The translations under genes and the position numbers were made by a program. Below are positions 1 to 64,000 of a stretch of 64,000 bases of DNA, piece by piece. Numbering within the stretch: the first letter of the stretch is position 1; each line of letters begins with the position of its first letter. Below the pieces are notes generated by a model. That model was not told the DNA's origin, ran no database searches, and was given only the letters and a program-made list of their open reading frames with translations. Source of the stretch: Candidatus Sumerlaeota bacterium (GTDB taxonomy: Bacteria > Sumerlaeota > Sumerlaeia > MWCT01 > JAUWMI01); the NCBI GenBank assembly GCA_030613245.1, contig JAUWMI010000021.1, positions 1-64,000 on the forward strand, given 5' to 3'.

Positions 1-277
1 ATATCAGCAGCACAAGGTTCATACCTCCCACCACCATAAAGAAAGCTTTCGGAAACTGATATCTCTGCTGGAGCACGACTTCAGATTCTTGCAATAATGC
101 ACGGCGCTGTTCTGGTGTGGTTGCGCGCTGGAGATCTTCGAAACTTACGGTCTGCTTCTGTGCGAATGCTGAGACTCTCCCTTTGAATGCCAAAGCATTG
201 ACGACAAAAACCAGACAGATAATGAAAATTGCAACCAGAAGACCGTAAAATGTCTTGGTAATCTCTGCCGCTGTCAT
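1..277 (-). CDS. Hypothetical membrane protein, 3' end outside the window
   Basis: The reading frame is open from an ATG at 277 to the left edge, so only about 92 N-terminal residues are visible and the C-terminus is missing. Residues about 9-31 form a strongly hydrophobic segment (signal anchor or first membrane helix). A soluble, Gln/Glu/Arg-rich stretch follows, and a second hydrophobic segment begins near residue 80, just where the sequence is cut. An AAGGAC element lies about 10 nt ahead of the ATG. I do not recognise the family. The layout suggests a small integral membrane protein with two or more helices. Confidence 0.55.
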   Translation of the reverse strand, partial: MTAAEITKTFYGLLVAIFIICLVFVVNALAFKGRVSAFAQKQTVSFEDLQRATTPEQRRALLQESEVVLQQRYQFPKAFFMVVGGMNLVLLI

Positions 278-390
278 GTTTCGTTCACCGTCCTTTGCAT
301 CTTCGTGAGATTTCGACGTTCCCTTTCTCCCCTACTACGGCATCACTCTATATGAATCAACCCTTTTATTGGAAAATCAGGAGCAACCTG

Positions 391-445
391 CCCGCCGCGG
401 CGGGTCGTCCCTACACTCTGAATTTGCACACCGTGCCGTCGTGGT
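391..445. repeat. Small palindrome and CGTGCCGTCGTGGT repeat unit
   Basis: Positions 391-404 are a perfect 14-base GC-rich palindrome (CCCGCCGCGGCGGG). Positions 432-445 read CGTGCCGTCGTGGT, which recurs exactly at 59527-59540 inside a larger inverted-repeat element. This gap between the membrane-protein start and the rimO stop therefore holds repeat debris rather than a gene. Confidence 0.5.
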
Positions 446-462
446 AAAATATTTCTTTCGTT

Positions 463-1818
463 CTATTCTCTTAGTAGCTTTACGACTTCCCCTTCAAAAT
501 CATAGGCGTCCGCGCTGGTGATTCGAGCCAAAACCCATTGCCCGGGAACCAGCTTCTGCGCGGAGTGGCACGCTATGTATCCATCAACTTCTGGTGCTTC
601 TCCCTCGGATCGCCCGAGATACACGTGCGCGGGAGTAACGGACTGCTCAATGAGCACTCGTCTGGTTGTGCCAATGGTCCGCCTGTGGCGGATGCCGGCA
701 ATCTCCGCCTGAAGGCGCATCAAAGTCTCGCGGCGCCTCTGCCTGGTGCGCTGCGGCACCTGATCAGTATAGCGCGCTGCTTCTGTTTCCCCCTCAGCCG
801 AATATTCGAACACGCCCAGACGATCAAACTGTAGTTTCTGGATACCATCGCAGAGCACGCGAAACTCTTTCCGTCCTTCGCCAGGAAAGCCGACAATGAG
901 CGTGGTGCGAATGGTCACGCCGGGGATGCATCGCCGCAGCGTCTCAACTGTGTTAACAACTTGCTCTGGCCCATAAGGCCGTTTCATCCGCTGCAATACG
1001 CGGCCATCCAGATGTTGCACAGGCAGATCAACGTACTTGCAAATCTTCTTCTCTTCCGCAATACAGCGGATTAATTCCGGTCGCATATCGAGCGGCGAGA
1101 GATAGAGCAGACGAACCCAGAACCGACCCGGCAAGGCACAAAGTTCCTTGACGAGATCCTCCAGCCGGTAGTCTGGATAGAAGTCCATACCATATTTTGC
1201 AGTATCCTGTGCAACGAGATTAAGTTCCTTGCATCCGCGACCCAGCAAAGCACGCGCCTCATCCAGAAGAATCTCATGTGGCACACTGCGATACGGGCCT
1301 TTGATCCGCGGGATAGTACAAAACGAGCACGTGTGGTCGCACCCGTCAGCGATCTTCAGGAACCCATACGGCAAATCATCTAACGCCTTTCGCGCGTACG
1401 GCCGTTCGATGGCCACGCTCGGATTAGAGGAACGCAGAATCGGCCGCGCTGCGCTGTGCTGGTCTGTCTGCTCAACGAGCGCGACTATTTGCTCAAACAT
1501 TCCCACCCCAGCCTGGGTATCAATCTCCGGAATTTCCTTGCTCAGCTCTTCGGCATAAAGTTGTGATAGGCAGCCAATCACGATGAGTTTCAATTTGCTT
1601 GAAGACCTGGCTTTCTCCTTTGCCCAGTCAAGAATTGTCTCAATTGACTCGGATTTCGCCTCCTCGATAAACCCACAGGTATTAATCAGCACGACGTCCA
1701 TTGTCAGGCCCTTCTCAGCGCGAAAAACGTCGTGGCCTCGTGCCTCCAAAAGACCTGCCAGATACTCGTTATCCACCGTATTCTTGTCGCACCCAAGTGT
1801 CACTATTCCGATCTTCAT
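463..1818 (-). CDS. rimO: Ribosomal protein S12 methylthiotransferase RimO
   Basis: RimO is a radical-SAM enzyme with two iron-sulfur clusters that adds a methylthio group to the conserved Asp of ribosomal protein S12. The N-terminal UPF0004 domain shows its three cluster cysteines (C10, C48, C83). The radical-SAM CxxxCxxC motif is at C160, C164 and C167, followed by PRIKGPYRS, which is typical of RimO rather than the tRNA enzyme MiaB. The last ~65 residues look like the TRAM RNA-binding domain. The 451-residue length is normal. A GGAG about 10 nt ahead of the ATG is a modest ribosome site. The gene stands alone, divergent from the next gene. Confidence 0.95.
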   Translation of the reverse strand: MKIGIVTLGCDKNTVDNEYLAGLLEARGHDVFRAEKGLTMDVVLINTCGFIEEAKSESIETILDWAKEKARSSSKLKLIVIGCLSQLYAEELSKEIPEIDTQAGVGMFEQIVALVEQTDQHSAARPILRSSNPSVAIERPYARKALDDLPYGFLKIADGCDHTCSFCTIPRIKGPYRSVPHEILLDEARALLGRGCKELNLVAQDTAKYGMDFYPDYRLEDLVKELCALPGRFWVRLLYLSPLDMRPELIRCIAEEKKICKYVDLPVQHLDGRVLQRMKRPYGPEQVVNTVETLRRCIPGVTIRTTLIVGFPGEGRKEFRVLCDGIQKLQFDRLGVFEYSAEGETEAARYTDQVPQRTRQRRRETLMRLQAEIAGIRHRRTIGTTRRVLIEQSVTPAHVYLGRSEGEAPEVDGYIACHSAQKLVPGQWVLARITSADAYDFEGEVVKLLRE

Positions 1819-2041
1819 TCGTCAATCGCTCCAAACCTTAGGCCGTGGCTTCCTCGTCATCCAGAAAAGAATCTTATCAACCCCCAGACTCGGGTTGTCC
1901 AATGAAAAAAACCTTATCCTCTTGACATGCTTAAATATTCAATTACTGTACATAGCAGACAGTTATACAAAATTCAGTTGATGCCGAAAAAACAGGCGCT
2001 GCGGCCAACGTGGCATAGCGTCCTTTGGTGCAAGAAGTTCC

Positions 2042-4159
2042 ATGCTCACTCGCCCTATACGCTATATAATAACCGTCCTTGCGCTTCACTGGATGGGTTA
2101 CGTTCTTTATCTCTATTTGAGCACTGATGCTCATCAGCTCCGCCTGGGGTATTATTTTTCGGGTTTCTTTTCACAGTTCGGACACTACGTTGGATGGAAC
2201 ATCGGCTACCTGCGGGATTTTGCCTTCCTCGTACTCACTCTGCTGCTGGCCGCATCACTCGGGTCAACAATTCTCTCCTGGATCGGGATGACAGAGCTCA
2301 AAGGACTTGAGCGCGTGTGTTTCTCTGTGACCGTGGGCCTGTTTGTGTTGGGCATGGTTACGTTTGCCATCGGTATAGTTGGCGGGCTGTATCGCGTCAT
2401 ATTTTACCTGCTTTATACGGCTGGCATTGTCTGTTATCTCCCGCGATGGGTTCGACACCTGAGCACCCGCATTGGCCTCAACGTCCGTACCCGTGACCGC
2501 GCAGTGTGGCTGATTCTCTTCCTTTTCGCTGTCCTGTTCATCGTAGGATTTCTCTACACCCTGACCCCGCCGACACAGAGCGATGGCCTGCGCTACCACC
2601 TGGCGGCGCCCCAGGAGTACATGAAGATGCATCGCATCCACTACCTGGAGCTAAACGCCTTCAGCAACTTTCCTTTTCTAATTGAGATGCTTTTTATGCT
2701 GGGGATGATCCTTTCCAGCGATATTTTGGCGAAGCTATTTCACTTCTCCATGCTTTGTCTGACAGCACTGCTTCTCGGTTGCTTCTGGAAGCGCTTTCTC
2801 GAAGGTTCGAACGGCGCGGCTAATGCATCAGAAACCAGGTCGGCGAGCTTTGATTTCCGCGCACTGCTCGTCCCGGCAATTTTTGTCACTACGCCTGCGG
2901 CGTTCATCGTGTCGTGCTGGTCATTCGTTGATCTAGGTGTCACGCTCTATTTTGTTGCGATGATCTACAGCCTTTGCCTGTGGGCACGCTTTCGCTCCAC
3001 TCCGTGTTTAGTGCTGTGTGGCATTATGGGAGGAGCTGCACTGGGAACAAAATATACGATGCTCATCTTTGTGGCACTTGCTGCTGCCCTGATTGTTTTC
3101 ACCCCTCGGCAAGGCGCACGGCCGAAGCGCGCACGCTGGAAGGATGCGCTTGTGGCATTGGTGATTGCTCTTGTTCTGGGCTCCCCCTGGTACGTTAAAA
3201 ATGTAGCGAACACTGGAAATCCGGTTTATCCACTGGCCTATAATCTTGTTGAAGGAAAGGACTGGAGCGAAGCCAACGCACAGTTCTACGCTGCGAAGAC
3301 GCAAGAGAAAGGTTTCGGCAAATCGCTCTTGCATCTGCTGGCAAGCCCATGGGATATGGCGTTCGACTGGGACAAATTCGAAGAGTTCAATCCCGGGATT
3401 CTATATCTTCTCTTCGTCCCTCTGCTTGTGATGCTCCCACTGGTCTGCATGCGCACTCCACAGCCAACACGCATTATCCTACTGTATCTACTCATCTTCG
3501 CATGCGTGTTTTACGTAGTCTGGTTCTTCACTTACCAGAGCAACAGATTTCTGTTGCCATTTTTTGCTTTACTCTCGCCTCTTATTGTTTTTATGATCCA
3601 AGAAATACGTACAGGCAGGGCACTGCTGGCGCGTATCGTGCTCTCGGTCGTGCTTGTTGTATTGAGCTATAATACCCTGTGGATCGTGAGATGGATCACG
3701 ACGGAAGCATCACCCCAGCCGTCGCCTGTTGTTCTCGGTTTTGAGTCGCGAGATGACTACCTGACCAAGGCGCTGCTTCACTACCGCTGTTTCCAATATC
3801 TCAATGCAGTTGTAGAGCCGGATGAAACCGTGTTATTCGTCGGCGAGCATCGGGGCTACTATTGCAATACGCGGTATCTGAGCAGCGACTGGTTCGACAC
3901 ACCGTATATCCTGAAACTCATCCGCGAGACACGCGACAACGGTGAGCTAATTCAGTGGATGCGCGCCCAAAAAGTTCACTACGTGTTTTTCAACCTGGCT
4001 GAGCTGCGTCTGTACGAGGAGCGCTACTTCAGGCCGAGGTTTCAACCAGAGGAATATCAGCGTTTCCGCGATTTTGTTACATCAAAGGAATTTCGCCGAA
4101 CCTTCTTCTCGTTCAACGACATGTATGTCGCCCGGCTTCGTAGTGTAGAAGAAAACTAA
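2042..4159 (+). CDS. Polytopic membrane glycosyltransferase-like protein (GT-C / GT39-like)
   Basis: The 705-residue protein has about a dozen hydrophobic segments and a C-terminal soluble region of ~140 residues. After the fourth or so helix comes TPPTQSDGLRYHL, which resembles the first extracytoplasmic loop of GT-C enzymes, where an Asp acts at the catalytic site. Enzymes of this fold move sugars from polyprenyl-phosphate carriers onto lipids or proteins at the outer face of the inner membrane. The exact substrate cannot be read from sequence. No ribosome site precedes the ATG. A TTGACA at 1923-1928 may mark its promoter. It is divergent from rimO. Confidence 0.7.
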   Translation: MLTRPIRYIITVLALHWMGYVLYLYLSTDAHQLRLGYYFSGFFSQFGHYVGWNIGYLRDFAFLVLTLLLAASLGSTILSWIGMTELKGLERVCFSVTVGLFVLGMVTFAIGIVGGLYRVIFYLLYTAGIVCYLPRWVRHLSTRIGLNVRTRDRAVWLILFLFAVLFIVGFLYTLTPPTQSDGLRYHLAAPQEYMKMHRIHYLELNAFSNFPFLIEMLFMLGMILSSDILAKLFHFSMLCLTALLLGCFWKRFLEGSNGAANASETRSASFDFRALLVPAIFVTTPAAFIVSCWSFVDLGVTLYFVAMIYSLCLWARFRSTPCLVLCGIMGGAALGTKYTMLIFVALAAALIVFTPRQGARPKRARWKDALVALVIALVLGSPWYVKNVANTGNPVYPLAYNLVEGKDWSEANAQFYAAKTQEKGFGKSLLHLLASPWDMAFDWDKFEEFNPGILYLLFVPLLVMLPLVCMRTPQPTRIILLYLLIFACVFYVVWFFTYQSNRFLLPFFALLSPLIVFMIQEIRTGRALLARIVLSVVLVVLSYNTLWIVRWITTEASPQPSPVVLGFESRDDYLTKALLHYRCFQYLNAVVEPDETVLFVGEHRGYYCNTRYLSSDWFDTPYILKLIRETRDNGELIQWMRAQKVHYVFFNLAELRLYEERYFRPRFQPEEYQRFRDFVTSKEFRRTFFSFNDMYVARLRSVEEN

Positions 4160-4354
4160 GGATCCTCCAGTCCCGGATATAGACAGCAGGAATACCCGTA
4201 ATCACAATATGAAAGAGATAAGCCAGGCGGTCAAATACTCCGGGTAAAAAGGCTTCACAGCCACCAACCCGAAAGATATGCGGCCAAACACACGCTCAAT
4301 GGATACCATGTAAACATTGCATACCAGGCACGATTTCACCAAGGAGCAGACACG

Positions 4355-5923
4355 ATGGCTTGCCCGATTCAGACAGCGTTGATCAGCGTCTCAGACAAAA
4401 CCGGAATTGCCGATTTTGCGCGCGAGCTGACTACTCACAACATTACGATCTTCTCAACTGGCGGAACCCTTAAGACATTACAGGATGCGGGCATTTCAGC
4501 TCAACCGCTCTCTGAGCTGACACATTTCCCTGAACTTCTGGGTGGTCGTGTTAAGACCCTCCACCCAGGCGTCTTTGCAGGCATTCTGGCACGTCGCAGT
4601 AACGCCAGCGATATGGAAGCGCTAACTCAGCATGATCTGCGCCTCATTGATCTTGTGGTGGTCAATTTGTACCCATTCGAAGAGATTACAAGACAAGCAG
4701 AAGCAACTCCTGAACAAATCATCGAGCAGATAGACATTGGGGGGCCATCATTAATACGTGCAGCAGCCAAGAATTTCTCTGACGTTACTGTGGTCATTGA
4801 CCCGGCTGACTATGACCGCGTGACGCAGGAGCTTCGCGCCACAGGCGGGAGCATATCGCCCGACACGCGGCGCTCCCTTGCAGCCAAGGTGTTTCACCGT
4901 ACCAGCCAGTACGACCAGTGCATTGCAGACTTCTTCCAGCACCTCACTGGCGAGGCACAGCCACCTCCGACTGAAATGTTTGCACCTCAACTCACACTTC
5001 AATACCAGAAGGCTCTGGACCTCCGCTATGGAGAAAATCCTCATCAGCAGGCTGCACTCTATCGTGAACAGGCCGTCGGAGAGACGTCGGTAGTGACGGC
5101 TAAGCAGCTGCACGGGAAAGCGCTGTCATACAATAATATTGCGGATCTGGACACCGCACTGGAGATGGCGAGGGAGTTCGACGAGCCAACTGCAGTTATC
5201 CTTAAGCACGCCAATCCCTGCGGGGTAGCCTCAGCCGAGATCCTGCTTGACGCTTACCAACTGGCACGCGAGTGCGATCCGGTGTCGGCATTCGGCGGCA
5301 TTATTAGCCTCAATCAGACAGTGAACGAAGCCACTGCCGCTGAGATTGCCTCCACTTTTATTGAGGCAGTCATTGCGCCAGGCTACGAGGAAGGCGCGCT
5401 CGCGCTATTGACAAAAAAGAAGAACATTCGCCTGCTCGCTACCGGCCAGTTTAGCCAGAGATATCCGGCCATGACGGCGCGCAGTATCGTGGGCGGCATG
5501 CTGATGCAAGCACGCGATCTTGCTACGGTCACCCCAGACGATCTCAAGATTATGACTGATGCGCAGCCTACGCCGGACGACATTCAGGGGATGCTGTTCG
5601 CATGGAAGGTGGCCAAATGGGTCAAATCAAACGCCATCGTGTATACGACCAAGAACTGCACGGTTGGCATTGGCGCAGGACAGATGAGCCGTATTGATTC
5701 CGCTAATTTAGGCATGAAAAAAGCTCTGAAGTCACTTCAAGGAACCTACATGGCCTCTGACGCGTTTTTTCCGTTTAGCGACTCGATTGATGCAGCCGCC
5801 CTGGCTGGTATTCGCGCGATCATTCAACCCGGCGGCTCGATCCGTGACCAGGAAGTGATTGATGCTGCAAACCAGCACGGCCTGATTATGGCTTTTACCA
5901 ACGTGCGTCACTTCCGGCACTAG
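4355..5923 (+). CDS. purH: Bifunctional AICAR transformylase / IMP cyclohydrolase PurH
   Basis: PurH carries out the last two steps of de novo IMP synthesis: formyl transfer to AICAR from 10-formyl-THF, then ring closure. The N-terminal cyclohydrolase (MGS-like) domain shows the KTLHPG motif near residue 67. The C-terminal transformylase domain shows RYGENPHQ and KHANPCG. The 522-residue length matches the family. Ribosome site AAGGAG lies 8-9 nt ahead of the ATG. It precedes a purE-containing gene by 59 nt on the same strand, so the two purine genes probably share a transcript. I saw no purine riboswitch-like structure in the 195-nt leader. Confidence 0.96.
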   Translation: MACPIQTALISVSDKTGIADFARELTTHNITIFSTGGTLKTLQDAGISAQPLSELTHFPELLGGRVKTLHPGVFAGILARRSNASDMEALTQHDLRLIDLVVVNLYPFEEITRQAEATPEQIIEQIDIGGPSLIRAAAKNFSDVTVVIDPADYDRVTQELRATGGSISPDTRRSLAAKVFHRTSQYDQCIADFFQHLTGEAQPPPTEMFAPQLTLQYQKALDLRYGENPHQQAALYREQAVGETSVVTAKQLHGKALSYNNIADLDTALEMAREFDEPTAVILKHANPCGVASAEILLDAYQLARECDPVSAFGGIISLNQTVNEATAAEIASTFIEAVIAPGYEEGALALLTKKKNIRLLATGQFSQRYPAMTARSIVGGMLMQARDLATVTPDDLKIMTDAQPTPDDIQGMLFAWKVAKWVKSNAIVYTTKNCTVGIGAGQMSRIDSANLGMKKALKSLQGTYMASDAFFPFSDSIDAAALAGIRAIIQPGGSIRDQEVIDAANQHGLIMAFTNVRHFRH

Positions 5924-5982
5924 CCGACAAAGCCTGTCCATTTCAGGCGGCGCGCTTTGCCGCTGAAAAGAGGAATAAGCCT

Positions 5983-7353
5983 ATGAAAACTGCAAAAATT
6001 GGCATTGTTATGGGAAGTCGTTCGGACTTGAGCATCATGAAGAAAGGCATGGAGAGGTTGGATGCCATGGAGGTGCCGTACGAACTGATCATCGCCTCTG
6101 CACATCGAACGCCGGAGCGCCTTCAGACGTGGGTACGCGATGCAGAGAAACGCGGGATCGAAGTGATCGTTGCCGGGGCTGGTGGCGCAGCGCACTTGCC
6201 AGGTGTCATTGCTTCCCAGACGCTTCTTCCCGTAATTGCCGCGCCTCTCGACACGACCCACCTGCGAGGTGTGGACGCGCTATACTCAATCGTTCAGATG
6301 CCAGCAGGTATTCCTGTAGCAAGCGTTGGGATTAACAACACAGAGAACGCGGTATTGCTGGCCGTGCATATCCTGGCAACGAAATATCCTGAGCTGCGTA
6401 CAAAATTGCGGCAGTATCGCCGTGACATGGCCCAGAAGATCGCAGAGCAGAACGAGAATCTCCGGGAAGAGATGCCTGCGGCACGGCTGCAAACGGCCAA
6501 AGGCAAAACTAGTCCTAAGAAGTCGAAGGAACGCCGCCTGTCGCGCATCGAGGAGGATTTCGAACGCTACTCTCAGACCCTGATGAACGAAATGGCAGCA
6601 CGCGCCGAACAGGACGAAACGGCACGCACGCAAAAGCGCGATACTACACCCACCAGCGTCCCGATTGAAGAGAAGGAAGAGCCCGCCCCTGCGTCGGAAA
6701 AACGCCCAAAACCCCAGATACTCAAGGTTGATCCTGAACGGCCTGATCCCGTGGCTATTGAAGAAGCGATGACCGTGCTTCTCAATGGCGGCATTGTGGC
6801 CTTTCCTACTGATACGGTTTACGGGATCGGCACAGACGCCACCAATCCCTCGGCCGTGAAAAAGCTCTACGAGATTAAACAGCGCAGTCCCGATAAAGCC
6901 ATTCCCGTACTCATTCACAACCTGAAAATCCTGGGAGCAATGGTTAAAACTATCCCGCCGGCTATCCAGCCGATACTCGAAGCCTTCTGGCCTGGGTCAA
7001 TCACAATTGTCTTTCAAAAGCACTTGAACACCCTGCGTGCAGTATCGTCTGAAGAAACCCTTGGGGTGCGCATCCCGAATAGTATGATTTCGTTGGGTCT
7101 CATCAGCATGGTCTGTCGCCCTGTAGCAACAACCAGTGCCAATATCTCCGGCCAGGTGCCGGCCACTACGGCCCAACAGGTGCAGAACTACTTTGGCGAC
7201 CAGATTGATTTGATTCTCGACGGCGGGCCAACGCCCGGCGTCGCGGTCTCAACGGTGTTGAGCGCAGCCGCCGAGCCGTTCGAAATTCTGCGCGAAGGGG
7301 ACATAACCCGAGAAAAGCTTCGCACCCTGCTTGGCGATAAGCTCAAATCGTGA
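5983..7353 (+). CDS. Fusion of PurE (N5-CAIR mutase) and TsaC/Sua5-type threonylcarbamoyl-AMP synthase
   Basis: One uninterrupted 456-residue frame carries two unrelated enzymes. Residues 1 to ~160 are class I PurE, the mutase that turns N5-CAIR into CAIR, with GSRSDL, SAHRTPER and GAGGAAHLPG. Residues ~245-450 are a YrdC/Sua5 domain, which makes threonylcarbamoyl-AMP for the t6A37 tRNA modification, with FPTDTVYGIGTDA, KQRSPDKAIP and TSANISG. Between them lies an ~85-residue Lys/Glu/Arg/Pro-rich linker, probably flexible or coiled. Both halves keep their signature motifs, so both should be active. The gene lies behind purH in a likely purine operon. The fusion partner is unusual; no stop or frameshift separates the halves. 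Confidence 0.9.
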   Translation: MKTAKIGIVMGSRSDLSIMKKGMERLDAMEVPYELIIASAHRTPERLQTWVRDAEKRGIEVIVAGAGGAAHLPGVIASQTLLPVIAAPLDTTHLRGVDALYSIVQMPAGIPVASVGINNTENAVLLAVHILATKYPELRTKLRQYRRDMAQKIAEQNENLREEMPAARLQTAKGKTSPKKSKERRLSRIEEDFERYSQTLMNEMAARAEQDETARTQKRDTTPTSVPIEEKEEPAPASEKRPKPQILKVDPERPDPVAIEEAMTVLLNGGIVAFPTDTVYGIGTDATNPSAVKKLYEIKQRSPDKAIPVLIHNLKILGAMVKTIPPAIQPILEAFWPGSITIVFQKHLNTLRAVSSEETLGVRIPNSMISLGLISMVCRPVATTSANISGQVPATTAQQVQNYFGDQIDLILDGGPTPGVAVSTVLSAAAEPFEILREGDITREKLRTLLGDKLKS

Positions 7354-7488
7354 CTACACGTCATGGGCAAGTTAGAGCCTTCTGGATGCGCTTTTATTGC
7401 TTTTCGCATAAGTAAAGAAACAGCCAAAGCTGCTGAAGGCCTTATTTTTGTGCGGATGCTTAGCCTTGAACTGTGCCATTCAACGTGG

Positions 7489-7507
7489 CACGGGCATCTT
7501 GCCCGTG
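7489..7507. repeat. CACGGGC/GCCCGTG hairpin repeat, copy 1
   Basis: CACGGGC and GCCCGTG form a 7-bp stem around the loop ATCTT, preceded by GTGG. The same stem recurs at 41901, 42029 and 56132, always between genes. Confidence 0.7.
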
Positions 7508-7543
7508 TAGATTCATCCGCCTAGGCGGATGTCACGCATAGTT

Positions 7544-7572
7544 GTAGGGGCGTATTGCAATACGCCCCCTAC
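7544..7572. repeat. GTAGGGGC-arm palindrome 1 (inner GTATTGCAATAC)
   Basis: Arms GTAGGGGC and GCCCCCTAC enclose the inner palindrome GTATTGCAATAC, giving a nearly perfect hairpin. It is the first of 13 related palindromes in the window. Its right arm has one extra C. Confidence 0.85.
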
Positions 7573-8175
7573 AATTCTGAACTTTCGAACTTTTTCCAAG
7601 TAGCCCAGGTGCGGTGAGGCTTTAAGAGCTCCATCAAGGGCGTTAAGATACGCGAATTATCCAGGATGCCTTTGTTTGAGGCCGCCTTGAGGCGGTCTCT
7701 TCTCTGCATTCGCCCAGGCGAAGTGAAAGCGAAAGTGGGCAAAATAAAAACCACCAGGGTTCACCCTGAAGGGCGCTTTAGCGTCGCTTATCCACCCGCG
7801 GCTTTAGCCATTGCAATCTGAGCCACTGCGAGAAGCCACGCTGAAGCGCGCTACTGTCGAGTATTCTTCTTTTACCCCCCAGCTAAAGCAGGGGGCAAAA
7901 AAGAGTCCGCCGAGGCGGACTAAAACCTAAAGCCCAGCTGCTCCTCAGAGCAATGTGGCGAAGGCCTCATAGCTAAAAATCGACGGCTCTGGCATTTTCG
8001 TTCAGCTTGCATTCAGGGCTTAAAGTAAACGAAATTCACCGCGCCAAAGGCGGGTAAATCGCCTTGATGACATTGCCCAAGCCTGATAAGAGCTTCTTAC
8101 GGGGCTGAAGCATTCAATAAAGTTCTAAAGTTCAGTACAATTAATATTATCTATGAACCAAATGAAACGTAACTC

Positions 8176-8676
8176 ATGGCCATCCGATCTTCTGCACCAA
8201 CAGGCATAATGCGACGAATCACCATTCTCATTGCATCAGTATTGTACAGCGGATATTGCCCTGTAGCGTCAGGAACCGTTGCTTCCGGGCTGGCGCTGGG
8301 CGTCTATCTTCTGATCTGGCCATTGAACTCATTGACCGGGGGTAATGTATACTTTTACCTCGCTCTTCTCGCAGGCCTGACAGGTATTGGTATCTGGACT
8401 GCAAGCTACGCAGAAGTCTATTTCAATGAAAAGGATAGCCACAAGATCGTCATAGACGAGTTTGCCGGTTTTTTTTACGCCATGCTGCTCTTGCCGCCAA
8501 CGGCTTTTAATCTTGTTGGCGGCTTTCTGATCTTCCGGCTCCTTGATGTCGTGAAGCCTTTCCCTATCCACCGTTCTCAGCGTCTGCCGGGCGGCATTGG
8601 CGTAATGTGCGACGACATCCTGGCCGGCCTGTTCACCTGCGGCATTATGCATCTGGTGTCCGTGCTCGTACGATGA
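8176..8676 (+). CDS. pgpA: Phosphatidylglycerophosphatase A
   Basis: PgpA removes the phosphate from phosphatidylglycerol-phosphate in the inner membrane, finishing phosphatidylglycerol synthesis. The 166-residue protein has several membrane helices. It shows the family motifs VIDEFAG (acidic, metal site), RLLDVVKPFPI and the late GVMCDDILAG. A second ATG at 8209 (11 codons in) is an equally possible start, since neither has a strong ribosome site. It is followed by pfkA on the same strand with a palindromic repeat three bases after its stop codon. Confidence 0.88.
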   Translation: MAIRSSAPTGIMRRITILIASVLYSGYCPVASGTVASGLALGVYLLIWPLNSLTGGNVYFYLALLAGLTGIGIWTASYAEVYFNEKDSHKIVIDEFAGFFYAMLLLPPTAFNLVGGFLIFRLLDVVKPFPIHRSQRLPGGIGVMCDDILAGLFTCGIMHLVSVLVR

Positions 8677-8678
8677 TT

Positions 8679-8706
8679 GTAGGGGCGTATTGCAATACGC
8701 CCTTAC
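8679..8706. repeat. GTAGGGGC-arm palindrome 2 (inner GTATTGCAATAC)
   Basis: Same family and same inner palindrome as at 7544. It begins 3 nt after the pgpA stop and ends 30 nt before the pfkA start, so it must be transcribed if the two genes share an mRNA. The right arm reads GCCCTTAC, with a T-rich stretch after it. Confidence 0.85.
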
Positions 8707-8735
8707 TTTATGATCCACTTAAAAAGGAGGCTGTC

Positions 8736-9830
8736 GTGCCATCACACGCAATTAAGCGCATTGCCTTGCTGACAGGGGGAGGCGATTGCCCGGGCCTGAA
8801 CGCCGTGATTCGCAGCGTGACAAAAACAGCGATGAATGACCACAACATTGAGGTCTTCGGGATCGAAGACGGCTTCCTCGGCCTGATTACTAACCGACTC
8901 CGCCTGTTACGCAACTCCGACGTGTCGGGCATTCTCAACATTGGAGGAACGATCCTCGGCACCTCGAACCGCGACGATCCGTTCCGATTCGTCCAAACCG
9001 AAAGTGGCCAGAAGGTGATTGGCGACGTCTCGGACACTGTCGTCAGTCATTACCACGAGCATAAGTTAGACGCACTGATATGCATTGGCGGTGATGGAAC
9101 CCTGGCGATTGCTAACAAATTCTCACAAAAAGGGCTGAACATCATCGGTATTCCGAAAACCATTGATAATGATCTTTGCGAAACTGACTACACCTTCGGA
9201 TTCAATTCCGCCGTGGCCGTGGCCATGGATGCTATTGACCGATTGCATACCACGGCATCGTCGCACCACAGGGTAATGGTTATTGAGGTGATGGGGCGCT
9301 ACGCCGGCTGGTTAGCCCTTGCAAGCGGTGTAGCGGGGGGCGGTGATATTATCCTTATTCCTGAAATTCCCTACGAGATTGACAGCATATGCCAGAACGT
9401 GCGGCAACGAAACGAGTACGGGAAACGCTTCAGCATCGTTGTCGTGGCTGAGGGGGCAAAGTCCAAAGGCGGCGAGATGGTTTTTCAAAAAGAAAGTGAG
9501 AAGCCCGAGGAGAGCCGCCTCGGCGGCGTTGGTAACGTTGTGGGAAGACAAATTGAGGAGTGCACGGAGATTGAAACACGGGTCACAGTGCTGGGACACC
9601 TCCAGCGCGGCGGCTCTCCTACTGCGTTTGACCGCCTGCTTGCGACCCGGTTCGGCCATCGCGCAGTGGAGATCCTCATGCAGCGCAAGTTCGGCCATAT
9701 GGTCGCCCTGAAAGGCACAGAAATTTTTCCCGTACCCATTGAAAAGGCCATCCAGCAGCTCAAGCTTGTTCCGCTGGATCATCCGCTTATTAAAGCCGCT
9801 CGTTCGGTTGGCACCTCTTTCGGCGACTAG
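8736..9830 (+). CDS. pfkA: 6-phosphofructokinase, probably ATP-dependent
   Basis: This enzyme phosphorylates fructose 6-phosphate to the 1,6-bisphosphate in glycolysis. I start it at the GTG at 8736, not further upstream, because AAGGAGG ends 5 nt before it and the protein then begins directly at the fold (IKRIALLTGGGDCPGLNAV). Length is 364 residues. Two positions decide the phosphate donor. GGDG (about 9087) has Gly where pyrophosphate enzymes have Asp. PKTIDND (about 9155) has Lys where E. coli ATP enzymes have Gly. From established family knowledge this Gly/Lys pair is found in ATP-using members of the mixed-substrate group, as in actinobacteria. Confidence 0.92.
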   Translation: MPSHAIKRIALLTGGGDCPGLNAVIRSVTKTAMNDHNIEVFGIEDGFLGLITNRLRLLRNSDVSGILNIGGTILGTSNRDDPFRFVQTESGQKVIGDVSDTVVSHYHEHKLDALICIGGDGTLAIANKFSQKGLNIIGIPKTIDNDLCETDYTFGFNSAVAVAMDAIDRLHTTASSHHRVMVIEVMGRYAGWLALASGVAGGGDIILIPEIPYEIDSICQNVRQRNEYGKRFSIVVVAEGAKSKGGEMVFQKESEKPEESRLGGVGNVVGRQIEECTEIETRVTVLGHLQRGGSPTAFDRLLATRFGHRAVEILMQRKFGHMVALKGTEIFPVPIEKAIQQLKLVPLDHPLIKAARSVGTSFGD

Positions 9831-9895
9831 CATAATTAATCAGCACAGAGAGCATCAGACTGCCATTTATCATAAACAAATAAAGGATGCGGCGT

Positions 9896-10603
9896 ATGGA
9901 AGCATACAAAAAGACATTTATAGATGTTCTGTTTAACTGTGGAGCGTTTCGCACGGGACAATTTAAGCTCAAGAGTGGCCGGATGTCTCCGTATTTTGTA
10001 AATGTGGGTGTGTTTAATTCAGGGACGCTGTTGCAAACGCTCGGCGAGGCCTATGCAGCTTCAATCCTGGATCACGTCACTGAAACGGGTTTCGACGTCG
10101 TGTTCGGCCCTTCATACAAAGGCATCCCAATTGCTCTCGCAACGACAATCGCATTACATGCGCATCATGGTGTGACCAAAGGGTGGGTTTTCGATCGCAA
10201 GGAAAGAAAAACCTACGGCGAGTTTACATCCGGCCAGACGGATGCAGATGCCGCCAGATCGTGCCTTGTTGGTGCGATGATCAAGCCAGGCATGCGCGTC
10301 GCTATCGTTGACGACGTGTTTACAACCGGTGGTACGAAATTGGATGTCGTGACACTCTTGCGTACTGCAGAACCCGAAGTCTCAATCCCGGCGCTTTTTA
10401 TCGCTGTTGACCGAATGGAGAAGGATGATAAAGGAAATTCGGCGATTGACGCGTTCGTTCAGAAAACCGGAATACCGGTTTATTCCATTGTGAATGTATA
10501 CGAAATTGTACAACATCTTTCTCAGAACGGTCGGATCAATTCAGAAACACAAGAAAGCATAGAGTCCTATCTACAGAAATACGGCTGTCCCCGTACGAGA
10601 TAG
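9896..10603 (+). CDS. pyrE: Orotate phosphoribosyltransferase PyrE
   Basis: PyrE joins orotate to PRPP to make OMP in pyrimidine synthesis. The PRPP-binding loop reads VAIVDDVFTTGGTK. The N-terminal region has GQFKLKSGRMSPYF, typical of the OMP-forming enzymes, and the centre has VFGPSYKGIP. I prefer the ATG at 9896 (235 residues) over the ATG at 9887, because AAAGGAT at 9882-9888 has normal spacing only to the later one. The gene follows pfkA by 65 nt on the same strand. No pyrimidine attenuator is obvious in that gap. Confidence 0.93.
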   Translation: MEAYKKTFIDVLFNCGAFRTGQFKLKSGRMSPYFVNVGVFNSGTLLQTLGEAYAASILDHVTETGFDVVFGPSYKGIPIALATTIALHAHHGVTKGWVFDRKERKTYGEFTSGQTDADAARSCLVGAMIKPGMRVAIVDDVFTTGGTKLDVVTLLRTAEPEVSIPALFIAVDRMEKDDKGNSAIDAFVQKTGIPVYSIVNVYEIVQHLSQNGRINSETQESIESYLQKYGCPRTR

Positions 10604-10666
10604 AACCCAAAAGGGCTGCTCGATCGCATCTCAACAAGCTCACGAAAAGGTGAAACAGCAACCATT

Positions 10667-10775
10667 GGCGATTTCATTCGCCGAAGCCTGGCGAAGGCGG
10701 ATGAAATCGCCCGTAAAGAAACGTTTAGGAGGGGAGCGCGAGGGGTGACCCTTTTTCCAAAGGGTCCCCCTCGCA
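10667..10775. repeat. Two-hairpin ~109-bp repeat, copy 1
   Basis: The first hairpin has arms GGCGATTTCAT / ATGAAATCGCC around a GC-rich core with CGCC/GGCG pairing. After a short AAAGAAACG spacer comes TTTAGGAGGGGAGC and a second hairpin, GCGAGGGG...CCCCTCGC with an internal ACCCTTT/AAAGGGT stem. A related copy lies at 13213-13320. It sits in the convergent gap between pyrE and rsmG and ends 1 nt before the rsmG stop codon. Confidence 0.75.
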
Positions 10776-10776
10776 A

Positions 10777-11541
10777 TTATGTAAAATTCTTGTTAATCCA
10801 CCCCAGGGGGCGTTTTGCAGGAATACCAGGACGCCGGGGATACTTTGTGGGAGTAGCCTCTTGCTTCTTGACGAAGAGCAACGTCCGCTGATGTTTCAGG
10901 TAAGGAAGACGGAAACTCTGCGTATTCTCCAGAACACCGCCTAGGGTTCTCAACACGCTTCTGACCGAGTCCATCTTCCGAGGAAAGGAACCCCCTTTGT
11001 AAACAATCAAGGTGCCTCCGATCGCAAGAAGCGGGAGACAGAGCTCCGCAAGCACGGCAAAAGGCGCCAGCGCACGCGTTGTAACGTAGCGAAACTGCTC
11101 GCGATAGTCAGGATTGCGGCCACACGCTTCTGCCCGCTCCGGGACAATCTCCACATTCTGTAGCTTCAGGAGAGCAACGAGGCAGCGCAAGAATTCGCAC
11201 TTCTTCTGATTCGATTCAATAAGCACGATTCGGTTGCGGGGATAAAGAAGTGCAAATGGTACACCCGGAAAGCCCGCGCCACTGCCTACATCAACAAGGC
11301 TGAAGCCTTTGGCTTGACCAAGCCGAATAAAGCGCAGTGGGCTTAACGAATCGAGGAAATGCTTGACCACAATCTCCTCATCGTCAGTTATGCGCGTCAA
11401 ATTGTGCTTCCTGTTTTCCTGCTTCAGGAACCGGAGATACTGGTAGAATTTCTTAGCCAGCGATACATTGTACGGCAGCCCAAAACCCCGAAACTGCTCC
11501 CGCATAAACACCGCAAAATCATCTGCCGTTTTAAATCTCAC
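10777..11541 (-). CDS. rsmG: 16S rRNA m7G527 methyltransferase RsmG (GidB)
   Basis: RsmG methylates N7 of G527 in 16S rRNA using SAM. The 254-residue protein has the SAM-binding motif LVDVGSGAGFPG near residue 85, the acidic ribose-binding IESNQKKCEF after it, and the family segment YVTTRALAPF. The last ~25 residues are basic. It lies upstream, in transcription order, of nothing obvious. mnmG, its usual neighbour in many bacteria, is on the same strand 1.9 kb away, with repeats and one DUF2007-like gene between, so an ancestral gid pair may have been split by insertions. Confidence 0.95.
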   Translation of the reverse strand: MRFKTADDFAVFMREQFRGFGLPYNVSLAKKFYQYLRFLKQENRKHNLTRITDDEEIVVKHFLDSLSPLRFIRLGQAKGFSLVDVGSGAGFPGVPFALLYPRNRIVLIESNQKKCEFLRCLVALLKLQNVEIVPERAEACGRNPDYREQFRYVTTRALAPFAVLAELCLPLLAIGGTLIVYKGGSFPRKMDSVRSVLRTLGGVLENTQSFRLPYLKHQRTLLFVKKQEATPTKYPRRPGIPAKRPLGWINKNFT

Positions 11542-11585
11542 AGAAGCCCGCCTGAAACTTAAAAGGATTTACGCTGATCAAATTG

Positions 11586-11613
11586 GTAGGGACAGATTAT
11601 AATCTGTCCCTAC
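11586..11613. repeat. GTAGGGAC-arm palindrome 3 (inner AGATTATAATCT)
   Basis: Arms GTAGGGAC and GTCCCTAC enclose AGATTATAATCT, a perfect 28-base palindrome. The arms differ from most family members by GGC to GAC, compensated on the other side. It lies 45 nt upstream of the rsmG start. A near copy is at 47060. Confidence 0.85.
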
Positions 11614-11699
11614 ATTACAGCCCGACGCAAAACATCATCACCGCATCTTTTTGTCCGCGATTATAAGCGTTGGGTGAATTGAACTGTTAGAAGTTCTTT

Positions 11700-11857
11700 A
11701 CCACGAAGAGCACGAAGGTCACGAAAGATTTTAGAGAACAAATCGTTTAATTCCAGGAGCCCCGGCCCAAGAACCCGATGAACTTCAATCGCACAACCAA
11801 TCACCCTGTTTGACAGTTCATCAGATTCCACTTCGTGTCCTTCGTGCACTTCGTGGT
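11700..11857 (-). repeat. 158-bp inverted-repeat element with GxxExxxY gene fragment, copy 1
   Basis: The ends are 26-base imperfect inverted repeats built from ACCACGAAG, GCACGAAGG and CACGAA (11700-11725 and 11832-11857). The interior, read on the minus strand from the ATG at 11849, encodes DELSNRVIGCAIEVHRVLG, the N-terminus of the GxxExxxY family, and then loses similarity, so the gene is a remnant. An element of the same length and about 90% identity is at 12607-12764. Weaker similarity continues on both sides of the 158 bp. Confidence 0.75.
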
Positions 11858-11935
11858 GTAATTGAGCAAACTTAAGAAACTGAGGAGCAGTAACCTAATT
11901 GCCGCTTATTGCACAGAGGTTGCTGTCCCCTTATT

Positions 11936-12529
11936 TCATAATTTCTTTCCTTTATGTTTTTTTGCCGCTTTGGCAACAGCGATCAGACTGTCGGCATTTC
12001 GCTCAAATCCGGGCAATTTCTCTACATCTTCTGCCCTGGGAATCATATAGGCTTTCCGTCCCGCCTCGAGAAAAATCCGCCGCGCCTCTGCCAACTTCAC
12101 CCAACTGTATCCTTGTTTATGCAAATAACGCTTCATGAAAAGTCCCAACAGACTGAGAACTACCCAATATATAATGCGGATCAAAAGTATAAAAATGATG
12201 ACCGGCGCTAAGTAGGACGAAATTAAAATAATCAACAAAGTCCAACGATAAAACTTGCGATGCCACCAACTCTCCTCACTTATATAGGATTCCCCACGCG
12301 CTATATCCTTGAGATCTTCTCTGGCCGATTCAGCGAATTGTCGTTTTACCTGAAGCTGAATTGGATTGGTAACCAGATTAAATCCAGCGCCTATTCGACC
12401 AACTCCAAATAGCTCCTGTACCCGTTCGTTTTTTGTAATGTACGGGATCTCAGCGTGTTCCAGCACGGACTTAGCAAGAAAAACTAACGCTGCATTCCCA
12501 GACTCAAAAACACACACCAATTTTTCCAT
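11936..12529 (-). CDS. DUF2007-like signal-transducing-type protein with membrane segment
   Basis: The N-terminal ~70 residues (EKLVCVFESG..., with 'LAKSVLEHAEIPYI') match the DUF2007 pattern, a small ferredoxin-like fold annotated as putative signal-transducing protein. A hydrophobic segment near residues 105-140 follows (two short helices), then a basic tail. I start at the ATG at 12529 because GAGG lies 5 nt before it; an ATG at 12547 is also in frame. Length is 197 residues. The gene is bracketed by two copies of the 158-bp element in direct orientation, like the cargo of a composite element. Another DUF2007-like protein is at 22475. Function is unknown. Confidence 0.6.
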   Translation of the reverse strand: MEKLVCVFESGNAALVFLAKSVLEHAEIPYITKNERVQELFGVGRIGAGFNLVTNPIQLQVKRQFAESAREDLKDIARGESYISEESWWHRKFYRWTLLIILISSYLAPVIIFILLIRIIYWVVLSLLGLFMKRYLHKQGYSWVKLAEARRIFLEAGRKAYMIPRAEDVEKLPGFERNADSLIAVAKAAKKHKGKKL

Positions 12530-12606
12530 AATAGCCTCTGATTTCATCCAACGATGAGATCACCGGCGCGATGGTGTCGAGTGAATTCCATTGTTGGCAA
12601 TTCTTT

Positions 12607-12764
12607 ACCACGAAGAGCACGAAGGTCACGAAGGATTTTAGAGAACAAATCGTTTGATTCCGGAAGCCCCGGCCCAAGAACCCGATGAACTTCAATCGCA
12701 CAACCAATCACCCTGTGTGACAGCTCATCAAACTTCACTTCGTGTCCTTCGTGCACTTCGTGGT
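12607..12764 (-). repeat. 158-bp inverted-repeat element with GxxExxxY gene fragment, copy 2
   Basis: Same structure as at 11700: 26-base imperfect terminal inverted repeats (12607-12632 and 12739-12764) around a GxxExxxY N-terminal remnant read on the minus strand from the ATG at 12756 (DELSHRVIGCAIEVHRVLG). Both copies have the same orientation and flank the gene at 11936-12529. Confidence 0.75.
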
Positions 12765-12909
12765 TTAAATAAACAAACTCAGGGGCAGTAAGGCTGTCCT
12801 CTTATTTCCTTACCGCGCAATCTCTGATTTTACAAACTACGAGCTTACGTAATTTGCCCTTCTGGAGTCAAGCGCATTCAATTCATTCGCCGAGATTCGA
12901 GGCTGGAGT

Positions 12910-12939
12910 GTAGGGGGTTTGATGAATCAAACCCCCTAC
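12910..12939. repeat. GTAGGGGG-arm palindrome 4 (inner TTTGATGAATCAAA)
   Basis: Arms GTAGGGGG and CCCCCTAC enclose TTTGATGAATCAAA with one central mismatch. The inner sequence differs from the other copies, but self-complementarity is kept. Confidence 0.85.
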
Positions 12940-13043
12940 AACGTTAAACAGCTTCCCCGCGTTTGCGGGCTTGGTGCCTTGGCGTGATGAAAAAAAATAT
13001 TCTCGCGCAAAGCCGCCAAGAGCGCAAAGGGCCTATTAGTAAA

Positions 13044-13071
13044 GTAGGGGCGTATTGCAATACGCCCCTAC
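13044..13071. repeat. GTAGGGGC-arm palindrome 5 (inner GTATTGCAATAC)
   Basis: A perfect 28-base palindrome, identical in core to the copies at 7544 and 8679. Confidence 0.88.
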
Positions 13072-13212
13072 AGTAAATCTACACATTCAACCCAAATTTT
13101 GCAGTAGAACTAATAAAAGCGGACTTCAAGAGTGCTAACTGAAAGAAGGAGAACCACAAGTGGCTTGAGTAAAGCATCTTAACGAACCCACGAAGAATGT
13201 AAATATACGCAT

Positions 13213-13320
13213 GTACAATTTCATCCGCCGAAGCCTGCCGAAGGCGGATGGAATTGTACCGAAAGAAAGGTTTAGGAGGGGAGCGCGAGGGGAACCCTTT
13301 TTCCAAAGGGTTCCCCTCGC
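13213..13320. repeat. Two-hairpin ~108-bp repeat, copy 2
   Basis: The layout is as at 10667. Hairpin one has arms GTACAATTTCATCCGCC and its complement GGCGGATGGAATTGTAC (one mismatch). Then come TTTAGGAGGGGAGC and hairpin two, GCGAGGGG...CCCCTCGC with internal ACCCTTT/AAAGGGT. The outer arm of hairpin one differs from copy 1 on both sides in a compensating way. Confidence 0.75.
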
Positions 13321-13349
13321 AAAAAAGAAAGGTCTTGGAAAAAATAGAA

Positions 13350-13374
13350 AGGGCGTATTGCAATACGCCCCTAC
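13350..13374 (-). terminator. Palindrome 6 acting as likely mnmG terminator
   Basis: Read on the minus strand, GGGCGTATTGCAATACGCCC forms a 10-bp stem followed directly by TTTCTATTTTTT, 24 nt after the mnmG stop. It belongs to the GTAGGGGC palindrome family, but the distal GTA arm has decayed into the T-tract, so the repeat looks co-opted as a rho-independent terminator. Confidence 0.6.
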
Positions 13375-13397
13375 AATGAATCTATTTATGACTTCCG

Positions 13398-15314
13398 TTA
13401 TCGCCGGACCTTCGACTTCTGCGATTGTGCTCTGGCGGGCTTGGCCGAACGTGTTTTTAAATAAATGAGCAGCACGGTCACATCCGCGGGATTGACACCT
13501 GATATTCGCGATGCCTGGCCAATGGAGCGAGGCCGAATTTGATTAAGCTTTTCCGCAGCCTCTTTACGCAATCCCTTGATCGCAGCATAGTCAATATCTT
13601 CGGGCAGCAGGGTTTGTTCGAGGCGCTTTGCCTGCTCAATCGCATCAGCCTGTTTGACAATGTAGCCAGCATACTTAATTGCAATCGTCACCTGCTCAAT
13701 GGCGCGCGGGTTATCGAGCGCACCCGCAAGTCCCAGAGACACCAGGTAGTCATACGTCACTTCAGGTCGCGCCAGGAATTGCGCCAGCGTGATGCTCTTT
13801 TCCATCATGCGCAATCCCAGCTCCTCCAAAGTTTTTTCGTTGAGCTCCGACCACTTCATTGGCGTAGATCGAAGCCGTTCGAGTTCGCGTTCAATTTGCT
13901 CCCGATAGCGACAGAACGCACTGTAGCGCTCCGAATCAATAAGACCCAATTTGTAGCCAAGCTCAGTGAGACGGAGATCAGCATTGTCCTGCCGCAGCAA
14001 CAGGCGATATTCCGCGCGAGAAGTAAACATCCGATACGGCTCGCGCGTGCCTTTTGTCACCAGATCGTCAATCATCACCCCAATGTAGGCGTCGGCGCGA
14101 GTAAGCACAATGGGTTCTTCACCTTTTATTTTCTGCGCAGCATTAATACCCGCCACCATGCCCTGAGCTGCCGCCTCTTCGTAGCCAGAGGTGCCATTGA
14201 TCTGGCCTGCAAGGAAAAGGCTTGGCAGGTCTTTAACCTCAAATGTAGGACCGAGCTGGGTCGGCGGCACAAAGGTGTATTCAATGGCGTAAGCAGGGCG
14301 GGTAGGGACCACCTGCTCCAGGCCCTTTATCGTGCGCATAAACCGAATCTGGACGTCTTCGGGGAGACTTGACGAAATGCCATTTGCATAAATCTCATTC
14401 GTATCTAATCCTTCGGGCTCCAGAAATATCTGATGGCGCTCCTTATCGGCAAACCGCATTACCTTATCTTCGATACTCGGGCAATAGCGCGGCCCAATCC
14501 CTACAATCTTCCCGCCATAGAGCGGCGAGCGATCCAGATTGTCGCGAATGATCCTGTGCGTCTCTGGATTTGTGTAGGTGATGTAACAAGGAACCTGCGG
14601 CCGGTTGATCCGTTCTGTAGTAAACGAAAATGGAGGAGGAGGTTCATCGCCTCGCTGAAGGTCCAGGCCGGAAAAGTCAATGGTCTTTGCATCAAGACGC
14701 GCTGGGGTGCCAGTCTTGAGACGTCCGAGTTCCAGCCCAAGCCTGCTAAGGCTGGATGATAGCGTGTCGCAACTAAACTCACCCGCGCGCCCTGCGGGAA
14801 ACGACTTCAGGCCAATATGAATCAAGCCATCCAGAAAAGTCCCTGTGGTTAAAATGAGGGCGCGGCAGCTGATCCGCGTGGCATACTGAAGCTCGATCTC
14901 CCATCCGCCTACATCCGTTGGATGTATATGTTCAACCATAGCCTGTCGTAAATTCAGGTTCGGAATTTGTTCCAGAAGTTGCTTCATCCACAGACTATAG
15001 GCGTGCTTATCCGCCTGGGCGCGTAAGGCACGCACCGCCGGGCCTTTACCGGTATTCAACATGCGAAACTGAATGCCAGTGGCATCAATGGCACACGCCA
15101 TGATCCCGCCCAGCGCGTCAATTTCTCGGACAAGATGTCCTTTAGCCAGACCACCAATCGCCGGATTGCACGACATTTGCGCAATGGCATCCAGATTGAT
15201 CGTCACCAGCAAGGTCTTCATGCCGAGCCGTGCTCCGGCGTATGCCGCCTCGCAGCCCGCATGACCTGCGCCAATAACTATCACATCATAATCCGGCTTC
15301 GGCCTGTGTGCCAT
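13398..15314 (-). CDS. mnmG: tRNA uridine-5-carboxymethylaminomethyl modification enzyme MnmG (GidA)
   Basis: MnmG is the FAD-dependent partner of MnmE that installs (carboxymethyl)aminomethyl groups at U34 of several tRNAs. The FAD-binding motif VIGAGHAGCEAA is at the N-terminus. NPAIGGLAKGHLVREID, EAAAQGMVAG and TSRAEYRLLLRQDNAD are family signatures. The last ~100 residues are the helical MnmE-interacting region. At 638 residues it has the full length of the long form. The stop is followed by a terminator-like palindrome. mnmE is not in the window. Confidence 0.96.
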   Translation of the reverse strand: MAHRPKPDYDVIVIGAGHAGCEAAYAGARLGMKTLLVTINLDAIAQMSCNPAIGGLAKGHLVREIDALGGIMACAIDATGIQFRMLNTGKGPAVRALRAQADKHAYSLWMKQLLEQIPNLNLRQAMVEHIHPTDVGGWEIELQYATRISCRALILTTGTFLDGLIHIGLKSFPAGRAGEFSCDTLSSSLSRLGLELGRLKTGTPARLDAKTIDFSGLDLQRGDEPPPPFSFTTERINRPQVPCYITYTNPETHRIIRDNLDRSPLYGGKIVGIGPRYCPSIEDKVMRFADKERHQIFLEPEGLDTNEIYANGISSSLPEDVQIRFMRTIKGLEQVVPTRPAYAIEYTFVPPTQLGPTFEVKDLPSLFLAGQINGTSGYEEAAAQGMVAGINAAQKIKGEEPIVLTRADAYIGVMIDDLVTKGTREPYRMFTSRAEYRLLLRQDNADLRLTELGYKLGLIDSERYSAFCRYREQIERELERLRSTPMKWSELNEKTLEELGLRMMEKSITLAQFLARPEVTYDYLVSLGLAGALDNPRAIEQVTIAIKYAGYIVKQADAIEQAKRLEQTLLPEDIDYAAIKGLRKEAAEKLNQIRPRSIGQASRISGVNPADVTVLLIYLKTRSAKPARAQSQKSKVRR

Positions 15315-15417
15315 TTTGATTATCCCAACGTCTTATTCGCAACCATACTCGTCATCTACCTTGACATGCACGGAAACCGGCAGGAAATTGCGCCTCTTTT
15401 TTTGTGGGCAGCACGCC

Positions 15418-16182
15418 TCAGCGATTCCTTCTCAGGCGGTACTTTACTACGCGCCAGATAAACACGAGGTTCCCGATAAGGTAGCGCCGCCACATGCGTC
15501 CAGGCTCAAGAATCAGACGAAACAACCATTCCAGGCCTGCCCTTCTCATCCACACCGGGGCACGAGCACGCTGGCCTGATACATATTCGAATAGCGCACC
15601 AACACACCAGCAAACCGGCACCTCAAGCGCGCTCCGATGGCTCGCCACCCACTTCTCCTGCCGGGGCACCCCCATTCCCACTACGAGAACATGAGGTTTT
15701 CCCTGCCGAATGACGTTAACAACCGCCTCGCTCTCCTCCTGGCCCAGAAAGCCGTGGTGCGTGCCAACCACTTGCAATGCCGGTAGCATGCCCTTCAATC
15801 GAGCTGCAGCAGCTTGCGTAATGCCGGGCTTTGAGCCGAGAAAGAAGAGCCGTATTCCACGCTCCGCGCACTTTCGGCAAAACTCCTCAAAAAAATCCCC
15901 CGCATTCACTCGTTCCGGCAGCGCTTGATGCAAGAAGCGCGACGCCCACACCACGGCCTGGCCATCCGCGTATACCAAATCCGCTTCATCAACGAGACGC
16001 GCATATTCCGCATCGTGAAAATAGCGATCAATGCACGCCGCGTTTACGTACGTCACCCACACCCGCTGTGTGTCTCTAGCCATCCGCAAAACTGCCTCGA
16101 CAAATTCTGGAGCAGTAATCTTTTGGATTTGTATGCCCAGAACCGTTGCACTGTCAGATGTGCTGTGAATGTCTGCTGTCAT
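15418..16182 (-). CDS. WecG/TagA/CpsF-family glycosyltransferase
   Basis: GT26 enzymes add N-acetylmannosamine or a related sugar to an undecaprenyl-PP-linked sugar at the inner face of the membrane, early in teichoic-acid, enterobacterial-common-antigen or exopolysaccharide synthesis. Visible signatures are VYADGQAVVW (catalytic Asp region), RLFFLGSKPG and VLVVGMGVPRQEKW. I start at the ATG at 16182, preceded by GAGG at 7 nt, giving 254 residues; longer in-frame starts add an unlikely Cys/Arg-rich tail. The C-terminus is basic, as in membrane-attached members. It lies downstream of an NDP-sugar reductase-like gene, which supports a surface-glycan role. The acceptor is unknown. Confidence 0.88.
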   Translation of the reverse strand: MTADIHSTSDSATVLGIQIQKITAPEFVEAVLRMARDTQRVWVTYVNAACIDRYFHDAEYARLVDEADLVYADGQAVVWASRFLHQALPERVNAGDFFEEFCRKCAERGIRLFFLGSKPGITQAAAARLKGMLPALQVVGTHHGFLGQEESEAVVNVIRQGKPHVLVVGMGVPRQEKWVASHRSALEVPVCWCVGALFEYVSGQRARAPVWMRRAGLEWLFRLILEPGRMWRRYLIGNLVFIWRVVKYRLRRNR

Positions 16183-16267
16183 CCTGCCTCGATCCGAATG
16201 CACCGAAAGTGCTAACCCGTAATTGGTGGCCATAATTGCAGCGCAACCAACTCGATTGAGTGCGCCT

Positions 16268-17248
16268 TTAGCGTTGCTTCTTGAGCACGCGCAGCCAATA
16301 GTCAAAAATATCGTGCAAAGTCTTCTCGAATGAAATCAGAGGACGCCAGCCTGTTGAGCGCCGGAACCTGGAGGCGTTTCCCCGCACCTCCATAACATCT
16401 GTGGGGCGGTAGAGTGAATCGTCGCGCTCGATGCGCACGTCGTGCCGCCCGTAGCAGAGCATCATGTTAAGGATGCTCTGAATCGAGCGTGCCTTGCCTG
16501 AGGCAATGTTATATACCTCACCCTTTCGCCCTTTTTGCAGAGCCAGGTGATATGCCCGCACAACGTCACGTACATCCAGAAAATCTCGCCGAGGCTTTAG
16601 ATTCCCTACCTTGATTACCGGTTCTTGCATACCCAGCATAATCCGGGCTACTTGCCACGCAAAGTGAGGACAGACAAATGCGGTACTCTGTCCTGGCCCT
16701 GTGTGACTGAATGATCTAACTCTCACTACGTCCAGACCCGGCGCCTTAGCGTACTGTTGCGACAAAAAGTCTTGCGCCACTTTACTCGTGGCGTACGGAT
16801 TCATTGGCCGAAGCGGCGCTTTCTCATCAAGTGGAAGATCCTCGGCCCCCACATCCCCATACTCCTCCGCCGAACCAACAGACAGGATTCGCGGCTGCAG
16901 GCCCAGCTTGTTGATAGACTGGAGAAGATTAAGCGTGCCAGTGATGTTAATCTTAAATGTCGCCTCAGGCTTTTTCCATGCAGTAGGCACGTGGCTCTGC
17001 GCCGCAAGATGATAAACGAAATCCGGCCTGACCTGCTGTAGCACACGCCTGACATCGCCACGTTTCGTTATGTCGCATTCGACAGCAGTGACGTGGCGAC
17101 TACAAGCCTCGTGTTCCTCTGACGCTGGCGGCGACGCTGCAAAATATGTCCCGTACACGCGGTAGCCTTGTTCGAGCAAGTGACTCGCCAGATGAGCCCC
17201 AACAAAACCACAATACCCTGTAATGAGAACTATTTTCTTACCAGCCAT
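16268..17248 (-). CDS. NAD(P)-dependent nucleotide-sugar epimerase/dehydratase, GDP-4-keto-6-deoxymannose reductase-like
   Basis: This is an extended short-chain dehydrogenase. The glycine motif ITGYCGFVGAHL is near residue 8, with a catalytic Ser (SVGSAEEYG) and YATSK (Tyr and Lys). FSHTGPGQ, GNLKPRRDFLDVRDVVRAY and the late RPTDVMEV resemble GDP-6-deoxy-D-mannose reductase (Rmd). I start at the ATG at 17248, directly before the Rossmann strand (326 residues). The next gene on the strand is the GT26 transferase 85 nt on, so the two may work together on a deoxysugar-containing surface glycan. GDP-mannose 4,6-dehydratase itself is not in the window, so the Rmd assignment is inference. Confidence 0.8.
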   Translation of the reverse strand: MAGKKIVLITGYCGFVGAHLASHLLEQGYRVYGTYFAASPPASEEHEACSRHVTAVECDITKRGDVRRVLQQVRPDFVYHLAAQSHVPTAWKKPEATFKINITGTLNLLQSINKLGLQPRILSVGSAEEYGDVGAEDLPLDEKAPLRPMNPYATSKVAQDFLSQQYAKAPGLDVVRVRSFSHTGPGQSTAFVCPHFAWQVARIMLGMQEPVIKVGNLKPRRDFLDVRDVVRAYHLALQKGRKGEVYNIASGKARSIQSILNMMLCYGRHDVRIERDDSLYRPTDVMEVRGNASRFRRSTGWRPLISFEKTLHDIFDYWLRVLKKQR

Positions 17249-17452
17249 CGCAATGCTTCTTGCCCTGTTGAGCTTTAGTGAGCAACACAACGCAGATCGC
17301 GTTCTACTAGATATCACTCTATAGTGCTGATTCTGAGATGCGCCTGACAAAAGTCAATCAAAAAGCTTGATATGGTCGCGCCCGGCAGGCGGTGCTGGAG
17401 CATAAAAAAGAGGTTCTTGGGATTTCATAGTGGGTAGTTTTAGTAGCCATTA

Positions 17453-17480
17453 GTAGGGGCGTTTAATTAAACGCCCCTAC
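17453..17480. repeat. GTAGGGGC-arm palindrome 7 (inner GTTTAATTAAAC)
   Basis: A perfect palindrome with arms GTAGGGGC/GCCCCTAC and a new inner sequence, GTTTAATTAAAC. It lies in the 439-nt gap between the reductase start and the LysM lipoprotein, which otherwise holds only a terminator. Confidence 0.88.
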
Positions 17481-17615
17481 ATGCCAGACCGAAAAAATAT
17501 GGCTGTACGATAATTCGGGTTTCTCTTACAATGGCGGAATCGTTATAAACACGGTCGCATAGCCTCAAAGACCCAAAATTGTGCTAACAGCTAGCCCACT
17601 ACAGATTTCGAAGAA

Positions 17616-17658
17616 CCAAAAAAGAAAATCGCTCCGGTACGTGTAACTATCCGGAGCG
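17616..17658 (-). terminator. Rho-independent terminator of the LysM lipoprotein gene
   Basis: On the minus strand CGCTCCGG pairs with CCGGAGCG around a 13-nt loop (17630-17658). It is followed by ATTTTCTTTTTTGG. It lies 30 nt after the stop of the gene at 17688. Confidence 0.75.
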
Positions 17659-17687
17659 TCACCTGGCGCAGGAAAGAATACTAACAG

Positions 17688-18272
17688 CTATTGGGGGGCT
17701 TTCGGAATAAAAATCTGCTGTCCGGGATAGAGTGTAACGCCAGCGGGGAGACGATTTTTCAACAGCAACTCTCCAGTGCTCACGTCGTATTTCTTGGCGA
17801 TGCTCTCCAGCGTATTGCCTTTTTGAATCGTATAATAGAATCCTTTTGGTTTGGCATACGTTTCTTTCGGCGCCTCAGGCTTTGCAGGTGGTTTTTTCTC
17901 GGCCGGCTTTCTCTCAGCCACGACTTCACGCCTCACAGTCACTTTCTTGAGCTGTTCGACAGTAGCCACAACACTTACTAGATTTTTCTCGATCCTTGCG
18001 AGCCGGTTGTTCATCGCGTCAAGCTTAGCAATATTAGCCTCGAGGCTCACTGCCTTCTGTTTCAAAACCTCAACATCGTCGTACATAATCTCAACATCCG
18101 CATCCACTAATTGAAACTCGACATCTTCCATACGTTTGGTCAACTCCATAATGGTAGGATTTTCCTCCAGATTCTGCCCGCACCCGCAGAGTAGCACCAT
18201 GACAATGCCGACTCCGAGCGCGCATCCTGCTCTCCACCATCCAATTTGCCTGTTCATTTTACCTGATCTCAT
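17688..18272 (-). CDS. LysM-domain lipoprotein with coiled coil
   Basis: The protein has a signal peptide ending in a lipobox-like LLCGC, so it should be lipid-anchored in the envelope. Residues ~35-115 are a heptad-like Leu/Val/Glu/Asp coiled coil, followed by a Lys/Pro/Glu-rich linker. The C-terminal ~50 residues are one LysM domain (YTIQKGNTLESIAKKYDVS ... LYPGQQIFIP), which binds peptidoglycan N-acetylglucosamine. I use the ATG at 18272 (194 residues) because GGAG-type sequence precedes it. It probably tethers membrane and wall. No catalytic domain is seen. Confidence 0.85.
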   Translation of the reverse strand: MRSGKMNRQIGWWRAGCALGVGIVMVLLCGCGQNLEENPTIMELTKRMEDVEFQLVDADVEIMYDDVEVLKQKAVSLEANIAKLDAMNNRLARIEKNLVSVVATVEQLKKVTVRREVVAERKPAEKKPPAKPEAPKETYAKPKGFYYTIQKGNTLESIAKKYDVSTGELLLKNRLPAGVTLYPGQQIFIPKAPQ

Positions 18273-18409
18273 CGTCTCCGCTCTCCTTTTCGGCCCACTC
18301 TCACTCCGCGCCACAGATAGTGAGCGTTATTATTGCACCATATCTCCACGCATTCAGCGGCGAACATATCGACATCATTGTTGCCAATACGTCCTCCGCC
18401 GGCAGCGAG

Positions 18410-21400
18410 TTATCCAACCAGTTCTGCTTCCTCCAGTTGGTCAAACTTTACAGAGACGAGATTCGATACGCCGGATTCCTCCATCGTGATCCCATAGATC
18501 GTATCCGCGAGAGTCATAGTCTGCTTGTTGTGCGTAATAACAATAAATTGTGTTTTTTGGCTGAACTCTTTTAACAATTCCTTAAACCTGACAGTATTAG
18601 GATCGTCCAGCGGCGCATCTATCTCATCCAGCACGCAGAAGGGGCTGGGACGATGGTGAAAAATCGCAAACAGGAGCGCGATGGCGGTCAGTGCTTTTTC
18701 TCCGCCGGACAGCAAGGAAATGCTCTGAAGCTTCTTTCCCGGAGGCTGGGCAACAATATCAACACCACTATCCGGGGCCCCCTCTTCATCCACCAGCACG
18801 AGGTCGGCCCGGCCACCATTAAAGAGCCGTCGAAACATCTCAGAGAAATTGCTACGTATGCTCTGAAAACTCTCGGTAAACAGTCGCGTGGTCGTCTCAT
18901 CAATCCTAGCGATAGTCTTGGTGAGCAACGCCTTTGCCTCCATAAGATCCTTCTCTTGCTCTATCAGAAACAGGTAGCGCTCGCGCTGCGTCTTGTACTC
19001 CTCAATCGCAGTTGGATTTACAGTCCCCAGATGTTCAATCTTTTCACGCAAAGAATTCACCGCCTCGACCAGCTGATCCTTCTCTGCCTGCACGCTGCCA
19101 ACTTGCTCCAAAACCTGCTCTATGGATCGGCCAAACTTCTCTTCTGCCTGTGCGGCAAGATTCTCTTCTTGTGCCAGGTACTGGGTCTTCTGGATGTCCA
19201 GTTCATGCAGCTCATTCTGAACCGAATTGCCATCGCGCTGCAACTCCTGGAGCTCCTGTGCAAGCTCTTTCAAGCGCAATTGCAACGTTTCCTTCTCCTG
19301 GTTCTGATATGTCATCTGCTTATCCAGCGCATCGCGCCGTTCACAGAGCTGCTGGATTTCGCGTTCGGTACGCTGAATCCCTTCTGCCAAGTCCTTCTTC
19401 TCGTTAGTGAGCAAACCGAGTGTTGAGCGCTTTTGCTCAGCGTCCTTAACATGCGCCTCTTGCTCCCCTGCCAGCGCCTGCTCCTTATCACTCAACGCCT
19501 GAAATCGTTCCCTGCGTGATGCGATTTCCACTAAAAGAGCCGACATCTGCTCTGCGGCCTTGTCCATCTCGATGTTAGCATTCTGCACCGCACGCTCCAA
19601 TCCCCCAAGCTCCTCGGCCATCTGCTGGATTTCTACATCCTGAGAGGCAATCGTCGTGGTGCGCGCACTGCATTCCTCCGTTAGCCGTGTGCGTTCGGCG
19701 TGCAGCTCGATCTCCTTCTGCTTGCTCTGCTCTACAGCCTTTTTCTTCTCATTGCATATTGTAGTGATCATCTCGACATCTTTTGTGAGCTGAGCATGTG
19801 CAATCTCGCGATCATGCAGTTGGCCAAGCAACCGTTCTTGCTCTTCCTCATTTGTACGGAGCACTGCTTCCTCGTGCTTCTGGCGAGAACGCAGCTGCTC
19901 GAGCTCGGGCTCATGCGTCGCGAGTTCCTGCTCCAGCTCCTTCATCTCTCGCTCACGACTAAGCAGGCCGCTCTTCTGCTTGCTTCCTCCCACCACACCG
20001 CCATCGGAGCGCAGCACCGTTCCGTCAAGAGTGACAAACTGCACACCATCTCTCCTTGCGTCAAGCCGGTGCACACAGCTCATATCTCTGACAACAAGGG
20101 TGTTTCCCAGCAAACGCGAAATCACCGGCTCGAACCTCTGATCGTAGAAAACCAGCTTGCTTCCGATACCTATAACCCCCTCTTCTTCTATCAGGGCTTC
20201 GATATTGCCGTTTCCATTTCTTTGCGCGACTCGATCAAGCGGATACACAAGCACGCGCCCTAGATTCTGCTCCTTCAAATACGCCATCGCCTGGCAGGCG
20301 CTTTCCATGGTTGTGGCGATCACGGCCTGAAGCGCCTCATCAAGAGTCGCCTCGATCGCCACTTCATAGGCTTTTTCTGTGCGCAGAACTTTTGCCAGGA
20401 CGTCCACGATTCCCGTAAGATTCGTCCCCGCAGCTGCCTGCATCAGTTTGCGCACACCCTGACCGTAGCCTGCATAGCTCGCTTCGAGCTCTTGCAAAAC
20501 CTTCAGGCGCGAACGCAGATCGCGCACGTGCGCTGAGGCAATTTCAATCTTCTGATCCAGCTGGCTCAGCTCCTTTTCCTGGCCAGTAATCCTCTCCCTG
20601 ACCGCCACCAAAGCCTGGCGCAGCTCAGTGAGTGACTGAGTCGCCTCGTGCAATCGTGTCTGCTCAGAGGTACGCTTCTCTTCGAGAGCCGAAAGCTCGT
20701 CCTGCGCTGCCATGAGATTCTTGCGCGATGTGGCTATATGCCCGTCAAACTGTTCCATCATTGCAGCGGCCAAGCACCGCGCATTCTCTTCCTGCGTCCG
20801 CTGTTCGCGCAGTTCGTTTTGCTTCTCGAGCTGAGAACTAATCACTGCTCCCTGACGTTCATGCTCTTCCTTGAGTGTTGCCATAGACCTCTGCGTCGCC
20901 TCGTGCACCCGTTCACGCTCTTCGATCTCCTTTTCAACCACATGCTTTTGCTCCCGCACCACACCAATAGCCTGGCTGACTGCCTTGTGCTGCGCTTCAG
21001 CCTTAGCCAGCTCCTGCTCCAGCTCCCTGGCACGCTCGTCCAAATGGCCAATGCGCTCTTTCACCAAACTGATCTGATGCTCGGCCTTCTCAATATCCGA
21101 GGCCACACTGTAGCGCTGGCTCTGAGCTTCGGCGAGCTGCTGGGCCAGCTGGCTCACCTTATCCTGCAATTCCTCACTCTCCGCACCGCACTGCGCGATC
21201 CGAGCATTCAGCTTCTGCAGCCGATCATTCACCTCGTGATACGATCGCTCCACGCGCACCCGGTTGTTTCGGTAACTCTGATACCGCAATGTTAGCAGCT
21301 GCATTTCCTGCGTCCGCCGTTCCTCTACGAGTTCCTTGTAACGCTCCGCCCGGGTCGCCTGGCGTTTCAGAGAAATAGAACTGCGTTTCACTTCGGCAAT

Positions 21401-21982
21401 GATGTCTGTCAGACGCAGCAGATCTTCTTCGGTGCGAACCAGTTTACGCAAAGCTTCTTCTTTGCGCAGCTTATATTTCGCAATCCCTGCCGCTTCTTCA
21501 AAAATGTAACGCCGTTCTGCCGGTTTCGAATTGATAACCAGATCCACCTTGCCCTGTTCCATGATAGAGTAAGCGTCGGTACCCATGCCGGTGTCCATAA
21601 AGAGCTCCACGATATCCCTCAAGCGGCAAGGAACCTTGTTCAACAGGTACTCACTTTCACCTGTGCGGAATAGGCGGCGGGTGACTACAATTTCCGAAAA
21701 GTCAAGTGGCAGGCAGCGATCTTCGTTTGAAAAGGTGAGTGAAACCTGGGCAAAGCCCAGTGGCTTGTAGGAGGAACTACCGTTAAAAATCACGTCCCCC
21801 ATTCGGCTGGCCCGGAGGCTCTTCGCACTCTGCTCCCCCAGTACCCAGCGAATGGCATCGAAAATGTTACTCTTGCCGCACCCATTTGGCCCGACAACAA
21901 TCGTGGTCCCAGGGAAAAATTCAATCGTTGTCTTCGTGGCAAAAGATTTGAACCCAACCATCTCCAGATTCTTCAAGAACAT
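18410..21982 (-). CDS. smc: Chromosome segregation ATPase SMC
   Basis: SMC dimers with ScpAB organise and separate chromosomes. The 1190-residue protein shows the full architecture: an N-terminal ATPase half with Walker A GPNGCGKSN (residues ~32-40), a long coiled coil, and a hinge at ~510-670 (YAGYGQGVRKL to DGGVVGGS). A second coiled coil follows, then the C-terminal ATPase half with the signature LSGGEKALTAIAL and Walker B FCVLDEIDAPLDD. scpA and scpB are not in the window. A TTGACA-17-TACAGT promoter lies ~155 nt upstream. Long ORFs on the opposite strand are shadows of its coiled coils. Confidence 0.97.
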   Translation of the reverse strand: MFLKNLEMVGFKSFATKTTIEFFPGTTIVVGPNGCGKSNIFDAIRWVLGEQSAKSLRASRMGDVIFNGSSSYKPLGFAQVSLTFSNEDRCLPLDFSEIVVTRRLFRTGESEYLLNKVPCRLRDIVELFMDTGMGTDAYSIMEQGKVDLVINSKPAERRYIFEEAAGIAKYKLRKEEALRKLVRTEEDLLRLTDIIAEVKRSSISLKRQATRAERYKELVEERRTQEMQLLTLRYQSYRNNRVRVERSYHEVNDRLQKLNARIAQCGAESEELQDKVSQLAQQLAEAQSQRYSVASDIEKAEHQISLVKERIGHLDERARELEQELAKAEAQHKAVSQAIGVVREQKHVVEKEIEERERVHEATQRSMATLKEEHERQGAVISSQLEKQNELREQRTQEENARCLAAAMMEQFDGHIATSRKNLMAAQDELSALEEKRTSEQTRLHEATQSLTELRQALVAVRERITGQEKELSQLDQKIEIASAHVRDLRSRLKVLQELEASYAGYGQGVRKLMQAAAGTNLTGIVDVLAKVLRTEKAYEVAIEATLDEALQAVIATTMESACQAMAYLKEQNLGRVLVYPLDRVAQRNGNGNIEALIEEEGVIGIGSKLVFYDQRFEPVISRLLGNTLVVRDMSCVHRLDARRDGVQFVTLDGTVLRSDGGVVGGSKQKSGLLSREREMKELEQELATHEPELEQLRSRQKHEEAVLRTNEEEQERLLGQLHDREIAHAQLTKDVEMITTICNEKKKAVEQSKQKEIELHAERTRLTEECSARTTTIASQDVEIQQMAEELGGLERAVQNANIEMDKAAEQMSALLVEIASRRERFQALSDKEQALAGEQEAHVKDAEQKRSTLGLLTNEKKDLAEGIQRTEREIQQLCERRDALDKQMTYQNQEKETLQLRLKELAQELQELQRDGNSVQNELHELDIQKTQYLAQEENLAAQAEEKFGRSIEQVLEQVGSVQAEKDQLVEAVNSLREKIEHLGTVNPTAIEEYKTQRERYLFLIEQEKDLMEAKALLTKTIARIDETTTRLFTESFQSIRSNFSEMFRRLFNGGRADLVLVDEEGAPDSGVDIVAQPPGKKLQSISLLSGGEKALTAIALLFAIFHHRPSPFCVLDEIDAPLDDPNTVRFKELLKEFSQKTQFIVITHNKQTMTLADTIYGITMEESGVSNLVSVKFDQLEEAELVG

Positions 21983-22474
21983 GATTTTCCACCTCTACTG
22001 TAGCGTCTGATTTGCAGCACATAATCTAACTAGCTCTGCTCAACATATCTGCTTAACAGGTGGGTCGGTGAGTTTCTTTGCCGTACGGCACGCAACCCTG
22101 AGATTTAAAGAAGTTCTTAGCGATCCAAAAATGGGACTGTAATATAACCATCTGTCTCTGTCAACACATATATCATATATCATACAAGATGTTGTATTCT
22201 GCTGGCTCGACTGGAAATCATCCTAACAAAACAGGAAGCAACTTTTGCTGCCACAGTTCTCCATTGACACATGATGATCGTGTAGACTAAAAGTACTTGT
22301 TGATGGGCCCCATGCAGAACACCTATTGTATAAAAGGTGGCTGCATCGTTTATTCGCTATGTCTAGCTCTTCCCTCTGAATCATCACATAGCGGATTTTC
22401 TCCCACGCGATCCGGGCAGGAGCGCGCAGAAGCGGTTCAGAAAGAACTCCATACAAGGCATGAAAGGACTGGGA
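21983..22474. other. Divergent intergenic region, smc / DUF2007-like
   Basis: This 492-nt gap separates two divergent genes. Apart from the smc promoter candidate and an AT-rich run with TATATCATATATCATAC near 22170-22185, I see no gene, palindromic repeat or RNA. The promoter of the rightward gene is not evident. Confidence 0.5.
22136..22164 (-). promoter_or_regulatory. Likely sigma-70 promoter of smc
   Basis: On the minus strand TTGACA (22164-22159) is separated by 17 bp from TACAGT (22141-22136). The -35 box is perfect and the -10 box is weak. The smc start codon is ~155 nt downstream. Confidence 0.4.
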
Positions 22475-22726
22475 ATGGCAAAGGACGATTTGCGCGATCA
22501 AGACTCTGTGGAAATCTATACTGTGAATAACGAAGTCGAGCGGGTAATGATCGAAGAAGCGCTGACCCAACACAAAATCCCTTTCATGTTCCGGTCGTTT
22601 GAAGAGTCAGCGTACGACGGATTGTACACGAAAGCCTATGGTCTTGCTCAAGTGGTTGTGCTCAAACAATACGAACAGCATGCCCGCCGTATTCTTGAGC
22701 GCACTCTCCAGAAAAAGCAGCAATAA
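22475..22726 (+). CDS. Small DUF2007-like protein
   Basis: The 83-residue protein has the DUF2007 pattern: an N-terminal strand (SVEIYTVNNEVERVMIEEAL), a short segment on an interfering or shortened ligand loop (TQHKIPFMF), and a C-terminal VVVLKQYEQHARRIL helix. This family is usually annotated as putative signal-transducing or regulatory small protein, with no settled function. The ATG at 22475 follows AAAGGACTGGGA; an ATG at 22460 is also possible. It is convergent with the homocysteine methyltransferase gene. Confidence 0.6.
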   Translation: MAKDDLRDQDSVEIYTVNNEVERVMIEEALTQHKIPFMFRSFEESAYDGLYTKAYGLAQVVVLKQYEQHARRILERTLQKKQQ

Positions 22727-22745
22727 AAACAGAACGGCACTGATC

Positions 22746-23633
22746 CTACACGCGCCGCTCGTTTGCCTGATCAATCATCTTACGTAAGCGCACAATGTAG
22801 GGCGGATCCGTACCGCAACATCCTCCTATCACCATTGCTCCGGCTTGAATAAGTTCCTCAAGGTGCGCCTCAAGATTTTTGACAGGTTCGTAGTGCGTTT
22901 CGAAATTAACTAGTCTCGGCAGGCCCGCATTGGGCTGGGCAATTAACGGCCTCTTCGTGTAACGGCCAAATTCACGTACCAGCGCCGGCATCTGTGTTGG
23001 ATCCAGACTGCAATTCGTACCGATCACGTCAGCGCCTGCCTCCTCCATTACCTGCACCGCTGTTTCAACCGTCACTCCCATGGTTGTGACAAATCCGTGC
23101 GGCGTCTGGTCGAACGACATGCAGGCGATAATCGGCAACTCCGTATGAAGATTGGCTGCTTGAATTGCAGCCCGAGCTTCATCCGCCGAAATCATCGTTT
23201 CGATAAGAATAAGATCAACGCCTCCTTCCGCGAGAGCCTCTACCTGCTCGCGAAAGATACTGAAAAATTCCTCATACGTGAGCTCACCGTACGGCTCAAT
23301 CAATTCGCCGGTTGGCCCGATGTCGCCCGCCACAAAATACGGCTCCTCCTGCAAGCCTCTGGCCAGCCTGGCATTCCGAACGTTCAGCGCATGCACCGCA
23401 TCAGCCATGCGGTACTTGGCCAGCTTTGGACGGCTGGCGCCAAATGTATTCGTCGTGACAAACTGTGCCCCACTGGTTAAGTAGTCTCGGTGCACCCGTT
23501 GGATCATATCCTCATCAGCTGCGTCGGGGCAGGCGCCGCTCTTCAAACCGTAGCGAAACAGCTGGGTCCCTGTTGCCCCATCGAAGCAACGAACCCCTGT
23601 CTGAATAAACTCTAATGGATCGCCATTACCCAT
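22746..23633 (-). CDS. Homocysteine S-methyltransferase family protein
   Basis: Proteins of this family transfer a methyl group to homocysteine thiol, or form the first module of MetH. The 295-residue single-domain protein begins with FDGATGTQL and contains TNTFGASRPKL. It keeps the three zinc ligands: Cys in IGTNCSLDP (around residue 200) and the double Cys in GGCCGTDP near the C-terminus. AGGAGA lies 9 nt before the ATG. The methyl donor (S-methylmethionine, methyl-THF or a corrinoid protein) cannot be told from sequence. No MetH cobalamin domain or MetF follows. Confidence 0.85.
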   Translation of the reverse strand: MGNGDPLEFIQTGVRCFDGATGTQLFRYGLKSGACPDAADEDMIQRVHRDYLTSGAQFVTTNTFGASRPKLAKYRMADAVHALNVRNARLARGLQEEPYFVAGDIGPTGELIEPYGELTYEEFFSIFREQVEALAEGGVDLILIETMISADEARAAIQAANLHTELPIIACMSFDQTPHGFVTTMGVTVETAVQVMEEAGADVIGTNCSLDPTQMPALVREFGRYTKRPLIAQPNAGLPRLVNFETHYEPVKNLEAHLEELIQAGAMVIGGCCGTDPPYIVRLRKMIDQANERRV

Positions 23634-23886
23634 TGCTCATGTCTCCTGAGAATCGCCGATGTTAAACAAGGTGATCGATTTTCTTATTGCACACCTACAA
23701 GCATGCCGATATGGTTCGATTCAACCTCAGGTCGAACTATTGTTCAATGGTGGTAGCATTAAGCTATTGTAAATGACCTCAAGGAAGCTCGTGCCAGTAG
23801 TACGCTTGCTGTGTATATTCATATCCTAGATACAAAGTCCTACAAGTCAACACCAAAATGGTCCCCTGAAACCAGGAGTAAGTCGT

Positions 23887-24426
23887 ATGCCGCAGCCTCG
23901 CCCCCGCAATATTCTCCTTACCGGACGGCCAGGTATAGGGAAGACGACAGTCGTTCGCCGGTTTGTGGCGCTGCACAGCGCCAAGCGTTTCTCCGGCTTT
24001 TATACGGACGAGTTGCGTGAACAGGGCCGGCGCACAGGATTTCGTATCATCACCCTTGACGGCGCCAAAGGTATTCTGGCACACCAGGAAGCAAAAAGCC
24101 GCTTTCGCGTAGGCAAATACGGAGTAAACGTTGAGGAGTTTGAAACCCTGGCGCTTCTCCGTCTGGACGTTCGCATAGCGAATCTTGATCTTTTCATTAT
24201 TGATGAAATTGGCAAAATGGAATGTTTCTCACAATTGTTCATCGCCAGCGTGCGTTTGCTGCTCGATTCGCCAACACCCGTGCTGGCAACCGTCGCGCAA
24301 AAGGGAGCAGGGTTTATCAGCGAAGTCAGATCGCGGAGCGACATCACTCTTATTCAAATTACTGCACAGAACCGTGATATGCTCCCCCAACAGCTGAGCC
24401 GCATGATATTTGGCGAGGCAAATTAA
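23887..24426 (+). CDS. THEP1-type nucleoside-triphosphatase (NTPase_1 family)
   Basis: The 179-residue P-loop protein has Walker A GRPGIGKTT at residues ~12-20 and Walker B LFIIDEIGKME near residue 100. That order and length are typical of the THEP1/NTPase_1 family, which hydrolyses NTPs to NDPs and whose cellular role is unsettled. GFYTDELRE after the P-loop is also characteristic. AGGAG lies 8 nt ahead of the ATG. The EamA transporter gene follows on the same strand after 72 nt. Confidence 0.88.
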   Translation: MPQPRPRNILLTGRPGIGKTTVVRRFVALHSAKRFSGFYTDELREQGRRTGFRIITLDGAKGILAHQEAKSRFRVGKYGVNVEEFETLALLRLDVRIANLDLFIIDEIGKMECFSQLFIASVRLLLDSPTPVLATVAQKGAGFISEVRSRSDITLIQITAQNRDMLPQQLSRMIFGEAN

Positions 24427-24498
24427 GAAGAAACGCTTTAACATCTTGCGTGTGCACTGCTTCAGGATCTGAAGAAGAGGATTTCCGAGCGCACCGGC

Positions 24499-25395
24499 AT
24501 GAAGCGATCGCCCCATACTATAGAGATATTCCTGACATACACTGCGTTGATTTTCACAACCTTCCTCTGGGGTAGTGCATTTGTTGCAATCAAGATTGCA
24601 CTGCGCCAGCTCCAGCCGTTCGAGCTGGTAATTATGCGTTTTGTTCCCGCCTCGCTTCTCTTTGCCGCGATTCTGCTCGTATCCGCTCGCCAGCATCCGC
24701 TCAAGGTTTTGCGTCGCAACGCGGTGCGTCTGGCCGCAATGGGGCTTTTTAGCGTGTTCTGCTACAATATGGCACTGAACACCGGCGAACAGCAGGTGAC
24801 CGCGGGTACCGCAAGCTTGATTATTGCTCTGAGTCCGATCTTTACCTTCATCCTCGCTGGCTGCCTGCTCAAGGAACGCATCACCCTGATGAAGACTACC
24901 GGACTATTTGTCTCGCTTATCGGCCTTGTGATTATTGTATTCTGGGCCACGCAGAGCCGCGTTGACCTTACCTACATTAAAGGCGCACTCATCACAATTA
25001 TTGCGCCGCTTTCATGGGCCATCTTCACGGTAGTGAGCAAGCCCATCGCCGGCAAACATCATCCGCTCCTGATCAGCGGGTGGGCGACTATTCTGGGCAC
25101 TGCGCCGCTGATGTTGTTCGTTCGTATTCCTCTGGTCGAGCAGATTCCGCAGTTTACTCTCGTCACCTGGGGAAGTGTACTCTTTCTTGCGGTGGCTTGT
25201 ACCGTCATTGGTTTCACCATCTGGCTCTGGGCGCTGAAGCGCATCGAAGCATCAAAGCTGATCATTTTTGTCAATCTCGTGCCAATGTTTAGCATCCTCT
25301 GCGGCCGCATTATCCTGCACGAGCCGCTTACCCTGCCGCTGATTGGAGGAGGCCTGTTGATCCTGACCGGCGTCACTATAACCAATAAGGGATAA
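24499..25395 (+). CDS. EamA/DMT-superfamily permease
   Basis: The 298-residue protein has ten hydrophobic segments in two five-helix repeats. The FLWGSAFVAIKIAL segment at the N-terminus and the second repeat's PLSWAIFTVVSKPI are typical EamA features. Members export or import metabolites such as amino acids or nucleotide-like compounds by proton exchange. The substrate cannot be assigned. No clear ribosome site precedes the ATG. A 7-bp hairpin (TGTTGAC/GTCAACA, 25401-25421) lies just after the stop. Confidence 0.85.
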   Translation: MKRSPHTIEIFLTYTALIFTTFLWGSAFVAIKIALRQLQPFELVIMRFVPASLLFAAILLVSARQHPLKVLRRNAVRLAAMGLFSVFCYNMALNTGEQQVTAGTASLIIALSPIFTFILAGCLLKERITLMKTTGLFVSLIGLVIIVFWATQSRVDLTYIKGALITIIAPLSWAIFTVVSKPIAGKHHPLLISGWATILGTAPLMLFVRIPLVEQIPQFTLVTWGSVLFLAVACTVIGFTIWLWALKRIEASKLIIFVNLVPMFSILCGRIILHEPLTLPLIGGGLLILTGVTITNKG

Positions 25396-25534
25396 CCTAA
25401 TGTTGACCCTGGTCCGTCAACATCTGAAATGAGCTGCCAAATAAAAGTAAAGACATTGCCTGGTTCTGGGTTTTTGGGATAAATGTGGTGTGCAAAACGA
25501 ATCGATGGTGAATGTGGCCAGGGGCAATGGAGAT

Positions 25535-25581
25535 GTAGGGGCGAGGTCTCCTCGCCCTGGGCGGGGAAACCCCGCCCCTAC
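25535..25581. repeat. GTAGGGGC-arm palindrome 8, double hairpin
   Basis: Outer arms GTAGGGGC/GCCCCTAC hold two abutting hairpins: GGGCGAGG-TCT-CCTCGCCC and GGGCGGGG-AAA-CCCCGCCC. A nearly identical copy is at 27660. It lies in the 382-nt gap between the EamA gene and the aldo/keto reductase gene, whose only other features are a promoter and a small hairpin. Confidence 0.85.
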
Positions 25582-25678
25582 CATTACCCGAATGGATGTC
25601 CCTTTAAATTAATGCCATCCTCTGATCGAAACTGAAGGTTGACGGATCCTGGTATGTTGAACACCGGCCTTGTCAGGG

Positions 25679-25708
25679 TTGACACTCCAATTTTCTGGCT
25701 GATATATA
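25679..25708 (+). promoter_or_regulatory. Likely promoter of the aldo/keto reductase gene
   Basis: TTGACA at 25679-25684 and TATATA at 25703-25708 are 18 bp apart, with the start codon 70 nt downstream. Confidence 0.45.
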
Positions 25709-25777
25709 TTAACCTTTAGCTCGCATACAATCGTGAAATCTATACGCAAAAAACCGCTCAAATAATAAGGAGGAGTA

Positions 25778-26812
25778 ATGAGGTACGTTGATCTTGGCAA
25801 CACCGGTATAAAAGTCTCTGAAGTTGGATTTGGCGGCATCCCGATACAACGCGTATCGTTCGACGAAGCAGAGCGCATCGTCCGCGCGGCCATTCACCAT
25901 GGAATCACGCTTATTGATACAGCCAATGTATATGGCGATAGTGAGGAGAAGATAGGCCGGGCAATTGCGGGTGCTCGTGATCGCCTGGTACTCTGCACAA
26001 AATCAACTGCAAAAGATCCTCCGACAATGCAACGTCACCTCGAGCAGAGCCTGAGACTGCTTCGTACGGATTACATTGACGTATATCAGCTCCATAATAT
26101 CAGAAACAGAGAGGCCTATGACGGGCTTCTTGCACCAGATGGTGTGTTCGATTTTATGAAGACTGCACAGGCGAAAGGCCAAATTCGCTTCATTGCAACA
26201 AGCATACACAGTCTCGATATGGCCAAGTTTGCTTTCCAGGTTGGTACGTTCGATGTTGTACAGATGCCGTTGAACTTTATCTCCCATGAATTTTGCGACG
26301 AGGCTCTTCCACTGGCAAAAACAAACAATATTGCGGTACTCGGCATGAAACCTTTTGGGGGTGGAGTTATTGAGGATGCAGGGCTAGCCCTACGCTATCT
26401 CCAACAATTCCCCTGGGCCATTCCTATTCCTGGCTGCCAGTACGTGGAAGAGGTCGAGCAGATCGCTCGTATATATGAACAGAAGGCGCCGCTAACACCA
26501 GCGGATCTGGAAGCGATTAATCGTATCCGCGCGGAATTAGGCCGTACATTCTGCCGTGCGTGCGGCTACTGTGAGCCATGTAGCGCAGGCATTAAAATTC
26601 AACTGGTTATGAAGTTCGACGCAATCAAAGTGCGCTTTCCCCACGAGAAGGTACTTGATTTGCTTGAAGAGAGTATGGCGAAGGTAGAGCAGTGCGAGAA
26701 TTGCGGCGAGTGCGTGGCTCGCTGCCCGTATGATTTACCGGTGCCCGAAACAATCAAAACCTATCGCCAGAAATATCTCCGCTATAAAGCCGAGCAAGCA
26801 GACAAAGCATAG
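25778..26812 (+). CDS. Aldo/keto reductase with C-terminal ferredoxin-type Fe-S domain
   Basis: The N-terminal ~270 residues are an aldo/keto reductase barrel: LIDTANVYGDSEEKIG with the catalytic Asp and Tyr, a Lys in LCTKS, and a His in VYQLHNI. The C-terminal ~75 residues carry two cysteine clusters, CRACGYCEPC and CENCGECVARCP, matching 4Fe-4S binding in the COG1453-type reductases common in anaerobes. At 344 residues it is full length. AAGGAGGAG precedes the ATG. The Fe-S tail suggests that electrons come from ferredoxin-like donors rather than only NAD(P)H. The substrate is unknown. Confidence 0.9.
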   Translation: MRYVDLGNTGIKVSEVGFGGIPIQRVSFDEAERIVRAAIHHGITLIDTANVYGDSEEKIGRAIAGARDRLVLCTKSTAKDPPTMQRHLEQSLRLLRTDYIDVYQLHNIRNREAYDGLLAPDGVFDFMKTAQAKGQIRFIATSIHSLDMAKFAFQVGTFDVVQMPLNFISHEFCDEALPLAKTNNIAVLGMKPFGGGVIEDAGLALRYLQQFPWAIPIPGCQYVEEVEQIARIYEQKAPLTPADLEAINRIRAELGRTFCRACGYCEPCSAGIKIQLVMKFDAIKVRFPHEKVLDLLEESMAKVEQCENCGECVARCPYDLPVPETIKTYRQKYLRYKAEQADKA

Positions 26813-26896
26813 AAGGACTACTTCTCTTTGCGTCTTTGCGTGAAACTTTAATGAAGCATAAAGTTACACCAACACTGGACTCTGAGTAATAATAGC

Positions 26897-27655
26897 ATGC
26901 AAAAGCAACACCAGGACTGGTATTTCGAGAAGAGAAAACAACTTATCAAATCACGGCCGCTGAGTCGTATCTCGTGGCTCGTGCATGGAGCCACCACGCG
27001 CCGCTTCACATCCGAACGTGAGGACAAAACCCCTGATGTTGAGCGTCTCACAGGTCTCCTCGGCTTGTCGCCCCAAACTTACGCGCTGGCGGATCAGGTT
27101 CATGGCACGCGTATCAACATCATTGATGCGCAAGCACTGGCCAGTCGTTCATCTTCTAAGTACTGCTTCCTGCCAGAAACCGATGCCATGGCTACCAGTC
27201 TACCGAATGTTATGCTGCACGTCTTCACAGCAGATTGCGTGCCCGTTTTCCTTGTTGATACACGCACGCGCCGCGTTGGCCTTCTGCACGCTGGCTGGTT
27301 GGGCACGCTCGCACTGCTAACCACTAAAATGCTCCAGCAATTCTTCGCCCTGGGTTCACGCACTGATGACCTGATCGTCTGGATTGGGCCTGCAATCAGG
27401 AAATGCTGCTACGAAATCTCGCCGGAACTCATGGCAGAGTTTCGCGAGACGTTTAACGAATGCTCCGGATTCTCCGACAGTCGCCATCTCGACCTGCCGT
27501 TGCTCAACTACTGGCAGCTCAAAGTCGCCGGTATTCCGGAAAAGAATATTTCTCGCACCTCCCTCTGCACTAAGTGTAATCAAGACCTCTTTTACTCATA
27601 CCGCGGAAATCGCCAAAACAAAGGCCGCATCATCTCCTTTCTGGGCATACGGTAG
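26897..27655 (+). CDS. pgeF: Peptidoglycan editing factor / multi-copper-like nucleoside phosphorylase PgeF (YfiH)
   Basis: The 252-residue protein shows the YfiH metal-site residues in order: HGTRIN, FTADCVPV (Cys) and LHAGWLGT (His). The end motif CTKCNQDLFYSYR is typical. From family knowledge, PgeF removes wrongly incorporated amino acids from UDP-MurNAc during wall synthesis, and related proteins act as purine nucleoside phosphorylases or laccase-like oxidases. There is no strong ribosome site. A double-hairpin repeat begins 5 nt after its stop. Confidence 0.9.
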   Translation: MQKQHQDWYFEKRKQLIKSRPLSRISWLVHGATTRRFTSEREDKTPDVERLTGLLGLSPQTYALADQVHGTRINIIDAQALASRSSSKYCFLPETDAMATSLPNVMLHVFTADCVPVFLVDTRTRRVGLLHAGWLGTLALLTTKMLQQFFALGSRTDDLIVWIGPAIRKCCYEISPELMAEFRETFNECSGFSDSRHLDLPLLNYWQLKVAGIPEKNISRTSLCTKCNQDLFYSYRGNRQNKGRIISFLGIR

Positions 27656-27659
27656 CCTC

Positions 27660-27707
27660 GTAGGGGCGAGGTCTCCTCGCCCTAGGGCGGGGAAATCCCG
27701 CCCCTAC
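27660..27707. repeat. GTAGGGGC-arm palindrome 9, double hairpin
   Basis: A near copy of the element at 25535: arms GTAGGGGC/GCCCCTAC around two abutting hairpins (GGGCGAGG...CCTCGCCC and GGGCGGGG...CCCGCCC). It starts 5 nt behind the pgeF stop codon. Confidence 0.85.
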
Positions 27708-27799
27708 ATTCAGATGACCTGGTATACATTTTCCGTCCTCCCTTGATATTCTTGTTCTGCTCATTTATAAAATAAATGGCCGAAAATCATAAAAGAAAA

Positions 27800-27826
27800 A
27801 GGGCGAACACATAGGTTCGCCCCTAC
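27800..27826. repeat. Palindrome 10 (inner GAACACATAGGTTC), left GTA arm lost
   Basis: GGGCGAAC pairs with GTTCGCCC and the right arm CCCCTAC is intact. The left GTA is replaced by A-rich sequence, so on the minus strand the stem is followed by TTTTTCTTTT, a terminator-like form. No minus-strand gene ends here. Confidence 0.75.
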
Positions 27827-27888
27827 AGAGTCATTTTTCGCCAAACCTAATAATTCCATGTAGTAGCGGTCAAATGGATGCGTATGAT

Positions 27889-27915
27889 GTAGGGGCAGAC
27901 CTGCGTGTCTGCCCC
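27889..27915. repeat. Palindrome 11 (inner AGACCTGCGTGTCT), right TAC arm lost
   Basis: GTAGGGGC AGAC pairs with GTCT GCCCC; the terminal TAC is missing. With the copy at 27800 it leaves two intact half-arms facing each other across a 62-nt gap. The rest of this 418-nt interval holds no gene. Confidence 0.75.
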
Positions 27916-28073
27916 ATTGATGTTTTCTGCGAATTGTTGAAAATGCGCCTTGGGCGTGCGGACATTTAATATGCAAAATAGTATGTGCGATCTCCGTATG
28001 ATAACATCTTGACCTTACCTCTATGCTGCGTTGTAATCCTTGCTTTGGATACTGCTTCCAGAGGAGCGTTTTG

Positions 28074-29132
28074 ATGGCACAACAGTTTACAAAACGGGAC
28101 TTGAAACAACGCGAGGCGCTTACAGCTACTAGCGCTGGCTTTATGCGCTCGTTGCCGCTTCTTGTCGCAAACAGGGTTGGAATTTTTGCGCTGCTGGCCC
28201 ACAAGCCGAAATCATTGCGCCAGATCGTTCGCGCCTTGCACACAGATCGCGAAGCAACTCAGCTCATGCTCAACGCGCTGGCAGGGCAAGGCTATTTACG
28301 CAAGAGCTCCTCGGGATTCATGCTAGCGCCTGTCTATCGCAAGTTTCTTGCACCGGACGCCAGGCTGTACGTTGGCGATACTCTCCAGCACCACTACAAT
28401 CTTATCTTCCGCTGGATCCGGTTGGAAGACATTCTCCGCCACGGTCGAAAGAATATGCTCGCGGCCCTCCCTGCTGAACATGACTGCCAGGAGACTGAGC
28501 ATTTCATCCGCGCAATGGAAAACATATCGCGTGTGTCCAGCCAGGAGGTACTGCGCAAGATCAATCTTGCGCCTTACCGCTTCATGCTTGATCTTGGCGG
28601 TGGGCCTGGCACTGCGGCAATTGCGTTTGTCCGACGCCATCGGCATTTGCGCGCCGTTGTGTTCGACCTGCCCGATCCGCTTCGCATTGCTCGCCAGGAA
28701 ATTGCACGTTATAAACTCACCCACCGCATTCATACGCTCGAGGGCGACTTCCTTGCTGACCCCATTGGCACAGGCTACGATCTTATTTATGTTTCAAACA
28801 TCATTCATTCGCTGTCAAATGACGAAATTCGACGAATGCTCGTCAAGGTTCGTCAGGCGCTTGTGCCGGGCGGAACCGTCATGATCAAGGATTTCTTTCT
28901 GGACCGTGATTTTGTGAATCCACCGTATGCTTCTCTGTTTGCAATCAACATGCTGATCAACACACCCGGTGGAAGATCATACGGATACGACGAGACCCGA
29001 GCACTGCTTAAACGCCTCCGTTTCGATCAGATTCGCGGCGTACACCTTACTCCCCACACGCGTATTCTCATCGCCCGCCTGCCGAAAATAGCGCGTAAGC
29101 GAAAGACCAAACGCAGAGGAACATCTCCGTGA
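28074..29132 (+). CDS. SAM-dependent methyltransferase with winged-helix N-terminus (O-methyltransferase-2 type)
   Basis: The first ~90 residues form a helical/winged-helix dimerisation-like region (LLVANRVGIFALLAHKPK), as in plant-type O-methyltransferases and related anaerobe enzymes. The SAM motif MLDLGGGPGTAAIAF is near residue 165. The acidic FDLPDP and the YVSNIIHSLSNDE segment (in place of the usual catalytic His loop VLHDW) follow. The ATG at 28074 has GAGGAG 8 nt before it, giving 352 residues. Its TGA overlaps the GTG of the next gene by 4 nt, so it is translationally coupled to an ABC importer and may act on the imported compound. Confidence 0.82.
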   Translation: MAQQFTKRDLKQREALTATSAGFMRSLPLLVANRVGIFALLAHKPKSLRQIVRALHTDREATQLMLNALAGQGYLRKSSSGFMLAPVYRKFLAPDARLYVGDTLQHHYNLIFRWIRLEDILRHGRKNMLAALPAEHDCQETEHFIRAMENISRVSSQEVLRKINLAPYRFMLDLGGGPGTAAIAFVRRHRHLRAVVFDLPDPLRIARQEIARYKLTHRIHTLEGDFLADPIGTGYDLIYVSNIIHSLSNDEIRRMLVKVRQALVPGGTVMIKDFFLDRDFVNPPYASLFAINMLINTPGGRSYGYDETRALLKRLRFDQIRGVHLTPHTRILIARLPKIARKRKTKRRGTSP

Positions 29133-30667
29133 CTCTCGCTGTGGAAATGCACGCAATTACGAAGGCGTTTGCACGTGTGCTTGCGAACGATAGGGTTGAT
29201 TTCTCCGTTCGCAAAGGTGAAATTCACGCGCTCGTAGGTGAAAATGGCGCGGGGAAATCCACCCTCATGCGCATCCTCTACGGCCTCTATCAGCCCGATG
29301 CCGGCACTATACGCATCATGGGCAAACGCGCCCACTTTAAGTCGCCGGCCGATGCCATCGGCGCCGGAATCGGCATGGTGCACCAATCCTTTATGCTGAT
29401 CCCTGCTTTTAGCGTTATTGACAACGTGATGCTCGGCATGGAGGTGACAGGGCCGCACGGATTCTTCCTCGACGCTGACCGCGCTGCTCGTGAGCTCGAC
29501 TCTCTGTCGGAGAAATATGGCCTGAAAATTCACCCCCTGGCGCGGGTTGATACGCTCTCCGTAGGCGAGCAGCAACGAGTGGAAATCATCAAGCTTCTCT
29601 TTCGCAATGCGCAGATTCTGATCCTTGACGAGCCGACTTCGATTCTCACACCGCAGGAAACTGACAACCTCTTCGCCATTTTACGTCGCCTCAAAGCCGA
29701 AGGACACACCATCATCCTCATTACTCATAAACTGAATGAAGTGAAAGCAATCTCCGACCGCCTCACTGTGCTCCGCGATGGCCGAACCGTGGGCAAACGC
29801 CTGACCTCAGAGACTACGCGCGAGCAGATCGCCCAGACGATGGTCGGCCGCAAGGTGTTCTTCGACGTAGCGAAGTCAGAGGCCCGTCTCGGGCCTGCTC
29901 TTCTCCAGGTTAAGAACTTAAGTGCGCGCAATCGCAGAGGCATCCTGGCCTTGCGCGATGTCACTTTCGATGTTCACGAAGGCGAGATTCTGGGCATTGC
30001 GGGCGTGGAAGGCAACGGCCAGAGCGAGCTGGCAGATGTGCTCACTGGTCTACTCCCTCCAGGGCAGGGAAAGGTTGTCGTGCGCGACATACATCTCACA
30101 GGTATGGAGCCGCGACGCATCTTTGAGGCAGGCCTTGCGCATATCCCAGCAGATCGCCAGAGGCGCGGCCTCGTTCTCAGCTTCTCTATCAGCGAAAATC
30201 TGATTCTTGGCCGCCACTATGATAAGCGCTTTGCTGGCCCGTTTGGTCTTCGATATACTACGATTGAGACAAACGCAAGTCACCTCGTTGATAGTTTCGA
30301 CATTCGACCCGCCGAAGTGCACCTGCCAGCGCGAAATCTTTCTGGCGGAAATCAACAGAAGGTTGTCCTGGCGCGTGAGTTCTCGCGCAACGCCCCTGTG
30401 CTGCTCGCCGCACATCCCACACGTGGCCTGGACATTGGCGCCACGGAATTCGTGCATCGCCAGCTCCTGAAGAAACGAGACGAGGGCTGTGCCATCCTGC
30501 TCATTTCCGCGGATCTAAACGAAATTCTATCCCTCAGCGATCGCATTGCCGTCATGTACGAAGGACGGATTGTGGCTACCCGCAAAGCAGCAGAAACCAA
30601 TGAACGCGAACTCGGCCTGCTCATGACCGGGTCCACTTCTTCTCACGAGGCTGCACAACCATGCTAG
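29129..30667 (+). CDS. ABC importer ATPase, nucleoside/simple-sugar type (two ATPase domains)
   Basis: The 512-residue protein has two fused ABC domains, as in NupO, YufO and RbsA. The first has Walker A GENGAGKST, signature SVGEQQRVEI and Walker B ILILDEPTSIL. The second has a degenerate P-loop, GVEGNGQSEL, with signature LSGGNQQKVVLARE and HPTRGLDIG, which is normal in this family. It starts with GTG, overlaps the methyltransferase stop (GTGA), and its TAG overlaps the next gene's ATG by 7 nt. It therefore sits inside a tightly coupled operon with two permeases. Likely cargo is nucleosides or a related small sugar compound (inference). Confidence 0.92.
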   Translation: MTLAVEMHAITKAFARVLANDRVDFSVRKGEIHALVGENGAGKSTLMRILYGLYQPDAGTIRIMGKRAHFKSPADAIGAGIGMVHQSFMLIPAFSVIDNVMLGMEVTGPHGFFLDADRAARELDSLSEKYGLKIHPLARVDTLSVGEQQRVEIIKLLFRNAQILILDEPTSILTPQETDNLFAILRRLKAEGHTIILITHKLNEVKAISDRLTVLRDGRTVGKRLTSETTREQIAQTMVGRKVFFDVAKSEARLGPALLQVKNLSARNRRGILALRDVTFDVHEGEILGIAGVEGNGQSELADVLTGLLPPGQGKVVVRDIHLTGMEPRRIFEAGLAHIPADRQRRGLVLSFSISENLILGRHYDKRFAGPFGLRYTTIETNASHLVDSFDIRPAEVHLPARNLSGGNQQKVVLAREFSRNAPVLLAAHPTRGLDIGATEFVHRQLLKKRDEGCAILLISADLNEILSLSDRIAVMYEGRIVATRKAAETNERELGLLMTGSTSSHEAAQPC

Positions 30668-31752
30668 CCAAGCTGCGCAGCGAAACCCTTATTCTTGACC
30701 TCCTGGTGCCGGTGATCGCCGTCATCCTCTCGTTTCTGGTCGGTGCGCTTTTTATACTCGCTATCGGGAGCAATCCCTTCCTGGTCTACGGCCAGATGTT
30801 TGGCGAATGCTTTGGCACAGGCTACGGGTTTGCCCAGGTGTTGCAGAAGACCACGCAACTGATCTTTACAGGGCTTGCCGTGGCACTCGCGTTTCGTGTC
30901 GGGCTGTTTAACATTGGCGCAGAAGGTCAGCTCTACCTCGGCGCGTTTCTTGTAGCGCTTGCCGGATGGCTGATGGGCAGCCTGCCTGCTGTGTTACTTA
31001 TCCCCCTCTGCATTCTCGCAGCTTTAATCGGTGGCGCACTATGGGCAGGTATTCCAGGCCTCCTGAAAGCATTCTTTGGCGCGCATGAGGTTATTACCAC
31101 GATTATGATGAATTTTATCGCCATTGCGCTCATGAGCTTTCTCATCAATCAGCCAGCCATTTCAGTGAGGGAAACCGTTCACACGCCTGCGATTGCCGAG
31201 GCTGCACAGCTGCCCCGCCTTAGCCAGTACATAAGCAGCTTCAGCGGCTCCACCGCGAGCCTCAGCCTGCTCGTCGCCCTCATTGCAGCAGGCGCGATGT
31301 GGTATCTCCTCTGGCGCACGCGCACAGGGTATGAGATGCGCGCAGTGGGCCACAATCCACACGCTGCCGAATATGGCGGCATTAACGTGAGAAAAACGAT
31401 TGTGATTACGATGTTGATCAGCGGCGGATTGGCGGGATTGGTGGGTGTTGATTTCGTAATGGGCTACAAACATTACTTTGAAGAAGGTTTTTCTGCAGGC
31501 CTGGGTTTTCTGGGCATTGCCGTGGCATTGCTAGGCCGCAATCATCCGCTCGGTGTTGTGCTGGCAGCGTTTTTGCTCGGCACGCTCAACTATGGCAAAA
31601 TTGCTCTGACCGAAGCTGTGCCCAAGGAGATCATCGAGATTCTCCAGGCGATTATTATCATCATGGTGGTCACCAACTCGAAAATCGTCAAACGCTGGAT
31701 TGTGAAATGGAAAAAGACACGGCTCGAGCGCAGTCTGGCAACAGCTGGTTAA
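30661..31752 (+). CDS. ABC importer permease 1, nucleoside/BmpA type
   Basis: The 363-residue protein has 8-10 membrane helices and belongs to the BPD_transp_2 group. It shows FRVGLFNIGAEGQLYLGAF and the loop GAHEVITTIMMNFIA, which are characteristic of permeases that work with BmpA-type nucleoside-binding lipoproteins. It overlaps the ATPase gene by 7 nt. The second permease follows after 81 nt that contain a GTAGGGGC palindrome. No binding-protein gene is adjacent, so it must be encoded elsewhere or be absent. Confidence 0.9.
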   Translation: MLAKLRSETLILDLLVPVIAVILSFLVGALFILAIGSNPFLVYGQMFGECFGTGYGFAQVLQKTTQLIFTGLAVALAFRVGLFNIGAEGQLYLGAFLVALAGWLMGSLPAVLLIPLCILAALIGGALWAGIPGLLKAFFGAHEVITTIMMNFIAIALMSFLINQPAISVRETVHTPAIAEAAQLPRLSQYISSFSGSTASLSLLVALIAAGAMWYLLWRTRTGYEMRAVGHNPHAAEYGGINVRKTIVITMLISGGLAGLVGVDFVMGYKHYFEEGFSAGLGFLGIAVALLGRNHPLGVVLAAFLLGTLNYGKIALTEAVPKEIIEILQAIIIIMVVTNSKIVKRWIVKWKKTRLERSLATAG

Positions 31753-31755
31753 CTT

Positions 31756-31784
31756 GTAGGGGCAGGTTTCAAACCTGCCCCTAC
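31756..31784. repeat. GTAGGGGC-arm palindrome 12 (inner AGGTTTCAAACCT)
   Basis: A perfect palindrome with arms GTAGGGGC/GCCCCTAC and inner AGGTTTCAAACCT. It begins 4 nt after the permease 1 stop and lies inside the transporter operon, so it would form an intercistronic RNA hairpin. Confidence 0.88.
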
Positions 31785-31833
31785 CATATTCGACATATTC
31801 CCTTTTGCCCCTGGTAGTAGTGAGAGATACCGC

Positions 31834-32796
31834 ATGGATGCATCCGGGTTAATAGTACTGGCATTGGTAATCCAAGCCGTTCGCATCTCAGTGCCCTACG
31901 CATTCGCAGCACTTGGAGGCACGTTTTCCGAGCGGGGTGGGGTTATTAACATTGGGCTCGAGGGCATCCTGCTCAATAGCGCATTCATGTGCGTAATAGT
32001 GAATTGGTATACGTTTCAGTACGTGCATGATCCAGCAGTGACTGCGTGGCTGGCGCCTTGGTTGGGCGTGCTGGCGGCTCTGATCAGCGGACTCATTCTC
32101 GGTCTGGTGCTGGCCCTGGCTACCGTGACGTTTAAGGCCGATCAGATCATTTGCGGACTGGCAATCAACATCTTTGCCATGGGCTTTACAAAATTTACCA
32201 ACGACCTCATTTTCCACTCACCAAGCAATTCCGAACGTGTCCTTCCAATGCTCCAATGGCAGATTAGCGAGACCGGACCACTCAGCCTGCTCAACCCGCT
32301 GCTCCATCCACTTGTGCTCCTGGCGCTTGTGATTATTGTCTGCAGCCACATCGTGCTGTTCAAAACACCCTTCGGTCTCCACCTGCGTGCAGTGGGCGAG
32401 CATCCCGAAGCTGCCGACACCCTCGGCATAAGCGTGACACGGTACCGCTACTACGGCGTACTGATTGGCGGAGCAATCGCCGGGCTGGGAGGTGCGTGGC
32501 TGGCGATTGATCAATGCCGGTTTGCCGCGGGAATGTCCGCTGGTCGTGGCTATATCGCGTTGGCTGCTATGATTGTTGGAAAATGGAAGCCATGGGGTGC
32601 AGTTGGCGCCTGTCTGCTTTTTGGCTTTGCCGAAGCTCTACAGATAAAGCTCCAGGCCACCGGCTTTACCCTGCTCCCTAATCAAATTGTCCAAATGCTT
32701 CCCTACGTGCTGACGATCCTTGTACTCGCCGGTTTTATCGGTCGCGCAATTCCACCTGCTGCCGACGGTATCCCCTATGAGAAAGAAGCCGACTGA
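31834..32796 (+). CDS. ABC importer permease 2, nucleoside/BmpA type
   Basis: The 320-residue, ~8-helix permease pairs with the one at 30661. ERGGVINIGLEGILLNSAF and FKADQIICGLAINIFAMG are the NupQ/YufQ-type signature segments. HLRAVGEHPEAADTLGISV is the cytoplasmic coupling region. It is the last gene of the methyltransferase-ATPase-permease-permease set. The 183-nt gap to holB has only a small AAAGCCT/AGGCTTT hairpin (32880-32898). Confidence 0.9.
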   Translation: MDASGLIVLALVIQAVRISVPYAFAALGGTFSERGGVINIGLEGILLNSAFMCVIVNWYTFQYVHDPAVTAWLAPWLGVLAALISGLILGLVLALATVTFKADQIICGLAINIFAMGFTKFTNDLIFHSPSNSERVLPMLQWQISETGPLSLLNPLLHPLVLLALVIIVCSHIVLFKTPFGLHLRAVGEHPEAADTLGISVTRYRYYGVLIGGAIAGLGGAWLAIDQCRFAAGMSAGRGYIALAAMIVGKWKPWGAVGACLLFGFAEALQIKLQATGFTLLPNQIVQMLPYVLTILVLAGFIGRAIPPAADGIPYEKEAD

Positions 32797-32979
32797 GCAA
32801 ACTTCACCTGCTTGGATGGGCTACAAACCAGTGAGGAGCGCCTGAATGCCATCAGTCATGAACACTTCCGGCTTATACCCAAAGCCTGAGAAAGGCTTTG
32901 ACGAATGCCTATAACCTGTGATATTCAAGGCAAAAATATTCAGACAATTCTAGAAAAGACCAAGACAGACACTTAAATC

Positions 32980-34002
32980 ATGCTACGAAGACCTCAAGAT
33001 CACTCCTTCGACACGATTATCGGCCATGAGCTGGTCAAGCAGGTGCTGCATCGTATGATAGAAGCGAATCGGGTGCCGCATGCATTGCTCTTTTTTGGAG
33101 CCGAGCATCTCGGCAAGGAATCTATGGCGTACGCACTCGTGCGCTACCTACTCTGTCAGGGTAAGCGTGCCTCATCTACATGCCAGTGCAATGCATGCAC
33201 AAAAATCAGCCATAATACACACATTGACGTCCAACTAATCGAGCCCACTGGCCCGGCTGGCCAGATTCGCATTGAAGAGATTCGTGCCCTCCAGGACTAC
33301 GCCTATCTAACTCCAACCGAAGGTGAAAAGAGAATCGTGATATTCAAAGACGCGGATTGCCTGAACGTAAGCGCGTCGAATTGCCTGCTCAAGCTACTTG
33401 AAGAGCCGCCGCCTCATCTCCTGCTCGTTCTCTTGACCGCTCATCCGCATGCGCTCCTGCCAACGATCCGATCGCGCTGTACGCCGCTGCGCTTTGGGCC
33501 GGTAGGGCCTGATGTTCTCGAGCCATGGCTTGTCGAACAGCTCAGTTGCGCGCCTGAGATTGCCACCATCGCAGCGCTTCTGTCTGAAGGGCGGCCCGGG
33601 GTGGCTCTGAACATTGCGACTGGCACGGCACTACAGCAACGCGAGGCTATACTTCAGGAGCTCGCCATATTCGACGAGCAGGGCTTTGCAGCTCTGTTTC
33701 GCGTCGTCCATCAGATGTTCTCGATGGATGCATCACTGCGTGACCTTGCCGATCTGCTCCTCAGCTGGTTTCGCGATCTGCTCCTATCGCACTATGCTCC
33801 GGGCGAAGATCGCCTCCTCATCCACAAGGATCTGGCACAGCGTATCAGCCAGGAATCAACACGCTATAGCCCTGAAGCTTTATTTCGTGCAGTGGAACGC
33901 CTGTGTGCACTTCACCGGCTTAGCGCCAGAAAGATGATCGAAAAGAATCTGGCGCTTGAAGTCGCGCTGGTGGATGTGGGAGAAGCATTGAAAAAAACCT
34001 GA
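32980..34002 (+). CDS. holB: DNA polymerase III delta-prime subunit
   Basis: Delta-prime is part of the clamp loader that opens the beta clamp at primed DNA. The 340-residue AAA+ protein has a degenerate P-loop, FGAEHLGKES, as expected for this non-hydrolysing subunit. It also has a zinc-binding Cys cluster (CQCNACTK with an upstream Cys), LLKLLEEPP and TIRSRC (the SRC arginine-finger motif). A DnaX paralogue assignment is less likely because of the degenerate P-loop and short C-terminus. There is no strong ribosome site. tmk, a frequent neighbour, is not here. Confidence 0.88.
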   Translation: MLRRPQDHSFDTIIGHELVKQVLHRMIEANRVPHALLFFGAEHLGKESMAYALVRYLLCQGKRASSTCQCNACTKISHNTHIDVQLIEPTGPAGQIRIEEIRALQDYAYLTPTEGEKRIVIFKDADCLNVSASNCLLKLLEEPPPHLLLVLLTAHPHALLPTIRSRCTPLRFGPVGPDVLEPWLVEQLSCAPEIATIAALLSEGRPGVALNIATGTALQQREAILQELAIFDEQGFAALFRVVHQMFSMDASLRDLADLLLSWFRDLLLSHYAPGEDRLLIHKDLAQRISQESTRYSPEALFRAVERLCALHRLSARKMIEKNLALEVALVDVGEALKKT

Positions 34003-34121
34003 TCCGTCCGCTGACGTCCAGAGAATACCCGCCGATTGATAACCACAACAATCTTCTTCGGTTTTAAACAATACTCCAAATCCCTCACTGGCAATAATTT
34101 GCGTGAGCCTGCGAAAAAAGC

Positions 34122-34166
34122 TTGACTCTTGACTTATAATCCTATAAATTCTAGTGATACTAGAAT
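34122..34166 (+). promoter_or_regulatory. Promoter region and perfect 19-base inverted repeat before the giant beta-helix gene
   Basis: TTGACT (34122-34127) and TATAAA (34143-34148) are 15 bp apart, a short spacing. Directly after the -10 box comes ATTCTAGTGATACTAGAAT (34148-34166), an 8-bp perfect inverted repeat with a 3-nt centre, 18 nt ahead of the CTGGAGG ribosome site. It could be an operator or a 5' hairpin. Confidence 0.4.
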
Positions 34167-34194
34167 CGAATAACCCTCATTGGCTGGAGGCGTC

Positions 34195-37100
34195 ATGAAA
34201 AAATTAATGCATACAATACTCCCATTAATCCTATTGGTCTTTATTACCAATGCATATTCTCGCACCATCACCGTGGGACACGATGCAGGTTATGATTATC
34301 AAACTATTACGGCAGCACTGGAAGCAGCGGAGAGCGGGGATACTGTTATTGTAGAAGAGGGAACGTACTCACAGAGTAGTGGTGAGATTTTCCCGTTGGA
34401 ACTGAAATCAGGTGTTACCCTCAAACGCGCAACCACCGACACCCTACCTCTAATTCTCGGCAACAATAGCGATACGGTAATTTACTCTGAGGCAGAGGAT
34501 GCTCTGATAGAAGGATTGGCTATTGAAGAGGGTAGAGCTCCTGTGAGAATTGAAGGTCGCGATGGAGGAGGCCTTTACATAGCAAGTGGCAATCTGGAGG
34601 TAAAAGATTGCCGAATATACGGAAATCATGCATTTGGGGGCGGAGGAGGAGTGTTCTGCGCCACAGGTAGCCGAGCACGGTTTGTACGTTGTTACATTGC
34701 GAACAATGAAGGCAGTGAGCGTGGCGGAGGCATTTGCTGTAGCACTGGATCGCAAGTTGAGATTTTGAACTGCAGGATTGAGAGGAACTACGCTAGTCTC
34801 GGTGGGGGTATTTATTCCGAGAACTGCCCAACAACAGTTCGATGCTGCGCTATCGTATTCAACAGAGGAGCATCTGGGGTAGGAATTTATTGTAAAGGAG
34901 AGCCTAATGCTCAAATTCACAATTGTATAATTAGTGGCAACGTTTCCGTCAATAATACTGCAGGCGGCATCCGCACTACGCAATTCTCCTCAATTACCAA
35001 TTGTGTGATAACCGGCAATCATGAGCAGGGTATCTACTTTGACTACCCTAGTTTTTCAACACCAAATCCTCCTGTATGGAACTGTATCATCTGGAATAAT
35101 GGAAGAATGGAACTGGGAGGAATGTCGGATAACAAAGAACCTGATATAAACTATTGTTGCATAAAAGGAGGCTGGGCTGGAGGCACTGGAAACATCAGTG
35201 AAGATCCATTGTTTGAGCGGGACGGATATTGGGACGGTGATGATCCTCGCTACTCCTATTGGACAGAGGGGGATTACACCCTATTGGATGGTTCACCGTG
35301 TATTGACGCAGGCAAACCAGGTGCTTACTACTATGATGCCTGCCTCCCACCAGGCAAAGGTAGTGAGCGTAATGATATGGGGGCTTATGGTGGCCCATAT
35401 AACTGTGATGCACCCGATGTAGGCTATGATTATCAAAGCATTCAGGCGGCGATTGATGCCGCCGCTGATGGTGATGAAATCATCGTCTCTCCCGGCACGT
35501 ACTATGAAAATATCCGCTTCAATGGCAAAAACGTCATACTCCGCTCCACCGACCCGACAAGCCCAACCGTTGTCGCCAGCACTATCCTTGATGGAAATCA
35601 ATCGGGTTCAGTCATTGTCTTCTCGGGGAGTGAATTGCCGTCATGTATTATATCTGGCTTTACTATAACCAACGGCAACGGATTTAATGGTGGGGCGGTC
35701 GAAGGCAACACCACCTATGCCACCATTCAGAACAATATCATTTCAGGAAACACCAGCGCTTATACATGCGCCATTGGTGGGCTCAACGGCACCATTCAAA
35801 ACAACTTGATCATCAATAACTCCGGGCATCAGGTGATAGGTGGGTGTGATGGCACCATCCAAAACAATATAATCGCACATAACGATGCGAACGGATTTTT
35901 TGCGTGCTATAGCTTTATACTCAACAATACAATATACGGTAACTCCGGCTTTGGATTCTATAATGGCGATGGCTTTATTTGCAATTGCATCATCTGGGGA
36001 AACGGCGATGGACAGCTATATGGCTCCAGCACGCCACTTTATAGCTGTATTCAGGACTGGGCCGGCGGCGGGAATAGCAATATCTCGGCCGACCCCAGAT
36101 TCGCCGACCCTTCTAATAATGACTTCCACCTACTGCCAGACTCTCCCTGCATTAATGCGGGTTATGCATTTTATCTCGCTCAGGAGTACGCTGCTGATAT
36201 AGATGGAGAATGCCGATTAGCTGGTGGAGCCGTTGATATAGGAGCTGACGAACATAATAGCCCTCTCGACAAAGATGGAGACCTTCTATCCGATAGCGAT
36301 GAAACAGCACATGGTACCAGTATTGCGAATTTTGATACCGATGCAGATGGTTTAAGTGATGGTGCAGAGATTCTTCGCGGAACAAACCCGCTTGTTTACA
36401 ACACGCCAACTGCTATTAACATACCCGCCGACTTCCCCTCAATCCAACAAGGAATATTTCTTGCCATACCCTCCGAAGAAATTCGCGTATCAGAAGGCAG
36501 TTATAATGAAAACCTATATTTTATGGGTAAGAATTTAACCCTTACCAGTACTAATCCTTTGGATCCCAGCGTGGTCAACAATACAATTATTGATGGAGGA
36601 GGGGCGTCCCGCGTTGTCCTCTTTAAAGGCACGGAAAATGAAACCTGTGCAGTAAGAGGTCTTACTCTGCGCAATGGCCATTCATCCTGGAATGGTGGCG
36701 GAATTTATGGTCATAATACAGAGGCAATCATTGAATATAATAATATTGCGGATAACATAGCTGGCGGCATTGCCAACTGCAACGGGATTATCCAGAACAA
36801 TATAATCTCGGGCAATTCGGCTAATCGCGGAGGCGGACTTTCAAATTGCCATGGCATTATCCGAAACAACACTATATCTGGTAACCTTGGCTCAGGACTC
36901 TACAATTGCGATGGCACCATCCACAATAATATTATTTCCTACAATACGGGTGGCGGCCTAAACAGGTGCAATAGCATCATTACCAACAATACCATTTCAT
37001 TTAATTCGACTACGACGAGTGGCGGAGGGATCTACGGATGCTATTACGGTGTCATTGAGAACAACGTCATCTCTTACAACTCGGCTGATGGTTATGGAGG

Positions 37101-39132
37101 TGGAATATATGGCGCCGATTTCGAAGTAAACATCAAAGATAATCTTATCATCGGCAATTCTGCTTTGCACAACGGTGGTGGGCTAGAGTTTTGCTGGGGC
37201 ACTATCTCTAACAATGTCATTTCTCATAATTCGGCGAAGGAAAATGGCGGTGGTTTTGAGTGGTGTAACGGCACTATAGAACAAAATGTAATTTCTGGCA
37301 ACATGGCGGGCGCTAATGGAGGCGGATTATCTGAGTGCAACGGCACCATCAAGAACAATATCATATCAGCTAACTCCGCAGCTCAGTGCGGTGGTGGTAT
37401 CTACGCCTCCCATGGGGCGATAATCCAGAACAACATTTATGGTAACTCCGCTGGTTATTCCGGAGGAGGGCTATCTTGGTGCAGCGGAATATACAACTGC
37501 ATTATTACGGGAAATAGTGCAAATGATGAAGGAGGTGGGTTATATTCGCCCTATGATGTGCCAATCTATAACTGTACTATCTCCGACAACTACGCAAAAA
37601 ATGAAGGAGGCGGAATATTCTACTATCAAGTCATTCCCACACCGACTCCTCCCTGGCCATTGCCCTGGGCAGCAGATAATGAAACAGAATCTCAGAGCGA
37701 AGGATCTTATCTTGGGGAAAATAGCATTCATCTCCACGGCGAAACTTCTCAGCGAGAACCGAACATTCAGCAAAGGCTAACAATTGACAGCCTGGACATT
37801 AAAAATTCTATCATCTGGAACAATTTTAATGGTGAAATTTCCTACAATTACATAGGACCTTCTGCTCGTTATTGTTGCATAAAAGGCGGCTGGTCTCAAT
37901 GGTCTGGTAACATATCTGATGACCCGCTATTCGTTGATCCTGGTTATTGGACCGGAACCCCTGGCAGCTCTACGTGGGTCAATGGGAATTATCAACTGGC
38001 ACCTGATTCTCCGTGTATTGATGCTGGCGACCCTGATCCGCAATGGAATGATGCCTGCTTGCCGCCCGGTCAAGGCACTCAAAGAAATGATATGGGCGCT
38101 TATGGCGGCCCATATAACTGCGGCTGGGGTGAACCCACGGCACCCCCTGTATGCTTTGATTTTAACAACGGCCCGCAAGGATGGAATTTTGCCGGCAGAA
38201 TTGCCTCCTTCAATGGACCAAATAGCACATGGGACACGGGACGTCTCGGACTCTCACCTGCGGGCTCTGCAAATTGTTTCTCGTATTGGTGCAGTCCGGT
38301 GGTTTACGCCCGGCAAGATAAACCATATCGCGTACGCTGGACAGTAAGCTCCAGTGTCAGCAATGCAGACGAAGCATTGGATTTTCGGCTGCGCGCCAAT
38401 CAGCTCGGAGACTGGCGCTTCTGGACAACCAGCGTTATAAGCCTTAATGATGCCGCGCCAACTACTCAGACGAAAACCTACGACCTGATTATCCTGCCTG
38501 AAATGGAATCGCCCATCGATAGCATCTTCCTAAGCTTCGATCTGATGGGATTCGATCCCGCAAATGATTCACAATCCTGGCTCTATCTGGATGAAGTGCG
38601 TATGGATGAAGTCAGCATAACTCCTATTGTGCCGACAGTAATACTGGCGCACCATACATTCGACAATGACAGTGAGGGCTGGGAATTTCAGGGTAAGATC
38701 GCAGATTTCGATGAGCCGCTTCCTGTGGTTGAGCCCGGACAAATTGGCCTCTCACCCAACAGCTCACCGTATTGCTTCTCCTATTGGCTGAGCCCGGAAA
38801 TTGAGGTAGGAAAAGATAGAGTTTACCTGGTGAGCTGGCAGGTGAGTTCCAGTACCAGCGACCCGGATCAAGTGGTAGATTTTCGCCTCAGGTGCAACCA
38901 GACAAGCAACTTGCGCGCCTGGGATACAGGAACGCTCTTCAGCCTCGGTGCTGCGTATCCTGCCGAAGGAGAGCCGAGAACTTACGAACTGATGATCTTC
39001 CCCCAGATGTCAACCGAATCAGACACTGTACGGCTGTCTTTTGACATCGTAAGTTTTGATGGATCGAACGACCTCGATAGCTCCATCTATCTCGAAGATG
39101 TCACCGTTCAAGAGTATCTAATCCAGCCTTGA
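34195..39132 (+). CDS. Giant exported right-handed beta-helix protein with TSP3-like repeat and two C-terminal domains
   Basis: The protein is 1645 residues from the ATG at 34195, which follows CTGGAGG. It has a signal peptide (residues 1-23, ending NAYS). Three right-handed parallel beta-helix blocks each open with a DUF1565-like 'YQ(T/S)I..A...A..GD.I.V..GTY' segment and close with a 'CI(D/N)AG' segment. After block two, residues ~693-733 form thrombospondin-3-like, Asp-rich calcium repeats (DKDGDLLSDSDE, DTDADGLSDGAE). Block three has ~28-residue turns of the type N..I.GN.A...GGG...C.G.I. The last ~325 residues are two copies of a ~160-residue domain (GPQGW, CFSYW, FRLR motifs) shared with two nearby proteins. 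It is likely secreted or surface-bound, as an adhesin or polysaccharide-active protein; no catalytic residues can be assigned. Confidence 0.85.
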   Translation: MKKLMHTILPLILLVFITNAYSRTITVGHDAGYDYQTITAALEAAESGDTVIVEEGTYSQSSGEIFPLELKSGVTLKRATTDTLPLILGNNSDTVIYSEAEDALIEGLAIEEGRAPVRIEGRDGGGLYIASGNLEVKDCRIYGNHAFGGGGGVFCATGSRARFVRCYIANNEGSERGGGICCSTGSQVEILNCRIERNYASLGGGIYSENCPTTVRCCAIVFNRGASGVGIYCKGEPNAQIHNCIISGNVSVNNTAGGIRTTQFSSITNCVITGNHEQGIYFDYPSFSTPNPPVWNCIIWNNGRMELGGMSDNKEPDINYCCIKGGWAGGTGNISEDPLFERDGYWDGDDPRYSYWTEGDYTLLDGSPCIDAGKPGAYYYDACLPPGKGSERNDMGAYGGPYNCDAPDVGYDYQSIQAAIDAAADGDEIIVSPGTYYENIRFNGKNVILRSTDPTSPTVVASTILDGNQSGSVIVFSGSELPSCIISGFTITNGNGFNGGAVEGNTTYATIQNNIISGNTSAYTCAIGGLNGTIQNNLIINNSGHQVIGGCDGTIQNNIIAHNDANGFFACYSFILNNTIYGNSGFGFYNGDGFICNCIIWGNGDGQLYGSSTPLYSCIQDWAGGGNSNISADPRFADPSNNDFHLLPDSPCINAGYAFYLAQEYAADIDGECRLAGGAVDIGADEHNSPLDKDGDLLSDSDETAHGTSIANFDTDADGLSDGAEILRGTNPLVYNTPTAINIPADFPSIQQGIFLAIPSEEIRVSEGSYNENLYFMGKNLTLTSTNPLDPSVVNNTIIDGGGASRVVLFKGTENETCAVRGLTLRNGHSSWNGGGIYGHNTEAIIEYNNIADNIAGGIANCNGIIQNNIISGNSANRGGGLSNCHGIIRNNTISGNLGSGLYNCDGTIHNNIISYNTGGGLNRCNSIITNNTISFNSTTTSGGGIYGCYYGVIENNVISYNSADGYGGGIYGADFEVNIKDNLIIGNSALHNGGGLEFCWGTISNNVISHNSAKENGGGFEWCNGTIEQNVISGNMAGANGGGLSECNGTIKNNIISANSAAQCGGGIYASHGAIIQNNIYGNSAGYSGGGLSWCSGIYNCIITGNSANDEGGGLYSPYDVPIYNCTISDNYAKNEGGGIFYYQVIPTPTPPWPLPWAADNETESQSEGSYLGENSIHLHGETSQREPNIQQRLTIDSLDIKNSIIWNNFNGEISYNYIGPSARYCCIKGGWSQWSGNISDDPLFVDPGYWTGTPGSSTWVNGNYQLAPDSPCIDAGDPDPQWNDACLPPGQGTQRNDMGAYGGPYNCGWGEPTAPPVCFDFNNGPQGWNFAGRIASFNGPNSTWDTGRLGLSPAGSANCFSYWCSPVVYARQDKPYRVRWTVSSSVSNADEALDFRLRANQLGDWRFWTTSVISLNDAAPTTQTKTYDLIILPEMESPIDSIFLSFDLMGFDPANDSQSWLYLDEVRMDEVSITPIVPTVILAHHTFDNDSEGWEFQGKIADFDEPLPVVEPGQIGLSPNSSPYCFSYWLSPEIEVGKDRVYLVSWQVSSSTSDPDQVVDFRLRCNQTSNLRAWDTGTLFSLGAAYPAEGEPRTYELMIFPQMSTESDTVRLSFDIVSFDGSNDLDSSIYLEDVTVQEYLIQP
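38155..39132 (+). other. Two tandem copies of a shared C-terminal domain (beta-helix protein)
   Basis: Residues ~1321-1482 and ~1483-1645 each contain an F(D/N)-type start with GW about ten residues in, CFSYW with a following Pro, DFRLR.NQ, a (T/R)TY(D/E)L strand, LSFD....FD and a closing (L/I)YLEDV-like strand. The pattern suggests a jelly-roll-like, carbohydrate-binding-type beta sandwich. I do not recognise a named family. Two further copies are at 39490-40469 and a diverged one at 43355-43840. Confidence 0.65.
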
Positions 39133-39245
39133 GCAGCTTATTTAAGCAAATTACCAGAAGGTACTGGACCTAAAAGCTACTTGTCCCGAGCACTTATTCT
39201 TGCAATAGCGTATTGAAATAATCCCGATCAGAGAAAATAAGGCCC

Positions 39246-40469
39246 ATGAAGAAACTTCTGGCAATAATGATTATCCTTACATTAGGGATTCTTATTACGA
39301 ACGCATATTCCCGCACTATCACCGTGGGACACGGTGATGGTTACGATTATCAGACGATAACCGAGGCAGCGCGAGCAGCGCAGCCGGGTGATGTGATTCT
39401 CGTTGCTGATGGCACATATTCAGAAAGCAAGGGTGAGGTTTTCCCTATAGATATGAGTTCGAGCATTACTTTGAAGGGGTCTGCTAGCGGCTTTGATTTT
39501 AACAACGGCCCGCAAGGATGGGATTTTGCCGGAAGGATTGCCCCCCTTGATGAACCAAATGCGAAATGGGACTTGAAACGGCTCGGAATCTCGCCTGAAG
39601 GCTCAGCGAATTGTTTCTCATATTGGGGCAGCTCGGAGATTATCTTGAAGAAGGACAAAGTGTATCGCGCGAGCTGGCAGGTGAGTTCCAGCGCCAACGT
39701 GGCAGACGAGGCATTGGATTTTCGGCTGCGAGCCAATCAACTCGGAAACTGGCGCTATTGGACAACTAATGTCATCAACCTTAATGATGCCGCTCCAACT
39801 ACTCAGACGAAAACCTACGACCTGATTATCCTGCCTGAAATGGATTCAACCACTGATAGCATTGTTCTCAGCTTTGATCTCATGTCATTTGATCCCGCAA
39901 ATGATTTACAATCCTGGCTCTATATTGATCAAGTATGTCTGCATGAAGTCAGCATAACTCCTATCGTGCCTGCAGTTATTCAGGCGCACTATTCATTTGA
40001 AAATTACACTGAGGGCTGGGAATTTCAGGGGAAGATCGGATATTTCAATGAGCCGGTTCCCGTGGTTTTACCAGGACAAATTGGACTTTCACCCAATGGC
40101 TCTCCGTATTGCTTCTCCTATTGGCTTAGTCCGGAAATTGAGGTGGAGAAGGACAGAGTGTACCTGGTAAGCTGGCAGGTGAGCTCCAGTACAACCAACC
40201 CGGATCGGGTCGTGGATTTCCGCCTCAGGTGTAACCAGACCAGTAACTTGCGCGCTTGGGTTACCGGAACATACTTTAGCACGGGTGCTGCGTATCCTGC
40301 CGGTGGAGAGCCAAGAACCTATGAACTGATGGTCCTTCCCCAGATGTCAACCCAATCAGACACCATACGGCTCTCTTTTGACATTATGAGCCTCGATAGG
40401 GCGAACGAACTCAACAGCTTCATTTATCTCGAAGAGGTCACCATTCACGAGTACGTGATCCAGCCCTGA
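39246..40469 (+). CDS. Short exported paralogue: signal peptide, one beta-helix opening segment and two shared C-terminal domains
   Basis: The 407-residue protein repeats the giant gene just upstream in shortened form. Residues 1-22 are a near-identical signal peptide (ITNAYSRTITVGH). Residues 23-80 are the DUF1565-like opening (YQTITEA, GDVILVADGTY). The sequence then jumps at SITLKGSAS straight into the first shared C-terminal domain (FDFNNGPQGW) and the second. All beta-helix turns and the TSP3 part are missing. At the DNA level the C-terminal half is very similar to the end of the giant gene, so a tandem duplication with internal deletion is the simplest history. It lies 113 nt downstream on the same strand with a weak AAGG ribosome site. 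Confidence 0.82.
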   Translation: MKKLLAIMIILTLGILITNAYSRTITVGHGDGYDYQTITEAARAAQPGDVILVADGTYSESKGEVFPIDMSSSITLKGSASGFDFNNGPQGWDFAGRIAPLDEPNAKWDLKRLGISPEGSANCFSYWGSSEIILKKDKVYRASWQVSSSANVADEALDFRLRANQLGNWRYWTTNVINLNDAAPTTQTKTYDLIILPEMDSTTDSIVLSFDLMSFDPANDLQSWLYIDQVCLHEVSITPIVPAVIQAHYSFENYTEGWEFQGKIGYFNEPVPVVLPGQIGLSPNGSPYCFSYWLSPEIEVEKDRVYLVSWQVSSSTTNPDRVVDFRLRCNQTSNLRAWVTGTYFSTGAAYPAGGEPRTYELMVLPQMSTQSDTIRLSFDIMSLDRANELNSFIYLEEVTIHEYVIQP

Positions 40470-40511
40470 GCAGAGTCAAAAGATAAAACACGCTCTGCGC
40501 AATATTCATGT

Positions 40512-40736
40512 AATTCAAAGTGCCCGAAAAATTCCTGAGGGTAAGAACGCAAATATTGGGGCGAAGGCCCTTTGGAGTGCGTAAGCGTAGCGAAAGCGAA
40601 GCTTGCGCTTTTGCGCCGAAGGCGGGACGAAGCGTAGCTTCGGTGTGATTGTCGCAAGCTGCGCTTGCGACTGACAAAGCGGCAGCTCGGCTGCGCTTCG
40701 CTGCCGCACTCCAAGGCCAAAAACGGGCACTTTGAG
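40512..40736. repeat. ~225-bp nested inverted-repeat element
   Basis: The outer arms are ATTCAAAGTGCCCG (40512-40525) and CGGGCACTTTGAGT (40723-40736), 13 of 14 paired. The second arms, GGCCCTTTGGAGTGCG (40566-40581) and CGCACTCCAAGGCC (40705-40718), also pair. Inside are hairpins CGAAGC-GTA-GCTTCG, GTCGCAAGC-TGC-GCTTGCGAC (perfect 9-bp stem) and GCGGCAG...CTGCCGC. It could fold into a cruciform or a branched RNA. It resembles a repeat or small non-coding element rather than a gene. Confidence 0.7.
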
Positions 40737-40819
40737 TTATATAAGATTCTTCCTTTCCATTACCTTCTTTCACAATTAGAATGCGCGAAAATAGGTCATT
40801 CCCTCCCATAGAGATGCCC

Positions 40820-40848
40820 TTGACTTTTCCTGTCAATAAACCTATGTA
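40820..40848 (+). promoter_or_regulatory. Likely promoter of the double-GNAT gene
   Basis: TTGACT (40820-40825), 17 bp, then TATGTA (40843-40848). The ATG at 40899 is 51 nt downstream with AAAGGA before it. Confidence 0.5.
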
Positions 40849-40898
40849 CCATAACGCATAGCTAAGCGACAAGCAAGTCACGAGAAAGGATTTAACCA

Positions 40899-41843
40899 AT
40901 GGTGACGATTCGTCCGTTTGAGGGCTCCGACACGGTGAACATGATTGAGCTCTGGAATGCTGTATTACCGTTCGATGGGATCACGCTGAATATCTTCGAG
41001 CGAAAAGTCATTCTCGACGTGAATCGCGAGCGCGACAGCTTAATAGTTGCAGAGCGCAACGGCAGCCTGGTTGGCTTTATTCTGGCCCTCGTAATTCGCA
41101 AACCCATTGAAAACGTCGGCCTGCGCGAAGACAGCGGGTTTATTACTGCAATGGGCATCCATCCTGACTGCCGGCGCCAGGGTATCGGCAAGCAGCTGCT
41201 TGAGCGAGCGCTCGAGTTCTTCAAGGCGCGAAATCGCCAGTTCGTCTACATCGCTCCCTATACGCCGAACTACTTCGTTCCTGGCATTGACAAGGACAAC
41301 TACCCTGAGGGCATAGAGTTTTTTAAATCATTCGGGTTTGAGGAATATGCTACTGCGATCGCCATGGATGCGCCGATTTCGAAGTTTACGCTATCCGACG
41401 CCGTACTGGCGAAAGAGAAATCACTCGCTGCAGAAGGAATAATTATTCGCCCTTATTCGAGTGCAGACCTGGCTCCGTATCTGGAGTTCATGGATCGCAA
41501 TATGCCCGGGCCATGGCTCGAAGATACGCGGCGGAACCTGCTGGATCTCACGCGCGGCCTGTTCGATGAAGATGCGATCTTTCTAGCGTTTAAGGACTCG
41601 CGCATTATCGGCTATTGCCAGTACGAACGCGAGCACTTCGGCCCTTTTGGTGTGATTGACGAATTTCAGGGCAAGGGCATTGGCTCGGTACTGTTGGCCA
41701 GAACCCTTTACCAGATGCGACTTAAGGGATACCATTCTGCATGGGTACTCTGGACAGGCGAACAAGCGGCTGAGGGAGTTTATGGCAGGCTTGGATTTAC
41801 CATCACGCGCCGTTTCGCTATGATGAAAAAGGCGCTCGGGTAG
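40899..41843 (+). CDS. Tandem GNAT-family N-acetyltransferase
   Basis: The 314-residue protein holds two GNAT folds. The first (residues ~1-150) has the acetyl-CoA loop MGIHPDCRRQGIGKQLL. The second (~185-314) has VIDEFQGKGIGSVLLARTL. Both have intact R/Q-x-x-G-x-G/A pyrophosphate loops, so both may bind acetyl-CoA. Double-GNAT proteins include mycothiol synthase-like and amino-acid acetylating enzymes, but the substrate here cannot be named. It has its own promoter and lies between the beta-helix pair and an orphan binding lipoprotein. Confidence 0.85.
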   Translation: MVTIRPFEGSDTVNMIELWNAVLPFDGITLNIFERKVILDVNRERDSLIVAERNGSLVGFILALVIRKPIENVGLREDSGFITAMGIHPDCRRQGIGKQLLERALEFFKARNRQFVYIAPYTPNYFVPGIDKDNYPEGIEFFKSFGFEEYATAIAMDAPISKFTLSDAVLAKEKSLAAEGIIIRPYSSADLAPYLEFMDRNMPGPWLEDTRRNLLDLTRGLFDEDAIFLAFKDSRIIGYCQYEREHFGPFGVIDEFQGKGIGSVLLARTLYQMRLKGYHSAWVLWTGEQAAEGVYGRLGFTITRRFAMMKKALG

Positions 41844-41900
41844 TTGGAGTCTGTCAGTTACTAAGAGTGCCTGTCAAAATGAAGATTTTTTCTGATTCTT

Positions 41901-41919
41901 CACGGGCTGGAAGCCCGTG
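41901..41919. repeat. CACGGGCT/AGCCCGTG hairpin repeat, copy 2
   Basis: CACGGGCT and AGCCCGTG pair around GGA and are followed by CCACGTGG, itself a palindrome. It is of the same family as 7489. Confidence 0.7.
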
Positions 41920-42028
41920 CCACGTGGCTATGGCAAAAATAGCTAAGCATGGGGAACATTCATAATATCCATTTTGTTAGAGGGCTTCAGAATTTCAATA
42001 TGCATTGAGCTCATAAATAATATCGTGG

Positions 42029-42047
42029 CACGGGCATCCTGCCCGTG
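42029..42047. repeat. CACGGGC/GCCCGTG hairpin repeat, copy 3
   Basis: A 7-bp stem around ATCCT, preceded by GTGG and located 20 nt upstream of the binding-protein start codon, where it could affect translation initiation. Confidence 0.7.
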
Positions 42048-42066
42048 AAACCGGCGAGATGCTTCT

Positions 42067-43332
42067 ATGATCCTCCAGAATTTTCGCACACACTTAATGC
42101 ACATTGCATGTCTCTGCGTACTCGCTCTATGTGTGAGTTCCTGCCACCAGAGTAAGAACGAGACCCGCATTAGGCTTCTGTGGTTCGGAAGCCCTACAGA
42201 GACCAATGCGCTACGTGAGATCATCAATGCCTACGAAAAGGAGCATGCGCCGAATAGCGTAGAGCTCCAGAGTGTTGAGTGGGGGCGTTACGACGAGAAG
42301 CTGATGACCATGATGGTTGGACGCCGGAGCCCGGACATCGCTCGCATGTCGGCTCAGTGGTGTCCTCGCTATGCTGGCCATCAGGTCTTCGCCAATATCA
42401 AGCCCCACTTTTCGCAGGAAGAGCTCGCCGACTTCGATCCCTCGCGCATGACCTCATGCCAGACAGACACGATGCTCTTCGGCCTTCCGCACACTTCCAT
42501 AGGTCTCATGCTGTTTTACAATAAGGATATCGCGGCAAAAGCGGGAGTCAATATTCCTGAAACGCTTGAGCAGGCCTGGACATGGGACGAGCTCGAAAGC
42601 GTATCTATCCAAATGATGGAACGCGGCGGCGCTAGGTATGGCTGGACGACCTACAAAGGCTGGTTCCCATTTCTGATCTTTGTCTATCAGAATAGTGGGC
42701 ACATTTTAAAAAATAATCTCACAGAACCTAACTTTTCCTCGCCTGCTTGCGTGGAAGCCCTCCGCTGGTTTGTCAGCCAGCATAAACGCGAGATTGCACC
42801 GAGCTCGGCATGGGTGAGCCGTGGCGGCGGCGAAGAGCTCTTTATGCGCAGCCTTGCTGCCATGGTGATCACTGGCAACTGGCGTCTGACCACCTTTGCC
42901 AATCGCATTAAAACCTTCGAGTGGGACGTAACGTACCTGCCGCGCCAGAAGCGAGCAGCAACGAATATCGGCGGGGAAAATCTCGTGGTGTTCAATACCC
43001 CTAGAACCAAGATGGCGGTAGATTTTCTGCGCTACGTCTGCACTCCAGACAACATGCGCAAGTTCTGCAGTGAAACGCTCTTTATTCCCACCCGGCGTTC
43101 GCTGCTGGATGCCGAGTTTGAGTACAGCCAGCAAACCGCGCGGATGCAGAAATTCATCCTCCAGTCGCGCGCTTTCGATCCCGAATGGGCACGCGAACAG
43201 AGCACCGTCAAGTTCTCCGGCATCGAAATTGATCTGCTGAAGAATATCGAATTGGTGATTCTAGGCGAAAAGAGTCCAGAAGATGCGTTTGCCGAGGTGG
43301 ATGAGAAATACCGTGCTTACGAAGTCTGGTAG
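42067..43332 (+). CDS. Extracellular solute-binding lipoprotein (sugar ABC importer type)
   Basis: The signal peptide ends in the lipobox LCVSSC with the lipidated Cys at about residue 26. The mature protein is a cluster-B type solute-binding protein (UgpB/MalE-like): IRLLWFGSPTETNALREII at the start, YNKDIAAKAG and the long TWDELESVSIQM segment. At 421 residues it is normal for sugar binders. There are no permeases or ATPase beside it, and the complete sugar system at 56-59 kb has its own binding protein, so this one is an orphan or a second specificity for shared permeases. Confidence 0.88.
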   Translation: MILQNFRTHLMHIACLCVLALCVSSCHQSKNETRIRLLWFGSPTETNALREIINAYEKEHAPNSVELQSVEWGRYDEKLMTMMVGRRSPDIARMSAQWCPRYAGHQVFANIKPHFSQEELADFDPSRMTSCQTDTMLFGLPHTSIGLMLFYNKDIAAKAGVNIPETLEQAWTWDELESVSIQMMERGGARYGWTTYKGWFPFLIFVYQNSGHILKNNLTEPNFSSPACVEALRWFVSQHKREIAPSSAWVSRGGGEELFMRSLAAMVITGNWRLTTFANRIKTFEWDVTYLPRQKRAATNIGGENLVVFNTPRTKMAVDFLRYVCTPDNMRKFCSETLFIPTRRSLLDAEFEYSQQTARMQKFILQSRAFDPEWAREQSTVKFSGIEIDLLKNIELVILGEKSPEDAFAEVDEKYRAYEVW

Positions 43333-43354
43333 GCAGGCTGCGCTTCGCTAATAC

Positions 43355-43840
43355 CTACGGCAATGGGCGTGCTCGAATCGTGACGTCATCAATGAAGAGG
43401 TTCCTACCAACCGGGTTGCCCGGATCGAAACCGAATAAGTCCACCACTGGTCGAAAGCCCTCACCCACCACGGTCGGAGGCGGCACGTAATATAGCGTAT
43501 AGGACTTCGAGGCGCCGCTGGACGGCGAATCGTCACCCGGCGCGATGCTACTTATACCAAACACCGCAAACCCCTGCGTATTATTCGTATTCAACCGGCA
43601 GCGCAGTCCTGGAGCATCTCCCGGGCTTGCATCCGAACCAATCGTAAACGTTGCCTCGTACAATTTGCCCGCTTCAACAGGGATTCCCGGGCCAAGCCAG
43701 TATCCGAAACACGACGCCGGAGTCGTCTTTGTCAAATAGAGCGCCCCATTCATCACTCCACTTGTAGGCGCATCAAACACTCCCGGAACACTGCCGTATG
43801 TCCATCCCTGCGGATCGTCGCCGTCAAAGGAATAGTGAAA
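43355..43840 (-). other. Diverged copy of the shared C-terminal domain (subtilase)
   Basis: It keeps the landmarks of the other copies: FDGDDPQGW, CFGYWLGP, RCRLNTNN, SKSYTLYYVP, VVDLFGFDPGNP and LFIDDVTI, in the same order and spacing. It has no other recognised domain relation. Confidence 0.6.
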
Positions 43841-45571
43841 ATAGCCCTGGGTAAGATTCTGCCCCGCGGCAAGCGCATCTGCTCGGCCATATCCAAAAGT
43901 ATTGTTCGGCACAGGTAAACCAAGAGCGACAGCGTGTGTCTCAAGAACCGTCCCCAATTCCTGCGGCGTAAGCCCAGCATTCCAGCTCAAAAGCAGGGCT
44001 GCAACTCCGGCAATGTGTGCCACCGAAGCCGAGCTGCCACTAAAGGTCAGATACTGTGGAACGCTGGTCGAGACCCCGTCGGGACCTACCAGCTCCGGCT
44101 TGATGCGCCCGTCGTTAGTTGGCCCTCGGCTGCTATACGATCTTATGCTGAACGGCGTGCTCCACTGCACGGCGCCAACGCTGATCACCCCACCACCCGC
44201 ATCGTTGTTGTTGACCACGCTGCTCTCTTCGGTAATGTACTCCTGCCAGCTTGTGCCGTAAATAAACATGTCGAGCTCACGGATTGCGGTATTAAAGCCC
44301 ACAATGACAATGTATGCCGAGATTGTACTCGACGATTGATTCCAATAATTGATTCGCTCGATCGGATCCCCCAGACCTCCCTGAATGTCTTCAGATGAAG
44401 CAAAGCGATTGCCCTCACTGAAATCCAGCGTCGGACTTTTCAGCAAGAACAGGTCATAGTCATTGGCCGACAATCCAAATCGGTCACTCCACTGCAGGAA
44501 GATCGCCACTTCATCATCCGGGGCAATGGAAATCCGAAACATTTCATCATTGCTGCCGGTATGAAAAACGTGCGTTCGGATGTTATCCTGCGGGACAACC
44601 CCCACGTTCGTTCCCCGCACGTAGAATGCCTGATAGTGCGACTGGGCAAGATTGCCCACCGCGGTAAAATAGGCAATGCCCTGATCCACAAGCGCTTTTG
44701 AGCTCAAAGAAACCGGGCTGGTCCCATCATACGGGCCGTTATTGAAGACGCCGATGTCATCCACCACCACGTGACATCCCATAGCAGCCATCCACTGTTT
44801 TGCGCAGATAAACTCCTGCGTTGTCTCAAAATTTGCAAAGTAAAGCGCGGCCCCAGGCGCAATATCGTGAATAATCTCCAGCATGGCCGTGCCTTCATAA
44901 CCCCCTGCACCGTCAAACCCGAGATCACTGCGGCCATCTGCGCGGAACGAGTTGTATGTTACGGTAGGAAGATCACCCGTGGCCTGGCTCTCTGCATAGT
45001 GCGCTATTCCATCTGCCAGCACACCAACTTTGACTCCACTCCCATTCACTCCCAGGGCTGCTCGCAACTGGTCGGCCTGCACTGTTGCGTCGCCCTGCGT
45101 GGTAACGGATCCTGTGAACCCAATCAGCATGTCAGGGAGTGCAATCCGCACAACGTACGGCAACGCTGCTATGGTCTCTATAGCATTGAGCGGCATCCGC
45201 ACCTGAAGCAAGCCCTGCGCGTCGTCTCGCAGCTGCACCTGAACGCCGTAGCTCTTCAATTCCTCCAGGAAGTCGTTGCGGCACGCCTGAAGGCGGAGGC
45301 AAACGCAGATCGTTTCGTTCTTATCAATCTTGGCCAGCCTCGTGGTCGGCACCAGCGCGTTTTTCGCCCACAGCGCTCGCTGGGCAGGATCTTTCTGCGC
45401 CTGGACGAACGCCAATATGCTCTCGAGCGAGGAAGAAATCTTTTGCCTGGACGGTGATGATGATTGCTCCTGCCACTTGTTTGCCAGGCCTTCGCTGTAA
45501 CCCACAGAGCCGACACCAAAGATGACTAAAAACAGAACAGTCATCATGCTATACGGATTCTGAATGCGCAT
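43355..45571 (-). CDS. Exported subtilase-fold protease (S8-like) with Glu at the catalytic His position
   Basis: The 738-residue protein has a signal peptide (residues 1-26), a pro-region and a subtilisin fold from ~175 to 570. Asp187 sits in VGVLADG, Asn307 of the oxyanion site in FTAVGN, and Ser514 in GSSASVAHIAGVAALL. At the normal HGT site the sequence is Y-E-G-T (Glu226), so the classic His is absent; VVVDDIG (Asp271, Asp272) follows. This is reminiscent of sedolisin-type Ser/Glu/Asp chemistry, but the fold motifs are S8. Similar 'EG-ML-IIHDIAPGA' forms occur among bacterial S8 proteins. Residues ~578-738 are a diverged copy of the C-terminal domain found in the beta-helix proteins. It may be an active exported protease or a binding protein. 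Confidence 0.82.
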   Translation of the reverse strand: MRIQNPYSMMTVLFLVIFGVGSVGYSEGLANKWQEQSSSPSRQKISSSLESILAFVQAQKDPAQRALWAKNALVPTTRLAKIDKNETICVCLRLQACRNDFLEELKSYGVQVQLRDDAQGLLQVRMPLNAIETIAALPYVVRIALPDMLIGFTGSVTTQGDATVQADQLRAALGVNGSGVKVGVLADGIAHYAESQATGDLPTVTYNSFRADGRSDLGFDGAGGYEGTAMLEIIHDIAPGAALYFANFETTQEFICAKQWMAAMGCHVVVDDIGVFNNGPYDGTSPVSLSSKALVDQGIAYFTAVGNLAQSHYQAFYVRGTNVGVVPQDNIRTHVFHTGSNDEMFRISIAPDDEVAIFLQWSDRFGLSANDYDLFLLKSPTLDFSEGNRFASSEDIQGGLGDPIERINYWNQSSSTISAYIVIVGFNTAIRELDMFIYGTSWQEYITEESSVVNNNDAGGGVISVGAVQWSTPFSIRSYSSRGPTNDGRIKPELVGPDGVSTSVPQYLTFSGSSASVAHIAGVAALLLSWNAGLTPQELGTVLETHAVALGLPVPNNTFGYGRADALAAGQNLTQGYFHYSFDGDDPQGWTYGSVPGVFDAPTSGVMNGALYLTKTTPASCFGYWLGPGIPVEAGKLYEATFTIGSDASPGDAPGLRCRLNTNNTQGFAVFGISSIAPGDDSPSSGASKSYTLYYVPPPTVVGEGFRPVVDLFGFDPGNPVGRNLFIDDVTIRARPLP

Positions 45572-45673
45572 AAACCTCTCCCCTAACGCCAGGTGAGTTC
45601 TTGCGGAAAAACACTGACTCCGCTTTCTGCCTTACGGTGCTTGCGTATGAGGCCAAAGTGCCCGAGCATCTCC

Positions 45674-46861
45674 TCACGCAACAGATGGCGTACCGAACGC
45701 CTTCGCCCTGAGTTCGTGATAGTGCTGAACCAGAGCTTTCATCTCGTTGCGATCGCTCGCCTCCAGCGCCGCCTTCTCGATCATGCGCTCGGCCTCGCTC
45801 AGCACTTGACTCACGTAGGCGTCCGTGACCCGCACGAGACAGCCACAGCCAGCGCAACACGATATCGGCCGGCCCTCCACCAATGTGCGGCGAAACGCAA
45901 CGATCTTCTCATTATTAAGATTAAGAATTTCCGAAAATGCCTGTGCAAAGCAATTGCCGAACACCTCATCCATGTAGCAACAGAGTTTTATGTCTCCCTT
46001 TCTTTCGATAATGTAGGCTCGCCACGCTTCGCGGCACCCGAAGCGTGCGCCTTGACCCGCTCCTTCAGGTGGCCTGGGTGGCTTCCAGGGAAAGGGATTC
46101 TGATAATAATAGAGCACCTCAATATTCAGCCGCCTGCCAAGCTCCCTTGCCTTCCTAAGTGCGCGCTCGAACCGGCGCGTACCAGAAACCGACACTCCGG
46201 CATTTTTCTTGTCCACAATGATCAGGTCTGTAAACACTACCCGCGCGGCTTCCAGCTCTTTCCCCAATTTCACTATGGCCGGCATATATTTAACATTATG
46301 CCTGGAAACAGCAACGGCGATAAAGATGACAGGCTTGTTTGTTTTGTACTTGCGCTTCAGATCATTCAGATGCCGCACGTTTCGCAGAACCTGATCTAAA
46401 TCAGCTCCTTCTCTTAGGAATTCAAACAGATCCCGTGTTGATGCATCAATGGAGACTGCGATTTCGTCCGTACACACTGCGACCAGTTTTTCTGCAATCT
46501 CGGGCACGAGCGACATCCCGTGTGTACTCGTCGCAACGAACGCCCCCTGCGACTTGCCTAACACGAGATAGTCAAAAAACCGCGGATTCAGAAACGGCTC
46601 ACCGAGCCCCAAAAACCCTGCATAGTTCGCATACCGGAGAAGTGGCGCAACGCGCTGAAACTCCGCAAAATCCATCAATCCATGATCAATGTCGTACTTG
46701 CAAAACTGGCGCGGACAATAGAGGCACCGCAGATCGCACAACACTGATACTGCAACGTAGTAATGCGTTGGGAAGGCAAGAGCCTTCTCGCACAAAAAAG
46801 TCGCATCAAGCTGCGCCCGAATGTCATTAATGACTTTCGCTCGCTTCTCCATAGTTAACAT
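45674..46861 (-). CDS. Radical SAM protein with SPASM-like C-terminal cluster
   Basis: The CxxxCxxC motif CDLRCLYC (residues ~37-44) binds the radical-SAM 4Fe-4S cluster. GLGEPFLNP is the SAM-binding GE motif. The C-terminal ~100 residues carry Cys residues in FGCREAW, LCCYMD and CCAGCGCLV, consistent with SPASM auxiliary clusters. Length is 395 residues. GGAAG precedes the ATG. SPASM enzymes modify peptides or act as dehydrogenases. No precursor peptide or partner is adjacent, so the substrate is unknown. Confidence 0.88.
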   Translation of the reverse strand: MLTMEKRAKVINDIRAQLDATFLCEKALAFPTHYYVAVSVLCDLRCLYCPRQFCKYDIDHGLMDFAEFQRVAPLLRYANYAGFLGLGEPFLNPRFFDYLVLGKSQGAFVATSTHGMSLVPEIAEKLVAVCTDEIAVSIDASTRDLFEFLREGADLDQVLRNVRHLNDLKRKYKTNKPVIFIAVAVSRHNVKYMPAIVKLGKELEAARVVFTDLIIVDKKNAGVSVSGTRRFERALRKARELGRRLNIEVLYYYQNPFPWKPPRPPEGAGQGARFGCREAWRAYIIERKGDIKLCCYMDEVFGNCFAQAFSEILNLNNEKIVAFRRTLVEGRPISCCAGCGCLVRVTDAYVSQVLSEAERMIEKAALEASDRNEMKALVQHYHELRAKAFGTPSVA

Positions 46862-47059
46862 TTCACTTCCGCTAAGAGTCAGGATGCGTTTGTGTGTTTT
46901 TTCTATCTGTAGAGATATCGGACAGCTTAGACAATATCAAGAATAATATCATAACCGGGACCAAAGAGATGAAAGGGAAATTGCGGGGTATATAACCTAA
47001 TGACCCGGCACCCGTCACCTCCGGCCTACATTGCTGCGTGCTCACTATGAGTTCTTCGA

Positions 47060-47087
47060 GTAGGGACAGATTATGATCTGTCCCTAG
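47060..47087. repeat. GTAGGGAC-arm palindrome 13 (inner AGATTATGATCT)
   Basis: A near copy of the element at 11586, with one changed base in the centre (TATAAT to TATGAT) and a terminal C to G. It lies in the 322-nt gap between the radical-SAM and ferritin-like genes; the remainder holds only a terminator. Confidence 0.8.
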
Positions 47088-47092
47088 CTTCA

Positions 47093-47150
47093 AAAATTAA
47101 GAGCGGTGATGCTGGCATTGCTCTGCCAGAGAATTAAAAACCATCACCGC
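47093..47150 (-). terminator. Branched terminator of the ferritin-like gene
   Basis: On the minus strand GCGGTGATG (47150-47142) pairs with CATCACCGC (47111-47103). Inside, CTGGCA and TGCCAG form a second 6-bp stem. TCTTAATTTTTG follows. It lies 34 nt after the stop at 47184. Confidence 0.6.
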
Positions 47151-47183
47151 CACTTGTCCTTATCGTCGCCACGATCACAACGG

Positions 47184-47606
47184 CTACTTTTTGCTTCCCA
47201 ACACGGTTTCCCAGCCGTCCGCATGCCCTTCTTCGTCGGCGAGAATGCCTTCTAGCATCAGCCTGCTTGTGGGATCGCCCAGTTCATCACATAACTTGAT
47301 GTGCTCTTTATACTGCTTGATTGCCCCGTTCTCGGCAGCCAGGTCGTCCTGCACCATTTTTTTCAACTTCCCCCCGCGCTTGATAGCCGATGGGGTCTGG
47401 GTCGGCCTGCCGCCCAGGTAGGCAATCCGTTCCGCCAGGATTTCGGCATGCTTCATCTCGTCCAAGGCCACTGACTTAAATATCTCAATGATTCCCGGAC
47501 TTTCCATGCCTTCTCCCTCATAATGATGGCCCATGTACTGCATGATGGCTGCCAGCTCGTCTGCCCGATCCTGGTTCAAAGCTTCAACAATCTTTGCTTT
47601 GCTCAT
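47184..47606 (-). CDS. Ferritin-like diiron protein (bacterioferritin type)
   Basis: The 140-residue four-helix protein carries carboxylate and His ligand pairs in two ExxH-like sets, DEMKHAE and DEEGHAD, with additional Glu in DELAAIMQY and DDLAAENGAI. Length and motifs fit the bacterioferritin/ferritin-like group, which oxidises and stores iron or reduces peroxide. It has its own promoter and terminator but is the next gene on the same strand after the NO/O2 defence set, which fits iron handling during oxidative or nitrosative stress. AAGGAGGAG precedes the ATG. Confidence 0.88.
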   Translation of the reverse strand: MSKAKIVEALNQDRADELAAIMQYMGHHYEGEGMESPGIIEIFKSVALDEMKHAEILAERIAYLGGRPTQTPSAIKRGGKLKKMVQDDLAAENGAIKQYKEHIKLCDELGDPTSRLMLEGILADEEGHADGWETVLGSKK

Positions 47607-47635
47607 AGCTCTCCTCCTTCTTAGAGAGTGTAAGA

Positions 47636-47664
47636 AATGTATTGATATCCTTGATAAAAGTCAA
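47636..47664 (-). promoter_or_regulatory. Likely promoter of the ferritin-like gene
   Basis: On the minus strand TTGACT (47664-47659), 17 bp, then TACATT (47641-47636). The start codon is 30 nt downstream. The spacer contains GATATC and TTGAT-like repeats that could bind a regulator. Confidence 0.55.
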
Positions 47665-47882
47665 GCATCCAATCGTTTTGTCAGAACCCTGCCATCTGTT
47701 CTTTTCGAAGATTCTTTCTCACTCAAAGGCTCTCTCGGGTTTCTTGTGCTAGACGGGCTAAAAAGCCGCTCAGATGCCGCCAGTGGTGTCGCGGCGGAAT
47801 CGCTTCAGAATATTGCTTCCATCTATTACGGACTCTTTTTCTTCTACCAATAGTCTCTCCATCCTTAAAATGGTTTTTGTTC

Positions 47883-48215
47883 CTACTGTATAAAATACCG
47901 AACCAGCCAATCCAACCGTCCATGCTTCACGAAATACATACCGGAAGATCGCATCACTTCTCTTATCCTCTTTCTGTAATCAGGTCTATAACAGTGAGTA
48001 GGACAGTCCTTGCACTTAGGTTTTGGGTCGTAAGGGCACTTTTCGAGTCTTTGTTGAGCATATTCAAAGAGGTCGCAGCATTCTTCACACAGATATTCAT
48101 CCTGTAGAGCATGAAGATTCTTGCAATAAGCCATCAGAAACCGCTTCAACACCCTTAGCTCTTTGCTCTTCATCGTGATCATTTTCTCGGTAAAAGACCC
48201 CACCCTGATTTGCAT
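47883..48215 (-). CDS. YgbA-family protein ('nitrous oxide-stimulated promoter' family)
   Basis: The protein is 110 residues from the ATG at 48215, one base after the flavodiiron gene's stop codon, with AAAAGGT before it. It shows the family's Cys and His pattern: AYCKNLHALQDEYLCEECCDLFEYA, then RLEKCPYDPK, CKDCPTHCY and the helix RIREVMRSSGMYFVKHG. The name comes from E. coli ygbA, whose promoter is NsrR-controlled and responds to NO. The many cysteines suggest metal or cluster binding. Its placement directly behind a flavodiiron NO/O2 reductase supports a role in NO stress. Biochemical function is not established. Confidence 0.85.
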   Translation of the reverse strand: MQIRVGSFTEKMITMKSKELRVLKRFLMAYCKNLHALQDEYLCEECCDLFEYAQQRLEKCPYDPKPKCKDCPTHCYRPDYRKRIREVMRSSGMYFVKHGRLDWLVRYFIQ

Positions 48216-48216
48216 T

Positions 48217-49419
48217 CTACCTTTTCCGGGCTTCGCGCAGGTTCGCCACGAAGCGTCTGCCGAACTCACGGCATTGCGCGAAGTCTTCCTCTGTGGGAGC
48301 AAAATTGACCCGCAGTCCGGAACTGGCCAGACGGATGCCTAATCCCTTTAGGCGCTCTTCCACCATCTTTATTGCTTCGCCACTCCAGCCATACGATCCA
48401 AACACTGCGCCCCACCGCTTCTTACCGCTCACCGTAGCGATGAGCGACAGCACATCCCAGATTGGCTTTGGGGCGTCGCCAGCCAACGTGGGTGTTCCAA
48501 CAACCAGTCCGTCTGCGCGCTCAATGGCGTCGCGCAGCATCTCTGTGTCAGTAGCATTGATATCCAGTAGCACGACGCGAACTTTCTCGTCCGACATCCC
48601 TTCGCGAATTGCCTCACCCATACGCCGCGTATTCTGATAGGCCGACACGTAGACAATCACCACCTCCAGAGCCCCGGTTTCCGGCTCCGGGCTTCTGCTC
48701 CACTCCTCGTAGGCACGAATATATTTCCATGGATCCTTACGAAGAATCGGACCGTGACTCGGTGCCAGAATTTTGATTTTCAGCGGCTTCACCTTCTCAC
48801 ACGCCTCCACTACCTTTGGCTTGAACGGCCGCATGATGTGATCGTAGTAAAAGTGGAATTGCCCCTGGAAATCATCTACCTGATCCTCGAACATCCGCTC
48901 ATCGCAAAAATGGCAACCAAAACAGTCGCACGGAAACAAAATCTCGTCTTCTGCGAGATAGGTGAAGATGGTATCCGGCCAGTGGAGAAAAGGCGCTGCG
49001 ATAAAGTGCAGCGTACGGTCGCCAAGCTCAACGCTTTCGCCCCCTGTAACTACCATTGAGCGAAATGGCCGGTTCACAATAGCCTGAAGAAACTTCACGG
49101 CGCTGCGCGAGGCAATAATTGTAATGTCCGGCGAAGCCTTCAGCATCTCCTGTACTGCCCAGGAGTGATCGGGCTCAGTATGATTCACCACCAGATAATC
49201 AATCGTGCGAAGATCCGTTAGTGTTCTCAGCCGCTCCATGAATTCCCGGGCAAATGGTTCCTTCGCCGTATCAATCAGGGCACTTTTCTCGCGCCCCCGC
49301 ACAAAATACGCGTTGTACGTCGTCCCTTTCTCTGTGGGAAGCACAATGTCAAAAATGCGTAAATCAGGATCGAGCACTCCAACCCAGTAGACATCCCTCG
49401 CAATCTCAAATGAGTTCAT
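48217..49419 (-). CDS. Flavodiiron protein (FprA-type A flavoprotein), NO/O2 reductase
   Basis: Flavodiiron proteins reduce O2 to water or NO to N2O. The N-terminal beta-lactamase-like domain has every diiron ligand: H80-x-E82-x-D84-H85, H146, D165 and H222. The C-terminal flavodoxin domain (~253-400) binds FMN (VYVSAYQNTRRMGEAI, then GTPTLAGDAP). At 400 residues with no extra rubredoxin it is the simple class A form, so electrons must come from a rubredoxin or rubrerythrin-like donor. AAAAGGAG precedes the ATG. Rubrerythrin lies upstream and the YgbA-family gene is coupled downstream, in a cluster headed by an Rrf2 regulator. Confidence 0.94.
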   Translation of the reverse strand: MNSFEIARDVYWVGVLDPDLRIFDIVLPTEKGTTYNAYFVRGREKSALIDTAKEPFAREFMERLRTLTDLRTIDYLVVNHTEPDHSWAVQEMLKASPDITIIASRSAVKFLQAIVNRPFRSMVVTGGESVELGDRTLHFIAAPFLHWPDTIFTYLAEDEILFPCDCFGCHFCDERMFEDQVDDFQGQFHFYYDHIMRPFKPKVVEACEKVKPLKIKILAPSHGPILRKDPWKYIRAYEEWSRSPEPETGALEVVIVYVSAYQNTRRMGEAIREGMSDEKVRVVLLDINATDTEMLRDAIERADGLVVGTPTLAGDAPKPIWDVLSLIATVSGKKRWGAVFGSYGWSGEAIKMVEERLKGLGIRLASSGLRVNFAPTEEDFAQCREFGRRFVANLREARKR

Positions 49420-49593
49420 GCTTGGCTCTCCTTTTTCAAACTGTCAATCTTCCTGAATACACCTGCACGATGGGGCTGTGAGACGCCTGAGGAGCGCACT
49501 GTCGCCAGCACTCGGCCATGCTGTTTAATCTGACCACATCTTTGCCAGTGCCCTGTATCGTCAGAACATTCTTGCGCCCGAGTAGTGCAAACG

Positions 49594-50097
49594 TCAGAAT
49601 TTTCGAAAGCGCTCCCTGGGTGCCCCACAGATCGGACATGCCTCCGGCGCATCACCTTCGACCGTATAGCCGCACACTTCACAGATGTGGACAGCATCCA
49701 ACTTTGCGTCCTTGCCTTCCTCTGCCGCCTGTTTTGCAATCTGGAACATGCTTGCATGAATCTTCTCGGCTTCCAGGGCATAGCGAATGCTCCGCTGCGC
49801 ACCTTTCTCATTCTGCAATTGTGCGACCGCCTGGAACGCGGGATACATCTCCTCGACCTCATACGTCTCGCCTGCAATAGCCATATCCAGATTCTTCACA
49901 CTCTCGCCAAGATCGCCAAGTACAACGAAATGGTTCGTCGCATGCACAAGCTCTGCAAACGAAATTGCGCGGAATAGGCGAGCGAGATTGCTCTTGCCTT
50001 CATCTTCAGCCTTCTTGGCAAAAATGTCATACCGCATATGCGCCTGGCTTTCTCCTGCGAAAGCATCCCTTAAATTCTTCTCCGTCATTGCTCTCAT
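49594..50097 (-). CDS. rbr: Rubrerythrin
   Basis: Rubrerythrin reduces hydrogen peroxide in the cytoplasm of anaerobes, using a diiron site fed by a rubredoxin-type FeS4 site. The ferritin-like domain (1-~125) has Glu16, Glu49 and His52 plus the second EAEKIH set. The C-terminal rubredoxin-like domain has CEVCGYTVEG and CPICG. The 167-residue length is that of a classic rubrerythrin. AAGGAGG lies 8 nt ahead of the ATG. The gap to the flavodiiron gene is 174 nt with no convincing gene. It follows the Rrf2 regulator on the same strand. Confidence 0.95.
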   Translation of the reverse strand: MRAMTEKNLRDAFAGESQAHMRYDIFAKKAEDEGKSNLARLFRAISFAELVHATNHFVVLGDLGESVKNLDMAIAGETYEVEEMYPAFQAVAQLQNEKGAQRSIRYALEAEKIHASMFQIAKQAAEEGKDAKLDAVHICEVCGYTVEGDAPEACPICGAPRERFRKF

Positions 50098-50161
50098 TTC
50101 ACTTTCCTCCTTGAAAAGAATTATGCACGCAATGTGCTATGAAGATTGCTCCTCGGAAGCT

Positions 50162-50172
50162 GTAGGGGCATA
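50162..50172. repeat. Orphan half of a GTAGGGGC palindrome
   Basis: TGTAGGGGCAT occurs in the Rrf2-rubrerythrin gap without a facing arm, so it looks like the remnant of a palindromic repeat. Confidence 0.4.
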
Positions 50173-50244
50173 TCCATCAAACCTTGTGTGATGATGTACC
50201 AGTCAGCGGCTTGGCTATCTGCTTGTCTGGCCCTGCGCTCTGAA

Positions 50245-50640
50245 TTATTTAATAATATCGGCCAAGGAGTGGGATCTCAAGGTTTTTTCAAAACTCCGCT
50301 GGATAGACTTCCATATCGGCTGAAACGCACACTTGCGCCTGGCGCATCGCCGTGGCCGTGCAAGACAGTTGTTCAGGTACAGCGGTCCTTCCAGGGCTTC
50401 CATAATTCTTTTGAACGTCAGGCGTCGCGGTGCAAGAGCCAAAGCATAGCCTCCCGCCGGGCCGAGCCGGGAGACAAGAATCCGCTGATTCACCAGCCTT
50501 TTTAAAATCACCGAGAGAAACTTCTGTGGTATCCGCTGGGCCCTGGCAATCTCCCGGATTGTACAGTAGCCCCCAGGGTAGCGGCGTGCAAGGTGTGCGA
50601 GAGCAAGGAACCCGTAGTCAATTTTCCGCGTAACCAGCAT
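50245..50640 (-). CDS. Rrf2-family Fe-S transcriptional regulator (IscR/NsrR-like)
   Basis: The protein is 131 residues from the ATG at 50640. The N-terminal winged helix is typical of Rrf2 (KIDYGFLALAHLA, IPQKFLSVILKRL, GPAGGYAL). Three cysteines, C92, C99 and C104, sit almost exactly where E. coli IscR has C92, C98 and C104, so it probably holds a 2Fe-2S or 4Fe-4S cluster that senses NO, O2 or cluster status. It heads a same-strand set of rubrerythrin, flavodiiron protein and YgbA-family genes and has a 23-bp palindrome over its own promoter, which suggests autoregulation and control of this stress set. Confidence 0.9.
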   Translation of the reverse strand: MLVTRKIDYGFLALAHLARRYPGGYCTIREIARAQRIPQKFLSVILKRLVNQRILVSRLGPAGGYALALAPRRLTFKRIMEALEGPLYLNNCLARPRRCARRKCAFQPIWKSIQRSFEKTLRSHSLADIIK

Positions 50641-50662
50641 AATATTCCCATAAGGTATAAGT

Positions 50663-50688
50663 ATTATATCCACTAAATTAGTAGATAT
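50663..50688 (-). promoter_or_regulatory. Rrf2 autoregulatory operator and -10 box
   Basis: Positions 50666-50688 hold a 23-bp palindrome with halves ATATCCACTAA and TTAGTAGATAT around one A (10 of 11 pairs match). On the minus strand it overlaps a TATAAT -10 box (50668-50663), 23 nt ahead of the regulator's ATG, an ideal place for a repressor. Confidence 0.65.
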
Positions 50689-51013
50689 TGTGACAAAACC
50701 GATTCGCTGTCAAGCTGAAAAATCCCTGCTTCGTGCGATTTTCTTCTCAGCCCCCGTCTCCCCTGCCCGGCTTTCACTGCCGCCACACACTCCAGGCGAC
50801 CACTACTGCCCTCTCGCACTTCCGACTAACAACTCGCTGACTGCATCCGGTTGCATCGCGTGCCCACTTCATAGAACGCATTTTTTTTCTTTGACTTGCG
50901 TTGTGGGAGTTGGTAGAGATGTTTGTTCATTGCAAGACAGAGTACTCACAATCTAAGGCGAGCCAACCCAGGAGGCAATCTGTTATACTCTCAAACAAGA
51001 AAGAGGCATACTT
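50689..51013. other. Intergenic region upstream of galT
   Basis: With the operator, this forms a 373-nt divergent gap. A TTGACT (50891-50896), 17 bp, then TAGAGA (50914-50919) may be a weak galT promoter. I see no gene or repeat in the remainder, which is C-rich on the + strand between about 50755 and 50820. Confidence 0.4.
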
Positions 51014-52078
51014 ATGTCCATTTTGCGCAAAGACCCGGTCAGTAGCGGCTGGGTAATCATTGCAGAAGAACGCGGAGAACGTCCAACAACTTTTGATACT
51101 ACCAAGGTCAAGAAGCGCGCTGGATTCTGCCCATTCTGCGTGGGGAATGAAAACTCAACACCACCAGAGATTAGTGCGTACCGCGAGCCACACAGCCACA
51201 AAGATAGCCCGGGATGGCGCGTCCGCACAATACCAAACAAGTTTGCCGCACTCAGGATCGAAGGCGATCTAAACCGACGAGGCGATGGCATGTATGATAT
51301 GATGAATGGAGTCGGTGCTCATGAGGTTATCATTGAAACTCCGGAACATGACGCCAACATGGCGCTCTACTCGCCTGAAAAAATGCGCGAAGTCCTCAAC
51401 ATGTATCGCGAACGCCACCACGATCTCATGAAAGACCGACGGTTCAAATACATCCAGATCTTCCGTAATTATGGCTATTCAGCCGGTGCAACGCTCGACC
51501 ACCCCCATACCCAGTTGATTGCCCTCCCGATTACGCCACGCTGGGTTAAAGAGGAACTCTCCTGTGCCAAGGAGCACTATGAGATCAAGGAACGCTGTCT
51601 GTTTTGCGATATTATCAATCAGGAGATTAAGTCGCAGAGCCGGTTGATTTTTGAAAATGACGAATTTATCAGCTTTGCTCCATTTGCCTCAAAGTTCCCG
51701 TTTGAAACGTGGATCATACCAAAACAGCATAGGTCGGATTTCAAAATGATCTCTGACGCGGAAATCAAGCAGCTGGCGATCGCATTGCCAAAGACCCTTC
51801 TCGCCATCCACAGGGCACTCAGTGATCCGCCTTACAATATGATCCTGCATTCGGCTCCTCAGTTGCCGCCAGATCGGCCGGGAGCCGAGACCATTGTGCA
51901 CGACTATCACTGGCACATCGAAATCTACCCACGGATTAGCAAAATGGCGGGGTTTGAGTGGGGCACGGGGTTCTACATCAACACGGTGCTTCCCGAAAAA
52001 GCCGCAGAATACCTGCGGGAAGCACTTACAGAAGAGATTAAGATCGGTGCACCTGGCCCGAAGGAGCAAACGTCCTAG
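51014..52078 (+). CDS. galT: Galactose-1-phosphate uridylyltransferase
   Basis: GalT exchanges UMP between UDP-glucose and galactose-1-phosphate in the Leloir pathway. The 354-residue protein has the zinc-binding CPFC near residue 38, and a second CLFC around residue 197. The active-site DHPHTQL (His nucleophile) is present, followed by HDYHWHIEIYPR near the end. AAAGAGG precedes the ATG at 8 nt. Its closest relatives include bacterial enzymes that also act on other sugar-1-phosphates, so galactose specificity is an inference. galK and galE are not beside it. Confidence 0.92.
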   Translation: MSILRKDPVSSGWVIIAEERGERPTTFDTTKVKKRAGFCPFCVGNENSTPPEISAYREPHSHKDSPGWRVRTIPNKFAALRIEGDLNRRGDGMYDMMNGVGAHEVIIETPEHDANMALYSPEKMREVLNMYRERHHDLMKDRRFKYIQIFRNYGYSAGATLDHPHTQLIALPITPRWVKEELSCAKEHYEIKERCLFCDIINQEIKSQSRLIFENDEFISFAPFASKFPFETWIIPKQHRSDFKMISDAEIKQLAIALPKTLLAIHRALSDPPYNMILHSAPQLPPDRPGAETIVHDYHWHIEIYPRISKMAGFEWGTGFYINTVLPEKAAEYLREALTEEIKIGAPGPKEQTS

Positions 52079-52141
52079 CAGACACTTCCATTCAGGCCAT
52101 ACGAAAGGGAAGAAGTATAGAATAAAACGAGGAAAAAGTCC

Positions 52142-52537
52142 CTATGTCTTGGGCTGTTGCTTCGCATCAAGCAGCTTTCGCACGCGCTTGAGGATATCAA
52201 GCGGGTTAAAAGGTTTTGTGATAAAATCCTCAACGCCCATAGATTTGCCCCATTCTTCGTCGCTCTTGCGGGAACCTTTTGTCAGCACAGTCAAGACAAT
52301 CACGGGAATACTGCAAAATTCAGCCGAATTCTGTAAATGATTAAGAACCTCATAGCCATTCATCTTGGGCAATTTTAAATCAAGGACAATCAGGTCAGGG
52401 CGCTTTTTCTTAACAAGATTCAACCCCTTTTCGCCGTCGTACGCCTCGATAACCTTGTAGTCGCGCGTCTCAAGGGTAATGCGAATTAGCTCACAAATCT
52501 CCTTGTTGTCATCAATTACGCAAATTGTCTCTGTCAT
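52142..52537 (-). CDS. Single-domain response regulator (CheY-like receiver)
   Basis: The 131-residue protein consists only of a receiver domain: the acidic pair CVIDDN (residues 8-11), phosphoacceptor Asp53 in LIVLDLKLPKMNG, the switch Thr in VLTVLT and Lys in FITKPFNP. There is no output domain, so it must act by protein contact or phosphotransfer. No histidine kinase is adjacent. GGGGGAGGGG precedes the ATG and a good promoter lies at 52569-52598. Confidence 0.92.
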   Translation of the reverse strand: MTETICVIDDNKEICELIRITLETRDYKVIEAYDGEKGLNLVKKKRPDLIVLDLKLPKMNGYEVLNHLQNSAEFCSIPVIVLTVLTKGSRKSDEEWGKSMGVEDFITKPFNPLDILKRVRKLLDAKQQPKT

Positions 52538-52568
52538 TTTCCCCTCCCCCTTCTGGAGATGTACGGTT

Positions 52569-52598
52569 AATGTAGCTGGCTCGCCATGCCTATGTCAA
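52569..52598 (-). promoter_or_regulatory. Likely promoter of the response regulator
   Basis: On the minus strand TTGACA (52598-52593), 18 bp, then TACATT (52574-52569); the ATG is 32 nt downstream. Confidence 0.55.
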
Positions 52599-52660
52599 CA
52601 CTTTTGCTCCCTTGGGACAACCCTCTGGCACACCTGGCCTGGCGGTAATCTAAATTATCC

Positions 52661-52688
52661 TTGATTTTACAAGGTAATTTCTTATTAT
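52661..52688 (+). promoter_or_regulatory. Likely promoter of tyrS
   Basis: TTGATT (52661-52666), 16 bp, then TATTAT (52683-52688); the tyrS ATG is 92 nt downstream. No T-box antiterminator sequence is visible in the short leader. Confidence 0.4.
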
Positions 52689-52779
52689 TGGTATCTATTA
52701 TTTCGCCACGGCAAAGAGAGTCTGTGAGCCGTAGATTTTTTTAGTCCAATTCCGGCTCGCAAGACTGTGTGGAGCGAAT

Positions 52780-54003
52780 ATGATTCGAGTACCACAAGAA
52801 CTGGAAGCTGAATGGAACGCTCTGACGCGCTCGACCGTTGACCTTATTCCAGAAGAAGAGTTTCTCGAAAGGCTGCAGGCAGCACGAAAGAACCGCACCC
52901 CCTTGCGGGTTAAGTACGGTGTTGATCCTTCTGCGCCGGACCTTCATCTTGGCCACACTGTGCCTATCCGCAAGCTGAAGCAATTTCAAGACTTTGGCCA
53001 CCAGGTGATATTTCTCATTGGCGATTTTACGGCGCGCATTGGCGACCCCACAGGCAAGTCTGAAACTCGCAAGCGGCTAACAAAAGAGCAAGTGGACTCG
53101 AACGCACGCACGTATCTGGAACAGATTTTCAAGCTGCTTGATGAAGCCAAGACCCAGGTGGTCTACAATTCCACCTGGCTGGAGAAAATGACCTTCTCCG
53201 ACGTTATCGAGCTCAGCTCAAAATACACCGTGGCTAGGATGCTTGAGCGGGAAGACTACAAAAAGCGCTTTAAGGACGAAAAACCGATCTACGTCCATGA
53301 ATTCCTCTACCCCCTGATGCAGGGGTATGACTCAATTGCTCTGCGCTCCGACGTGGAAATTGGCGGAACAGATCAGAAGTTCAATATCCTCGTGGCCAGG
53401 GAACTCCAGCGTGAGTACGGCCAATCCCCACAGATCATCCTCACGCTCCCGATTCTGATAGGCACCGATGGGATGAACAAAATGAGCAAGAGCCTGAACA
53501 ATTATATCGGCATTACAGAGCCGCCTCAGGAGATCTTTGGGAAAGCCATGAGCATACCTGACCGCCTGATGGCAGATTATCTAGAACTGACCCTGGGCTA
53601 TGCGCCCGACGAGGTTGCAGGGCTGATGCGTTCTGTTGAGCAGGGCAAGCTTCATCCGCGCGATCTCAAAGCACGCCTGGCCAGAGAATTGGTGGCTACC
53701 TATCACAGCGCAACAGCCGCCAAAGCCGCTGAAGAGGAGTTCAACCGGGTGTTTCGCGAACGCGACATCCCTACAGATATTCAAGAGACGACCCTTCGAT
53801 GTGAGGACGCGAAACTCTGGATTGTGAAGCTCCTGGTTCAGGCCGGGTTTGCAAAGTCCAATCGCGAGGCCCGCAAACTCATCACCGCAGGGGCCGTCTG
53901 TCTTAACACGGAAAAAATCACTGACCAGGACTACGAAGTCTCTACAGGCCAGCATGTGCTGAAAGTCGGCAAGCGCCGCTTCCTGCGCGTCACTGTGACC
54001 TAG
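52780..54003 (+). CDS. tyrS: Tyrosyl-tRNA synthetase
   Basis: A class I aminoacyl-tRNA synthetase that charges tRNA-Tyr. The HIGH motif is HLGH (PDLHLGHTVPI) and the KMSKS motif is intact (NKMSKSLNN). GDFTARIGDPTG follows the HIGH region as in the TyrZ-type branch. The C-terminal ~65 residues form an S4 RNA-binding domain (KLITAGAVCLN). Length is 407 residues. GGAG lies shortly ahead of the ATG. The PpiD-like gene follows after 46 nt on the same strand. Confidence 0.96.
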   Translation: MIRVPQELEAEWNALTRSTVDLIPEEEFLERLQAARKNRTPLRVKYGVDPSAPDLHLGHTVPIRKLKQFQDFGHQVIFLIGDFTARIGDPTGKSETRKRLTKEQVDSNARTYLEQIFKLLDEAKTQVVYNSTWLEKMTFSDVIELSSKYTVARMLEREDYKKRFKDEKPIYVHEFLYPLMQGYDSIALRSDVEIGGTDQKFNILVARELQREYGQSPQIILTLPILIGTDGMNKMSKSLNNYIGITEPPQEIFGKAMSIPDRLMADYLELTLGYAPDEVAGLMRSVEQGKLHPRDLKARLARELVATYHSATAAKAAEEEFNRVFRERDIPTDIQETTLRCEDAKLWIVKLLVQAGFAKSNREARKLITAGAVCLNTEKITDQDYEVSTGQHVLKVGKRRFLRVTVT

Positions 54004-54049
54004 CACTGGGTGGTAGATAAGACAATAGAACAAAGGAGATAATTCTAGA

Positions 54050-56023
54050 ATGCTCAAACAGTTGCGATCCAAAAAAGTCATGAAGCGAATTCTTCAGGTC
54101 ACCCTTTTTCTGATCATTCCATCATTTGTCTTTTTCTATGGCTGGTCGCAGAAAGAGGCCACCCGCAGCCCAGGATTCTATTTTGCACGGATCAAACAAC
54201 CCGGCATTGGTCGCTGGTCCGACATCACAGAAGGTGAAATGCGTTTCGCACAAAATAGTGTGCAGACCCAATACGCCCAGATGCTACGCATTCCACCGGA
54301 AGTGTTTGCCCAGCAGGGCATGGACAAGTACATTCCAATGTACGACATCATCCTGGAGGCAATTGATAATCGCATTCTATTGAATTATGCAAAAAAAGGG
54401 GATATCATTATCACACATGAGGAGATCAAAAATTTCATTCGTGCCATGTTTCCCCAAGATACTTACGCGAACCTGGAACGGTATCTTAACTATACACGTC
54501 AGACCGAGCAGGGATTTATCCAGGCACAGCAGTTGAGACAAACCCTGGGCAAGACTAAGTATTTGTTTTTAAGCCAGGCCAAAGCGTCACTATTCGAACT
54601 CTGGCAGGAGTATCTAATCTCAGAAGAGAAACTCAAGATAGACTATGTGCTGTTTCCCGTGGAGCAATACCGGGATAAGGTCAAAGTGGAGCCCGATGAT
54701 CTCCAGGCCTATTTTCAGGATCACATCGAGAACTACCGTATCCCGAATCAGATCAACTACGCTTACGTCCTGATATCCAAGGCTGACCTCGCAACATCTG
54801 TCACCGTTACTGCGCAAGAGCCGCATGATTACTATGACCAAAACAAGACCCAGGAATTTACCTTACCGAAGCGTGTGAAAGTGCGCCACATCCTGATCAG
54901 CATAGCTGAGGATGCAGACGAAGAAGCTGTAGATGCTGTGCAGAAAAAGATCGCTGATATTGCCAAGCAGTTGGAGCAGGGTGAGGAATTTGCCGCGATG
55001 GCGAATCAATACAGCAACGACCCACGCAATGTTGACCCCCAGAATGAGGAGGTAAAGCACGACGGAGAAGCCGGCTGGATTAACGAAAAGAGCACCACAT
55101 GGGGAAAGGCCTTTACCGACGCGGCCATCGCACTCAAACCCGGGGAAGTGAGCGAACCGATTCGGAGCCCCAGGGGCTTTCATATTATCAAAGCCGATGA
55201 GGTCAAAGAATCATCTGTGCAACCGTTTGAAGAAGTCAAAAATAAAATCCAGTCAATCCTGACAGACCAGAAGGCCTCCGCCATCCTGAAACAGGAGGGG
55301 GCGAAACTACAGGAAGCCTGGGAAAAATACACTACACTCGAATCCCTGGCCCGTGCACTGCATTTGCCTGTTCACGAAACTGGCCTCGTGAATGAAAATA
55401 CATTCTACTTTACGAAAATTGGAAGCCTCCTTGATTACCGCGACCTCATTGCTGATCTCGAGCTCGGTCTCATGAGCGATGTATTCGTGACAGCATCGTT
55501 CAACGTTATCCTGCAAATTAAGAATCGGGAAAAATCGCACCTTCCATTGTTCGAAAAAGTGGAAGAGCGCGTGCGCAGGGATTACCAGAGCTACAGCACG
55601 GAAGAGCTGGCACGTAAAGATGCTGAAGCATTTGCCGAGCAGTCGGAATCGTTTGACGAGATGAAAAAACTGGCAGAAGAGCGCCAACTCAACCTGGAGA
55701 CAACTGAGGAGACTTTCACCCGGTTGGAGCCACCTCCTACTCTCAGTAATATCCAGCAATTTGCGCGAACGACCATACGCACGCCCGTCGGTACTATCAG
55801 CGTTTCACCAATCGGTGCCAATATGGATCACCCCGACGCTTTCGCAGCCTGGCATCTCAAGGAAAAGCAGCCTCCTGATCGCGCCGAGTTCAAGAAAGCA
55901 CTACCCGAGCTCGCGCGCCAATATCTGGCAGCCAAGCGGCCTGTGATTCTCAACGAATTCCTTGCCGACGCCCGCAATCGCCTGAAAATTGACATCAATC
56001 CAGAAATGCTACCTAGCGAATAA
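54050..56023 (+). CDS. Membrane-anchored parvulin-type peptidyl-prolyl isomerase (SurA/PpiD-like)
   Basis: The protein has one N-terminal membrane helix (residues ~15-30, FLIIPSFVFFYGW), then a SurA-N-like helical chaperone region (~50-240). One parvulin domain lies at ~275-385 (KVRHILIS, GEEFAAMANQYSND, SPRGFHIIKADEV). A second, poorly conserved C-terminal chaperone-like region follows. At 657 residues it matches PpiD in size and layout. It should face the periplasm and help outer-membrane or exported proteins fold, relevant to the large beta-helix proteins of this genome. AAAGGAG precedes the ATG. Confidence 0.9.
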   Translation: MLKQLRSKKVMKRILQVTLFLIIPSFVFFYGWSQKEATRSPGFYFARIKQPGIGRWSDITEGEMRFAQNSVQTQYAQMLRIPPEVFAQQGMDKYIPMYDIILEAIDNRILLNYAKKGDIIITHEEIKNFIRAMFPQDTYANLERYLNYTRQTEQGFIQAQQLRQTLGKTKYLFLSQAKASLFELWQEYLISEEKLKIDYVLFPVEQYRDKVKVEPDDLQAYFQDHIENYRIPNQINYAYVLISKADLATSVTVTAQEPHDYYDQNKTQEFTLPKRVKVRHILISIAEDADEEAVDAVQKKIADIAKQLEQGEEFAAMANQYSNDPRNVDPQNEEVKHDGEAGWINEKSTTWGKAFTDAAIALKPGEVSEPIRSPRGFHIIKADEVKESSVQPFEEVKNKIQSILTDQKASAILKQEGAKLQEAWEKYTTLESLARALHLPVHETGLVNENTFYFTKIGSLLDYRDLIADLELGLMSDVFVTASFNVILQIKNREKSHLPLFEKVEERVRRDYQSYSTEELARKDAEAFAEQSESFDEMKKLAEERQLNLETTEETFTRLEPPPTLSNIQQFARTTIRTPVGTISVSPIGANMDHPDAFAAWHLKEKQPPDRAEFKKALPELARQYLAAKRPVILNEFLADARNRLKIDINPEMLPSE

Positions 56024-56131
56024 TCGTACCTGCGTCTACGCCAGGAAAGGCGCACAAGTCCTCACCGCCATGCGGCAGCGCGGAAGCCCTCCATCTTTAC
56101 TTCCTTTGCCAATATTTCACTAGGTAAGTGG

Positions 56132-56174
56132 CACGGGCGCATCACGCCACAGGCGCATTTTCAACCTGCCCGTG
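56132..56174. repeat. CACGGGC/GCCCGTG repeat, copy 4, with insertion
   Basis: The arms CACGGGC (56132-56138) and GCCCGTG (56168-56174) match the other copies, but ~29 nt are inserted between them, including GCGC/GCGC-type self-complementary text. It lies between the convergent foldase and permease genes. Confidence 0.6.
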
Positions 56175-56261
56175 GAGGCGAACAGAGAACCGCCTGCCAG
56201 GCAAGCCTCTTTTGTAATGTTTTCTGAAGCAAGAGATGTAACGTGCAGGTGAAGAAGTATT

Positions 56262-57152
56262 CTACCCCTTCACAGCCCCGAGGGTAAGACCGCCTATGAA
56301 TAAGCGCTGCAGAAACAGGAAGAGCACAATGACCGGAACAATGGTAATGACTGAGCCAGCAGCCAGATAGTGGGTTTTATCCACAAACACACCTATGAGC
56401 TTGGCAATGGCCACCGGCAGGGTAAATTTCCCCTGATCATTCAGAATGATCAATGGCCAGAGGAAGTTGCTCCAGCTGAATACGAAGACAAAAATGGCTA
56501 GCGTGGCAAGTGCTGGCTTGGTCAACGGGAACATGATGCGCCACCAGATGGTGAACTCCCCTGCCCCATCAACACGCGCTGCTTCCTCAAGATCTTTCGG
56601 AATCGTATGATAATATTGCTTGATCAAATAGACGCCGAACGCACCCACACTGAAAGGCAAGTACACTCCAACCAGTGTATTGCTGATGCCAATCCTGATG
56701 CACAAGAGGAGCAGCGGAATCATGTAGAGCTGAAACGGAATCATCAGGGTGCTGAGGATGATATAGAAAATCAACGTGCGGCCGGGAAATGTGAGCCGCG
56801 CCAGCGGATAGGCAGCGAGCGAGGCGAGCAGCAGGTTGAGCCCAACACTTGCCACTCCCACAATTACACTATTTAGAAAGCTAATTCCCAGCCCTGCCGC
56901 TGTCCAGGCGTATATGAAATTATGAAACGTTATCTGCTCTGGAATCAGGCGAAAGGAGTAGATGTTTCCACCTCCGCGAAACGAAAGCACGAGCAGCCAA
57001 TAAAAGGGCCCAATCATAAGCACAGCAATCGCACACATTGCCACATAGCGCAGAAGAAGTCCAACTATTGCCAATGCGCCTGTGCGCCAGGGTGGCTTCC
57101 CTTTTGAATATAGCGGCTGGCGGCCTGCGCCAGCGGAGGCTATCGCTCTCAC
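56262..57152 (-). CDS. Sugar ABC importer permease, MalG/UgpE type
   Basis: The 296-residue protein has six membrane helices and the cytoplasmic EAA loop LEEAARVDGAGEF...PLTKPAL that contacts the ATPase. It ends with the MalG-type short tail FIGGLTLGAVKG. It is the third gene of a binding protein-permease-permease set on the minus strand. No ATPase gene follows, so the system probably uses a shared MsiK/UgpC-type ATPase encoded elsewhere, as many carbohydrate systems do. Confidence 0.93.
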   Translation of the reverse strand: MRAIASAGAGRQPLYSKGKPPWRTGALAIVGLLLRYVAMCAIAVLMIGPFYWLLVLSFRGGGNIYSFRLIPEQITFHNFIYAWTAAGLGISFLNSVIVGVASVGLNLLLASLAAYPLARLTFPGRTLIFYIILSTLMIPFQLYMIPLLLLCIRIGISNTLVGVYLPFSVGAFGVYLIKQYYHTIPKDLEEAARVDGAGEFTIWWRIMFPLTKPALATLAIFVFVFSWSNFLWPLIILNDQGKFTLPVAIAKLIGVFVDKTHYLAAGSVITIVPVIVLFLFLQRLFIGGLTLGAVKG

Positions 57153-57229
57153 AGTATGGTTTCCCGAGGTGGCAACGTCATAAGAAGCGCCACAGTTTTT
57201 CGTCTCCCCATCTCCCTACCTCTCCTATT

Positions 57230-58150
57230 CTAGCTCGCTCTGTACTCGCGGCGCTGCATCAGCCGGATGCCGATGGCCGTAAACGTAAGCAAAAGCATAA
57301 ACAGCACCACCCCCATGGCGGTGGCGTAACCCATATTCTGGCCTCCCTCCTGGTCAATGCCTACGCGGTAGAGATGGAAAACTAGCGTCGAGCTGGACCA
57401 GAGCGGCTTACCCATGGTCATAACAAAAATTTCTTCAAATACCTGCAATGCACTAATAGAGGAAATAATTGCCACAAGCGAAATATAAGGCCACAGCATG
57501 GGAATCTTAACGTAGAGAGCCTGCTGCCACTTCTTTGCTCCATCAATCATTGCCGCCTCAATCAGCTGTGGCGGAATCGAGCGCAGTCCCGCGATAAAGA
57601 TCACCATGTAATAGCCTAGCCCTTTCCAGATCGTCACGCTCATCACCGTATACAGCGCCAGCCCCATGCTGTTCAACCACGGTATCCCATTATCAATAAG
57701 CCCCATCTTCATCAGGATATGATTAAAGAGACCGTAATCTTCGTGAAAAATAATCTTCCACGTGATGCCTACAACCACCATTGACGTAACAACAGGAATG
57801 AAATAGCACGCCCTGAAGAAATTCATCCTGCGTAGCTGCGGCTCGACCAGCATGGCCAGCCCAAGCGACAATACAATAATGATCGGCACCACCACGAGGT
57901 ATTTAATGGAATTGGTAAGGGAGGTCCAGAAAATCGGGTCGTGAAACAGGCGGTAAAAATTCTCCAGCCCAACGTAGTCTTTGCGCATCAGGGGAACATA
58001 ATCGTAAAGGCTGAGGCGAAATGCCTGAACAACAGGAAAGAAAATAAAGAGGCCCATCACGGCAAGGGTGGGCACGAGAAAGCAGTAGGCAAGCCCAATC
58101 TGCTTGAGCCTACTTACTGAGAATCTGCGTCCACTGCTCGGCCGCCTCAT
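57230..58150 (-). CDS. Sugar ABC importer permease, MalF/UgpA type
   Basis: The 306-residue, six-helix permease has the EAA loop LIEAAMIDGAKKWQQALYVKIPML. Its ATG at 58150 lies 41 nt inside the 3' end of the binding-protein gene, so the two are translationally coupled. The partner permease follows after 77 nt. From the combination with a UgpB-like binding protein the cargo is an oligosaccharide or glycerol-phosphate-like compound (inference). Confidence 0.93.
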   Translation of the reverse strand: MRRPSSGRRFSVSRLKQIGLAYCFLVPTLAVMGLFIFFPVVQAFRLSLYDYVPLMRKDYVGLENFYRLFHDPIFWTSLTNSIKYLVVVPIIIVLSLGLAMLVEPQLRRMNFFRACYFIPVVTSMVVVGITWKIIFHEDYGLFNHILMKMGLIDNGIPWLNSMGLALYTVMSVTIWKGLGYYMVIFIAGLRSIPPQLIEAAMIDGAKKWQQALYVKIPMLWPYISLVAIISSISALQVFEEIFVMTMGKPLWSSSTLVFHLYRVGIDQEGGQNMGYATAMGVVLFMLLLTFTAIGIRLMQRREYRAS

Positions 58151-59396
58151 CCAGTGCCTCCTTGGGAGTTAACACGCCGAGGCAGGCCTTTTGCATTGCT
58201 ATATCAATCGCCTCGTCCAGCTCTGCACGGCGCTCAAGAGGGGTTACCAGAATGGTGGCGTTGGGGAGCTGCTGAGCCGAGACTTTGCGCGCCTGTCCTT
58301 CGGGAGTATCTTCAACGTCAACAAAGTAGGGATCCTTGGCCGCCCAAACAACGGATGGCAAAACAGTGGCCAATCTGCAAAGCGCCAGCTGATTTTCCCC
58401 ATTAGTGACAAAGGCAGCGAAATCGGCACTGACCTCTGGATATTTGGTCTCGCGCGCCACTGATACCACCATCAAATCTACAGGATACATCTCCTCCTTG
58501 CCCTGAAGCCGCTGCCCGATGCGGGTGCGCTCGTACACCTCCGGCGCATCTCCTTTAATGAGCTTGAGAAACTGTGGGCCAGAGCAAAAGAAAGCTATCT
58601 TCCCGCTCTGGTAGAGCTCAATTGGTCGCCGATGCCGTGCAGTCAGCGCTTCACGCGGCACGAGCCTCTCCTTGTAAAGGTTTGCCCAGAAGCCCAGCGT
58701 CTCTACACCTGCTGGTGAGTTAAAAATCGCACGCTTGCCAGTCTCGTCCACCAGCGGCACTCCATCCTGCAGCAAATAACCTTTAAGACTACCCGCCTCT
58801 GTATATATCGGTAACGTCCCATAGATATCAGTCTTCTGCTTAATGATCCGGCAATACTCAGCCATTTCAGGATAATTGGTCGGCGGCTTTTCCGGATCGA
58901 GGCCGGCCTGGCGAAAGATTTCCTCGTTATACATGGTCACCACCAGCGCCAGATACCACGGAACTGCATAGGTAGTGCCCTTATAGCGGCATCCATCATC
59001 GAAAATCCTGGGGAAGTACCGGCTGACCGTCTCCGAAGACAAAACATCATCCAGGCCCAGCAGCACGTTACGCTGGCAGAATTTCAGCATCATGTCGTAT
59101 GTCAGGTTAATAACGTCCGGTGGATCACGACTGATAAACCGCGCCAGGAGCTTTGTCTCGTATTGATCTGCCGGGTAGTCGAGCCATGTGATGCTAACGT
59201 CAGGATGTGCGGCTTCGTACTTTGCAATCAGGCCAGTAACGTAATCATTGAACGTCGGCTGGAGCTGCAAGGTGAGAAATGAAATCCTTTTCTTGCCCTC
59301 TGATCCAGAAGGAAGAGACGCTTCTTTCTGACACCCCGGTAGAATCATAAGGCCAAAAATCAAACACCCGGAAAGCACGTAGCTCGTAAATCTCAT
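58110..59396 (-). CDS. Sugar-binding lipoprotein of the ABC importer (UgpB-like)
   Basis: The signal peptide ends in the lipobox ILPGC with Cys22 as the lipid attachment site. The mature part has cluster-B features: ISFLTLQLQPTFNDYV, KYEAAHPDVSITWLDY, MYNEEIFRQAGLDP and FCSGPQFLK. At 428 residues it is normal. It is the first gene of the importer operon and overlaps the MalF-type permease by 41 nt. The sugar itself cannot be read from sequence. Confidence 0.93.
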   Translation of the reverse strand: MRFTSYVLSGCLIFGLMILPGCQKEASLPSGSEGKKRISFLTLQLQPTFNDYVTGLIAKYEAAHPDVSITWLDYPADQYETKLLARFISRDPPDVINLTYDMMLKFCQRNVLLGLDDVLSSETVSRYFPRIFDDGCRYKGTTYAVPWYLALVVTMYNEEIFRQAGLDPEKPPTNYPEMAEYCRIIKQKTDIYGTLPIYTEAGSLKGYLLQDGVPLVDETGKRAIFNSPAGVETLGFWANLYKERLVPREALTARHRRPIELYQSGKIAFFCSGPQFLKLIKGDAPEVYERTRIGQRLQGKEEMYPVDLMVVSVARETKYPEVSADFAAFVTNGENQLALCRLATVLPSVVWAAKDPYFVDVEDTPEGQARKVSAQQLPNATILVTPLERRAELDEAIDIAMQKACLGVLTPKEALDEAAEQWTQILSK

Positions 59397-59442
59397 AGCC
59401 CTACCTCATGCTAAAAAACGCTATCAAAATGTACGCCTAAGG

Positions 59443-59564
59443 CACATTAACCACCACGACACAACGTACACGACGGAAGAATTAATACTACACTCTCATA
59501 TTCTGAATTATTAATGTAGTAAACGTCGTGCCGTCGTGGTTTGATGTTTCTTCTTGTTAATGTG
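59443..59564. repeat. ~122-bp imperfect inverted-repeat element
   Basis: The outer arms are CACATTAA (59443-59450) and TTAATGTG (59557-59564). Inner arms CCACGAC (59454-59460) and GTCGTGG (59533-59539) also pair. CGTGCCGTCGTGGT at 59527-59540 recurs at 432-445, 59 kb away. The element lies upstream of the sugar-binding protein gene, between it and the ferritin-like gene, and has no coding content. Confidence 0.55.
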
Positions 59565-59645
59565 TCTCTTAATACAGTGGCTCCCGCATGAAGGATTTAA
59601 TGGCCGAAGATGTTGACTCCCGGAGCGCCTGAATTGCCTTTGCAC

Positions 59646-60188
59646 TCATTCAGCATCTCCCGACAAATCAAAGCCCTCAACCGACTCTAACCACCCTTTC
59701 GGGTTCTCAAAATACTCACGCGTCGCCGAGATCAGCCGCAGGTGTTCCTCTTCCTCACGCTCGAGAAAGGCGAAGAGCTCGCGTCCGGCCTCATCACGGA
59801 CACGGCGTCGCGCGCTCTCGTAAAACGCCTTGCCACGCCGCTCCATTTCTTCGGCAATCTCCAGTGCTTTGCGACCCGATGTATCCGGGCCGATTTGAGA
59901 TCGCACCTCCTGACTCAGACCGCGCACCACTGATTTAATGTCCCAGCGCTCTGCGGCAATACCCTTCTCTGCCAGCGATTCCCAGATCCCGTCTTTCATG
60001 AGCTTTTGCTCTACGCTCTGCAGCTTCTCTATGTGCTTCAGCTCCTCGCTGGCCAGAAATCGAAACATTTCCTGGCCCAACGGGTCACCCGTTGTCTCAG
60101 CCGAACGGACGTAAAACCGTTGGCCCTCGTCTTCAAACTCCAGTGCATCGCGAATAATCCCTAGCGCCTTCACAGGTTTCTCTTTCAT
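59646..60188 (-). CDS. Ferritin-like / rubrerythrin-domain protein without rubredoxin tail
   Basis: The protein is 180 residues from the ATG at 60188, which has AAAGGAGT 7 nt before it. Two ferritin-like half-bundles are visible, with ligand-like ExxH sets in FLASEELKHIEKL and FLEREEEEHLRLI plus Glu in EFEDEGQRFY and EMERRGKAFY. It lacks the C-terminal rubredoxin Cys pairs, so it belongs to the COG1633-type ferritin family and probably handles iron or peroxide. It is a neighbour of the superoxide reductase-like gene on the same strand. Confidence 0.85.
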   Translation of the reverse strand: MKEKPVKALGIIRDALEFEDEGQRFYVRSAETTGDPLGQEMFRFLASEELKHIEKLQSVEQKLMKDGIWESLAEKGIAAERWDIKSVVRGLSQEVRSQIGPDTSGRKALEIAEEMERRGKAFYESARRRVRDEAGRELFAFLEREEEEHLRLISATREYFENPKGWLESVEGFDLSGDAE

Positions 60189-60434
60189 TGCCGTTACTCC
60201 TTTACCGTGCACTCTCTTCAAATTGGGTGATTTTCTCCGTGAGAGCCAAGGTATGGCTAGCTCTCGTTCTTAGCAAATTGGCGAAACATCTCTTGAATCT
60301 GCGAATCGTCGGTTTCCTCAGCATAGCACAGATAATTAGCAATGGCGGTCAACTTAGCTCAGTGTGACTCACAGCAAGCAAGAAAAATCACCTTAATGTT
60401 AAGTTTCAGTGCGCAGACTGGAACTGCCGTCCGC

Positions 60435-60914
60435 CTACTCGCCTGCCAGCAAGGTGATCGACTGGCTGCTCTCCCAGATGCCGTGCAGATTGCAGCGCTC
60501 GAGAATCTTTAACGTCGCATTCGACGTCAGCGTCAGCGGGATAGTCAGCACAGGCTGAGGTGCACGCGGCGTAAGCTCCAGGCGTACTACCATCTCTTCA
60601 TCCAGATAAACTTCGATCCACATAATGTAATGATCAGGTGTCATGACATGAAGCTGTTCCCCAACTTTGGCTGACAGGATCATTGCGACGCCTGGCTTCA
60701 CTTGCGAGGGGAAGATAATCTGCGGTGCGTGGACACGTTCCGTATGTGTTTTGTTCTTTGGATCTTTGACCCGATTGATCGTTTCAAACCAATCTACCTT
60801 CTGCTGTTGGGACGGTACCGCTAGTGCGGTAGAGCCCGTAAGCAGCAGCCCCCCTGCGGCAATGGCTCCCCCCGCAAACTGCTTCAGAAAAACACGTCTG
60901 TGTACCGCGCTCAT
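60435..60914 (-). CDS. Tat-exported superoxide reductase (desulfoferrodoxin/neelaredoxin-like)
   Basis: The protein is 159 residues from the ATG at 60914 (GGAGGAG 7 nt upstream). The N-terminus is a twin-arginine signal, HRRVFLKQFAGGA, followed by a hydrophobic stretch and an ALA cleavage site. The rest is a superoxide reductase fold with all five iron ligands at the right spacing: His62 (RVHAP), His89, His95 (HVMTPDHYIMWI), Cys141 and His144 (CNLHGIW). The usual Lys beside the first His is not conserved. There is no N-terminal FeS4 domain. It should scavenge superoxide in the periplasm. The Tat genes tatA and tatC lie 2.5 kb away. Confidence 0.86.
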   Translation of the reverse strand: MSAVHRRVFLKQFAGGAIAAGGLLLTGSTALAVPSQQQKVDWFETINRVKDPKNKTHTERVHAPQIIFPSQVKPGVAMILSAKVGEQLHVMTPDHYIMWIEVYLDEEMVVRLELTPRAPQPVLTIPLTLTSNATLKILERCNLHGIWESSQSITLLAGE

Positions 60915-61090
60915 TTTGCTCTCCTCCTGCCCGCCTTCTGGCGCGAGATCCTGATTTGCCACTTTATACCAAGCATGCAAAAACACGTTAAGGCTGAGTG
61001 AATTGTATCAGTATCCCTATAATTATATTTAAGTGCTCTGCCAAGACCTATGCAAGCTTTTTAAATCCTCTGTCTCAAGCTCCATTCGCG

Positions 61091-61136
61091 AAAAAAAAGA
61101 GAACCGGGCTGGCAACCGGGATTCCTGCCGGCTCTC
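61091..61136 (-). terminator. Rho-independent terminator of the DUF1844 gene
   Basis: On the minus strand GAGAGCCGG pairs with CCGGTTCTC (one G-U pair) and is followed by eight T. A second perfect 8-bp hairpin (TCCGGGCC/GGCCCGGA, 61145-61174) lies between it and the stop codon. Confidence 0.7.
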
Positions 61137-61193
61137 GTTGCTGCTCCGGGCCGCAATAAAATCCGTGGCCCGGATTGTTATACGCCTGACACG

Positions 61194-61535
61194 CTAGGTC
61201 TTCTTCTCGCCCGATGCGTCAATGTATGCCATCCGCACGTTGTGCAGCAGCTCGTTTAGCAGCTTGTCTTCATCGGATGTCAGATTTCCCTTTGTCTTCT
61301 GCTCCAGTACGCCTAGAATCCCAATGTGGTATTTAGCCAACGTAAGGTCACGTTCGTACTTTTCTGTAATCGGATTCATCACTTTTCCGAGAGAGATCAG
61401 CGCCTGAACTGCAAATGTCTCGATCAGGTGCGAGAATTCCAGCTCAGCCATTTCAACCGGCTGGGCAGCTCCAGCGGGTTCCTCTTGCTGCGCCTCGTCG
61501 GTTTGTTTCTTTGTCTGTTCTTCCTCAGCACTCAT
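61194..61535 (-). CDS. DUF1844 protein
   Basis: The protein is 113 residues from the ATG at 61535 (AAGGAGG upstream, wide spacing). An acidic, Gln-rich tail of ~35 residues precedes the DUF1844 core: FSHLIETFAVQALISLGKVMNP, LAKYHIGILGVLEQKTKGNLTSDE and LLHNVRMAYIDAS. The family is common in several diderm lineages. Its function is unknown; the core is all-helical and without catalytic residues. It is followed by two hairpins including a terminator. Confidence 0.88.
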   Translation of the reverse strand: MSAEEEQTKKQTDEAQQEEPAGAAQPVEMAELEFSHLIETFAVQALISLGKVMNPITEKYERDLTLAKYHIGILGVLEQKTKGNLTSDEDKLLNELLHNVRMAYIDASGEKKT

Positions 61536-61688
61536 TTTAGCCAGCGTCCTCCTTTTAATCCACAAATCGCTTAATGTGTAATTTCCCTCTAATGCAGGCC
61601 TTGCAAAAGACGCAACAAAAATTTGCACCTCCTTGCGTAAAAATCACAGACCCCCGATTGATGGTGTATGTGCCCAGGCTAAACTAGA

Positions 61689-62978
61689 TCAAGTCTTTAC
61701 CGCAGGTCGAACAATGGTGGGTGCGTACGCTTTGCTCTGAAAGAACCTCTCTACGATACCCTTAAATAGCGGATTCTGCGCAAAGAGATGGTCGAAAACA
61801 GGGTGGAACACATAATAGCGCTCAACCAGCGCAATGGCTTCGGTAAGATCCGTGCGCCCGACCTCAGCCGCATTGCGTGCACATGCTGAGCCCACCGCAT
61901 ACCAGCGGATCAGTGCATAGTAAAGGAGCATAAAGCGATAGCCGCTCAAGAGATCTGTGTGCGTCACCAGGTCTTTGCGAAATATCATGTGAAGAAAGAA
62001 TCGGCGCAGCTGGAATTCAAAAAACGGATCTGACATATCAAACCGCAATTGCCGTAACTCGGAATACGCGAATCCTTCGGTCACGGGAAGCAAAGAGACT
62101 CTTCCTGCCATGAACAGATGCTTCAGATAGTGGAACAGAGCGAATACTATATCGCGCATACGGCCGTGCCGCTTTTCCACATTATTGCGGTATGCGACGA
62201 CCAGCCCCAGAAACATCCGTTTAAGTTTGGGTAAATGCCGCGATTTTTTAGCCATAGCGATGATGCGCTGATACTGGTGCTGCCCCATATCGCGAATGAA
62301 GGTTTCCACTACGCGGTCAATGGTATAGCTGTTTTGCTTGCAAGCCTCGTGGATGAAACGCTCGAGCATCTCCAGATATACGTTCCCTCCAATCAGCCGC
62401 TCTTCAAGCGGGTAGGTGTCCACGCTTAGCAGACGCATCAGCTCCTGCTCTACCTTCACATAAAGATTCCAGGGCAAGCTGGCCGTTTTAGAGAGTTCGA
62501 TCTCATGGTAAATGGTTGCAACATTCTGGCTTTGTTGAAAAGCGGATTTCAGATCGCCCTCAGCGATTGCTGTGCCTTTTCCCTGACTCCGTAATACACT
62601 GGTACACGCAAACGAGAACCCCACATTGACGCCATCAGGGGTGACCACGAAGCGCAACGGAAAGTCACGGCACGCCTGCGGTTTGGCATCAAAGCCAAAA
62701 TGGCTATGCAGTAAGCATTCGCGCTGCAAGCTTAACAGGCAGCATTGCGACTCGCTCCGTCGGAAAACCCAACGACTGCAGTCAATAGCGCTACGCACCA
62801 CAGGCTTTACGCTATCGAATGCTGGCTTGACAGTTGACAGGTCGCGTTCTTGCAGCCGCTCATAGGTAGGCTGGTCAATAGGAATTTCCCAGAAATCCGA
62901 GCAACACCGTGCGCATCGTATGCACCGATACCCTAGCTCCGTTGGAAGAATAAACACCGGCTCCGAGACTTCATGCAT
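61689..62978 (-). CDS. YkgJ-family cysteine-cluster protein (FliB-like)
   Basis: The protein is 429 residues from the ATG at 62978. The N-terminal region has CIRCARCC followed downstream by a Cys pair (ESQCCLL), RECLLH and ACRDFPL. This is the zinc- or iron-chelating cluster of the CxxCxxCC type found in YkgJ proteins and in flagellin N-methylases. The ~270-residue C-terminal part is helical and unrecognised. No flagellar genes are nearby, so methylation of flagellin is not supported here. AGGAGGT is 13 nt upstream, which is a long spacing. Confidence 0.75.
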   Translation of the reverse strand: MHEVSEPVFILPTELGYRCIRCARCCSDFWEIPIDQPTYERLQERDLSTVKPAFDSVKPVVRSAIDCSRWVFRRSESQCCLLSLQRECLLHSHFGFDAKPQACRDFPLRFVVTPDGVNVGFSFACTSVLRSQGKGTAIAEGDLKSAFQQSQNVATIYHEIELSKTASLPWNLYVKVEQELMRLLSVDTYPLEERLIGGNVYLEMLERFIHEACKQNSYTIDRVVETFIRDMGQHQYQRIIAMAKKSRHLPKLKRMFLGLVVAYRNNVEKRHGRMRDIVFALFHYLKHLFMAGRVSLLPVTEGFAYSELRQLRFDMSDPFFEFQLRRFFLHMIFRKDLVTHTDLLSGYRFMLLYYALIRWYAVGSACARNAAEVGRTDLTEAIALVERYYVFHPVFDHLFAQNPLFKGIVERFFQSKAYAPTIVRPAVKT

Positions 62979-63359
62979 GACTACGCCGCGACCTCCTGAT
63001 TTACCTTGGCGAAGATCATTCGAGCTTCTAGATACCAGATTGCTCTTAATCGTGTAAAGGGAAATAGAATTGACAGCAGGCACATCGCAAGCCAAGAGGT
63101 CTCATAGCTATTGACACCCTGGCCATCCTGTAGTATCAGTTTTAGAAAAAATAGAAAAACAGTGTAAAACAACACGCACAAATTGTGGAAAAATCTTTTG
63201 CCACTGACATATTGCCTGCAGCTGCTGTGAAACGTAGCCACGGTGAAGCTAAGCCCCAGTGGTCGCCATTGCAGCTCTAAACTTCTGTGCAGTCTGTGGG
63301 ATTCTTGGCAAACAAATGTCCTCATGGTATGATTGACCCAGAAAGGAGATGACGCTGGA
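62979..63359. other. Divergent intergenic region before tatA
   Basis: No gene or repeat is seen in these 381 nt. A perfect TTGACA (63111-63116) followed 17 bp later by TATCAG (63134-63139) may be a tat promoter, leaving a ~215-nt untranslated leader. Confidence 0.4.
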
Positions 63360-63593
63360 ATGCCGTTCCTTCAAAACATCGGACCGACAGAGCTGATTAT
63401 TGTCCTGGTCATTATTCTCATAATTTTTGGCCCCAAGAATCTGCCCAAAATTGGCCAGGCACTTGGCAAAGGGATCAAGGAATTTAAAGACGCTGCCAAA
63501 GGCCTGGCTGAGGAAAGCGAAGAAGAACCCGAAGAAAAGAAACCGCAGGCTCAGGATCGTCCACCAACCGATAAGCCAGGCCCGTCTGCCTGA
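63360..63593 (+). CDS. tatA: Twin-arginine translocase subunit TatA/TatE
   Basis: TatA oligomers form the pore element that lets folded proteins cross the inner membrane. The 77-residue protein has the N-terminal helix GPTELIIVLVIILIIFGP, the FGPKNLPKIG hinge, the amphipathic helix ALGKGIKEFKDA and an acidic, Pro/Lys-rich tail. I use the ATG at 63360, with AAAGGAG ~12 nt before it. tatC starts 28 nt after the stop, so the two are co-transcribed. A Tat substrate (the superoxide reductase) is encoded close by. Confidence 0.94.
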   Translation: MPFLQNIGPTELIIVLVIILIIFGPKNLPKIGQALGKGIKEFKDAAKGLAEESEEEPEEKKPQAQDRPPTDKPGPSA

Positions 63594-63621
63594 CCGCTCC
63601 TTGCAGGAATAAGGCCAGCTC

Positions 63622-64000
63622 ATGGCAAACGACCAACCGACGTTGACGTTTACGGAGCACCTGGAGGAACTCCGACGGCGACTCATTATCTGCGCGGTGG
63701 CGCTCTTGGTCTGTACGGCAATCGGTTTCCTCCTGGCCCGGCCAGTGCTTGGCATCCTGATCCGTCCGCTCTCCAAAGCTCCGTATAAACAGAACGATAA
63801 GGTGCTCCACCTCACCGTGAGCAAAGACGGCGTCCTTAGGGCCCAGGAGCCTCTTACCGAGGAAGACCTCAAGCAGCTTTCCAAATTCCGCATTGAATTC
63901 AACTTCCCTGAACTGAACAATTCCAAATTCGTTTTTGGGCCGGATTATCGGACACATTTCTATTATTTCCATCCCGTTGATCCCTTTGTGCTGACTATCA
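63622..64000 (+). CDS. tatC: Sec-independent translocase TatC, N-terminal part
   Basis: The reading frame runs off the right edge, so only the first 126 residues are seen. The N-terminal HLEELRRRL is the TatC signal-binding motif. The first membrane helix follows (LIICAVALLVCTAIGFLLA). The next segment, normally about 15 residues before the second conserved DPF-type stretch, is about 65 residues long here (rich in Lys, Asp and Glu), so the first periplasmic loop carries an insertion. GAATAAGG-like sequence precedes the ATG. Confidence 0.9.
   Translation, partial: MANDQPTLTFTEHLEELRRRLIICAVALLVCTAIGFLLARPVLGILIRPLSKAPYKQNDKVLHLTVSKDGVLRAQEPLTEEDLKQLSKFRIEFNFPELNNSKFVFGPDYRTHFYYFHPVDPFVLTI

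Follow-up and report, generated by a model that had tools for sequence, protein, structure and literature searches.

A C-terminal tandem jelly-roll module on exported proteins of Candidatus Sumerlaeota, with a putative role in surface retention

The window analyzed here, a stretch of 64,000 nucleotides, lies in contig C40 of a Candidatus Sumerlaeota genome of 4.29 Mb (~4.3 Mb) in 97 contigs. Three neighboring genes in it encode exported proteins that share a domain of about 160 residues, present in five copies. The first encodes a 1650-aa beta-helix protein (34180..39132, + strand) with PF13229, NosD, choice-of-anchor Q, and TSP3 matches; TTG 34180 is listed as its start, and an in-frame ATG five codons downstream is more likely. 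It carries two copies in tandem, A1 (38143..38634, +) and A2 (38635..39129, +), the latter C-terminal, with 5 residues after the profile match. Downstream lies a 407-aa short paralogue (39246..40469, +), made of a signal peptide, ~55 residues of beta-helix N-terminus, and a second pair, B1 (39480..39971, +) and the C-terminal B2 (39972..40466, +). The third gene, on the opposite strand (43355..45571, −), encodes a 738-aa subtilase-family protein, matched by the C-terminal half of the PF00082 profile and ending in a single, diverged copy, S (43358..43849, −).

An earlier note on this DNA had taken the five segments to be homologous, and BLASTP, a leave-one-out profile, and shuffled controls all bore this out. 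Identity is 74% for A1/B1, 79% for A2/B2, and 44 to 46% between copy 1 and copy 2. Copy S shares 27 to 31% identity with the other four (BLASTP E 3e-16 to 3e-21), and a profile built with S left out recovered it at E 1.6e-19 (67 bits), the highest score among 2000 shuffles of S being 6 bits. Twenty-two columns are invariant across all five copies, including GW, CF.YW, RL, Y.L, and the terminal V. Three of the landmarks listed in the earlier note are looser in S: RLR-N becomes RLNTN, TY-L becomes SYTL, and FD-FD becomes VDLFGFD.

The 407-aa paralogue is 76% identical in amino acids to A1+A2 and 60% identical to the long protein over the first 77 residues; the corresponding DNA identity between the short and long genes is 81% over the module and 73% at the start. 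Since its signal peptide and beta-helix stretch correspond to the beginning of the long gene and run directly into the pair, it looks like a copy of the long protein that has lost its passenger. As it stands, the gene at 39246-40469 is a natural minimal cargo, a signal peptide and module with almost no passenger between them.

Searching the home genome with a profile of the five copies gave ~122 confident matches, spread over 68 frames. A second round on the extracted ORFs raised the count to 132 domain matches, distributed over 71 ORFs; a few of these ORFs are contig-end fragments, and one protein is interrupted by an in-frame TAG. The genome thus holds ~130 copies in ~70 ORFs. The TAG falls inside the second domain of a module carrier (L072:4040-8380, −) and marks either a pseudogene or an assembly error. 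Placement is nearly uniform: of the 69 ORFs that include their 3' end, 67 have a last copy ending 4 to 10 residues before the stop, and in the other two the distance is 0 and 1 residues. The C-termini stop directly after the last strand, for example at SPPALP or DYLAIP. Most carriers have a tandem pair of ~330 residues and some have one copy; the linker within the pair is 12, 14, 15, or 16 residues long in 60 of 60 pairs. Separating positions 1 and 2 in a tree of 126 copies takes 10 label changes, whereas each of 200 shuffles required at least 35. This shows that copies 1 and 2 are largely separate lineages and that most copies are inherited as a ~330-residue unit. Several module subfamilies coexist, such as those ending in ETLSPPALP or VAIDYLAIP.

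The use of the domain on exported proteins, proposed from the window, extends across the home genome, where it forms the C-terminus of many signal-peptide-bearing carriers; a hydropathy heuristic found a signal-peptide-like segment in 61 of the 64 ORFs with an N-terminus. The passengers fall into 29 clusters and include peptidases (subtilases, C25, M28), glycan enzymes (GH18, polysaccharide deacetylase), right-handed beta-helices, FG-GAP, kelch, LVIVD, and other propellers, and fn3 and TSP3 repeats. NCBIfam labels among 61 passengers include choice-of-anchor Q (14/61), choice-of-anchor B (2), and choice-of-anchor E (1), names given to proteins whose C-terminal anchor varies by lineage; the module attached to them has no NCBIfam model. 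Further passengers are related, again by NCBIfam, to proteins dependent on MYXO-CTERM/myxosortase, rhombosortase, or PEP-CTERM. Thus, as in the known classes of C-terminal sorting and anchoring signals, many unrelated signal-peptide proteins have only their C-terminus in common.

The pair also moves between passengers. Comparison of the 57 complete pairs gave 37 matches with ≥80% identity over the full length, 32 of which link passengers unrelated by BLAST; modules 80 to 88% identical are found on unrelated proteins. DNA similarity begins at the joint between passenger and module, often inside a Thr-Pro (TPTP) linker. At the level of sequence comparison, these patterns show a module pair that has been recombined onto many passengers.

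Scans of Pfam, NCBIfam, and PHROGs and a PDB sequence search returned weak CBM_4_9 matches and no named family. PF02018 (CBM_4_9) matched 5 of 94 copies at E≤0.1, the best at 0.0074, all below Pfam cut-offs. A clear hit to a named family, which the earlier note had said would overturn its view of the domain, did not turn up in Pfam or NCBIfam, nor did unlike folds among the five segments come to light. The jelly-roll-like fold that it had suggested is supported by an AlphaFold2 model of a single domain (B2, from a seven-sequence alignment), which is essentially all beta with pLDDT 85.6 and pTM 0.83. The best PDB matches by Foldseek were Eph ligand-binding domains, CBM4-2, CBM22, CelK CBM4, astacin-MAM, HpiC1 cyclases, and the gingipain K1 cleaved adhesin, at 8 to 18% identity, with prob 1.00 to 1k42, 4xuo, and 3p6b and TM 0.62 to CBM4-2 (1k42). 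The predicted fold is thus a CBM4/CBM22-like jelly roll. With the Lys-gingipain cleaved adhesin (K1), MAM, and Eph ligand-binding domains it has the jelly roll in common at 8 to 16% identity, but not the architecture. A model of the tandem pair, at pLDDT 67.5, is too weak to describe how the two domains pack.

Across 179 copies, W10, W45, R78, R80, and D131 (A1 profile numbering) are conserved at 97 to 99%, alike in both positions of the pair, and Y58, Y111, P75, and P103 are also near-invariant. R78 and R80 occupy alternating positions on a single predicted strand, which should place their side chains on one face of it. These residues could form a binding site, as discussed below; the conserved Arg-x-Arg and Asp could instead make a structural salt bridge.

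The module was found within Sumerlaeota only, in keeping with the earlier suggestion of a lineage-wide domain. At E≤1e-5, 28 of 40 Sumerlaeota genomes match, some of them with low counts of weak, internal matches, as against 0 of 346 genomes outside the phylum, for which up to 9 candidates per genome were scored. The home order and families f9 and f14 have many copies, and f5 has few; most other Sumerlaeota families have zero or one weak, mostly internal match, and the weak internal matches in f4, f6, f11, and f12 were not counted as the module. A GTDB contig search with two narrow patterns returned one locus, in a Candidatus Sumerlaeota MAG, where the same arrangement ends an 857-aa beta-helix protein. 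Relatives were not found in the viral contigs searched, and the Sumerlaeota literature searched did not mention such a module. Among 40 sampled ORFs from the f9 and f14 relatives, the module lies ≤15 residues from the C-terminus in 34 and further from it in 6. Three of these 6, all from one relative, G010 (L221, L225, L230), have ~265 residues after the pair; by eye, this extra domain resembles the formylglycine-generating-enzyme type (SGSFLMG...).

Such a distribution invites comparison with known C-terminal signals, and the first question is whether the pair is a true sorting signal in the manner of the T9SS CTD, a folded domain by which an outer-membrane translocon or sortase would recognize the passenger for export, perhaps then cutting off the tag or exchanging it. 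We regard this as the less likely account, though still a substantial possibility. Like the module, the T9SS CTD (Por_Secre_tail, Bacteroidota) is a beta-sandwich that forms the C-terminus of dozens of otherwise unrelated exported proteins, C25 peptidases and adhesins among them, and the cargo here is as diverse as in T9SS or PEP-CTERM, with C25 and M28 peptidases included. The near-absolute terminal placement in the home genome is stricter than expected of an ordinary binding domain, and a sorting signal fits it better. Unlike the T9SS CTD, which is one domain of 40 to 100 residues, the module consists of two ~155-residue jelly rolls and is sometimes internal in relatives; its ~330 aa far exceed the 40 to 82 aa reported for P. 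intermedia CTDs (PMC11969387). Identity with the T9SS CTD was rejected: the window proteins matched none of the T9SS CTD models of Pfam and NCBIfam at E≤5, the 94 copies had no such match in Pfam, and SprA (PF14349) was found in 0 of 40 Sumerlaeota genomes, whereas 15 of 59 genomes from other phyla were positive when searched alongside them. T9SS itself is, for practical purposes, excluded. A PorV search matched 0 of 40 Sumerlaeota genomes, but none of the control genomes either.

Long PorU-like C25 peptidases, which could process such a tag, occur in 38 of 40 Sumerlaeota genomes despite the absence of SprA, but they are equally common where the module is lacking; being near-universal, they do not track it, and C25 was rejected as its partner. 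Examples lie at L210:1258-6684 (−) (G000:C32) and L211:1744-6366 (+) (G000:C37), and in G000, G007, and G010 a TPR gene comes after one of the C25 types. Secretins matching the GspD model are present in all 40 genomes and are hence uninformative about the module. An exosortase/PEP-CTERM system was rejected as well, PF09721 having no match at E≤1 in the home genome while the controls were positive. PEP-CTERM/exosortase, MYXO-CTERM/myxosortase, and GlyGly-CTERM/rhombosortase resemble the module in their lineage-patchy C-terminal homology on unrelated signal-peptide proteins, with related choice-of-anchor passengers (PMC1569441, PMC11980579, PMC3237569). They differ in form, the module being a large folded pair whose C-termini lack the PEP-CTERM-type short motif, transmembrane helix, and basic tail.

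The choice-of-anchor Q proteins offer a view of what can stand in the module's place. By coordinate comparison, 15 of 17 in the home genome carry the jelly-roll module. Among 51 complete tails from Sumerlaeota relatives, mostly in genomes without the module, W-x-x-[YF] endings number 20, dockerin-like helices 4, and the module 3, the remaining 24 ending otherwise. This variety supports the view that C-termini can be exchanged and that the module is one of the options. Choice-of-anchor Q proteins without it often end 10 to 16 residues past the anchor-Q domain in W-x-x-[YF](E/R)-COOH, as in DDWQMY, NDWQLF, TEWELY, and RGWVIYE (L205, G000:C80; L206, G000:C15; L082:1-1143, +; L150-L163; L183-L189; L198; L207; L208). 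Aromatic tails in the home genome include VPDWEYY, QRWLFYY, and NEQWTLYY. The W-x-x-[YF] tail, for which no NCBIfam model was found, is possibly a second, ultra-short C-terminal tag. Four choice-of-anchor Q proteins of G002 (L190, L191, L193, L197) end in the dockerin-like DDNxDxIIDVADIVHILKK. A bolder proposal, which we think unlikely, is that Sumerlaeota sort and attach proteins at the outer membrane by a system of their own, independent of T9SS: the tandem jelly-roll domain would send ~70 proteins to the surface, and sister lineages without it would use other exchangeable tags, including the W-x-x-[YF] tail, with the universal PorU-like C25 peptidases perhaps serving them.

The explanation we favor, holding it with about as much doubt as belief, is that the domain is a Sumerlaeota-specific C-terminal anchoring, or surface-retention, module that works by binding a putative ligand, probably a glycan. 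The passenger would be exported by Sec and would then cross the outer membrane by another route, GspD-type secretins being present. The near-invariant Trp, Arg-x-Arg, and Asp residues would let the folded pair bind a lineage-specific ligand, most likely a glycan, displayed on the cell or embedded in the extracellular matrix, so that passengers such as enzymes, beta-helix adhesins, and propellers would stay with the cell. Having two similar domains in a row may add avidity, which is a guess because the tandem model has low confidence. The near-universal fusion of one pair to the C-termini of unrelated exported proteins suggests that it does one job for all its passengers. The six ORFs of relatives in which the module is not terminal are easier to reconcile with a binding module than with a terminal signal that is cleaved, and they argue against an obligately cleaved one. 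The fold, the conservation of polar and aromatic residues, and the internal copies are all accounted for if the module retains proteins by binding a ligand.

Binding could also serve nutrition. The module might be an ordinary, lineage-expanded carbohydrate-binding module that aims enzymes and adhesins at external food polysaccharides, a reading we find rather improbable. It resembles CBM4/CBM22 (PF02018 CBM_4_9) in fold, length, and weak profile similarity, and GH18 and polysaccharide deacetylase passengers act on glycans; yet its matches stay below the Pfam cut-offs, and most passengers are not glycan enzymes but beta-helices, propellers, FG-GAP proteins, and subtilases. CBMs usually vary in position and number, whereas the module is a C-terminal tandem on mostly non-enzymatic passengers, with position, copy number, and linker nearly fixed, and the 407-aa protein is barely more than a signal peptide and a pair. 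Very improbable is a structural dimerization or assembly domain that joins exported proteins into a fibre or sheath through domain-domain contacts: two similar copies per protein on many carriers would permit a self-assembling layer, and three A5-alignment passengers and one A6 passenger weakly match the Kustd1514 S-layer model, but some carriers have a single copy and a conserved interface is not in evidence.

Surface retention by the module, if correct, bears on an uncultured phylum whose surface proteome now has one sequence handle, a domain unnamed in every library searched that marks ~70 proteins in one genome. With copy numbers ranging from ~130 to none, its patchy presence across the phylum lends itself to phylogenetic profiling, which could reveal partner machinery, if any, as it did for PEP-CTERM and EpsH (PMC1569441).
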